Shown: positions 1-34,747 of the stretch, piece after piece
Layout: every line of letters starts with the position of its first letter
Position numbering within the stretch: the stretch's first letter is position 1
Origin: a bacterium
GTDB lineage: Bacteria; Armatimonadota; Zipacnadia; Zipacnadales; UBA11051
Assembly: GCA_021372615.1 (NCBI GenBank)
Contig: JAJFUB010000024.1
Location: forward strand, 1 to 34,747
DNA: 34,747 bases
Direction: 5' to 3'
Translations under genes and position numbers: made by a program
The notes under the pieces: model-generated
Database searches by the model: none
Told to the model about the DNA's origin: nothing
The model's input: the letters and a program-made list of their open reading frames with translations, nothing else

Positions 1-190
1 CGGCGACCCAGCTGCCCCACGAGGTCGAGCCTCCAGGGGTCAAAGACGGCCTACCGCGCACCACTCCCGTCGGAGCGCCGCCCGAGCAAGATGTCTGACT
101 CTGTCAAAGTGCCCCGGTTCCAATATACAAGGGGTGAGGACGCCGTTAGGAGCGGGGCTCTCCAGAGCCGCACGTCGTTCGGGCCTGCGG

Positions 191-295
191 CCAACCGTCC
201 TGCGGACGGTGGTGGTTGGTGGTCAGCCTGATCCCCGGCGCTGAAGCGCCGGGCTGTGGTACGGCCCTGCGGGCCGCCGAGCGTCCTGCGGACGC
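191..295. repeat. Cluster of four short GC-rich hairpins
   Basis: Four perfect palindromes follow each other. CCGTCC-TGC-GGACGG lies at 195-209, itself enclosed by CCAACC (191-196) and GGTTGG (214-219). A 9-bp stem with a GA centre lies at 234-253. CGGCCC-TGC-GGGCCG lies at 262-276 and GCGTCC-TGC-GGACGC at 281-295. Three share the loop TGC with different stems, so stem pairing rather than sequence seems conserved. A hairpin of the same design lies at 30953-30967. They resemble REP-like dispersed elements; their function is unknown. Confidence 0.7.
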
Positions 296-411
296 GAACT
301 GGCGGCGGCAGACAACGAGATTACGCACGGGATTTGGCCGAGAGGTCTCTTCGCACCTCCTGAGGCACTGGCGCATCGATCTGGGAACGTGTCACGATCC
401 CCAGAGAAGTG

Positions 412-441
412 TTGCGGCGAAGGTTGGCGCACGAGTACAAT
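412..441 (+). promoter_or_regulatory. Possible sigma70-type promoter for the Abi_C-like gene
   Basis: TTGCGG (412-417) and TACAAT (436-441) are separated by 18 bases. The -10 box matches TATAAT at five of six positions; the -35 box matches only TTG. Transcription would start near 448, about 30 bases before the chosen ATG at 481, which fits that start better than the further upstream ATG at 409. Confidence 0.35.
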
Positions 442-480
442 ACCGGCAGACGCCGACAAACCGCATGGGGGCACCCCACG

Positions 481-1275
481 ATGGGCAGCACCGACTCCTG
501 CGAAGAACTACCCATAGACTGCCACCTGCAGCACATTGGCCAAGGCACACTCATCTGTCGCGGCGCCGCTCAGGGCGATCACCGTACAAACGAGGTCACG
601 TCCGAGATCTGCGCCGCTTGCGACGTCGGTAAGATATTTCGGGAAGTCGGGTGTGACGCCTCGACCGCCAAGATCTTGGTTTGGCGAATGGGCGGCGGAT
701 CACAGGCCGAGGTGGACAGCATACTGTGCGTTCGCCGCAAGCGCGAAACGAGTCTCGAGTACTGTCGAACATGCGACATTGTCGTTGCTCCAACGACACG
801 CACGGCGGTAACGGGCGCACGCGGCCTGTTCGCCGACCAGGACTTCTATACTGCATATCAGGATCTCGAGAAGGCGCGGCAAGCCATCCGCGACGGCAAG
901 CTCGACGACAGCATCACGGCTAGCGTCGCCTCTCTGGAAAGCACCATGCGTGTGTGCCATGAGCGCTTCGGTGCGTCGCTGCCAGACAGCAAGGACGTGA
1001 CCGGGCTCTGGAAATCCACCCGCGAACTGCTTCGGCTGCAGGAGTATGCAGAGGAGACCGGTCCGATTGGGCTGCTGAACACGCTTGCCGGAGCAGTGGG
1101 TCAGCTCGGCAATGTGCGGAACCAACTCAGCGACGCTCACGGCAAGGGGGTCGTGCCTCCCACAGTAACAGAAGCAGTCGCCGAACTCGCAATCACGACC
1201 AGTGCCGCACTCAGCACGTTCATCGTGCGATGTTTTGCCGCTCGGGAAAAGGAGCGTGCCGCCGATGGAGATTGA
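481..1275 (+). CDS. Abi_C-like protein with N-terminal cysteine clusters
   Basis: A 264-residue protein whose C-terminal part (about 195-255) looks like the Abi_C domain, named after abortive-infection proteins. The signature is LLNTL-x-LGNVRNQLSDAHGKG at 199-223, followed by a helix rich in Ala and Thr. R213, N214, D218 and H220 are the conserved polar residues. The N-terminal 100 residues carry C14, C26, C44-x2-C47 and C83, C95-x2-C98, which suggests one or two metal sites. There is no signal peptide or membrane segment, so it is probably cytosolic. The frame extends up to 409, but ATG 481 starts the plausible protein; its ribosome site is weak. The stop overlaps the next gene by 11 bases. 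Base composition looks less extreme than in the neighbouring metabolic genes, hinting at transfer. An anti-phage role is an inference from the domain only. Confidence 0.7.
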   Translation: MGSTDSCEELPIDCHLQHIGQGTLICRGAAQGDHRTNEVTSEICAACDVGKIFREVGCDASTAKILVWRMGGGSQAEVDSILCVRRKRETSLEYCRTCDIVVAPTTRTAVTGARGLFADQDFYTAYQDLEKARQAIRDGKLDDSITASVASLESTMRVCHERFGASLPDSKDVTGLWKSTRELLRLQEYAEETGPIGLLNTLAGAVGQLGNVRNQLSDAHGKGVVPPTVTEAVAELAITTSAALSTFIVRCFAAREKERAADGD

Positions 1276-1798
1276 GGTTAGTCTGCCCCTCGACGATGGT
1301 CATCTGCGGCGACAGTGTCCCTTCTGTCTCCGCCAGTTCAAGGTGTTCATTCCAGAGGACGAAAGGGAATCATACGCCGCGTCGGCTCTCGAGCGCCAGC
1401 TAGTGGATGTAGGAGCGGAACCGACGTCACAGGACGAGGGAGGTGAGGAGACCGCCCTGCATTGCCCCTATTGCGGACAGCAGGCAGGCAGTGGCGACTG
1501 GTGGACGCTCGAGCAGGTTGACTACTTCACCACGCTGGCCCACAACGTCGTCGCGAAGATGATCAACCGCGAACTGATCGGACCCATGAGGCGGACCTTC
1601 TCGGGAGCCCACGGAGGCGGGCTGAGCATCGAGTTCAAGGGCCACGATATTCCCTCACAGGAGACGTGGATAGCGCCCGAGAGCGATGACATGCTGACAC
1701 GTGTCTTGCCGTGCTGCGACCTGAGTATCAAGATCGAGCATGACTGGGTGGAAGCAGTACATTGCCCCGAGTGCGGCTTTCCTCATAGGCCAGAATAG
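1265..1798 (+). CDS. Zinc-ribbon protein coupled to the Abi_C-like gene
   Basis: A 177-residue protein with two probable zinc ribbons. C18-x2-C21 would pair with C67-x2-C70, and C150-C151 with C167-x2-C170, so the second ribbon begins with an unusual adjacent Cys pair. The middle (85-140) has no motif I recognise. ATG 1265 is preferred over the upstream start at 1202 because AAAAGGAG ends at 1254, ten bases ahead, and because the first ribbon starts soon after. The start lies inside the end of the preceding gene (11-base overlap), so the two are very probably co-translated and act together. Paired zinc ribbons suggest binding of nucleic acid or of the partner protein; no catalytic site is visible. 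It converges with mutS, whose stop is 48 bases away. Confidence 0.65.
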   Translation: MEIEVSLPLDDGHLRRQCPFCLRQFKVFIPEDERESYAASALERQLVDVGAEPTSQDEGGEETALHCPYCGQQAGSGDWWTLEQVDYFTTLAHNVVAKMINRELIGPMRRTFSGAHGGGLSIEFKGHDIPSQETWIAPESDDMLTRVLPCCDLSIKIEHDWVEAVHCPECGFPHRPE

Positions 1799-1846
1799 CA
1801 GTCTGCGAGCGCCGACGAGTGCACCTGATCCTCGACTCGGCAGCGC

Positions 1847-4726
1847 CTACAACCCCTCCTGCAACTCCTTCAGCAACAGGAGCGCCTCCACCGGCGTCAG
1901 CGTGTCCACGTCCACGTGCTTGAGCTTCTCGACTACCGGGTGCGGGGCGGACTCGAAGAGGTGAAGCTGCATGGGCGGGGCCACCTGCTGCGTGGCCTGC
2001 TTGCTCGGGGCCACCGCCAGGTCCTCCTGCTCGATGGTGCGCAGGACCTCCTTGGCGCGCGCGATTACCTCCTGCGGCAGGCCCGCCAGGCGCGCAACCT
2101 GGATGCCGTAGCTGCGGTCCGTGCCGCCCTCGGCGATCTTGCGCAGGAACGTGATGTGGTCGCCCTCCTCCTTCACCAACACCCGCAGGTTGCGCACCCG
2201 CGGCAGGATCTCCACCAGCTCGTTGAGGTGGTGGTAGTGCGTGGCGAAGAGCGTCTTGGCGCCGACGTGGCGGATGATGTACTCCGCCACCGCCCAGGCG
2301 ATGGAGAGGCCGTCGAAGGTCGAGGTGCCGCGGCCGATCTCGTCCAGGATGATGAGGCTGCGGTCGGTGGCGTTGTGCAGGATGTTCGCGGTCTCGGTCA
2401 TCTCCACCATGAAGGTGGACTGGCCGGTGGCGAGGTCGTCGCTGGCGCCCACGCGGGTGAAGATGCGGTCCACGAGGCCGACGCGCGCGGACTTGGCCGG
2501 CACGAAGCTGCCCATCTGCGCCATGAGTGTGATGAGCGCCACCTGGCGCAGATACGTGGACTTGCCGGCCATGTTCGGGCCGGTGAGGATGAGCAGTTGG
2601 CTGGCGTGGCAGTCGAGGTGGGCGTCGTTGGGGACGAAGGCCTCGTGGGAGGGGTCACCGACCCCGAAGCGGCGCCGGTCGGGGTCGGTGACCCCTCCCA
2701 CGACGGCCGGGGCCGACTGCTCCACCACCGGGTGGCGGCCGGCCACGATGTGCAACTCATCCCCCTCGACGATCTCCGGCTGGTTGTAGCCGTACTCGAC
2801 CGCCGCCTGCGCCAGCGAGCACAGCACGTCCACCTGCGCCAGGGCCCGGGCGGTCGCCAGGAGGGCCTCGGCATGGGTCGCGGCCTCGGTGCGGACCTGG
2901 ACGAACAGCTCGTACTCCAGGTCGCGGCTGCGCTCATCGGCGCCCAGGACCTTGTTCTCCCATTCCTTCAGTTCCGGTGTGATGTATCGCTCCGCATTGG
3001 CCAGGGTCTGCTTGCGGTTGTAGTCGTCGGGGACGAACTGCACAAAGCTCTTGGTGACTTCGAGGTAGTAACCGAAGACCTGGTTGAAGCCGATCTTGAG
3101 GTTCTTGATGCCGGTGCGGGCGCGCTCGCGGTCCTGGAGTTCGGCGATCCACTCGCGGCCGTGGGCGGCGGCGTGGCGGAGTTCGTCCAGGTCCGCCGAG
3201 AAGCCCTCGCGGATGAGCCCGCCCTCGGTGATCGTGACGGGCGGATCGTCCGCCAGGGCGCGGGCGAGGAGGTCCGAGAGACCGTCGAGGGCGCCTGTGG
3301 GAGCGCTCACCGACTGCGCTACCTCCGCTGTGGGAGCGGTCACCGACCGCGACCCGGATGTCTCCCCGGTCGGGGTCGGTGACCCCTCCCACATCCCTCC
3401 GGTCGGGGGCTCCGTCAGTCCCCTCAGTAGCTCCCGCAGCAGTTCCGCCTGCGCACCGGCCAGCTCCTGCCGCAACTCCGGCAGGCGCTGGAGCGACAGG
3501 CCCAGGGCGCGCAGGTCGCGGGCATTGGCCGTGCCGGCGGTGACGCGGCTGGTGAGGCGCTCCAGGTCGTAGATGCTCCGCAGATGCTCGCGGAGGGCAT
3601 CGGCCAGCACGCCGTCGGCCACGAGGTTGCCCACGGCCGCCAGGCGGCGCTCAATGCGCTGCCGGTCCAGCAGCGGCTGCACCACCCAGTCCTTGAGCAG
3701 CCGCGCGCCCATCGGGGTCTTCGTCTTGTCCAGCAAGTGCACCAGCGTCGCCTGCTTGCCCCCGCGCAGGCTCTCGGTCAGCTCCAGGTTGCGCCGCGTG
3801 GTGGCGTCAATGAGCATGAACTGGCTGGTGGAGTACACCGACAGGCCGGTGAGCTGCGGCAGGGCCTGCAGGTGGGTGGCCAGCAGGTAGCGCAGGGCCT
3901 GGGCGGCGGCGGCGATGCCCGCCGGGCGCCCCTCGAGGCCGTAGCCCAGCAGGCTGTCCACGCCGAAGTGTCGGCAGAGCTGCTCGGCGTCGGACAGCAG
4001 TTGCGGCTCCTCGTCGGGGAGGGTGGTGATGGCCACACCCTCCAGCGCCCCCAGGGGCGCGGACAGAGGGTCGTCACCCGCCAGGATGATCTCAGCCGGG
4101 GCCAGACGGCGGATCTCGTCGAGGGCGGGAGCAAAGGGGTTATCGGTGGGCGGGTCAACTGGGAGCGCGGGTGTGCCGTTCCCCCCCTCCCCCGTGGGGA
4201 GGGGGCCGGGGGGTGGGACGGCTTGCCGGCTGGAAGCCGGCGCTCCTGCGGCGACCTCCGTCACCAGGAAGTCCCCCGTCGAGACATCCACCGCCGCAAT
4301 CCCCGCCGCCTCGCCCCGCGTGGCGACTGACACCAGGAAGTTGTGGTCATCGGGCGGGAGCAGTTCGTCCTCGGTCAGGGTGCCGGGTGTGACGACCCGA
4401 GTCACCTGGCGCTTGACGAGGCCCTTAGCCTGCCGGGGATCCTCCATCTGGTCGCAGATGGCCGCCCGGAAGCCCTGCTCGACCAGCATCCGCAGGTAGC
4501 GATCCAGGGCGTGGTGGGGCACGCCGCACATGGGCATGCGCTTTTCGCCCGAGTACTTGCGGGAGGTGAGGGTCAGGCCCATGGCGCGGGCGCCGATTTC
4601 GGCATCCTCGCCGAACATCTCATAGAAGTCGCCCATGCGGAAGAGCAGGAGCACGTCGGGGAAGTCGCGCTTGGCCTGCGCCCATTGGCGATACATGGGG
4701 GTGAGATCAGAGTCTGGGGGCGGCAA
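1847..4726 (-). CDS. mutS: DNA mismatch repair protein MutS
   Basis: MutS recognises mismatches and small loops and uses ATP to start repair. The N-terminal mismatch-reading motif GDFYE (F34, E36) is present, as are the Walker A loop GPNMAGKST at 716-724, the Walker B acidic pair D795-E796 and the following GRGTSTFDG. At 959 residues it is roughly 90-100 longer than a typical MutS. The excess sits in three low-complexity inserts near residues 157-185, 445-476 and 675-694, each encoded by a palindromic DNA repeat that keeps the frame open. The start is TTG at 4726: CCGGAGG lies eight bases upstream and the usual LTPM opening follows. The alternative ATG (4696) would cut into that opening. It is divergent from the pseudopilin gene at 4898. 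The ATPase core looks intact; whether the inserts are tolerated cannot be read from sequence. Confidence 0.97.
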   Translation of the reverse strand: MPPPDSDLTPMYRQWAQAKRDFPDVLLLFRMGDFYEMFGEDAEIGARAMGLTLTSRKYSGEKRMPMCGVPHHALDRYLRMLVEQGFRAAICDQMEDPRQAKGLVKRQVTRVVTPGTLTEDELLPPDDHNFLVSVATRGEAAGIAAVDVSTGDFLVTEVAAGAPASSRQAVPPPGPLPTGEGGNGTPALPVDPPTDNPFAPALDEIRRLAPAEIILAGDDPLSAPLGALEGVAITTLPDEEPQLLSDAEQLCRHFGVDSLLGYGLEGRPAGIAAAAQALRYLLATHLQALPQLTGLSVYSTSQFMLIDATTRRNLELTESLRGGKQATLVHLLDKTKTPMGARLLKDWVVQPLLDRQRIERRLAAVGNLVADGVLADALREHLRSIYDLERLTSRVTAGTANARDLRALGLSLQRLPELRQELAGAQAELLRELLRGLTEPPTGGMWEGSPTPTGETSGSRSVTAPTAEVAQSVSAPTGALDGLSDLLARALADDPPVTITEGGLIREGFSADLDELRHAAAHGREWIAELQDRERARTGIKNLKIGFNQVFGYYLEVTKSFVQFVPDDYNRKQTLANAERYITPELKEWENKVLGADERSRDLEYELFVQVRTEAATHAEALLATARALAQVDVLCSLAQAAVEYGYNQPEIVEGDELHIVAGRHPVVEQSAPAVVGGVTDPDRRRFGVGDPSHEAFVPNDAHLDCHASQLLILTGPNMAGKSTYLRQVALITLMAQMGSFVPAKSARVGLVDRIFTRVGASDDLATGQSTFMVEMTETANILHNATDRSLIILDEIGRGTSTFDGLSIAWAVAEYIIRHVGAKTLFATHYHHLNELVEILPRVRNLRVLVKEEGDHITFLRKIAEGGTDRSYGIQVARLAGLPQEVIARAKEVLRTIEQEDLAVAPSKQATQQVAPPMQLHLFESAPHPVVEKLKHVDVDTLTPVEALLLLKELQEGL
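2645..2701. repeat. 57-bp palindrome in frame within mutS (family A)
   Basis: Two perfectly complementary 23-base arms, 2645-2667 and 2679-2701, flank an 11-base centre. Each arm begins GTGGGAGGGGTCACC when read inward. The total of 57 bases is 19 codons, so the mutS frame is kept. The encoded peptide, VGGVTDPDRRRFGVGDPSHE, lies where MutS proteins normally go straight from the RHPVVEQ strand to FVPND. The same arm sequence occurs again at 3297-3392. Confidence 0.9.
3297..3392. repeat. Three family-A arms in frame within mutS
   Basis: Unit A (3297-3318) and unit B (3330-3354) are direct copies starting GTGGGAGCG, while 3368-3392 is an inverted copy starting GGTCGGGGTCGG. Unit B and the inverted copy pair over 25 bases with two mismatches, around a 13-base centre. 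These are the same arms as the palindrome at 2645-2701. They encode a Ser/Thr/Pro-rich stretch (about residues 445-476) between the lever helices and the VTITEGG segment of MutS, where the family normally has a short loop. Confidence 0.85.
4183..4241. repeat. Tandem GC-rich hairpins in frame within mutS (family B)
   Basis: A 10-bp stem of C and G runs (4183-4192 with 4196-4205, centre CGT) is followed by a second hairpin, GCCGGCT-GGA-AGCCGGC, at 4225-4241. Read on the mutS strand, the first is flanked by GGGGGAACGGCA, as is the element in the gene at 12294 (14812-14839). It encodes a Pro/Gly-rich insert around residues 157-185, between the STGDFLVTEV strand and the RRLAPAEI segment of the connector domain. 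Confidence 0.75.
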
Positions 4727-4897
4727 GGGGGCGGCCTCCGGGGTTCTTTCGGCTCAGTCTCCCCATTTTACGGCATTCGGGGGACAGGTCAAGCCGGCGC
4801 GGCGGAACGGGAGCGGCAGAGCACTTGACGGCCCACAGGAGGAAACCGGCAAGATGCAGCGAAGAACACGGACAGACACGCCCATAGGAGGCCCACC

Positions 4898-5572
4898 ATG
4901 GGACGACATGGTTTCACGCTCATCGAGTTGTTGGTTGTGATCGCCATCATCGCCATTCTGGCAGCCATCCTCTTCCCGGTCTTCGCCAAGGCTCGTGAGA
5001 AGGCGCGCCAGGCGTCCTGCCAGAGCAACATGAAGCAACTCGGCATCGCCTTCGCCATGTACATGCAGGACTACGACCAGAAGACGCCGGACTGCCGCTA
5101 CCCGCAACCGGCCATCAACCCGGACCCGTACAACCCCTCGGTTCTCATCTGCTACACCTGGGCTGAGGTCACACTGCCGTACGTGAAGAACCAGCAGATT
5201 CTGTTCTGCCCCAGCCAGGGCTACAAGCAGAGCTACACCAGCCACCCGGTGCGCATCTACAGCTACGCGCGGCAGCTGGGGTACTTCTATGGCGACGCTG
5301 GCCACAACACCCAGCCCTGGTGCATCACTGACACGCAGATTCCCCTGCCGGCGGAGACAGTGAACGTCCAGGAGTCGGACAGTTGCGCGCGGCCGGGGCC
5401 ACGGTATATCCACTGGCCCGGGCCGGATGTGAGCGTGCCGTGGGCCAACGACGGCTACGCCCCCAGCATGCGCCACAACGATGGCTCCAATCTGCTGTTC
5501 TACGACGGCCACGTGAAGTGGGCCGGACGGTATAACATGCCGGCCAAGTACTGGTCCATCGAGGCCGACTGA
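4898..5572 (+). CDS. DUF1559-type pseudopilin
   Basis: A 224-residue secreted or pilus-like protein with a type IV prepilin leader: MGRHG followed by [21 protein letters not shown] prepilin peptidase would cut after G5 and methylate F6. The hydrophobic helix is followed by the [13 protein letters not shown] block and SNMKQLG, a pattern I associate with Armatimonadota and Planctomycetes. The C-terminus has the H-x9-DG motif ([17 protein letters not shown]). ATG 4898 has GGAGG at 4887-4891. Such proteins are numerous in these phyla; roles in surface fibres or polysaccharide handling are proposed but not shown. It is divergent from mutS, and a hairpin at 5603 probably ends its transcript. A second copy of the family lies at 27942-28589. 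Confidence 0.92.
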
Positions 5573-5602
5573 CGGCCTCTGTGGCATCATTGCGCTCTCC
5601 TC

Positions 5603-5636
5603 GCGGCGCAGGCGACATGCCTGCGCCGCTGTCTTT
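5603..5636 (+). terminator. Likely intrinsic terminator after the pseudopilin gene
   Basis: A perfect 11-bp stem, GCGGCGCAGGC (5603-5613) with GCCTGCGCCGC (5619-5629), closes a five-base loop (GACAT) and is followed by TGTCTTT. It lies 30 bases after the pseudopilin stop. The T tract is short, so it may instead be one of the dispersed palindromes common in this window. Confidence 0.5.
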
Positions 5637-5706
5637 GCAGGTCTGCCCGCTCCCCTCGCGAACCTTCCCCCGTCGCACCACACTCCCGACACGAGGCCTC
5701 CTTCCG

Positions 5707-7056
5707 ATGTATTCCCTGCAGCCCCTGAAGCTCATTGCCTGGCACGCAATCAAGCACGACCCGCGCTGCATGGCGCGGCTGGAACGGATGCTGGACGCGC
5801 TCGGACGCTCCGCCGGCGAAGTCGTCTGGGCCGAGCCGCAGAACCTGGCCGAGGTCACCCAGGAGCTGGTCTCCGGCTGGCCCCCCAAGGAGATACCCGA
5901 GGGGGTGTCGCTGGGGTTCATGCGCCCGCTCGTCTTCACCACCGGCTGGCTGGAGGACGAACTGCCTGACCCCGACGAGACGCTGCTATCCTGGCCCGAC
6001 AACACCCCCAAGAGCGTCGCCCAGCAGATCATGGGGCACTACAAGCCCATCGGTGAGTACCACCCCTACCAGCGGGACCAGGAGCAGAACCGCGTGTGCT
6101 GGCCGACCTTCGACTTCTGCACCATGTGCGGCTGCCCGCATGGCTGCCAGTACTGCGGCCACGGCAAGGACGGCCAGTTCATCACGCTGTCGCTCAATGT
6201 CGAGGACTACATGGACGTGGTGGTGCCGCGCAGCATCGCCATGCGGCCCTGGCAGAAGTGTTTCCGGCTGATCGGGTGGAGCGCCGACCAGATCACCGTC
6301 GAGCCCGAGTACGGCGCCTTCGACCTGTTCACCAGGAAGCTGGCCGAGTACGACCGCTACGGCTACTTCCACTCCGCCGGTCCGAACGTGGACTGGATCG
6401 CCGACCTGGAGCGCAAGGATCGGCTCATCGGCATCTTCAGCGTGACCGGCGCTCGCGTCGCCGAGGCCTTCGAGCCGGGGACCGGCGACCATGCCTACGC
6501 GCGCTTCGAGGCGGGCCGCAAGCTCAACGCCATGGGCGTGCCGGTACGCTACAAGTTCAAGCCCATGATTCCCATCAAGGGCTGGCGCGAGGACTACGCG
6601 GCGGCCATCGAGCACATGATGAAGGTCTCGCAGCCCGAGTCGGTGGGCTTCTGTGTCATCATGTGGATGGGCCTGGAGGCGCTCGGGCAGCGTATCCCGC
6701 TGGACGCGCTCGATCCGGCGTATGTCGAGGCGGCCCGGCAGGCCGCCGACGAGATGGAGGGCAATGTCTGCGCCCCCTTCCCCCACGCGGTCCGCAAGGA
6801 GATCTACCAGTTCCTGATCCGCGAAGTGCGCAAGTACGACCCGCAGGTGCTGCTTTACATCAGCACCGAGAGCCGAGAGATGTGGACCGAGCTGGCCGAC
6901 GAACTGGGCCAGAAGCCGAACAAGTTCTTCTGCGGGTGCAGCCCGGTGGCGTTGCCGGGGCGGAAGCTGAGCCCGTCCGAGGGCTGCCCGCACTCGACGT
7001 TCACACCGCTGGAAGATGATGACGACAAGGGCGGAGGCGCGACATGTCCAAGATGA
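5707..7056 (+). CDS. Radical SAM protein, spore photoproduct lyase-like
   Basis: A 449-residue protein with the radical SAM cluster motif C143-x3-C147-x2-C150 (CPHGCQYC) that would bind a 4Fe-4S cluster and S-adenosylmethionine. The layout, a long N-terminal part before the cysteines and a late YISTESREMW...FFCGCSP segment, resembles the spore photoproduct lyase (SplB) family. That enzyme reverses a UV thymine lesion, but the family also has many members in non-sporulating bacteria with unknown substrates. An extra CTMCG just before the motif (C138, C141) and the CGC near the C-terminus could hold another cluster. ATG 5707 is chosen over the frame start at 5581 because the upstream codons run through the hairpin at 5603; a weak GAGG lies at 5693. 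Its end overlaps the next gene by 13 bases, so the two are co-expressed. Confidence 0.75.
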   Translation: MYSLQPLKLIAWHAIKHDPRCMARLERMLDALGRSAGEVVWAEPQNLAEVTQELVSGWPPKEIPEGVSLGFMRPLVFTTGWLEDELPDPDETLLSWPDNTPKSVAQQIMGHYKPIGEYHPYQRDQEQNRVCWPTFDFCTMCGCPHGCQYCGHGKDGQFITLSLNVEDYMDVVVPRSIAMRPWQKCFRLIGWSADQITVEPEYGAFDLFTRKLAEYDRYGYFHSAGPNVDWIADLERKDRLIGIFSVTGARVAEAFEPGTGDHAYARFEAGRKLNAMGVPVRYKFKPMIPIKGWREDYAAAIEHMMKVSQPESVGFCVIMWMGLEALGQRIPLDALDPAYVEAARQAADEMEGNVCAPFPHAVRKEIYQFLIREVRKYDPQVLLYISTESREMWTELADELGQKPNKFFCGCSPVALPGRKLSPSEGCPHSTFTPLEDDDDKGGGATCPR

Positions 7057-9731
7057 CGGCTGTGCTGCTGCCACTATGCCTGTGGGTCGCGGGAGGCGCC
7101 GTGAGGGCCGAAGTGACCGTCTACGTCTCGCCGGGGGGCAAGGACACCGCCCCCGGCACGCTGCAGGCTCCGCTGGCGACGCTGCCGGCGGCGCAGGCGA
7201 AGGTGCAGGCCCTCGTCGCGGCGGGCTTGACCCAGCCGGTCAAGGTCGTGCTGCGTGGCGGCACCTACCGCCTCACCGCGCCTCTGGTCTTCACGCCTCA
7301 GGACTCGGGCACGAACGACTGCCCGGTCACATGGACGGCCTACGCGGGCGAGCAGGCCGTCGTTGACGGCGGGCGCGTCATTGCCGGGTGGCGGCAGAAC
7401 GGCAAGCTGTGGGAGACGACGATCCCGCAGGTCGCCGCCGGGGAGTGGGGCTTCAACCAGCTTTTCGTCAACGGCCAGCGGCGACAGCGTGCCCGCATCC
7501 CCAATGAGGGCTTCCTCCAGATCGCCGGCACGTTCCCTGCCGACCGCGACCCCAAGACCCCCAATGACCCCCGCGCCAACAGCGCCTTCATCTTCAACCC
7601 GGGCGACATCCGGCCCTGGACGCACCTGAGCGACGCCCTGGTCGTCGTGCATCACTCGTGGGAGACTTCGCTGCACCGCATCAAGTCGGTAGACACCGAG
7701 AAGAGCATCGTCGAGTTCACCGGCCCGGCGGCCTGGCACTTCCGCTACTTCGGCCCCAAGCGGCGCTACTACATCGAGAACGTGTACGAGGGCCTCGACG
7801 CGCCGGGCGAGTGGTATCTGAACCGCGAGACCGGGGTGCTGTCATACGTGCCCATGCCCGGCGAGACACCCGGCAAGACCGAGGTCGTTGCACCCGTGGC
7901 GACGGAGCTGCTGCGGCTGGCGGGTGAGCCGAAGGTGGGGCTGCCGGTCGAGCACCTGACCTTCCGCAACCTCATCTTCCGCCATGCCGACTGGGTGCTG
8001 CCGCCCGAGGGTCACAGCGATGCCCAGGCCGACTGGCGGGCGCCGGGGGCGATCACCTTCACCGGGGCGCGCGACTGCGCTCTGGAGGGCTGTGAACTGG
8101 CGCACTTCGGCACCTACGGCGTGGCGTTGCGCACCGGCAGCCAGCACTGCCGGATCGTGAAGTGCCACATCTACGACGGCGGGGCGGGCCTGATCCGCGT
8201 GGGCGAGACGGGCATGGCCCCCAGCCCCGAGTTGCGCTGCGAGGGCCACGTCCTGGACAACAACTACCTGCACGACTACGGCGAAGTGTACGCCGGGGCC
8301 GTGGGGCTGTGCGTCTTCCAGAGCAGCGACAACCGGATCACCCACAACGAGATCCACGACGGGTACTACACGGGCATCTCGGTCGGGTGGAACTGGGGCA
8401 CGGGCGAGACGCAGGCTGTGCGCAACCTCATTGAGCACAACCACGTGCACCACGTCGTGAAGGGGCGGCTGAGCGACGGCGGGGCCATCTACATGCTGGG
8501 CACCTCACCGGGCACAGTCATCCGCAACAACCTGTTCCACGATGTCTTCGCCTACGAATCGCCGCTGATTGCCTGGGGCATCTACCTGGACGCCCACAGC
8601 AACCTCATCACGGTCGAGAACAACCTGGCCTACAACACCTCCAGCGGCAGCCTGATGATGCACAACGGCGGCTTCGGGCACGTCATCCGCAACAACATCT
8701 TCACCCGCGCCGCCAACCAGCTCGTGTGGCGGGCCAAGCCCGTGCAGCCGCCCTCGCCGGTCTTCCAGCGCAACATCTGCGTCGTGACCCAGGGCGACCT
8801 GTTCCTGCACGACGCCGAGCCGGACACGACGCCCGATCAGGACAACAACCTGTACTGGCGCACGGACAGCAACGAACTGCTGTTCATGCAGGACACCTTT
8901 GCGGACTGGCAGGAGCGGGGGATGGACACTCACTCGCTCGTGGCCGACCCGCAGTTCGTGGACCCGGCACACGACGACTACACCCTCAAGCCCACCTCCC
9001 CGGCGATCACGAAGCTTGGCTTCCAGCCCTTCGACACCAGCGTCTGCGGCCTGTACGGCGACAGGGCCTGGACCGACCTGCCCCGGCGGCGGAAGTTCCC
9101 GCCCACGGTGCTCCCGGCGCCGGCGGGGGACCGCAAGCCCAGCACCATCGCCGAGGACTTCGAGAAGACGCCCGTGGGCCAGCCGGCTGAGGAGGCCTAC
9201 TACGCCCCCGGCGAGATTGGCGGCGGCAGCATTCTCGTCAGCGACGAGCAGGCCGCCTCGGGCCGGCGCTCGCTGAAGTTCGCCGACGCGCCGGGCCTCA
9301 AGAACACCTGGGACCCGCACATGTTCTACTCGCCGTACCAGAACAAGGGCACGGTGCGCGTGCGCTTCAAGCTGTGGGTAGGGCCGGGGGCGGAGCCGTG
9401 GATCGAGTGGCGCACCGGCGGCTACCCGTACGGGGTGGGGCCATCGCTGAAGGTGGATGCCCAGGACCAGCTCGTGGCCAATGGCCGGCCGCTGCTGAAG
9501 CTCCCGCGCGAGCAGTGGGTCGCGTTCGAGATCACCTGCAAGCTGGGGAAGGAAGCCACGGGGACGTACGACATGAAGGTGGCGCTGCCCGGGGCGCAAC
9601 CGCAGGACTTCGCGGGTGTCGCGTGCGACGCGAAGTTCAAGCAACTGGCGTGGCTGGGGTTCATCAGCCTCACCAATGCAGCCAGCGTGTTCTACGTGGA
9701 CGACGTGGTCCTGGAGCCGGTGAAGAACTGA
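7044..9731 (+). CDS. Secreted right-handed parallel beta-helix protein (GH141-like)
   Basis: An 895-residue exported protein. Residues 1-22 form a signal peptide ending AVRAE. The N-terminal region (VYVSPGGKDTAPGTLQAP, then LRGGTYRL and FTPQDSGT) followed by NQLFVNGQRRQRARIPNEGF is typical of beta-helix proteins that include glycoside hydrolase family 141, whose members attack fucose- or xylose-containing polymers. The helix coils run from about 290 to 620 with repeats such as NRITHNEIHDG, NLIEHNHVHHV and TVIRNNLFHDVF. From about 690 to the end lies a separate beta-rich domain (TIAEDFEKTPVGQPAEEAY...) that looks like a carbohydrate-binding jelly roll. GGAGG sits at 7033-7037, six bases before ATG. 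The activity is not certain; binding or lyase roles are possible. Confidence 0.85.
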   Translation: MSKMTAVLLPLCLWVAGGAVRAEVTVYVSPGGKDTAPGTLQAPLATLPAAQAKVQALVAAGLTQPVKVVLRGGTYRLTAPLVFTPQDSGTNDCPVTWTAYAGEQAVVDGGRVIAGWRQNGKLWETTIPQVAAGEWGFNQLFVNGQRRQRARIPNEGFLQIAGTFPADRDPKTPNDPRANSAFIFNPGDIRPWTHLSDALVVVHHSWETSLHRIKSVDTEKSIVEFTGPAAWHFRYFGPKRRYYIENVYEGLDAPGEWYLNRETGVLSYVPMPGETPGKTEVVAPVATELLRLAGEPKVGLPVEHLTFRNLIFRHADWVLPPEGHSDAQADWRAPGAITFTGARDCALEGCELAHFGTYGVALRTGSQHCRIVKCHIYDGGAGLIRVGETGMAPSPELRCEGHVLDNNYLHDYGEVYAGAVGLCVFQSSDNRITHNEIHDGYYTGISVGWNWGTGETQAVRNLIEHNHVHHVVKGRLSDGGAIYMLGTSPGTVIRNNLFHDVFAYESPLIAWGIYLDAHSNLITVENNLAYNTSSGSLMMHNGGFGHVIRNNIFTRAANQLVWRAKPVQPPSPVFQRNICVVTQGDLFLHDAEPDTTPDQDNNLYWRTDSNELLFMQDTFADWQERGMDTHSLVADPQFVDPAHDDYTLKPTSPAITKLGFQPFDTSVCGLYGDRAWTDLPRRRKFPPTVLPAPAGDRKPSTIAEDFEKTPVGQPAEEAYYAPGEIGGGSILVSDEQAASGRRSLKFADAPGLKNTWDPHMFYSPYQNKGTVRVRFKLWVGPGAEPWIEWRTGGYPYGVGPSLKVDAQDQLVANGRPLLKLPREQWVAFEITCKLGKEATGTYDMKVALPGAQPQDFAGVACDAKFKQLAWLGFISLTNAASVFYVDDVVLEPVKN

Positions 9732-9733
9732 CG

Positions 9734-9854
9734 CTAGTGTCGTGTCCCGCGATTGGCCATGTGGTCCCAGTAGCGCGGGCGGCCCGCCCGCGCGGGCAGG
9801 CGAGCCGCCTGCCCTACTGCATAGCCTCTAGCCATCACCGGGACAGCACGCTAG
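9734..9854. repeat. 121-bp nested palindromic element between convergent genes
   Basis: Outer arms CTAGTGTCGTGTCCCG (9734-9749) and CGGGACAGCACGCTAG (9839-9854) pair at 13 of 16 positions. Inside, CAGTAG (9768-9773) pairs with CTACTG (9814-9819) and encloses two tandem hairpins, each with an 8-bp stem and a 5-base loop: 9773-9793 (loop GGCCC) and 9794-9814 (loop GAGCC). The right arm overlaps the TAG stop of the gene on the minus strand. It may act as a two-way terminator, or be a small non-coding mobile element; no transposase is present. Confidence 0.75.
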
Positions 9855-12172
9855 CTCCGCGACAGGAGGGCGTAGCCCCCGGGCGGGATCGTTACTGTCG
9901 TGCCAGCGTTCCGCCCGCTGAGCATGTCGTGCAGCGTCACCGGCAGCTTCACCGTCGCCGCCGCCTCCAGGTCGGTGTTGTTCAGCAGGTACGCCCGGCC
10001 CTCAACCTCGGTGACATAGCGGTACAGCTTCACCGCGGGCGGCAGGGCGGGCCAGGCGAGGCGCTGCGGGCGCCCGGCCAGGGCCTGCTGCAACGCGGCC
10101 GGCTCCAGCGTCACCCGCACCAGCCGCTGCTGTGGGAGGTCCCCCCAGGCGGTGAGGGGCGTGCCGTCAGGCAGCTCCGGCGTCCCCTCGAAGGCACAGA
10201 GCAGCGTCCCCCCGTCGCTCACGAACTTCTGCAGCCGCGCGAACTCCTCGTCGCTCAGCACCGGCCGCACACACGCGTACAGCACCACCGAGTTGCGCGG
10301 CACGGCCAGCGTGTTGGTGACGCTGTAGTCCAGGTTGGCGTCAAACAGCGTCTGCCAGACCTTGCGCCAGTTCCCCTTCTCGGCCTCGTTCATCTCGACG
10401 AGATCGTTGTAGACGAGCGACTCGGGGCACCATACATACAGTAGGGGGGCGCGGCGCAGGCCGCTGGTGGCGTGGGTGAGGCGCGAGGCGTAGAGGACGT
10501 TCTTCATCCGCTCCACGCGGTCGGGGCCGACCGTGGGACCGTTGAAGTGCCAGGGCATGACCCGGCTGTTCAGGGCGCTGATGCAGGCCGTGTTCATCGG
10601 GCGGTCCTGCACGGCCGTGTGCGCCTCGGGGTACTGGGGCGGCACGATGGTGTCCTGCCCCCCGTACTCCTCGGCGATGCGGATCGTCTCCGCGTACATC
10701 TTGCACGAGGCGGGGTTGTCATAGGCCCAGCAGGCGGTCTGCATGCCGGCCTGAGCGAGGGCCGGTGGCCACAGGCAGCCGTGGTTCATCTGCTCGGGGC
10801 CGATGTTGCCATTGCCCGGCAGGGACGGGATCGTCTCGACCGGCGCGCCCTTGACCGCCGCCTGCATGAACGCGGCGACCGATTGGAGGCGGAACTGGTA
10901 GAAGCGGTAGAAGGCCAGCGTCCGCCCGCGGTCGGGGATCGGCTTGCCGAGCAGGTCGCGGTAGCCCTTCGCCTCGCACCAGCGCTGGAACTCCGCCTGC
11001 GCCGGGGCGCTGACATCGCCATAGCGCCCCGCGCCCCACATGCCCCGGGGCTCGTCAATCAGGAAGAACTCGGCGCCGCGCGCCGTCTCCCCCGGGGTCT
11101 GCTGCCAGAGCTTCGTGAACGCCGCCCGGGCCTCCGGGGCACAGTTGGACCACACCTTGTCCACCGTCGTCGTCGTGCCGTCGGCGTTGCGCATGAGGTT
11201 GAGCGTGATGCCGGTCGTGTCGTTGCCGGGGAAGGCCTCGGCATGGCCGGAGACCGCATGGCCGAAGCCCGCCGCGCGCAACTGGTCGGCAATCAGCTTC
11301 TGGTTGGTGGAGAAGCCGTCAAGGCCCATCTCGCGGTAGGCCGCCAGCAGGGCGGACAGGTCGAGCGTGCCGATCTTCTGGGCCAGGCGATCCCACGCCC
11401 CCCCGCCGAGGCTCCAGCCCCAGTACGTCCGATAGCCGGGGAGCTTCCGCAGTCGCGCCAGTTCGCTCTGCCAGTACGTCAGGTCCACGCCCTCGGCCGC
11501 CAGTTCGCGCTTGGCCTGGGCCCAGTCGGCCAGCAGCGCCTCCTGCACGGCCTGCCAGTTGGCGCGGTAGGTCTCCACTGGCACCGGCCCCTCGGGGTAC
11601 TGTTTCATCGTCACGGCCAGGTCCTGGCCTGCCGGCAGCGGCTCAGCGGTGACGGCCTCAACGGTGACATACCTCTGCGTGCTGTCGGACCGGAAGCGCA
11701 GCTCGATCCGGCCCCCGGGTGCGTCCACGGGGAAGGTGAAGGCCTTGACGGAAGCGTCGGTGCTCACCTCGTCGGCCACGAGGGTGCCGTTGGCCCAGAT
11801 GGACTGGCCGGGCCGCCCCTCGCCCAACGCCAGGTCACCGATGATGGCCGTGACGGCATAGCGCCCCGGCGGCACCGTGAACACAAAGGTGTTCTCCTCC
11901 AGCGACAGCACGGCATCCGAGAGCAGGCTGAACTCCGGGCCGGTCGGGCCCTGCGCCAGGTAGGGGTTGGTCGGCTCGCCCCGGAAGAGGAACGTCAGCG
12001 GCGTCTTCGTCCAGCCGAAGGCCTTGCCATCGGCGAGCATGTCCGCGGGCGTGACGCGCGTATGGCCCGGCGCGAGCGGCGTGCTCGGCCCGCCCATGTC
12101 GAAGCGCACGCCGTCGGCGGCGGCAAGGGTGGCACAGCACGCGAGCAGGCAGAGGGGCAGAGACCTCGGCAT
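9851..12172 (-). CDS. Secreted glycoside hydrolase-like TIM-barrel protein
   Basis: A 773-residue exported protein with signal peptide MPRSLPLCLLACCATLAAA. Residues about 21-165 (RFDMGGPSTPLAPGHTRV..., FTVPPGRYAVTAIIGD, VEAVTAEPLP) form a beta-sandwich of the kind attached to polysaccharide-degrading enzymes. The centre (about 200-600) looks like a TIM barrel related to the beta-galactosidase/GH42 superfamily: MGLDGFSTNQ, then FFLIDEPRGMWG, whose Glu in DEP is a candidate acid/base. Residues 610-700 resemble the flavodoxin-like GH42 trimerisation domain (VVLYACVRPVLSDEEFARLQKFVSDGGTL), and a small C-terminal beta domain follows. ATG 12172 is chosen over the longer frame because GGGAGAGG precedes it and the signal peptide begins there. 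It is divergent from the 1288-residue protein. The substrate is unknown. Confidence 0.75.
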   Translation of the reverse strand: MPRSLPLCLLACCATLAAADGVRFDMGGPSTPLAPGHTRVTPADMLADGKAFGWTKTPLTFLFRGEPTNPYLAQGPTGPEFSLLSDAVLSLEENTFVFTVPPGRYAVTAIIGDLALGEGRPGQSIWANGTLVADEVSTDASVKAFTFPVDAPGGRIELRFRSDSTQRYVTVEAVTAEPLPAGQDLAVTMKQYPEGPVPVETYRANWQAVQEALLADWAQAKRELAAEGVDLTYWQSELARLRKLPGYRTYWGWSLGGGAWDRLAQKIGTLDLSALLAAYREMGLDGFSTNQKLIADQLRAAGFGHAVSGHAEAFPGNDTTGITLNLMRNADGTTTTVDKVWSNCAPEARAAFTKLWQQTPGETARGAEFFLIDEPRGMWGAGRYGDVSAPAQAEFQRWCEAKGYRDLLGKPIPDRGRTLAFYRFYQFRLQSVAAFMQAAVKGAPVETIPSLPGNGNIGPEQMNHGCLWPPALAQAGMQTACWAYDNPASCKMYAETIRIAEEYGGQDTIVPPQYPEAHTAVQDRPMNTACISALNSRVMPWHFNGPTVGPDRVERMKNVLYASRLTHATSGLRRAPLLYVWCPESLVYNDLVEMNEAEKGNWRKVWQTLFDANLDYSVTNTLAVPRNSVVLYACVRPVLSDEEFARLQKFVSDGGTLLCAFEGTPELPDGTPLTAWGDLPQQRLVRVTLEPAALQQALAGRPQRLAWPALPPAVKLYRYVTEVEGRAYLLNNTDLEAAATVKLPVTLHDMLSGRNAGTTVTIPPGGYALLSRS

Positions 12173-12293
12173 GGGGATCCTCTCCCGGTAGGGTGTTGTA
12201 CGGTTTCCACATCTGCAACGGGACGGCCTGCAGGCAGGAGACGGGTCATGCCCGTGGCGAAGTACCCGCCAACTCCATGCCCCGAGGCGCAAG
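12173..12293. promoter_or_regulatory. Divergent intergenic region between two secreted-enzyme genes
   Basis: The 121 bases between the two divergent starts must hold both promoters. No clear -35/-10 pair is visible on either strand. Small symmetrical sites are present: CCTGCAGG at about 12228-12235 and ACGGG-TCATG-CCCGT at 12241-12255. They could bind a shared regulator of the two genes, but this is only a possibility. Confidence 0.3.
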
Positions 12294-15200
12294 ATGAGAA
12301 CTCTCTGCTGGCTGTTGCTGCTGTTCGTGGCCCTGAGCCCCTGCTTCGCCCAGGACTTCCGCCAGGACTTTGAGGCCGACACCGGCGGCGCCTTCTCGTA
12401 CCACAGGGCCCCCGACGATGTGAAGATCGAGCGCCTGCAGGGCGGGGCGGCGTCGGGGCAGTGGTACCTGCGCGGCGTGCTGCCCGGCCAGAAGAAGCTG
12501 GAGGGCCTCGCCCTCACCGCCACCGGTCTGGCGGGGGCGCGCCTGGCGACCGTCACGGCCGCTGTGCGCGGCAAGGGCGAAGTCTGGCTCTGCCTGCTGT
12601 CGGGCAACGGCTGGCTCTATGCGCCTACAACCAAGACGCTGAGCGACCAGTGGCAGGACCTCTCCCTCGCCAAGGTCCTCATCGCCACGGACAAGGCCCT
12701 GAGCATCTACTTCATCACCCGCGACGTCCAGCCGGGCGCGGTGTTCGAGGTGGACAATGTGCGCGTCTCGACCACGCCGCCAGCGGCGCAACGTGACGCG
12801 GCCGTCGGGCCGTGGCGGCTGGAAGCCGAGGACTTCACCCCCACGGGGAAGACCATCGCCCCCGACCCGAAGGCCCTCGGCGGCAAGATGGCCCAGTCCG
12901 AGCAGTATGTCAGCCTCGCCGACCTGCCGTGCCCGCGTACGAGCAAGCCCCTGAGCATCGCCTGCCGCGTGCGCAGTGGCGACGAGAAGGACACCTGGCG
13001 GCTGGTCACGTGGCAGGGCGGCAACACGCAGTACGTGCGGACGCTCAAGCCCACGCAGACGACGGACTGGGAGTGGCTGACGTTCACCCCGGTCGCCGCC
13101 GGAGAGCTGGGCGAGCGCTTCGGCCTCTGCTCGAACCGGGGCCCCGGGGCGCGCGGGTGGGTGTGCGTGGATAGCGTGGTCATCAGCACCCAGGACAACC
13201 TGACACCGGAACAGTTGGCCGCGTCGCCCGAGCTGCTCGGGCGGCGGCCGCTGGTGGCGGTCGGCCGGGCCACCGACGGCTTCGGACCCGGGGCTGTCAT
13301 CAGCGGCTTCATGACCGTGAGCGGCCGCGCCCTGGCCCAGGCGCCCACCGAAGTGCGGCTGGCGTACGATGACGCCGGCCTCAGCATCCGCTTCGACTGC
13401 CCCGAGCCACTGCTGGACACCGCCATGCAGCGCCGCCACGAGTTCCTGGCCAAAGTCACGCAGCGCGACGGCGAGGTGTATGACGACGACTGTGTGGTGG
13501 TGCTGCTCCAGCCGCAAGGCTCCAGGCGGGTCTATGAGTTCGCCGTCAACGCGCTGGGGACGCTGACCGACGCGGCCGACACCGAACCGGACCTGTGGGA
13601 GTCGCGGGATGTGAAGTGGAACTCGCAGGCCACGACCCGAGCCGGCATCGAGGAGAAGCGCTGGTGGGCCGAGCTGCGCATCCCGTGGGCCGACCTGGGC
13701 GGCAAGCCGGCGGTGGGGAGCAGTTGGGGGGCGAGCTTCGCCCGCTCCGCCCGGGGGCGCAAGGAGCAGACGGTCTGGAACCTGACCGACAAGGGCATCC
13801 ACGATCCGGTGGCGCTCGGGACGCTCGTGTTCGTGGACGCAGCGTCGGCGCTGGCCCTGCAGCCCCCGGCGGCTCTGAAGGCGCGGGGCAACGTCCTCCC
13901 GCCCCCGAGTACTGACAGCCAGGCCCCCGTCACGAGCTTCGCGGAGGTGCGGTCCGGCGGCGGGACTGCGTGGCACTACGTCTCGCCCTTCGACGTGCCC
14001 GCCGACGCGGACCTGCAGACCGCCTACGGCGCGCTCGATGGCGCCAGCCTGCAGCCGCTGGTCCTCACGCCGCTGCTGCCGCAGGGGGTCAAGTCGTCCT
14101 TCGCCGACCTGACGCTGGCCTGTGAGGGGCCGTACGAGCTGTTCGTGAACGGGCAGTCGGTCGCCAGCGGCGCGTCCGCCAGCGGCGCCAAGGTGCAGAT
14201 CGCGCTGGAGAAGGGCCTCAATGTGCTGGCGTTGCGGCTGGCGCAGGGCACGGCAGCCGTCGGCTGCCAGGTCGGCGAGTGGCGCTGCGACGCCTCCGGG
14301 TGGAAGATGGCCCCGGCCGACACGAAGGACGCACTCAGCCCCGCCACCGATGAGGGCACATGGACCGCCGCACCGCAGGTGGGGCAGCACCCGCAGCTTG
14401 GGCCGGTCGTCGGCGAGCAGGGGAAGGCCCTGGTACTGCGCCGGACGCTCCTGTATGAGAAGACGCGCGTGTGGCCGACGCCGGAGCCGGCCTACACCCT
14501 CGCGCAGGGCGTCACTCAGCACCTGGTCTTCCGCACCGAGGGCCTCAAGGGGCGCAAGCTCGACCAGTGGGAGACGTTCCTCGCCGTGCCGCCGGGCTTC
14601 GAGGTGCTCGGCAGCACGGGCTTCTACGCCACCAACCGCACCGGCATCCCGAAGTGGACGACAACGCAACTGGGCGAGCAGACGGTGCTGGGCAAGAAGA
14701 TGCGGGTGGCGAAGATCAGCGCCGACCAGCCGATCGTGCCGGGGCGGCACTACATCATGTCGGAGTTCGAGGCGTTTGTGAAGGCGCCTGCGAACGGCGC
14801 CCTACCCCCTGCCCCCTCCCTGAAGGGAGGGGGAACGGCAACGACAACGGCGCCCACCGACTCTGGTTTCGTCTACTGGTCGCAGGCCAATGGCGGCAGC
14901 GTGATTGAGGCGCCGCAGACGATCCGCGTGCGAATACTGCCGGAGGTCCGGGGGGCGCAGTGCAAGACGCTGGTGTGGCAGCTATGGGGCGGGTGGCTGT
15001 CGAACATGGACGACCTGCCGATGCGCGAGCAGGTCATGGCCTGTGCCCAGAAGGCAGGCTTCAATGACATCGTGGCTGGCGACCGCTGGACGTCGGACAA
15101 CGCCCCGCGCTTCGGCCTGGAGCACACGGTGGGTATCGGCTTCCAGTCGTGGTCGCTGAATCTGGCGCCCTACCTCAAGGAGCATCCCGACCAGCGCCTC

Positions 15201-16160
15201 GTGGACGCCAAGGGCAAGGTCAGCGACCAGTACATGTGCATGACGGAGCTGCTCGGCGGCGGCTGGGGCGCCGTGCGCGCCTGCCTGCAGGAGAAGCTCG
15301 ACACGATCAAGCCGCACACGCTGGACTATGACTTCGAGTACCCGCCCTTCACCAGCCACCACTCGTGCTACTGCGGCCGGTGCCTGAAGGCCTTCCGCGA
15401 GTTCGCGAAGCTGTCGGCGCTGCAGACGCTCGACGGCGAGGTCATCCGCAAGCAGTACGGGGCCCAGTGGGTGGACTTCATGGCCCGGCGCGTGGCCAGG
15501 ATGTTCGGCCTGTTCCGGCAGACCATCCACGAGCTGTCGCCCACCACGAAGTTCAGCACCTACAGCGGCTACGCCACCCCGGACAACGCGGAGCGCTACG
15601 GCGTGGACTGGCGGTATGTCGGCCAGGAGCGAGGCTGCGACCGCGCGGGCTGCGGCTACGGCCGGCCCGTGGAGGCCATCACGGCCACGGTAGATGCCCT
15701 GCAGGGCATCCCGCTGATCGGCGGATTGCTGCTGACGCCCTATGAGCGGGACATCCTCACGCCGGTCACGGCGCTGACGAAGGCCTGGCTGCTGCGCACG
15801 TTGCTCGACAGCACCGGCGGCGTGCTCGTGTACGAGCGCACGGAACTGGACGGGCGAAGCTGGTTGGCGATGGGGGAGACGACGCGGCTGGTGGCCCGGT
15901 ACGAGCCGGTGTTCCTGAAGGGCAAGCACGTGTCCCTGCCCGGCCTGCCGCCGGCGCAGGTGGAGGCGCTCCAGCATGAGGGCACGACGCTGGTGTGCTT
16001 CATGAACCAGAGCAGCAAGCCGCTGAGCCTGAAGGCCGCGTTGCCACGCGATTGGGGGAGTGGGGAGGAGTTCTACGGCGGGCGGAAGCTCAGCGCCGGG
16101 GTGACGGTAGAGCTCACGCTGGAGCCGGGCGAGGCGGAGGCGGTGGTGCTACGCCGGTGA
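12294..16160 (+). CDS. Large secreted CBM9-like and glycosidase-like protein
   Basis: A 1288-residue exported protein with signal peptide MRTLCWLLLLFVALSPCFAQ. Residues about 21-160 and 175-300 look like beta-sandwich binding domains (DNVRVS; CVDSVVIS). Residues about 325-510 fit a CBM9-like carbohydrate-binding domain (VRLAYDDAGLSIRFDCPEP, DDDCVVVLLQPQ, WWAELRIPWADLGG). A further beta domain (590-690) follows. The C-terminal 350 residues form a TIM-barrel-like module with LDYDFEYPPFTSHHSCYCGRCLKAFREF; the Glu in DFEYPP is a candidate catalytic residue and the CYCGRC pattern is common in unclassified glycosidase-like proteins. A repeat-encoded insert lies near residues 831-850. GAGG at 12284-12287 precedes ATG. 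It is divergent from another secreted enzyme, so the two may share a polysaccharide. The exact family is not recognised. Confidence 0.75.
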   Translation: MRTLCWLLLLFVALSPCFAQDFRQDFEADTGGAFSYHRAPDDVKIERLQGGAASGQWYLRGVLPGQKKLEGLALTATGLAGARLATVTAAVRGKGEVWLCLLSGNGWLYAPTTKTLSDQWQDLSLAKVLIATDKALSIYFITRDVQPGAVFEVDNVRVSTTPPAAQRDAAVGPWRLEAEDFTPTGKTIAPDPKALGGKMAQSEQYVSLADLPCPRTSKPLSIACRVRSGDEKDTWRLVTWQGGNTQYVRTLKPTQTTDWEWLTFTPVAAGELGERFGLCSNRGPGARGWVCVDSVVISTQDNLTPEQLAASPELLGRRPLVAVGRATDGFGPGAVISGFMTVSGRALAQAPTEVRLAYDDAGLSIRFDCPEPLLDTAMQRRHEFLAKVTQRDGEVYDDDCVVVLLQPQGSRRVYEFAVNALGTLTDAADTEPDLWESRDVKWNSQATTRAGIEEKRWWAELRIPWADLGGKPAVGSSWGASFARSARGRKEQTVWNLTDKGIHDPVALGTLVFVDAASALALQPPAALKARGNVLPPPSTDSQAPVTSFAEVRSGGGTAWHYVSPFDVPADADLQTAYGALDGASLQPLVLTPLLPQGVKSSFADLTLACEGPYELFVNGQSVASGASASGAKVQIALEKGLNVLALRLAQGTAAVGCQVGEWRCDASGWKMAPADTKDALSPATDEGTWTAAPQVGQHPQLGPVVGEQGKALVLRRTLLYEKTRVWPTPEPAYTLAQGVTQHLVFRTEGLKGRKLDQWETFLAVPPGFEVLGSTGFYATNRTGIPKWTTTQLGEQTVLGKKMRVAKISADQPIVPGRHYIMSEFEAFVKAPANGALPPAPSLKGGGTATTTAPTDSGFVYWSQANGGSVIEAPQTIRVRILPEVRGAQCKTLVWQLWGGWLSNMDDLPMREQVMACAQKAGFNDIVAGDRWTSDNAPRFGLEHTVGIGFQSWSLNLAPYLKEHPDQRLVDAKGKVSDQYMCMTELLGGGWGAVRACLQEKLDTIKPHTLDYDFEYPPFTSHHSCYCGRCLKAFREFAKLSALQTLDGEVIRKQYGAQWVDFMARRVARMFGLFRQTIHELSPTTKFSTYSGYATPDNAERYGVDWRYVGQERGCDRAGCGYGRPVEAITATVDALQGIPLIGGLLLTPYERDILTPVTALTKAWLLRTLLDSTGGVLVYERTELDGRSWLAMGETTRLVARYEPVFLKGKHVSLPGLPPAQVEALQHEGTTLVCFMNQSSKPLSLKAALPRDWGSGEEFYGGRKLSAGVTVELTLEPGEAEAVVLRR
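14783..14833. repeat. Two palindromes in frame within the 12294-16160 gene (family B)
   Basis: GGCGCC-TGCGAAC-GGCGCC (14783-14801) is followed by a perfect 10-bp stem, CCCCCTCCCT-GA-AGGGAGGGGG (14812-14833). The right flank GGAACGGCA also follows the mutS element when that is read on its coding strand, and the left flank (CTACCCCCTGCC) recurs at the right edge of the window. The repeat encodes a Pro/Gly/Thr-rich linker between the FEAFVKAP and GFVYWSQ strands. Confidence 0.75.
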
Positions 16161-16562
16161 TCCGGTCCCCATCAGTCGCAGATGCCGGAAGCACCCGCTA
16201 TAGAAGCGCTTGTCGCGGGTCAGCAGGCGGTCGGCGTGGATGAGGGCGTGGGCGCCGACGAGGAAGTCGGCGATGAGGCGCTCCCTGGGGCCGCCCCGCC
16301 GGCGGTAGTTGCCCCAGGCTTCACCCGCCACAGCCGCGCTGTGTTCCGATGAAGGCGCGAAGCAGACATGCAACTGCGTCAGCGTGTCGTCGAGTTCGAC
16401 GGTGCTGCGGAACAGCGGCCTCAACTCAGCGTAGACCACCTCACAGATGACGAGTCTGCCTGCGCTGTCGGCGTCCTCGAGCGCCAGACGGGCGCGGCGG
16501 CGCCAGTCCACATCCGGCGAGAACAGGTCGAACAGGATGCAACTGTCGACTGCCGTGATCAT
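16149..16562 (-). CDS. vapC: PIN-domain ribonuclease toxin, VapC-type
   Basis: A 137-residue PIN-domain protein, the usual VapC length. The acidic residues expected to bind magnesium are visible: D6 in the opening MITAVDSCILFD strand, E46 in EVVYAEL, D99 in LIADFLVGAHAL and D117 in LLTRDKRFY. VapC toxins cut RNA, often tRNA or rRNA, when freed from their antitoxin. The ATG overlaps the antitoxin stop (ATGA, 16559-16562), so translation is coupled and the antitoxin is made first. Its 3' end overlaps the convergent glycosidase-like gene by 12 bases. The RNA target cannot be told from sequence. Confidence 0.88.
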   Translation of the reverse strand: MITAVDSCILFDLFSPDVDWRRRARLALEDADSAGRLVICEVVYAELRPLFRSTVELDDTLTQLHVCFAPSSEHSAAVAGEAWGNYRRRGGPRERLIADFLVGAHALIHADRLLTRDKRFYSGCFRHLRLMGTGSPA

Positions 16563-16786
16563 CGGCCGCGGCTCTCCTTGAGGTACTGGTCAATGTCGCC
16601 GATCACCCAGCGGTCAGCGAGGTAGCCCTCGTAACGGGCAAACACACTCTCCTTGCCGTTCCGCTTGGTAACCTTGACCCCGTCAGGCAGAAGTTCGAAC
16701 TCCACCTCGACGCCCTTCATCAAGCCGAGCTGATCCCGAATGGCCTTCGGGATCGTCACCTGCCCCCGCTCACCCACGGCGCTCAT
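16559..16786 (-). CDS. vapB: AbrB/MazE-type antitoxin, VapB-like
   Basis: A 75-residue antitoxin. Residues 1-47 form a SpoVT/AbrB swapped-hairpin DNA-binding domain (GERGQVTIPKAIRDQLGL, VEVEFELLPDGVKVTKR). The C-terminal part (WVIGDIDQYLKES) would wrap the VapC toxin. GGAGG sits five bases before ATG 16786. Such antitoxins neutralise the toxin and repress their own promoter; the inverted repeat and promoter at 16799-16851 fit that. The pair lies directly behind recG on the same strand but has its own promoter. Confidence 0.88.
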   Translation of the reverse strand: MSAVGERGQVTIPKAIRDQLGLMKGVEVEFELLPDGVKVTKRNGKESVFARYEGYLADRWVIGDIDQYLKESRGR

Positions 16787-16798
16787 GTCATCCTCCGT

Positions 16799-16851
16799 CG
16801 GTATGTACTTCGTACTTCCAGAATCATACCGCGGGCGTCGCGGTCTGTCAA
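16799..16851 (-). promoter_or_regulatory. Near-consensus promoter and probable operator of vapBC
   Basis: On the minus strand TTGACA (16846-16851) and TATGAT (16823-16828) are separated by exactly 17 bases, an almost perfect sigma70-type promoter. The -10 box is overlapped by an inverted repeat, CGGTATG (16825-16831 on the minus strand) and CATACCG (16799-16805), with a tandem AGTAC repeat between the arms. Binding of the VapB-VapC complex there would block RNA polymerase. The -35 box starts 11 bases after the recG stop. Confidence 0.8.
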
Positions 16852-16861
16852 CCGTCTGGCG

Positions 16862-19360
16862 CTACAGCGCCCAGTCCCCGCCGAACGGGCGCTCGCGCAG
16901 CCACTGGCGTAGCTCGCGGTGCTCGTCACGCTCCAGGTCGGGGTCGTCATCTACCAGCGCAAAGGCGTCCTCGCGGGCCTGGGCGAGGGTCGCCGTGTCG
17001 GCCAGCAGGTCGGCCATGCGCAGGTCCGGCAGGCCGCTCTGGCGGCTGCCGGCCATCTCGCCGGGTCCGCGCCGCCGCAAGTCCTCTTCCGCCACCAGGA
17101 AGCCGTCGTTGGTGCGCTCGAGCACCTGCAGGCGCTCGATCACGTCCAGGTCCTTCGCCCCGGTCACGAGCAGGCAGTAGGCCTGGTCGTGGCTGCGCGC
17201 CACCCGTCCCCGCAGTTGGTGTAGCTGCGCCAGCCCGAACATCTCCGCATTCATGATGACCATGCAGATGGCGTTGGGGACATCCACACCGACCTCGATC
17301 ACCGTCGTCGCCACCAGTGCCTCCAGTTCCCCCGCCCGGAAGCGTTCCATGGTCTGCTCGCGCTCCGCGGCGTCCATGCGGCCATGCACCAGCGCCAGGC
17401 GCAGGCTGGGGAAGATGCCGCGCCGGAAGCGCTCGTACAGGTCCTGCGCGGCCGCCAGCCGCCGGTTCTCATCCGCCTCGATGATCGGGCAGACCAGGTA
17501 GGCCTGCCGCCCGCGCTCGACCACGTCGGAGACCATGCGGAAGGCCCGGCGCTCCTCGCGCAGCGTGAGCAGCTCCGTATGCACCGGTCGGCGGCCGGGC
17601 GGCAACTCGTCGAGGATGGAGACATCGAAGTCGCCGTAGGCCGTCAGGGCCAGCGTGCGTGGGATGGGCGTCGCGCTCATGATGAGGACATTGGGGCGCA
17701 GACCCTTGCCCACCAGGAGGGCGCGCTGGCGCACCCCGAAGCGGTGCTGCTCGTCAATGACGGCGACGGCGAGGTCGGCGAACTGCACGCTCTCCTGGAA
17801 CACCGCGTGGGTGCCCACGATCAGCGGAGCCTGCCCCGACGCGATCTGTTCTTGCACCTGGCGCTTCGCCGCGCCGTTGAGGCTGCCCGTCAGCAGCACC
17901 GGCCGTACGTCCAGCGGCGCCAGCAGCTCTGTCAGCGTCCGGCAGTGCTGCTCGGCGAGCAGCTCGGTGGGGGCCATCATCACCCCCTGCTTGCCCGCGC
18001 GCACCGCAGCCAGCAGCGCCGCGGCCGCTACGACCGTCTTGCCCGCCCCGACATCGCCGTGGATCAGGCGGCTGGCCGCTTCGGGCCGGCACAGGTCGTC
18101 GAGCACCTCGCCGATGACGCGCTCCTGCGCCCCGGTCAGGGCAAAGGGCAGAGCCTCGCACAACTCCTCGAGCACCCCCTCGGTCGGCAGCGCCGAGGGC
18201 TCCACCGTCACCTTCGCCTCACGCCGCCGCTGGGCCAGCCGCACCTGCAGCAGGAACAGCTCGTCATACGCCAGGCGTGCCCGAGCCGCCCGGAGTGTCT
18301 CGTGGTTGGTCGGCAGGTGCACCTCGCGGTACGCCAGCGCCAGGGGCATGAGCCGCCGCCGCTCGGTGATCTCGCCGGGCACGCGGCTCTCGGGGTAGTC
18401 CGTGCAGGCCTGCAGCGCCGCCAGCACCAGCTTGCGCATCACGACCTGCGAGAACGGCGGCGCGCTGTAAAGGGGCACGATACGGCGGACGTTGAGCTCC
18501 TCGTCCCGGATGATCTCCACCTCGCTGACCGCCAGCGACGCCTCGCCCTTGTGCAGGCGGACCTGGCCGGTGACCACCAGCTTCGTGCCGGGCTCGAACT
18601 GCGTCGCCCGGTACGGCTGGTTGAACCAGGTCAGACTGATGGGGTCGCTACCGTCGGTCGCGGGGACGAGTGCGAGCTTCTGTCCGGCCTTGAAGGCGAC
18701 ACGGCCCTCGGCCGTCACGGTGACGAGGAGGCAGGCCGACTGGCGGTGCTGCAGCAGGCGCACGGGCTGCGGCTCGCGTCGGTCCTCGTAGCGGAAGGGG
18801 TAGTACTGCAGCAGGTCGCCGACCGTGGACAGGCCGACGCGGGCGAGGGCCTCGGCGCGGGCCGGGCCGATGCCGGGAAGATGCAGCAGGGGGGAGCCCC
18901 AGCGCAGGGGGCCCTGCCGAGGGCCGACGGCGTCCTCACCCCTGCCCCTCTCCCTCGCGTCGCTACGCTTTGCTCCGGAGAGGGGAACGACCCCGCTGGT
19001 GGCCGTGCGCTCGACCAGGCCCCCGAGACGCTCGACCTCGGTGACGAAGGCCTTGCGCTGTGGCAGGCCCATCTCGGCATAGCGATCGGCCTCGACCCGC
19101 AGACGCGCCAGCGCGTCCCGCAGGCCAGGGTCCGCTATGTGCGCTGCCGCCCGGTCCACCCACTGTTGCACGAGGCCGGCAAGCCCACCGACGATCGCGC
19201 GATCGGCGTAGTTCTGCCGACGCTCGAGCTGCAGCGCCTGCGTGGGCAAGCGCCAGGGCTGGTTGGCGGGCGGGGAGGGGCGCATTGAGGACTGTTCATT
19301 CGTGGCAGAGCGCACCCTCGCCTGCCCGGTTCGGCAGCACGGGACCGGCGCATCCATCAC
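16862..19360 (-). CDS. recG: ATP-dependent DNA helicase RecG
   Basis: RecG remodels stalled replication forks and branch-migrates Holliday junctions. The order is as expected: an N-terminal helical extension (about 30-120), a wedge/OB-fold domain (about 155-300, starting LLHLPGIGPARAEALARVG), then two helicase domains with Walker A GDVGAGKT at 435-442, DEQH at 536-539, MSATPIPRTL, and motif VI LHQLRGRVARS. A repeat-encoded insert occupies about residues 121-150 (ending GPRQG), between the extension and the wedge domain. The start is unsure: GTG 19360, ATG 19357 and ATG 19285 are all in frame, and none has a strong ribosome site. The stop of the upstream lipoprotein gene is 31 bases before 19360, suggesting joint transcription. 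Confidence 0.95.
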   Translation of the reverse strand: MMDAPVPCCRTGQARVRSATNEQSSMRPSPPANQPWRLPTQALQLERRQNYADRAIVGGLAGLVQQWVDRAAAHIADPGLRDALARLRVEADRYAEMGLPQRKAFVTEVERLGGLVERTATSGVVPLSGAKRSDARERGRGEDAVGPRQGPLRWGSPLLHLPGIGPARAEALARVGLSTVGDLLQYYPFRYEDRREPQPVRLLQHRQSACLLVTVTAEGRVAFKAGQKLALVPATDGSDPISLTWFNQPYRATQFEPGTKLVVTGQVRLHKGEASLAVSEVEIIRDEELNVRRIVPLYSAPPFSQVVMRKLVLAALQACTDYPESRVPGEITERRRLMPLALAYREVHLPTNHETLRAARARLAYDELFLLQVRLAQRRREAKVTVEPSALPTEGVLEELCEALPFALTGAQERVIGEVLDDLCRPEAASRLIHGDVGAGKTVVAAAALLAAVRAGKQGVMMAPTELLAEQHCRTLTELLAPLDVRPVLLTGSLNGAAKRQVQEQIASGQAPLIVGTHAVFQESVQFADLAVAVIDEQHRFGVRQRALLVGKGLRPNVLIMSATPIPRTLALTAYGDFDVSILDELPPGRRPVHTELLTLREERRAFRMVSDVVERGRQAYLVCPIIEADENRRLAAAQDLYERFRRGIFPSLRLALVHGRMDAAEREQTMERFRAGELEALVATTVIEVGVDVPNAICMVIMNAEMFGLAQLHQLRGRVARSHDQAYCLLVTGAKDLDVIERLQVLERTNDGFLVAEEDLRRRGPGEMAGSRQSGLPDLRMADLLADTATLAQAREDAFALVDDDPDLERDEHRELRQWLRERPFGGDWAL
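18945..18985. repeat. Nested palindrome in frame within recG (family B)
   Basis: CCCCTCTCC (18945-18953) pairs with GGAGAGGGG (18977-18985), and GCGT (18957-18960) with ACGC (18965-18968) inside it. The left flank CACCCCTG and right flank AACGA match the family-B flanks in mutS and in the gene at 12294, but here the element lies antisense to the gene. It still leaves the frame open, encoding a charged stretch around residues 126-139. Confidence 0.7.
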
Positions 19361-19391
19361 CGTGCCGATCCCGTGCCTGCCGCCGTGGGTG

Positions 19392-20783
19392 CTACTTCGC
19401 CCCCTGATCGTGCGGACAGCACACCGTCATGGTCGCGTCCGGCGAGGCGTTGCCCGCCTGATCCGTCGCACTGACGGTGATGGTGTAGGTGCGACCGTCG
19501 CGGTCGTTGCCGTTGCGCCAGGCGATCAGCGACACCGTGGCGCTGAACGAGCCGTCAGGCCCGAGCGAGCCAGTGAGGTCAAGGCTCTGGGACGCCTCGC
19601 CATACTCGTCGGTGACCGCCAACGTGGCGGTCTGCACACCCGATTCGCCGTCCCTTATGCTCCCGGTCACCAGCACGTCAATCGCCTTGTGGTTCGGTGG
19701 CCACAGTATCGCTGGCGCGGCAGGGCTGAGCGTGATGGTTGGTGGCGTCGTGTCCGGGGGCGTCATCGGCAGCGTCGCCAACCCGATCCCTCGGCCGAGA
19801 GAGCCTTCGCCGGTGAAGTACATCCTCGCCTCGGAGCCGGTCAGCACGATGCTGGGCGTGTACGTTCGCGACGAACGCCAGGCAACCCCGTCACTGATAC
19901 TGAAGATGGGCGTGGGGTGCTTGGTCCAGCTGATCCCATCCAGCGAATGGGCATACCCGATGCCCTCATGCCCGCGCGTGCGGCCGCCGCTGTAGAACAT
20001 GCGGTACTCGCCGCCGTCCTGGAAGACCGCGCAGAAGGTGGCATATGTGTCATCCCAGGCGCCTGACGCGCCCAGGCCCAGTACCTGCTTCCCCTCCAGC
20101 GCGGAGGGCACGCCCCAGAGCACGCCATCAGCCGAGGCGGCGAGACCGATCGTCTCCCGGCCGCCGTCCGTCTGGTCGTAGTACATGACGTACTTGTTAG
20201 CGAAGAGGTTTTCGGGGTCGAGGACGCTCAGGCCGGAGGGGTTGTAGAACACCTGGCAGGGGCCGTACGTGCCGCGCGTGAGCCCGGAGCCGGTGATCAG
20301 CCGATTCGGCGCCGGCAACTGGGCACACACGCCGGCCCCCGTCCAGTTGACGCCGTCGGTGGACACGGCGTGCCCAATGCCGGTGATCGCGTATATCGTC
20401 AAGGTCCAGTACCACATCTCGTAGTTGCCAGTGTCCGGGTTGTGGATCACCTGAGCGTGATAGACGCCGGATGGCAGCCCGGTGCACGGCACCCCGGCCC
20501 CCCACGAGAGGCCATCGGCGGAGGCGAACAGGCGCATGCCGCCGGACATCACCCACATCTTGTAGGCGCCACCCTCGAGCAGGACGCAGGGGTAGTACGT
20601 GCTGGCGCCGGGGTTGAGCACCGGGCTCCCCGGGTGCTCCACCCAGGCCAGGTAATCCACCGGCCCGGCTGCTTCCGTCCTCACCCGACTGCCACCCTCT
20701 CCTCCGCCCCCACAACCGGCAAACCATGAACACGCTGCCGCAAGCAGAACCATGGCGCAGAGCCTGTCAGTCCATCGCATCAT
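19392..20783 (-). CDS. Lipoprotein with GH43/GH32-like beta-propeller and Ig-like domain
   Basis: A 463-residue lipoprotein. The signal peptide ends in a lipobox (SWFAGC followed by a Gly-rich linker), so it should be anchored to a membrane. Residues about 45-340 show repeated propeller blades of the five-bladed GH43/GH32/GH130 type: YKMWVMSGGMRLFASADGLSWG, YEMWYW...GHAVSTDGVNW, KYVMYYDQTDGG, YRMFYSGG...GYAHSLDGISW, ARMYFTGEG. Catalytic residues could not be assigned. Residues about 350-455 (DTTPPTITLSPAAPAILWPPNHK...) form an Ig-like domain seen in secreted proteins. ATG 20783 is preceded by CAGAGGAGAAAG; ATG 20780 is equally possible. recG follows 31 bases downstream, an odd pairing. It probably binds or trims surface polysaccharide. 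Confidence 0.75.
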   Translation of the reverse strand: MMRWTDRLCAMVLLAAACSWFAGCGGGGEGGSRVRTEAAGPVDYLAWVEHPGSPVLNPGASTYYPCVLLEGGAYKMWVMSGGMRLFASADGLSWGAGVPCTGLPSGVYHAQVIHNPDTGNYEMWYWTLTIYAITGIGHAVSTDGVNWTGAGVCAQLPAPNRLITGSGLTRGTYGPCQVFYNPSGLSVLDPENLFANKYVMYYDQTDGGRETIGLAASADGVLWGVPSALEGKQVLGLGASGAWDDTYATFCAVFQDGGEYRMFYSGGRTRGHEGIGYAHSLDGISWTKHPTPIFSISDGVAWRSSRTYTPSIVLTGSEARMYFTGEGSLGRGIGLATLPMTPPDTTPPTITLSPAAPAILWPPNHKAIDVLVTGSIRDGESGVQTATLAVTDEYGEASQSLDLTGSLGPDGSFSATVSLIAWRNGNDRDGRTYTITVSATDQAGNASPDATMTVCCPHDQGAK

Positions 20784-21204
20784 CTTTCTCCTCTGGATCA
20801 GGATCACGTGGTCTATCGCGTGCCTGGCGGCCTTGCGGCCCCAGACACTGCTGTCGCCTGGGCCTACGAACCTGTGATCGGCCCGGGAATCGCGCCGACA
20901 CCACCCCCTTGGGCGTCATGGTAAGCATTGCTGAAGGTTGCCGGAGGTCTTGCTGCGATGGCACCGGTACTACGCCCGGTACAGCCCCCTATCCCCTGTG
21001 GCTTCGTCCAATGGTGTTGCCCGTGCCAGACAGACACAGGCAAGTAGCACATCACGATTGTACAAGTTCCTGGTGGCTTTGCGCAATCCTCTAGGTGTTC
21101 TGGACATTATCTTGAGAATTCTGGGGGCGGCAGTCGGGCGTCCCAACACTGCCTCGCGCAGCGGGTGAGCGATCGGCGAGGGGACAGCAGAGCGGGGTGG
21201 TGCT
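20784..21204. other. 420-bp gap, probable 5' region of the lipoprotein gene
   Basis: No gene is supported. On the minus strand, 20960-21027 could fold: GGCAC (complement of 21023-21027) pairs with GTGCC (complement of 20960-20964), closing about 68 bases that include direct CCGGTAC copies (20964-20970 and 20976-20982). The part from 21050 to 21125 is richer in A and T than its surroundings and could hold the promoter. No riboswitch class could be assigned. Confidence 0.4.
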
Positions 21205-21927
21205 TCAGTGGATGCCCAGGGCCTGCTCGGTCTCCGAGTGGGCGTGTTTCCAGGCGTCGAAAATCCCCCAGGCGTAGAGGGCCACGTAGATCAGGCCGCA
21301 GATCATGACCAGCAGCCACTGACCCGCACTGGTGCCATCCACCACGGCCTGCGCCGACTCGCGCTGGGCCTCACGGGCATTGGGGCTACCGAGGGTGAAG
21401 CTGGCGCTCACATAGGGCATGACGACGCTGAGCAGCAAGATGACAGCCACCGCAGCCCCGCCCAGGATGCCCAGGCCCTTCTCCTGTTCCCGGTTGTAGA
21501 GCTGCCCCAGACCGGGGAAGAGCAGGGCGTTGAGCACGGCGTTCAGGGGTCGCCGGGCGCCGGCGTGATGGGCGGAGGGGTCGGCGATGACCTCATGGAT
21601 GAGCGCGGCCCGGCGCTCCTCGGGCGTCTGGGCGAGTAGGGCCGTGCCGAACTTGCGCTCGGCATCGGCGTTGGCCGGCTCGATCTCCAGGGCGCACTTG
21701 TAGTGCTGCCGCGCCCGGGCCACTTGGCCGTGGGCGGCGGCGACATCGCCGGCGAGTTCGTGGGTGGTGGTGCTCTCCGGCCACCGCTTGAGCAGCTCCG
21801 CGGCCCCGCGCGCGGCCTCAGCCTGGCGGCCCAGGCGCAGATGCAGCGAGACCTGGTCCACCAGTCGGGCGAAGTCGGCCTCTGCCGCTTCAGGCGTCGG
21901 TTCGGGATCGGGGGGGGTGTTACTCAA
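21205..21927 (-). CDS. TPR protein with C-terminal membrane segments
   Basis: A 240-residue protein. Residues about 15-95 form two or three tetratricopeptide-like helix pairs (LRLGRQAEAARGAAELLKRWP, AAHGQVARARQHYKCALEIEP). After residue 116 comes NAVLNALLFPGLGQLYNREQEKGLGIL, the GLGQ motif seen in TM2/DUF5683-type membrane proteins, then membrane helices at about 143-161 and 202-221. The start is read as TTG 21927, which overlaps the rsfS stop (TTGA), a common coupling pattern; GAGGTG lies upstream. It is the last gene of the nadD-LCP-LCP-rsfS unit. Function unknown; a membrane scaffold is a guess. Confidence 0.7.
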   Translation of the reverse strand: MSNTPPDPEPTPEAAEADFARLVDQVSLHLRLGRQAEAARGAAELLKRWPESTTTHELAGDVAAAHGQVARARQHYKCALEIEPANADAERKFGTALLAQTPEERRAALIHEVIADPSAHHAGARRPLNAVLNALLFPGLGQLYNREQEKGLGILGGAAVAVILLLSVVMPYVSASFTLGSPNAREAQRESAQAVVDGTSAGQWLLVMICGLIYVALYAWGIFDAWKHAHSETEQALGIH

Positions 21928-22280
21928 GCGGGTGACGGCACCTCGATCTCTTCGGCGTCCATCCACAGCCGTCGCAGATCGTAGTAGTGCCGTGCCTCCT
22001 CTTCGAAGATGTGCACGACCACGTCAAGATAGTCCAGGATGATCCAAACGCCGTCGCGCAGGCCCTCACTGTGCTTGAGGAACACGTCCTGCTCGCGCAT
22101 CTTCTCTTCGATGCGCTCGGCGACGGCCTGGCAGTGCACCTTCGAGCGGCCGTGGCAGATGATGAAGTAGTCCGTGATGGTCATGACCTCGCGCATGTCG
22201 AGGGCGACCACGTCCAGGGCGCCGCGGTCCTGGGCTACGCGGGCGATCTCAATTGCCTTCTGGCGTGAGTCCAGCGTCAT
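21924..22280 (-). CDS. rsfS: Ribosomal silencing factor RsfS
   Basis: A 118-residue RsfS/Iojap protein. It binds ribosomal protein L14 (uL14) and stops the subunits joining when nutrients run short. The family core is intact: KAIEIARVAQDRGALDVVALDMREVMTITDYFIICHGRS, then WIILDYLDVVVHIFEEEARHYYDLRRLW. ATG 22280 is chosen because it gives the usual family length and AAGGGAGGA lies directly before it, although the spacing is short. It overlaps the 3' end of the upstream LCP gene by 32 bases in another frame, so the genes are tightly packed. The nadD...rsfS linkage is conserved in many bacteria. Confidence 0.95.
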   Translation of the reverse strand: MTLDSRQKAIEIARVAQDRGALDVVALDMREVMTITDYFIICHGRSKVHCQAVAERIEEKMREQDVFLKHSEGLRDGVWIILDYLDVVVHIFEEEARHYYDLRRLWMDAEEIEVPSPA

Positions 22281-23529
22281 TCCTCCCTTGGCTGCTCGGC
22301 AGCCGGTAGTCCTGGCCCAGGATGACCTGCAGGCTGGGTGCGGTCCCCTCGGGCTCGTCATCCAGCTCCTCGGTCTCGCCGGCCCCCAGCGCCAGGGCGG
22401 CAGCCGTCGCCATGTCCTTCTGCCCTTCGGGATACAGGACCTTGGTGGACGCGACGGTCTTGGTCGTGGGCTGGGTGGCTGTCACCTTGAAGCCGGCCTC
22501 GGCCAGCAGTTTGCCCGCCCCCGTCGCCAAGCCGGGCCGCTCCGTGCCGTCCTTGAGCAGCACTACGCGAACGGCGACGGGCCGGCCGGCCAGGTGGTCG
22601 TCAATGTCGTCCAGCATGCGGCTGAAAGCATCGGGGATGATCTGTGAGTAGTAGATGCCGCCGGAGGGCGCCGCCGCCACCGGCAGCGTCACTGACGTGA
22701 TGTCGGTGGAGGTCATCTCCTTGAGCAGCCGCCCCAGGTCGGCGCACTCCCGCCACGACAGCGAGGTATCCACACAGTCCATGATCTGCCCGCCCGCGCG
22801 CAGCAGCGCCGGGAGGTTCGTCACGCGGAGCTTCTGCTCGAGGATGGCCCGTAGGAACTGCTGCTGCCGTTCGGCGCGACCCTCATCGCCGTCACCCAGT
22901 CCCCCATAGTTCGACTTGCGGTAGCGGCAGAAGCCCATGGCTGTGTAGCCGTCCATGTGGTGCATGCCGGGGGTGAGGTGGATGTGCAGGTTGCCCCAAC
23001 TGTCATCGTAGTTCATCCCCCGCCCCTCGCCCTCGATGTCGCGCACCAGCAGGTCCACGCCCCCGAGCGTGTCCACGGCCTTCACGAAGCCCTCGAAGTT
23101 GACCTTGATGTAGCCGTCTATGGGCGTCCCCAGCAGCAGTTGCACCGTCTGCAGCGTAAGCTTCGGGCCGCCGTAGGCGTACGAGTGGTTGATCTTGGTG
23201 CTGCCGTGGCCGGGGATGTCGCAGCGCGTGTCGCGCGGGATGGACATGATCGCCCCGCGCTTGAGGGTGGGGTTCAGCCAGAGCACCATGAGGGTGTCGG
23301 AGCGGCCGACCTCGCCGGGGCGGTCGTCGGCGCCCATGAGCACCAGCCGCAACTGCGACACACCCGCAAACGGTTCGGGCAGCGCGGCCAGCTTGCCCTG
23401 GCTGCCCTGGTCAGGGGACAGCCCCCCGGCAGACACGGCGACATCATCGTACAGGCCGAAGCCGCCGGCCGCCACGATGAGTGTCGCCATGAAGTAGACG
23501 AAGAAGTCCTTGGTCGTGTGCTTGGTCAT
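22249..23529 (-). CDS. LCP family cell-wall ligase, first paralogue
   Basis: A 426-residue LytR-CpsA-Psr protein. LCP enzymes transfer polymers from lipid carriers to peptidoglycan or other envelope acceptors, on the outer face of the cytoplasmic membrane. An N-terminal membrane anchor (about 9-30) is followed by the LCP core: LVLMGADDRPGEVGRSDTLMV, IMSIPRDTRCDIPGHGSTKINHSYAYGG, VDTLGGVDLLV, and FCRYRKSNYGG...GRAERQQQFL with the substrate-binding arginines. The C-terminal LytR_C-like domain (about 325-400) is less regular than in the sister gene (VVLLKDGTERPGLA in place of VLNGSG). No strong ribosome site precedes ATG 23529. The gene starts 37 bases after the stop of the other LCP gene. Confidence 0.93.
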   Translation of the reverse strand: MTKHTTKDFFVYFMATLIVAAGGFGLYDDVAVSAGGLSPDQGSQGKLAALPEPFAGVSQLRLVLMGADDRPGEVGRSDTLMVLWLNPTLKRGAIMSIPRDTRCDIPGHGSTKINHSYAYGGPKLTLQTVQLLLGTPIDGYIKVNFEGFVKAVDTLGGVDLLVRDIEGEGRGMNYDDSWGNLHIHLTPGMHHMDGYTAMGFCRYRKSNYGGLGDGDEGRAERQQQFLRAILEQKLRVTNLPALLRAGGQIMDCVDTSLSWRECADLGRLLKEMTSTDITSVTLPVAAAPSGGIYYSQIIPDAFSRMLDDIDDHLAGRPVAVRVVLLKDGTERPGLATGAGKLLAEAGFKVTATQPTTKTVASTKVLYPEGQKDMATAAALALGAGETEELDDEPEGTAPSLQVILGQDYRLPSSQGRNDAGLTPEGN

Positions 23530-23566
23530 GGATACCCGGGAAATGAGAATTCGAGAGCCGGTGCGG

Positions 23567-24799
23567 CTACGGGTGCGCGAGGTCCTTGCCGATCGTCACC
23601 TGTATCTGGGCTGTGCCCGGCGGCGCCTCCCCGGCGCCGACATCTTCCTGGATGGTCCCCGCGCCCAGCGCCGTCGTCAGGCGTTGGGCCTCTGCCTGCA
23701 TGTCGCCGCGGTACAGCACCGTCGTCTGCTGGTGCCCTGCGGTGGGGGCGTTGCCAACCCGGACCACGACGAAGCCCTCGGACTTGAGCTTGTCAGCGGC
23801 CTCGGCCGCGGCGCCCGTGACGCCGGAGCCGTTGAGGACCTCGACCCGCGTCGGCTCCATATCGCCCTGCCCCGCGCCCTGCAGGAACCGCTCGGCCTCG
23901 GCCATCATCTGCTGGTACTCGTCGTCATCCAGCACACAGTAATAGACGCCGCCGATGCGCGCATCATTGCCGGGCAGTGTCAGGCTCTTGAGCGCGCCGG
24001 GCTGCAGCTCGCGCATGAAGCGGGCCAGGTCGAGTAGCTCCCGCCACGACAGGTTGGTCTGCACGCAGCGCTGGATGGCGCGCCCGGCCTGGTAGAGCGC
24101 CGGGAGCTTCGTCACCCGGAGCTTCTGGGCGATCAGGGCCTTGAGTAGCTTCTGCTGTCGCTTGGCCCGGTCGAAGTCCGTGCCCCCCTTGCCGGGAATG
24201 TTCGACAGGCGGTAGCGTACGTAGCCCATCGCCTTGTAGCCGGTCAGGTGCTGGTAGCCCGGCTTGAGGTGGATGACCAGACCGTCCTGCGGGCAGTCGT
24301 AGTTCATCCCCCGGCCCTTGCCCTCCACATCCTCCACCTCCAGATCAACGCCGCCGAGGAGGTCCACCGCCTTCACGAAGCCCTGGATATTGATCTTGAT
24401 GTACCCGTCGGTCGAGATGTCCAGGAGCTCCTCGACCGTGCGGCGGGTCAGTTGCACGCCGCCGAAGTGGTAGGCGTGGTTGATCTTCTGGGCGCCATGG
24501 CCGGGGATCTCGGCGCGCAGATCGCGCGGGATGGACAGGAGCGTGGCCCGGTCGGTCGCCGGGGCGACCTGCAGTACCATCAGCGTGTCGGAGCGCCCGC
24601 GCTCCTCGCGGTCGTCGGCCCCCATCAGCACAAGCCGCAACCGCTCTACCCCGGCGAAGGGCGGCGGCAGCGTCTCGAGCACCGACCCCTCCGGCGTGCC
24701 GGTGCCGGCGAGGGCCGAGTGGTCGTGCAGCGTGACGCCGCCGATGGCGACGACCGCCCCGGCAAGCACGTAGATCAGGAAGTTGCGGAAGGCGGACAT
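23567..24799 (-). CDS. LCP family cell-wall ligase, second paralogue
   Basis: A 410-residue LytR-CpsA-Psr protein similar along its whole length to the neighbour at 22249-23529, so the two probably arose by tandem duplication. After a membrane anchor (about 3-24) come LVLMGADDREERGRSDTLMVL, LLSIPRDLRAEIPGHGAQKINHAYHFGG, VDLLGGVDLEV and YVRYRLSN...DFDRAKRQQKLL. The LytR_C domain is canonical here (RVEVLNGSGVTGAAAEAADKL). ATG 24799 is preferred to the frame start at 24844 because the membrane anchor begins there; no clear ribosome site is visible. It lies 22 bases after nadD. Wall teichoic acids are not expected in this type of organism, so the transferred polymer is unknown. Confidence 0.92.
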   Translation of the reverse strand: MSAFRNFLIYVLAGAVVAIGGVTLHDHSALAGTGTPEGSVLETLPPPFAGVERLRLVLMGADDREERGRSDTLMVLQVAPATDRATLLSIPRDLRAEIPGHGAQKINHAYHFGGVQLTRRTVEELLDISTDGYIKINIQGFVKAVDLLGGVDLEVEDVEGKGRGMNYDCPQDGLVIHLKPGYQHLTGYKAMGYVRYRLSNIPGKGGTDFDRAKRQQKLLKALIAQKLRVTKLPALYQAGRAIQRCVQTNLSWRELLDLARFMRELQPGALKSLTLPGNDARIGGVYYCVLDDDEYQQMMAEAERFLQGAGQGDMEPTRVEVLNGSGVTGAAAEAADKLKSEGFVVVRVGNAPTAGHQQTTVLYRGDMQAEAQRLTTALGAGTIQEDVGAGEAPPGTAQIQVTIGKDLAHP

Positions 24800-24821
24800 G
24801 GTGGTGACAGGGGGCGAGATG

Positions 24822-25451
24822 CTACCGTCCCCGATACAGGCCATTCTCTTGAATGTAGTCGCTCACGGCCTCCGGCGTCAGGTAGCGAATGGACTGCCCC
24901 TGCGCTATGCGCTGCCGCAGCTCGGTGGATGAGATGTCGAGTGTCTTGACCGCCAACGGCTCGACCTTGGCTGCCCGCTCCGGCCCCAGCACCCGTGCCA
25001 GCTTGTCCAGGTCATAGCCGGGGCGGTGCACGGCCACCAGGCGGCACTCGTCGAGCACCGCGTCAGGCTCCCGCCAGGTCATGATCTCCAGCACGGCATC
25101 GGCGCCGGTGATGAAGAAGATCTCCAACGCCGCGCCCCGCTGCCGCCGCAGCTCGCGCAACGTCTCGATGGTGTACGAGGGCCCCGCGCGCTCCAGTTCC
25201 AGTCGCGACACGGTGAAGCGCGGGTTGCTCGCCACCGCCAGGGCGGTCATCTGGTAGCGGTGCTCGGCCGGAGAGACGGCGCCGGCAGGCTTGTGCGGCG
25301 GCTGGCGGCAGGGCATGAAGATGACCTGCGACAGGCCGAAATGCGCGGCAACTTCCTCCGCAGCAAAAAGGTGGCCGTGATGGATGGGATCGAAGGTCCC
25401 GCCCATGACGGCCACGCTGGTCACTGCCCCATCGGCGCCGCACCCGATCAT
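24822..25451 (-). CDS. nadD: Nicotinate-nucleotide adenylyltransferase
   Basis: A protein of about 209 residues that joins nicotinate mononucleotide to AMP, a late step of NAD synthesis in the cytosol. The nucleotidyltransferase motifs are clear: GGTFDPIHHGHLFAAEEV near the N-terminus and the C-terminal DISSTELRQRI, with ITGADAVLEI in between. ATG 25451 is used; GTG 25424 is also possible and would give an N-terminus closer to the family's usual length. Neither has a strong ribosome site. It is the first gene of the unit with the two LCP genes, rsfS and the TPR/membrane gene, all on one strand with small gaps or overlaps. Confidence 0.93.
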   Translation of the reverse strand: MIGCGADGAVTSVAVMGGTFDPIHHGHLFAAEEVAAHFGLSQVIFMPCRQPPHKPAGAVSPAEHRYQMTALAVASNPRFTVSRLELERAGPSYTIETLRELRRQRGAALEIFFITGADAVLEIMTWREPDAVLDECRLVAVHRPGYDLDKLARVLGPERAAKVEPLAVKTLDISSTELRQRIAQGQSIRYLTPEAVSDYIQENGLYRGR

Positions 25452-25578
25452 CCTCGGGATTCTAACCCCAACCCCACCCGCCTTGCAAGAGGCGCGCCAG
25501 GTGTTCCCGGTTCCGGCAGTCTGCGAGGCACCCCGCCCTATGTCACGGACGGCTGGAAGCCCTCCCCGCGGCCCGTTC

Positions 25579-27831
25579 TCACTGCCGCTCGATGCGGAAG
25601 TCATCCAGCCAGAACTGCTGGCCCTTCTTCCCGTTGGCGTTGGTGTAGAACCAGAACGTCCGCAGCAGCTTGACTCCGGGGTAGGCTTCCCGCAGCCACC
25701 GCACGTCCACCGTCGCCTCGTGCCACTGGTCGTCATCCATCAGCTTGACGCGGTCGAGGTCCGGGCAGCCGCCGTTATTGCGCGAGGTGGTACCCCCGAC
25801 GTACATGACGCTCCCGCGCTGCTCGGACTGCATGGCATCCAGCCGGATACCCACCGGCACGCCTGGCGGGATGCGGTACGAAAAGCGCACCATCGGGAAG
25901 CGGTCCAGGTCCCACCACGGCGGCTGCAGCAGGCAGCTCAGCGTGGACTTGTCGTCGGTGGCGGCGAGACGCAGGGAACGCTTCCCCGTAGCCGCCGTCG
26001 TGTCGTCAATCCGCGCCTCGGCGTTGCGCTGCCGGTGGGTGTACCACCAGTAAAACCACTCTTCCAGGTTATCCGTCTCGAACCCCGTCCTGACGATAGG
26101 AGCGGTCGCCGTGCCGAGGGTGGGGATGCGCAGCGCCGGGGTCGGATGTGGGGCGGTATACCATCGCTCGCGCTCAGCCCCGGCTTCATAGGCGCCGATG
26201 TCCGGCGCCTGGCCGACATAGGGCAGCGTCACGGCGTCGCCGGCCTTGAAGGTCACCTGGCGGTCCAGCTTGAGGGTGCTGGCTTCGTCATCGACCTGCA
26301 CGACGCGCGCTGGCTGCTTCTTCGGGCCGATGAACACGAGGTCGCCGACCTCGCCCGGGATGCCGAAGCCGTCATAGAACGGGCGCGCGTCCGCTACGGG
26401 CACGGTGTCACTCGCGCCGGCCGCGGTCGTCACGGTCAGCGGCGTCCCGGCGTCGCGGGCAGCGCTGCCCTGCTGCAGGCGGTAGTCGTCCGCGTTGGTG
26501 TCGGCGAACTTGGGGTCGCCATCACGGTTGCCGGCGAACTGTGCCGGGAGCTGACGGTTCGCCTCGGCGGCGGTGCGCAGGCTGCTCTGCGGACGCTCGG
26601 GGATGGGCTGGGGCCAGGCGTAGCGGATGGACGGCAGGGCGGCGGGTGGCGCGCCCTGTGCGCCGGGCCCCGCCGCCGCCGCACCAGGGCGGGGTGGCGC
26701 CGCAGGCGCCGGGGACCCCGCCGGAGGGTTCCAGAACAGATTGCTCACAAAGCGGTTGTCGGCGCCGATACTGGCCCCCAGGTTCAGTTGCACCCCGTCC
26801 CCGCCGGGGTCGTTGCGGGCGAAGAGGTTGTTTTGCAGCACGTTGCCGCGCACCATGTGCGGGTCGGGCTGGGCGGCGATGTCGAACATCTCGAAGCCGG
26901 ACTCGTAGTTCAGGAAGAACGTGTTGTGGTACAGACGCGAGTTGGCCATCCCGAAGGGGTCCATGTCCCCGTACTTGTAGGCGTGGATGGTCAGGGGCTG
27001 GTACCAGTTGCGGCAGATCAGGTTGCGGCGGAAGATGCCCTCCCAGATGAACAGCTTGGCCCGCCCATCCGCCGAACCGCTGCCATGGTAGCCGTTGGTG
27101 ATGACGCAGCCCTCGAAGAGGGTATGCGGGGCGGTGAACAGCTCGAAGTTGCGGCCCCAGCGGTTGTCGAAGACGCAGCCCCGCAGAACATTGTGGGTGG
27201 AGTCTATCCACAGGCAGCACGGGCAGTGGCCGGCCTGTGAGAAGCGGCAGCGCGCGATGACGTTGTGCGTGCTGGCGTTGAGCTGGAACATGTTGCCATT
27301 GACATGGCCGTTCGCGTCCAGCTGCACCGCCCGGGAGATGTCCAGGTCCTCGAAGCGGCAGTAGTGGCAATCCTTGACCAGGGCCGGCACGTAGCTGCGC
27401 CGCCCCTGCTGCATCCGCAGGCCCGCAAGCCGCACGTTGTGGCAGCCACTCATCTGCAGCCACATGTGGTTGGTCGGGCACAGGTCGAAGCCACTGATGA
27501 CCAGGTGCTGCTTGTCCTGCAGACGCAGGCACATGGGCTGGCCGTCCGAGGCGGTGCCGCCGACGAGTCGGGCCCCCAGGGGCTTCTGGCTGCGGAAGGT
27601 GATGGGCTTGCCCGCTTCCCCCGAGGCGGCAGGCTCGATGACTCCCTCATAGTCGCCGGGCAAGAAGGTGACAACATCCCCGGGGCGGGCGGCAGCGTTG
27701 GCCTGCGCCATGTTCCACGGCGCCCGGAGCGTACCGGCGGCGTCGGCTTTGCCGTTGGGGGCGACGAAGTGCTCAGTGGCCATGGCGGCACTCCCGGCGA
27801 TCAGCATGCAGAGCACACAGCAGGGCTTCAT
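25579..27831 (-). CDS. Secreted right-handed parallel beta-helix protein
   Basis: A 750-residue exported protein. The signal peptide is MKPCCVLCMLIAGSAAMA. Residues about 19-100 open as in polysaccharide lyase-like beta-helix proteins (HFVAPNGKADAAGTLRAPW, ARPGDVVTFLPGDYEGV, KPITFRSQ). Coils run to about 400 with repeats such as HLVISGFDLCP, NVRLAGLRM, NVIARCRFSQAGH and NVLRGCVFDNRWG. A Pro/Ala-rich segment (about 385-425) is a linker. Residues about 560-750 form a jelly-roll domain that may bind carbohydrate (VRTGFETDNLEEWFYWWY..., ATVDVRWLREAYPGVKLLRTFWFY). GGAGG lies six bases before ATG 27831; the longer frame runs into non-coding sequence. Family-specific catalytic residues were not identified. 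Confidence 0.8.
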   Translation of the reverse strand: MKPCCVLCMLIAGSAAMATEHFVAPNGKADAAGTLRAPWNMAQANAAARPGDVVTFLPGDYEGVIEPAASGEAGKPITFRSQKPLGARLVGGTASDGQPMCLRLQDKQHLVISGFDLCPTNHMWLQMSGCHNVRLAGLRMQQGRRSYVPALVKDCHYCRFEDLDISRAVQLDANGHVNGNMFQLNASTHNVIARCRFSQAGHCPCCLWIDSTHNVLRGCVFDNRWGRNFELFTAPHTLFEGCVITNGYHGSGSADGRAKLFIWEGIFRRNLICRNWYQPLTIHAYKYGDMDPFGMANSRLYHNTFFLNYESGFEMFDIAAQPDPHMVRGNVLQNNLFARNDPGGDGVQLNLGASIGADNRFVSNLFWNPPAGSPAPAAPPRPGAAAAGPGAQGAPPAALPSIRYAWPQPIPERPQSSLRTAAEANRQLPAQFAGNRDGDPKFADTNADDYRLQQGSAARDAGTPLTVTTAAGASDTVPVADARPFYDGFGIPGEVGDLVFIGPKKQPARVVQVDDEASTLKLDRQVTFKAGDAVTLPYVGQAPDIGAYEAGAERERWYTAPHPTPALRIPTLGTATAPIVRTGFETDNLEEWFYWWYTHRQRNAEARIDDTTAATGKRSLRLAATDDKSTLSCLLQPPWWDLDRFPMVRFSYRIPPGVPVGIRLDAMQSEQRGSVMYVGGTTSRNNGGCPDLDRVKLMDDDQWHEATVDVRWLREAYPGVKLLRTFWFYTNANGKKGQQFWLDDFRIERQ

Positions 27832-27891
27832 GCGCGCCTCCTCTCGGGGCAGGTGCTTCAGCGTCGGCGGCCCGGCGACCTGCAACGCAAA

Positions 27892-27920
27892 GCGGCGGTC
27901 GCCACGAGGGCGGCCGCCGC
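27892..27920 (-). terminator. Strong hairpin after the second pseudopilin gene
   Basis: GCGGCGGTCGCC (27892-27903) pairs with GGCGGCCGCCGC (27909-27920) over 12 bases with one G-T pair, around a five-base loop. On the minus strand it is followed by TTTGCGTT, so it could end or attenuate transcription from the pseudopilin gene into the beta-helix gene. Confidence 0.5.
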
Positions 27921-27941
27921 CGGGGGAGCGCTGGGACCGGG

Positions 27942-28589
27942 TCAGTCGCCCTCGGTGATGGTCCACCAGCCGGGCTTGCTGTCCTTGAGCCACTTGGCGT
28001 GGCCGTCGCAGAAGGCGGCGTTGAAGCCGTCATTGTGCCGCTCGGCGATCAGGGACAGCGAACCAGTATCCATGATGTCCAGCAGATGATAGTCCTGCGA
28101 ACCCGCGGTGAACATCTCGGCGCCCTTGGACTCCGTCAGCATGATCGTGTCGGCCGGCGACTTGATGTTCCCCATGCCGCTGTCCACGATGGTCGCGATG
28201 GTCGCGTGGTTGGCGTCGCGGTTGATGCATGGCAGGCAGTACGAGCAGTAGGCCGGGTTCGGGTCGCTCGGCATGCGCAGCCGAGACTCAGACCACGAAC
28301 CGGAGGGACAGACGACGCACTGGTAGTTCTTCACGTACGGCTGGATCATGTCATACCACCAGCGCAGGTTCACCTGGTACGGGTTGTAGCGGTAGTAGCT
28401 GGGCAGCCACTCGTCGTAGTCCTGTGCGTACTGCAGCATCCCCAGCCCGAGCTGCTTCATGTTCGACAGGCAAGTGGTCTGCCGGGCCTTCTCGCGCGCC
28501 TTGGCGAATACCGGAAACAGGATGGCGGCCAGGATGGCGATGATGGCGATGACGACCAGAAGCTCGATCAACGTGAAACCCTTACGCAT
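27942..28589 (-). CDS. DUF1559-type pseudopilin
   Basis: A 215-residue prepilin-like protein. The leader MRKG is followed by [20 protein letters not shown], then [16 protein letters not shown] and SNMKQLG, almost the same as in the protein at 4898-5572. The H-x9-DG motif near the C-terminus reads [17 protein letters not shown]. Four or more cysteines in the middle (VCPSGS, CSYCLPC) could form disulfides outside the cell. ATG 28589 is supported by GAGAGGAG seven bases upstream. It sits between a CBM-tailed protein and a beta-helix protein on the same strand. Variation between the two copies lies downstream of the shared N-terminus, as expected for surface subunits. Confidence 0.92.
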
Positions 28590-28713
28590 GACTCGTCTCC
28601 TCTCAGATGACGTCAGTGCGGTCTTCACACCGGGGATTCCGTCCCCGCGCCGCATCCTCCTGCTGGCGACGGGGCGTGCGGTCCGCAAGAAACCCGTGAG
28701 GGGACTCCCCCCG

Positions 28714-29862
28714 CTAACGGGGCGTGAGTAGGAAGTAGTCCAGATTCAGGTGGGTGCTGCCCTGGCCCGTCACTCGCAGCGTGTGCTCGCCGGCGGCCAG
28801 CTTCAGTGACGGCGCCTGCGCCGTGCCCGTCAGTTGCAGGGCCGCCCACTCCTGGGCGCCATAGCCCCACCCGCCGGTGCCGGGGAACTTGACCAGCCCG
28901 AGCCCTGGTGGCGTCTGGCCGTCGAGCGACACCGAGCGCAGGTCCGCTGGCTCCTGGGAGGCCGCCCGTATGTACAGATCATACGTCCCCGCCTGCGGTA
29001 CGGTGAGCTTGTACTCGAGCCAGTGTCCATCCCCCGAGTTGTTGAAGATGCTCTTGCCGCCGTGGGTCTGGAAGTGCTTGTCGGAGATGTCCACCTTGCC
29101 GCCGCCCTCCGCGGCGAAGGCCTCCGCCTCGATCACCAGGCCCTGTTCGGGCATGGCCGCCAGCCGCTTCGGCTCCAGCGCCGCCTGCACCGTCTCGAAC
29201 GCGATGGCCTCCACCGGCGAGGCCGCCAGGCTGTAGCTCGCCACCGTCAGGCTCAGGGGCGTCGCTTCCGCCATGGCCACGGTGCGCTGCGCCGCCAGTT
29301 GCTGCGCCTGGGCCTGCCAGCGATCCAGGACGGTGGTCCCGACTGTGAGCACCGGCTCAACCTGCGTGGCGCCCTTCAGCCGCAAGCTCGCACGCATGAT
29401 CGCTACCTGAGCCGGCACCGACCCCTCGGCTGTCATCCCCTCCAGCGTGAAGTGCGCAGTGATGCTCCCGGCCTTCTTCCCGTCCATGAGCACCGGGATC
29501 GCCTGCCCGCGTGGGGCCTTCTGGTACTTGCCTTGCCAGGCCACGTGGGCCGCGTGCGTCCCGGCCGGGAGTTGCAGCGTCACGCAGCCGGCCTGGGCAT
29601 CCCAGGCCATCTTCGCCGCCGGCAACTGCCCCTCGTCCAGCCGCGCCCACTGCGCTGCCTGCGGCAGATGCACTGTGACCGCAACCGCATCTCTGGCGTC
29701 ATAGGTGAGCACGATGCGGTCGGGCCAGTAGCGCACGGCGTACGCTCCCGGCGCCGTGGCCGACAGCAGGCAGCCGCCGTCCGCCAGGGCCGTTCCCGCG
29801 CCCCAGACGAGGCCGGAGGCCCACAGCACGCTCAGCAGACCCAGCAGATGCAGTCGTTTCAT
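28714..29862 (-). CDS. Secreted protein with C-terminal CBM6/CBM35-like domain
   Basis: A 382-residue exported protein with signal peptide [27 protein letters not shown]. Residues about 30-230 are beta-rich and not recognised ([39 protein letters not shown]). Residues about 245-382 form a CBM6/CBM35-like sandwich: [13 protein letters not shown], a [31 protein letters not shown] block, and the closing [24 protein letters not shown]. It probably binds polysaccharide; no catalytic site is visible. GGAG precedes ATG 29862, which is 28 bases after the oxidoreductase stop, so the two genes are likely co-transcribed. Confidence 0.78.
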
Positions 29863-29890
29863 CGTCGCTCCTCGTTGCCTGTTCCCGCCT

Positions 29891-30883
29891 CTATCCGGGA
29901 ACCACTTCGCGCAAGTACACCCGTCGCCCTTCCCGCTGCGCGAGGCGGGCCGCCGTCGCCACCGCGATGTTCTCGAGCATCTCGGCGCGCGGTTCGGTGG
30001 GCTGGCCTGCGCGCACCATCCGCGCGATGCGCCGCAGGATCTCACCGGCACCCTCGGGGAACTCGAAGTCGCCGATGTTCCCCGAATGGATGGCCCCCTG
30101 CGCGCCGAAGGCGCTGACATAGAACGAGCAGTGCCAGGTTGGCCCGGCGTCACAGTTAAGCATCACACCATGCGAGGGCCGGTCCGCCCGGCCGCCGTAG
30201 TCCAGGTGGATGTACGACAGCTCGCCGGGCCCCATCGCCTCGACCGCCGCGACGCCGGGGCCGAAGACATGCTGGGCGAGACTGACGGCGTGAATGTGCC
30301 CCGCCATGGCCGCCCCGCCGCCCTTGATGGAGCCGTAACCGACCGGCCACACCTCCTGCAGGCGGTCGCGGAACCAGCGCGCCTGTGGCACGGTGCGCAG
30401 CATCGAGAGGGACATGACCGGCGCCCCGTGCGCCGCGCCCAGGTCCAGGAGCGCCAGTGCGTCGTGGTACTCGTAGGCCAGGGGTTTGTCCACGAACGTC
30501 GGCACACCCTTCGTCAGGCCGGGCGTCGCCAGCTCCAGGTGGGTCGAGCCGTCGCCGTTGCAGTCGGGGATGAAGACGAGGTCCACGTCCTCGGAGCAGT
30601 CGGCGAAGTGGTCGCACACCTGCGCGCCAAAGATGTGCGCGACGGACTCGGCGCTCTCGCGGTCCGGGTCCCAGCACTTGACGATCTGGAACTCCCACAC
30701 CTGCGGCGCGGTCATGGTGCGGGGGTCGTTGTAGTGGGTGTAGTGGTAGAAGAACGCCGCTTGCCCCCGGTCCTGGCCCATACCGTCGCCACGCAGGACC
30801 AGCGGGTCATGCTCGGCCATGAGCACAGCATAGTACAGGGCGTGCAGGTCGCAACCGACCATCCCGACGCGGATCTTGTCCAT
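29891..30883 (-). CDS. Gfo/Idh/MocA-family oxidoreductase
   Basis: A 330-residue NAD(P)-dependent oxidoreductase. The N-terminus (MDKIRVGMVGCDLHALYY) starts a Rossmann fold, although the usual GxGxxG is replaced by GMVGCD. The family hallmark EKP appears as VDKPLAYEYHDAL near residue 131. GGGAAMAGHIHAV in the second domain lies where the catalytic Lys/His region is found. Such enzymes oxidise or rearrange sugars and inositols; the substrate cannot be named. CCGGAGG sits seven bases before ATG 30883. Its first 11 codons and the upstream TATTGGAC are repeated at the start of the gene at 31374-32864. It heads a unit with the CBM-tailed protein, fitting use of sugars freed outside the cell. Confidence 0.85.
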   Translation of the reverse strand: MDKIRVGMVGCDLHALYYAVLMAEHDPLVLRGDGMGQDRGQAAFFYHYTHYNDPRTMTAPQVWEFQIVKCWDPDRESAESVAHIFGAQVCDHFADCSEDVDLVFIPDCNGDGSTHLELATPGLTKGVPTFVDKPLAYEYHDALALLDLGAAHGAPVMSLSMLRTVPQARWFRDRLQEVWPVGYGSIKGGGAAMAGHIHAVSLAQHVFGPGVAAVEAMGPGELSYIHLDYGGRADRPSHGVMLNCDAGPTWHCSFYVSAFGAQGAIHSGNIGDFEFPEGAGEILRRIARMVRAGQPTEPRAEMLENIAVATAARLAQREGRRVYLREVVPG

Positions 30884-30921
30884 GGACCAGCCTCCGGACG
30901 AGGGGTAGCGCAGTATTGGAC
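30851..30921. repeat. Duplicated start region, copy 1
   Basis: The first 33 coding bases of the oxidoreductase (30851-30883) match 32832-32864 at 29 of 33 positions, and TATTGGAC (30914-30921) lies at nearly the same distance upstream as in copy 2 (31 against 29 bases). On the far side both copies are followed by the same 18 bases ending in TATAATC. The whole divergent intergenic segment appears to have been duplicated. Confidence 0.75.
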
Positions 30922-30952
30922 GCGCACGGGCCGCTCCCCTCTACCCGCACCC

Positions 30953-31006
30953 CGCCGCTGCGCGGCGCCTCTCTCCCGGCGACTGCAGGTCGCAGGAGAG
31001 AGAGGC
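30953..31006. repeat. Intergenic nested palindrome related to family B
   Basis: CGCCGC-TGC-GCGGCG (30953-30967) has the same TGC loop as the hairpins near 200. It abuts GCCTCTCTCC (30967-30976), which pairs with GGAGAGAGAGGC (30995-31006), with GCGAC-TGCAG-GTCGC (30979-30993) nested inside. It resembles the element inside recG and lies between copy 1 of the duplicated start region and the TATAAT promoter. Confidence 0.7.
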
Positions 31007-31033
31007 AGGGGGGAGGGCCTCTTCCGCCCTCAT

Positions 31034-31051
31034 CCCCGCCGCAGTATAATC
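31034..31051 (+). promoter_or_regulatory. Promoter-like box before the small membrane gene
   Basis: CCCCGCCGCAGTATAATC (31034-31051) contains a perfect -10 box (31045-31050). The -35 position 17 bases upstream reads TTCCGC, a poor match. The identical 18 bases recur at 32985-33002. Transcription from here would give the gene at 31078 a leader of about 20 bases. Confidence 0.5.
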
Positions 31052-31077
31052 ATGCCAGCAACCCACGGGAGACCCGT

Positions 31078-31377
31078 ATGGACACCGACACCGCCGGCCC
31101 TGCCATCGCCGTCGTCTTCATGATCGTCATCTACGGTGGGATGTTCCTGTTCGTGATTGCGGCCATGGTGCTGTGGATCATGGCGCTGGTGGACGTGGTC
31201 AAGCGGCAGTTCAAGGAGCCGAACGAGAAGATCGTGTGGGTGCTCATCATCGCCCTGACGCACTGGATCGGGGCGCTGATCTACATGCTGATCGGCAGGA
31301 AGCAAGGCTGGCTGCCGGAGGAGGCGTACTACACCCCGCCACCCGGCGCCACGCCGCCGTCAGGCCCCGCCGGCTAG
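31078..31377 (+). CDS. Small membrane protein with PLDc_N-like domain
   Basis: A 99-residue protein with two membrane helices (about 9-37 and 52-72) joined by DVVKRQFKEPNEKIVWVLI and ending LIYMLIGRKQGW. This is the pattern of the domain called PLDc_N (phospholipase D-nuclease N-terminal), which also occurs alone in short membrane proteins of unknown role. A Pro-rich tail follows. GGGAG lies six bases before ATG 31078. Its stop and that of the opposite gene share the palindrome CTAG (31374-31377). No catalytic domain is attached, so it is not itself a phospholipase. Confidence 0.8.
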   Translation: MDTDTAGPAIAVVFMIVIYGGMFLFVIAAMVLWIMALVDVVKRQFKEPNEKIVWVLIIALTHWIGALIYMLIGRKQGWLPEEAYYTPPPGATPPSGPAG

Positions 31378-32864
31378 GGGGGACCTCCGCCGCCCGCGCC
31401 GGGTGCGGCCATCTCCAGCAGCCGCGGCGGCGACTCGGAGAACCTGAAGCGGTAGCACGCCCGCGACGGCGGCGCGGCGCCGACCGAGCATGTCACGCGC
31501 ACCGTGTACAGCATCGGGATCGCCACCCGCAAGTCTCCGAACTGCTTGGACAGACCCTCCACGTGCACGTGCGTCCCCGCTGGTGGAGCGGGCAGGGCGG
31601 CGTATACCGCCCGGAGCACCTCCCGCCGCACCGCGCTATCGCGCAGGCGGTTACTCGCCATCGCCTGCAGCAGCACGAAGGACGCCGCCACGTACAGCCC
31701 CACGCCCACCAGCGCCACAGTGCGCACGCGACGGCGCGGGCGCGGCGTCAGGGCCCACTGCACCAGCAACCCCACCAGCAACGACAGCCCCACCGACGGC
31801 AGGTACCCATAGCGCGGCGCGCGTGCGTAGAAGTAGATGAAGGGCAGGAAGGGCAACAACCCCAGGACACTCCACAGGAGCCCCAGCCGCACCCGCTCTC
31901 GCCCCCGCACCAGCCCGTACCCCGCCAGCAGGCTCAGCCCCAGCAGTGGGACCAGCGACGCCTGCCCCACCGCCGCCGCCACCGACGGCGACAGCACCCG
32001 CTGCAACAGCGCCGCGAACGTCTCGAAGCGCAGGTCCGGCAGCAGCATCTGCGGGGGCACCAGCAGCAGGTTCGTCACCATGTGCAGGCCGGGCCAGTAG
32101 TCGGTGGAGCCGTACTGGATCGAGTCATGGTGCACCCCCACCCCCACGCGCCAGGCGATGTGCGCCAGCACCGGCAGCGCCTGCCAGGCCACCGCCAGGG
32201 CGGGCCGGTCGCGGTACAGCAGGCGATCCAGCACGACCAGCAACGGGAACACCACCAAGGCGTTCTCCTTGCACAGCGCCGCCAGCACTCCGAGCAGCAC
32301 CGACAGCGGCAGGGCCCACCGGTGCCCCTCGCGGTAGCGCAGCCACAGCAGCGTGGCGGCGATGACGAGCGTCGCCGCCAGCACATGATGGGCGGACTGC
32401 GACCACGCCACGGCCTCCTGGTGCGAAAACAGCAGCGCGAAGAAGACCCCGGCAGTGGACGCGGCCCGCAGGCCCACGCGCTCCGTGGGCCGCGCGGCCG
32501 GCTCCGCCGACATCAACACCCGCCACACGAGCCACGCGACCAGCACGGACGCGATACTGTGCAGCAGAATGACCGTGGCGTAGTAGGGCCAGGCCGTCGC
32601 GCCGAAGGTGCGATAGAGCGTGCCGTACAGGAGGTTATAGCAGGGGGTGACGCCGGCCTCGCCATAGGCGAGGCTGCGGCCGGTCATCCAGTCGTGGGCG
32701 ACCTTGAGCCAGGCGAAGTCATCGTTGCGGAAGTACGCCCCGAGCATGCGCACATAGCCGGCCCACGCGGCGAGCGCGGGCCACATCGCCAGGGCCAGGA
32801 GCGGGCCGCAACGGCCCGGCGCGCGCCAGTGGCAACCGATCATCCCGACGTGGAACCTGTCCAT
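31374..32864 (-). CDS. Multi-spanning GT-C glycosyltransferase-like protein
   Basis: A membrane protein of up to 496 residues with roughly ten hydrophobic helices. The first loop carries the acidic motif FRNDDFAWL (D48, D49), as in GT-C enzymes that use lipid-linked sugars. LCKENALVVFPLLVVLDRLLYRD resembles O-mannosyltransferases of the TMTC type. About 100 C-terminal residues are soluble. The N-terminus is odd: MDRFHVGMIGCHWRA copies the start of the Gfo/Idh/MocA protein at 29891-30883, and such a Rossmann-like start has no place in a GT-C protein. The true start may instead be ATG 32783 (M28) or 32747 (M40). The ribosome site for 32864 (GGGGG) is weak. It may glycosylate an envelope polymer or protein. 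Confidence 0.72.
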   Translation of the reverse strand: MDRFHVGMIGCHWRAPGRCGPLLALAMWPALAAWAGYVRMLGAYFRNDDFAWLKVAHDWMTGRSLAYGEAGVTPCYNLLYGTLYRTFGATAWPYYATVILLHSIASVLVAWLVWRVLMSAEPAARPTERVGLRAASTAGVFFALLFSHQEAVAWSQSAHHVLAATLVIAATLLWLRYREGHRWALPLSVLLGVLAALCKENALVVFPLLVVLDRLLYRDRPALAVAWQALPVLAHIAWRVGVGVHHDSIQYGSTDYWPGLHMVTNLLLVPPQMLLPDLRFETFAALLQRVLSPSVAAAVGQASLVPLLGLSLLAGYGLVRGRERVRLGLLWSVLGLLPFLPFIYFYARAPRYGYLPSVGLSLLVGLLVQWALTPRPRRRVRTVALVGVGLYVAASFVLLQAMASNRLRDSAVRREVLRAVYAALPAPPAGTHVHVEGLSKQFGDLRVAIPMLYTVRVTCSVGAAPPSRACYRFRFSESPPRLLEMAAPGAGGGGPP

Positions 32865-32900
32865 GCCGACCCCCGGGAACAGTTTGGGGAGTTATTGGAC
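32832..32900. repeat. Duplicated start region, copy 2
   Basis: This matches 30851-30921: 29 of 33 coding bases agree, and TATTGGAC (32893-32900) lies 29 bases beyond the ATG. Here the copied codons are joined in frame to a membrane-protein gene instead of an oxidoreductase gene. This suggests that most of a second oxidoreductase gene was lost and its 5' end fused to what followed. Confidence 0.72.
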
Positions 32901-32972
32901 ACCGGGGCCGCGTCTCCTGCCGGGCGGAGGGGCGAGGAGGGCTGAGAAGGGGAGAACAAGGCGCGGACGGCG

Positions 32973-33002
32973 TTGCCGCCCTGGCCCCGCCGCAGTATAA
33001 TC
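32973..33002 (+). promoter_or_regulatory. Promoter of the DUF7662/HEPN-like gene
   Basis: TTGCCG (32973-32978) and TATAAT (32996-33001) are 17 bases apart, a plausible sigma70-type promoter. The 18 bases at 32985-33002 are identical to 31034-31051. The transcript would begin near 33008 and have a leader of about 114 bases that includes the hairpin at 33058-33078. Confidence 0.55.
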
Positions 33003-33057
33003 GCCGCGGCCCTCATCCAGGGGAGTATCCGAAGGGCCGGGTGAGAGGCCGTTGGAG

Positions 33058-33078
33058 GGGCCGGCTATCAGCCGGCCC
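33058..33078. repeat. Hairpin in the 5' leader of the gene at 33122
   Basis: GGGCCGGCT (33058-33066) pairs perfectly with AGCCGGCCC (33070-33078) around ATC. Its core GCCGGCT...AGCCGGC is the same as in the second mutS hairpin at 4225-4241. It may be one more dispersed palindrome or a leader structure. Confidence 0.6.
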
Positions 33079-33121
33079 GCCGTCTGTGGCCGCCGCAGCA
33101 GCTAGGGAGGGGAAGCTTGCC

Positions 33122-34381
33122 ATGCGTAAGCCGAAGTATGGTCCACTGACCGAGCACCTTCAGCGCCTGCCGGGGAGTCAGCAGGAGATCACGCTGGCAT
33201 TCGCGGAGATCGAGGCAATCATCGGTACTCCTCTGCCTCCTTCGGCGCGTGAGCACCGAGCATGGTGGGGCAACGAGAAGAGCCCCAGTGCGCCTCAGAA
33301 GGTGGCGTGGCAGGCCGCCGGCTGGGCGGTCGCGAAGGCGCAGTTGCCGGACGAGCGAGTGGTCTTCGTGCGCACTCGCGCGGACCGGCATAGCGCTCAG
33401 ACCAGTACGGCCGTTGTCATGCCCGTCGCGGGCATCCCCACCGTGCCCATCTCGCTTGTCTGGTCGGGCTACCACGTACAGACGGAGGGCATGGAGCCAC
33501 AGCAGCTCGCGCGGGATGCAATCGAGGGTATGCGGCGTCTTGGTCTGCCTGAGACCGACTACTGGCCACGCATGGACGCGTTGGCTGCCATGTGGAACGA
33601 CGACCCGAAGTGGTGCCGCACCTTCTGGATGGAGACAGCGCAGCATGTCAGCCCGAAGGGGCACCCCTTCTTCCGTGCCGCGTTCGCGAACCTACTGCTC
33701 GGGGAGAAAGACTACGCCTGCCAGTACCTTGCGTATGCCTACTGCGAGGACAAGGGCTACTGCGATGGCGGCCCCGCCGCCGCCAAGCAACTCTCCGCGT
33801 ACGTTGCGCTGGCCCTGCTGCAGGAGTACGAGCAGCTTTCGTTATCACCTGAGTTCGCCCGCCTGTTCGAGGTGTCTTTCGACGCCGCGGTGTTCGGCAC
33901 CGGTCCGGATGCCAGCAAGGTGAGGGACGCGGTCCGTGTCGTCGCCACCGACGACTACGCGCATCACTGCCTCAGCTTGTACGACGAGCTCCGTCTGTGT
34001 CTGGATCTGCGTCGGCAGTTCGCGTCGGTCACACTGATCGGGGCCATGGTGGAGGCCCTGCTCTGCTCGCGGTTCTCGACTCCAAGTGGCGGGTCCGGCA
34101 CCGCACTCGCAACTGTCGATCGGCTAACTCTGGGGCAACTGCTATGCCATGCTCAGACGCACGCTCAGGCAATTGCGTTGCCGGAGCCGCTATTGCAGGT
34201 GTTCCACGTCCTTGCTGAGTTCCGGAACCGCGTACATCCAGGCAACGAGCGCCGCAAGGCGATGGCCGACCGAGGCCTGACACCGCGGATCGCCCAGACG
34301 GTTAGCACGCTTATGCAGCTGGCCCTCATCGAGTGGGCCGAGCACATCGCGCAGCGACCACCGGATGCACACCTGACGTAG
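33122..34381 (+). CDS. Protein with DUF7662-like and HEPN-like domains
   Basis: A 419-residue cytosolic protein. Residues about 5-85 (KYGPLTEHLQRLPGSQQEITLAFAEIEAIIG, LPPSAREHRAWWGN, WQAAGWAV, ERVVFVR) match a small domain that I recall as DUF7662, of unknown role. The rest is mostly helical. It contains GAMVEALLCSRF (about 307-318) and near the end EFRNRVHPGNE (366-376), where R368-x3-H372 resembles the RNase motif of HEPN proteins, which are common in toxin and anti-phage systems. The middle part is not recognised. ATG 33122 has GGGAGGGG upstream. The next gene starts 11 bases after its stop, so it may share a transcript with a sugar oxidoreductase. Its base use looks less GC-biased at third positions than its neighbours, which may reflect transfer. 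Confidence 0.7.
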   Translation: MRKPKYGPLTEHLQRLPGSQQEITLAFAEIEAIIGTPLPPSAREHRAWWGNEKSPSAPQKVAWQAAGWAVAKAQLPDERVVFVRTRADRHSAQTSTAVVMPVAGIPTVPISLVWSGYHVQTEGMEPQQLARDAIEGMRRLGLPETDYWPRMDALAAMWNDDPKWCRTFWMETAQHVSPKGHPFFRAAFANLLLGEKDYACQYLAYAYCEDKGYCDGGPAAAKQLSAYVALALLQEYEQLSLSPEFARLFEVSFDAAVFGTGPDASKVRDAVRVVATDDYAHHCLSLYDELRLCLDLRRQFASVTLIGAMVEALLCSRFSTPSGGSGTALATVDRLTLGQLLCHAQTHAQAIALPEPLLQVFHVLAEFRNRVHPGNERRKAMADRGLTPRIAQTVSTLMQLALIEWAEHIAQRPPDAHLT

Positions 34382-34392
34382 GAGAGGTAGCC

Positions 34393-34747
34393 ATGCCATC
34401 CATCCGCATCGCCATGGTCGGCGCCGGGTTCGCTGCCGACTTTCACTGTGAAGCCTACAAGCAGGTCAAGGGCCTCGACTGCCAGGTCGTCGCCGTCACC
34501 TCCGCCCGTGCCGAGAGCCGCGAGGCCTTCGCCCGCAAGCATGGCATTCCCGGCGTCTACGCCAGCCTCGAAGAGCTGCTCGAGCGCGCCGAGGTGGATG
34601 TCGTGGATATCTGCGCGCCGACCAACGTGCACGGCCCCGACGCCGTGCTGGCCGCGCAGGCGGGCAAGCATGTCATCGTCGAGAAGCCGCTGACGGGGTA
34701 TACCCAGGAGCTGTGGGACGCCAACCTTCTACCCCCCCCTTCAGGGG
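34393..34747 (+). CDS. Gfo/Idh/MocA-family oxidoreductase, 5' part only
   Basis: The first 118 codons of an NAD(P)-dependent sugar oxidoreductase cut by the window edge. The Rossmann start IRIAMVGAGFAADFHCEAY has the usual GxGxxA pattern, followed by VDVVDICAPTNVHGPDAVLAAQAGKHVIVEKPLTGYT with the family's EKP motif. GGAGAGG lies five bases before ATG 34393. The last visible codons (LLPPPSG) lie in a C/G palindrome like those inserted in mutS and in the gene at 12294, so this gene may also carry an in-frame repeat just after the EKP segment. It is not close to the oxidoreductase at 29891. Confidence 0.9.
   Translation, partial: MPSIRIAMVGAGFAADFHCEAYKQVKGLDCQVVAVTSARAESREAFARKHGIPGVYASLEELLERAEVDVVDICAPTNVHGPDAVLAAQAGKHVIVEKPLTGYTQELWDANLLPPPSG
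34730..34747. repeat. Edge of a family-B palindrome
   Basis: CTACCCCCCCCTTCAGGGG runs into the end of the window, with CCCC and GGGG arms around TTCA. The left flank CTACCCCC also precedes the element at 14803-14833. The rest is outside the window, so its length and effect on the frame are not known. Confidence 0.45.

Follow-up and report, generated by a model that had tools for sequence, protein, structure and literature searches.

The gene of a predicted GT-C membrane glycosyltransferase in the window (the whole stretch of 34,747 nucleotides that was analysed) begins with a degraded second copy of the start of a neighbouring, unrelated oxidoreductase gene of the Gfo/Idh/MocA family. The N-terminal segment of the GT-C protein is homologous to the Gfo protein and is missing from the relatives of the GT-C protein. 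Very probably, a local duplication, in which the second copy lost the Gfo body or never had it, fused the Gfo start to the GT-C gene, and by this local duplication the GT-C gene would therefore have got its beginning from an unrelated neighbour. The chimeric start by local duplication is well supported and is a clear case of a known kind, not a new kind of system. The genes around the two copies are as follows.

29891 to 30883, minus strand: Gfo/Idh/MocA oxidoreductase of 330 residues (MDKIRVGMVGCDLHALYY...), the present-day copy of the donor gene (PF01408, 5.9e-10)
31078 to 31377, plus strand: small membrane protein of the PLDc_N type, 99 residues, between the copies and convergent with the GT-C gene (PF13396, 4.1e-12)
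31374 to 32864, minus strand: GT-C membrane glycosyltransferase of 496 residues with the chimeric N-terminus (assigned by its relatives and by the match of its AlphaFold model with GT-C structures)
33122 to 34381, plus strand: DUF7662 protein, downstream of copy 2 and divergent from the GT-C gene (PF24698, 1.2e-14)

Among the records found, the closest named relative of the Gfo gene is from an Armatimonadetes bacterium (75% identity). The Gfo/Idh/MocA family is greatly expanded in this genome, with about 121 matches in 6.4 Mb.

The match between the two gene starts

The starts of the Gfo and GT-C genes are about 2 kb apart, and the first 33 coding bases, read on the minus strand from 30883 and 32864, respectively, are identical at 29 positions, exactly as the earlier note had counted. 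All four mismatches are non-synonymous (K/R, I/F, R/H and V/I), and the third codon positions of the first 11 codons are identical throughout (11/11). The upstream sequence that was said to be shared at nearly the same distance is the element TATTGGAC, which precedes the Gfo and GT-C ATGs by 31 and 29 bases, respectively, and has no other site in the window.

32832 to 32864, minus strand: Gfo-derived codons 1 to 11 of the GT-C gene (MDRFHVGMIGC)
32817 to 32831, minus strand: probable continuation of the relic, codons 12 to 16 (HWRAP, compared with DLHAL), with a suggestive 9/15 match
30914 to 30921, no strand assigned: TATTGGAC (GTCCAATA on the minus strand), copy 1
32893 to 32900, no strand assigned: TATTGGAC (GTCCAATA on the minus strand), copy 2

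The match over codons 12 to 16 is reached by 2.5% of random in-frame 15-mers, and the 33-mer windows along the start diagonal hold 25 to 26 matches as far as these codons. When the two genes are compared as 33-mers, all pairs with at least 24 matches are on the start-to-start diagonal, and the best pair elsewhere has 23. A local alignment of the whole Gfo and GT-C genes was rejected as evidence of relationship: its score of 27.5 is reached by three of 500 mononucleotide shuffles, it concerns a region unrelated to the start and it is attributed to shared codon bias.

The pair is also unique within the 6.4-Mb genome. The start pattern, allowing up to three mismatches, occurs at the Gfo and GT-C starts only, and intact copies elsewhere, which the earlier note had suggested looking for, are thus absent at this threshold. 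The composite pattern GTCCAATA-N(10-40)-ATGGAC likewise has two sites genome-wide, again at these starts. Candidate starts were also compared across some 50 loci of the same genome, in about 741,000 pairs; the other listed pairs with at least 29/33 matches are recurring look-alike starts, which appear to belong to families of homologues. Many near-identical gene starts are found at window position 4937 and at loci L015, L037, L048, L050 and L110; these are probably N-terminal regions of the pilin or DUF1559 type, repeated across the genome.

The repeated intergenic block

The repeat extends well beyond the coding starts. A search for direct repeats gives a 45-nt pair with 82% identity (30840-30884 and 32821-32865, offset 1981) and an exact 18-nt pair, CCCCGCCGCAGTATAATC, which holds a TATAAT box (offset 1951), such that both loci carry the start, TATTGGAC and the 18-mer in the same order. 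The gapped alignment of the two blocks, spanning the coding start, TATTGGAC and the TATAAT element up to the leader of the plus-strand gene, scores 49, compared with a maximum of 22 in 1000 dinucleotide shuffles. For the non-coding part by itself, the best alignment reaches 25.5, a score that none of 1000 shuffles attains (maximum 22). The 16-base core of the 18-mer occurs twice in the genome when up to one mismatch is allowed, both times exactly, and once more at two mismatches. The duplicated unit is the whole divergent intergenic region of about 215 to 245 bp; it extends from codon 11 to 16 of the Gfo gene as far as the leader of the gene opposite. The repeat proposed in the earlier note is real, and the unit is larger than the gene start considered there, as it includes a promoter-like element of the plus strand.

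30836 to 31080, no strand assigned: block copy 1, with Gfo codons 1 to 16, TATTGGAC, the TATAAT element and the PLDc_N leader
32817 to 33031, no strand assigned: block copy 2, which now provides the start of the GT-C gene
31034 to 31051, plus strand: CCCCGCCGCAGTATAATC, copy 1, whose TATAAT ends 27 bases before the PLDc_N ATG (31078)
32985 to 33002, plus strand: CCCCGCCGCAGTATAATC, copy 2, within TTGCCG-17-TATAAT (32973-33001) and pointing toward the DUF7662 gene
30950 to 30977, no strand assigned: 28 nt found in copy 1 and not in copy 2, a gap in the MAFFT alignment

The upstream part of the alignment is gappy, with this 28-nt and smaller indels. The 28 nt are probably a small repeat that was inserted into copy 1 after the duplication, because the gap coincides with sequence that is matched elsewhere in the genome. 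Copy 1 also has, at 30945-31017, a short palindromic, REP-like intergenic sequence, which is partly matched on several other contigs.

The GT-C protein and the source of its N-terminus

By its predicted fold, the 496-residue protein is a GT-C enzyme. The AlphaFold model (mean pLDDT of 68.9, pTM of 0.71) has as its top Foldseek match ArnT (5f15; probability 1.00, E-value 8.7e-3), and the best 29 rows of the VIA comparison, which include OST, ArnT, PglB, PMT, PimE, ALG3/6 and PIG-U, are all GT-C enzymes or membrane proteins with the GT-C fold (Z from 12.7 to 6.5, 199 to 350 residues aligned, rmsd of 4.2 to 6.2). In the model, residues 1 to 19 are predicted to be disordered, and the first membrane helix starts at residue 20. 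Asp48 and Asp49 (FRNDDF), placed by the alignment and the predicted model directly after helix 20-47, are invariant in 6/6 proteins; the protein thus has the acidic residues that mark the GT-C superfamily in the first external loop, behind helix 1. At the sequence level, the protein matches no Pfam or NCBIfam family, its five relatives are likewise without a Pfam family, a sequence search of solved structures gave no match and a peptide scan of the genome contigs found no relatives.

The gene is present in five of the 41 genomes of the order, its own genome being counted, with relatives in G006, G004, G027 and G011. These proteins form a GT-C family of about 470 to 530 residues (31374-32864, L024-L027 and L031), which has no Pfam model and is patchy in the order. 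The nearest relative of the window genome, G001, has a weak and partial GT-C match only, and GTATAATC was not found in the Gfo region of G001 that was examined.

The five best GT-C relatives (35-44% identity) have different and variable N-termini, for example MPQASFMNRGRGGGW or MDSLGETTAAPDRPV, and can be aligned with the window protein only near the first membrane helix. As the earlier note had proposed to check, none of them has MDRFHVGMIGC. No Gfo gene was detected beside these five genes, partly by a crude motif check. Orthologues of the window Gfo gene, on the other hand, are found at 67-74% identity in G001, G025, G027, G005 and G009; five Gfo orthologues read IRVGMIGCDLHALYY or close to it, and a sixth is more divergent. 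The peptide therefore belongs to the Gfo family and is foreign to the GT-C family, which gives the direction of the transfer as from Gfo to GT-C. The statement in the earlier note that such a beginning would be senseless in a GT-C enzyme goes too far: the N-terminal tail is disordered and variable in this family, and a foreign tail is therefore tolerated.

The relic matches the window Gfo gene best (29/33 and 38/48), followed by the G025 orthologue, MDTIRVGMIGCDLHALYY (28/33 and 37/48). Position 9 is an isoleucine in the relic and in 6/6 Gfo orthologues and a valine in the window Gfo protein, and therefore the copy predates the change of isoleucine into valine. Other Gfo genes were rejected as donors, as the 30 that were sampled from the genome match the relic at most at 23/33. 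The tandem Gfo paralogue of the IRVGVIRCDTH type, known from G027, G009 and G025, was also rejected (17-19/33). In these three genomes (L102 3355-5382, L105 4393-6404 and L103 2-1837), this paralogue adjoins the Gfo orthologue, to which it is about 41% identical, and both are read in the same direction. The nearest counterpart of the paralogue in the window genome is on another contig (C151).

Origin of the arrangement, its signals and known systems

In the proposed origin, a block of about 215 to 245 bp, with the first 11 to 16 codons of the Gfo gene, the divergent intergenic region and the leader of the plus-strand gene, would have been copied locally. The second copy would have lost the Gfo body, or never had it, and would have been joined in frame to the GT-C gene at a point shortly before the first transmembrane helix, such that the Shine-Dalgarno region and start codon of this gene, and the N-terminal peptide of its product, would now all derive from Gfo. 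We infer this order of duplication and fusion from the present arrangement.

It is also quite possible, at somewhat below an even chance, that the PLDc_N and GT-C segment entered beside the Gfo gene by recombination over the block, for example by a single crossover or staggered repair that left direct repeats on both sides, without any full Gfo duplicate. The block copies are indeed direct repeats flanking the PLDc_N and GT-C pair, nothing convincing is left of a Gfo body in the GT-C coding region beyond codon 16 or of PLDc_N coding sequence after copy 2, and the patchy occurrence of the GT-C gene (5/41 genomes) is in agreement with an insertion. However, in G006 and G004 the PLDc_N and GT-C relatives lie on separate contigs, which gives no sign of a pair that travels together, and there is no mobile-element gene among the neighbouring proteins that were scanned. 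Such an insertion between two block copies would leave the same pattern as duplication followed by deletion, and the pattern does not separate the two. Of the earlier proposal of a duplication followed by a deletion, the duplication is thus supported, and the deletion fits the data as well as the insertion of a segment between two copies does.

An assembly artefact, by which the contig would join unrelated pieces at a repeat, is very unlikely. The assembly has 171 contigs, and this contig ends 1.7 kb past copy 2 in an odd C-rich tail; but the copies, with a difference of 12% in the 33 coding bases and larger differences and indels upstream, have diverged further than a false join at one common repeat would allow, and the GT-C frame is open throughout, with relatives in the same family. 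The tail itself (34725-34747) lies inside a second Gfo gene and is possibly an assembly edge. The idea that the two starts are alike by chance or convergence, both being in GC-rich DNA, for which one could cite the coding motif IRVGxIGCG shared by Gfo starts and the roughly 121 Gfo-family matches, is effectively refuted because of the collinear upstream repeat with its exact 18-mer, next to the 29/33 and 11/11 matches, the genome-wide uniqueness and the shuffle tests.

The proposed origin by local duplication can be compared with known systems. It resembles the deletion-born fusion genes of PMC12803068 in that two reading frames, one giving the start and the other the remainder, are combined into a chimeric gene with the start of the donor. 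It differs from them in that the donor is intact 2 kb away, and therefore a duplicate start was used, and in that the body of the recipient is essentially whole, with only its tail exchanged. In PMC11111574, tandem duplication is described as a route to changed expression of horizontally transferred genes, which is the point of likeness; there the whole duplicated unit persists and amplifies, whereas here only a relic of the start is left, by which the expression of the gene may have changed.

In promoter propagation, or horizontal regulatory transfer, a regulatory region is copied in front of a non-homologous gene. The present copy differs from this in being local, in having two members only and in including codons, which leave a scar in the protein. 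A literature search for the stealing of gene starts found nothing relevant. The case provides a readable natural example of a gene whose start signals and first codons come from a neighbour that is unrelated to it, with no loss to the donor gene. For annotation, it is a warning that an unusual N-terminus can be a genuine scar rather than a wrongly called start, and it offers, within one genome, a testable pair of diverged promoter and start copies.

As for the present use of the block, the frame upstream of the GT-C ATG is open for nine codons only, and because these hold no ATG, GTG or TTG, the start is inside the relic if the first helix is complete. It could be Met8 instead of Met1, and Met8 is also within the relic. 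Pairing with the anti-Shine-Dalgarno sequence is possible at both starts, with about -10 kcal/mol, the Gfo-derived region of the GT-C gene having GGGGG in place of GGAGG. A consensus scan found no minus-strand promoter in either block copy, and the TTGCCG-17-TATAAT of copy 2 is the only sigma-70-like consensus site in 30700-33300; as part of the copied block, its present target may be the DUF7662 gene at 33122. Translation would start at the relic ATG and the block would drive transcription; that the Gfo-derived signals now drive the GT-C gene is plausible. That the copied block works in both directions as a regulatory cassette, and was retained for coordinating the oxidoreductase, PLDc_N, GT-C and DUF7662 genes, is rather improbable; if it were so, one duplication would have put four genes under shared control and given a membrane enzyme a new N-terminus.
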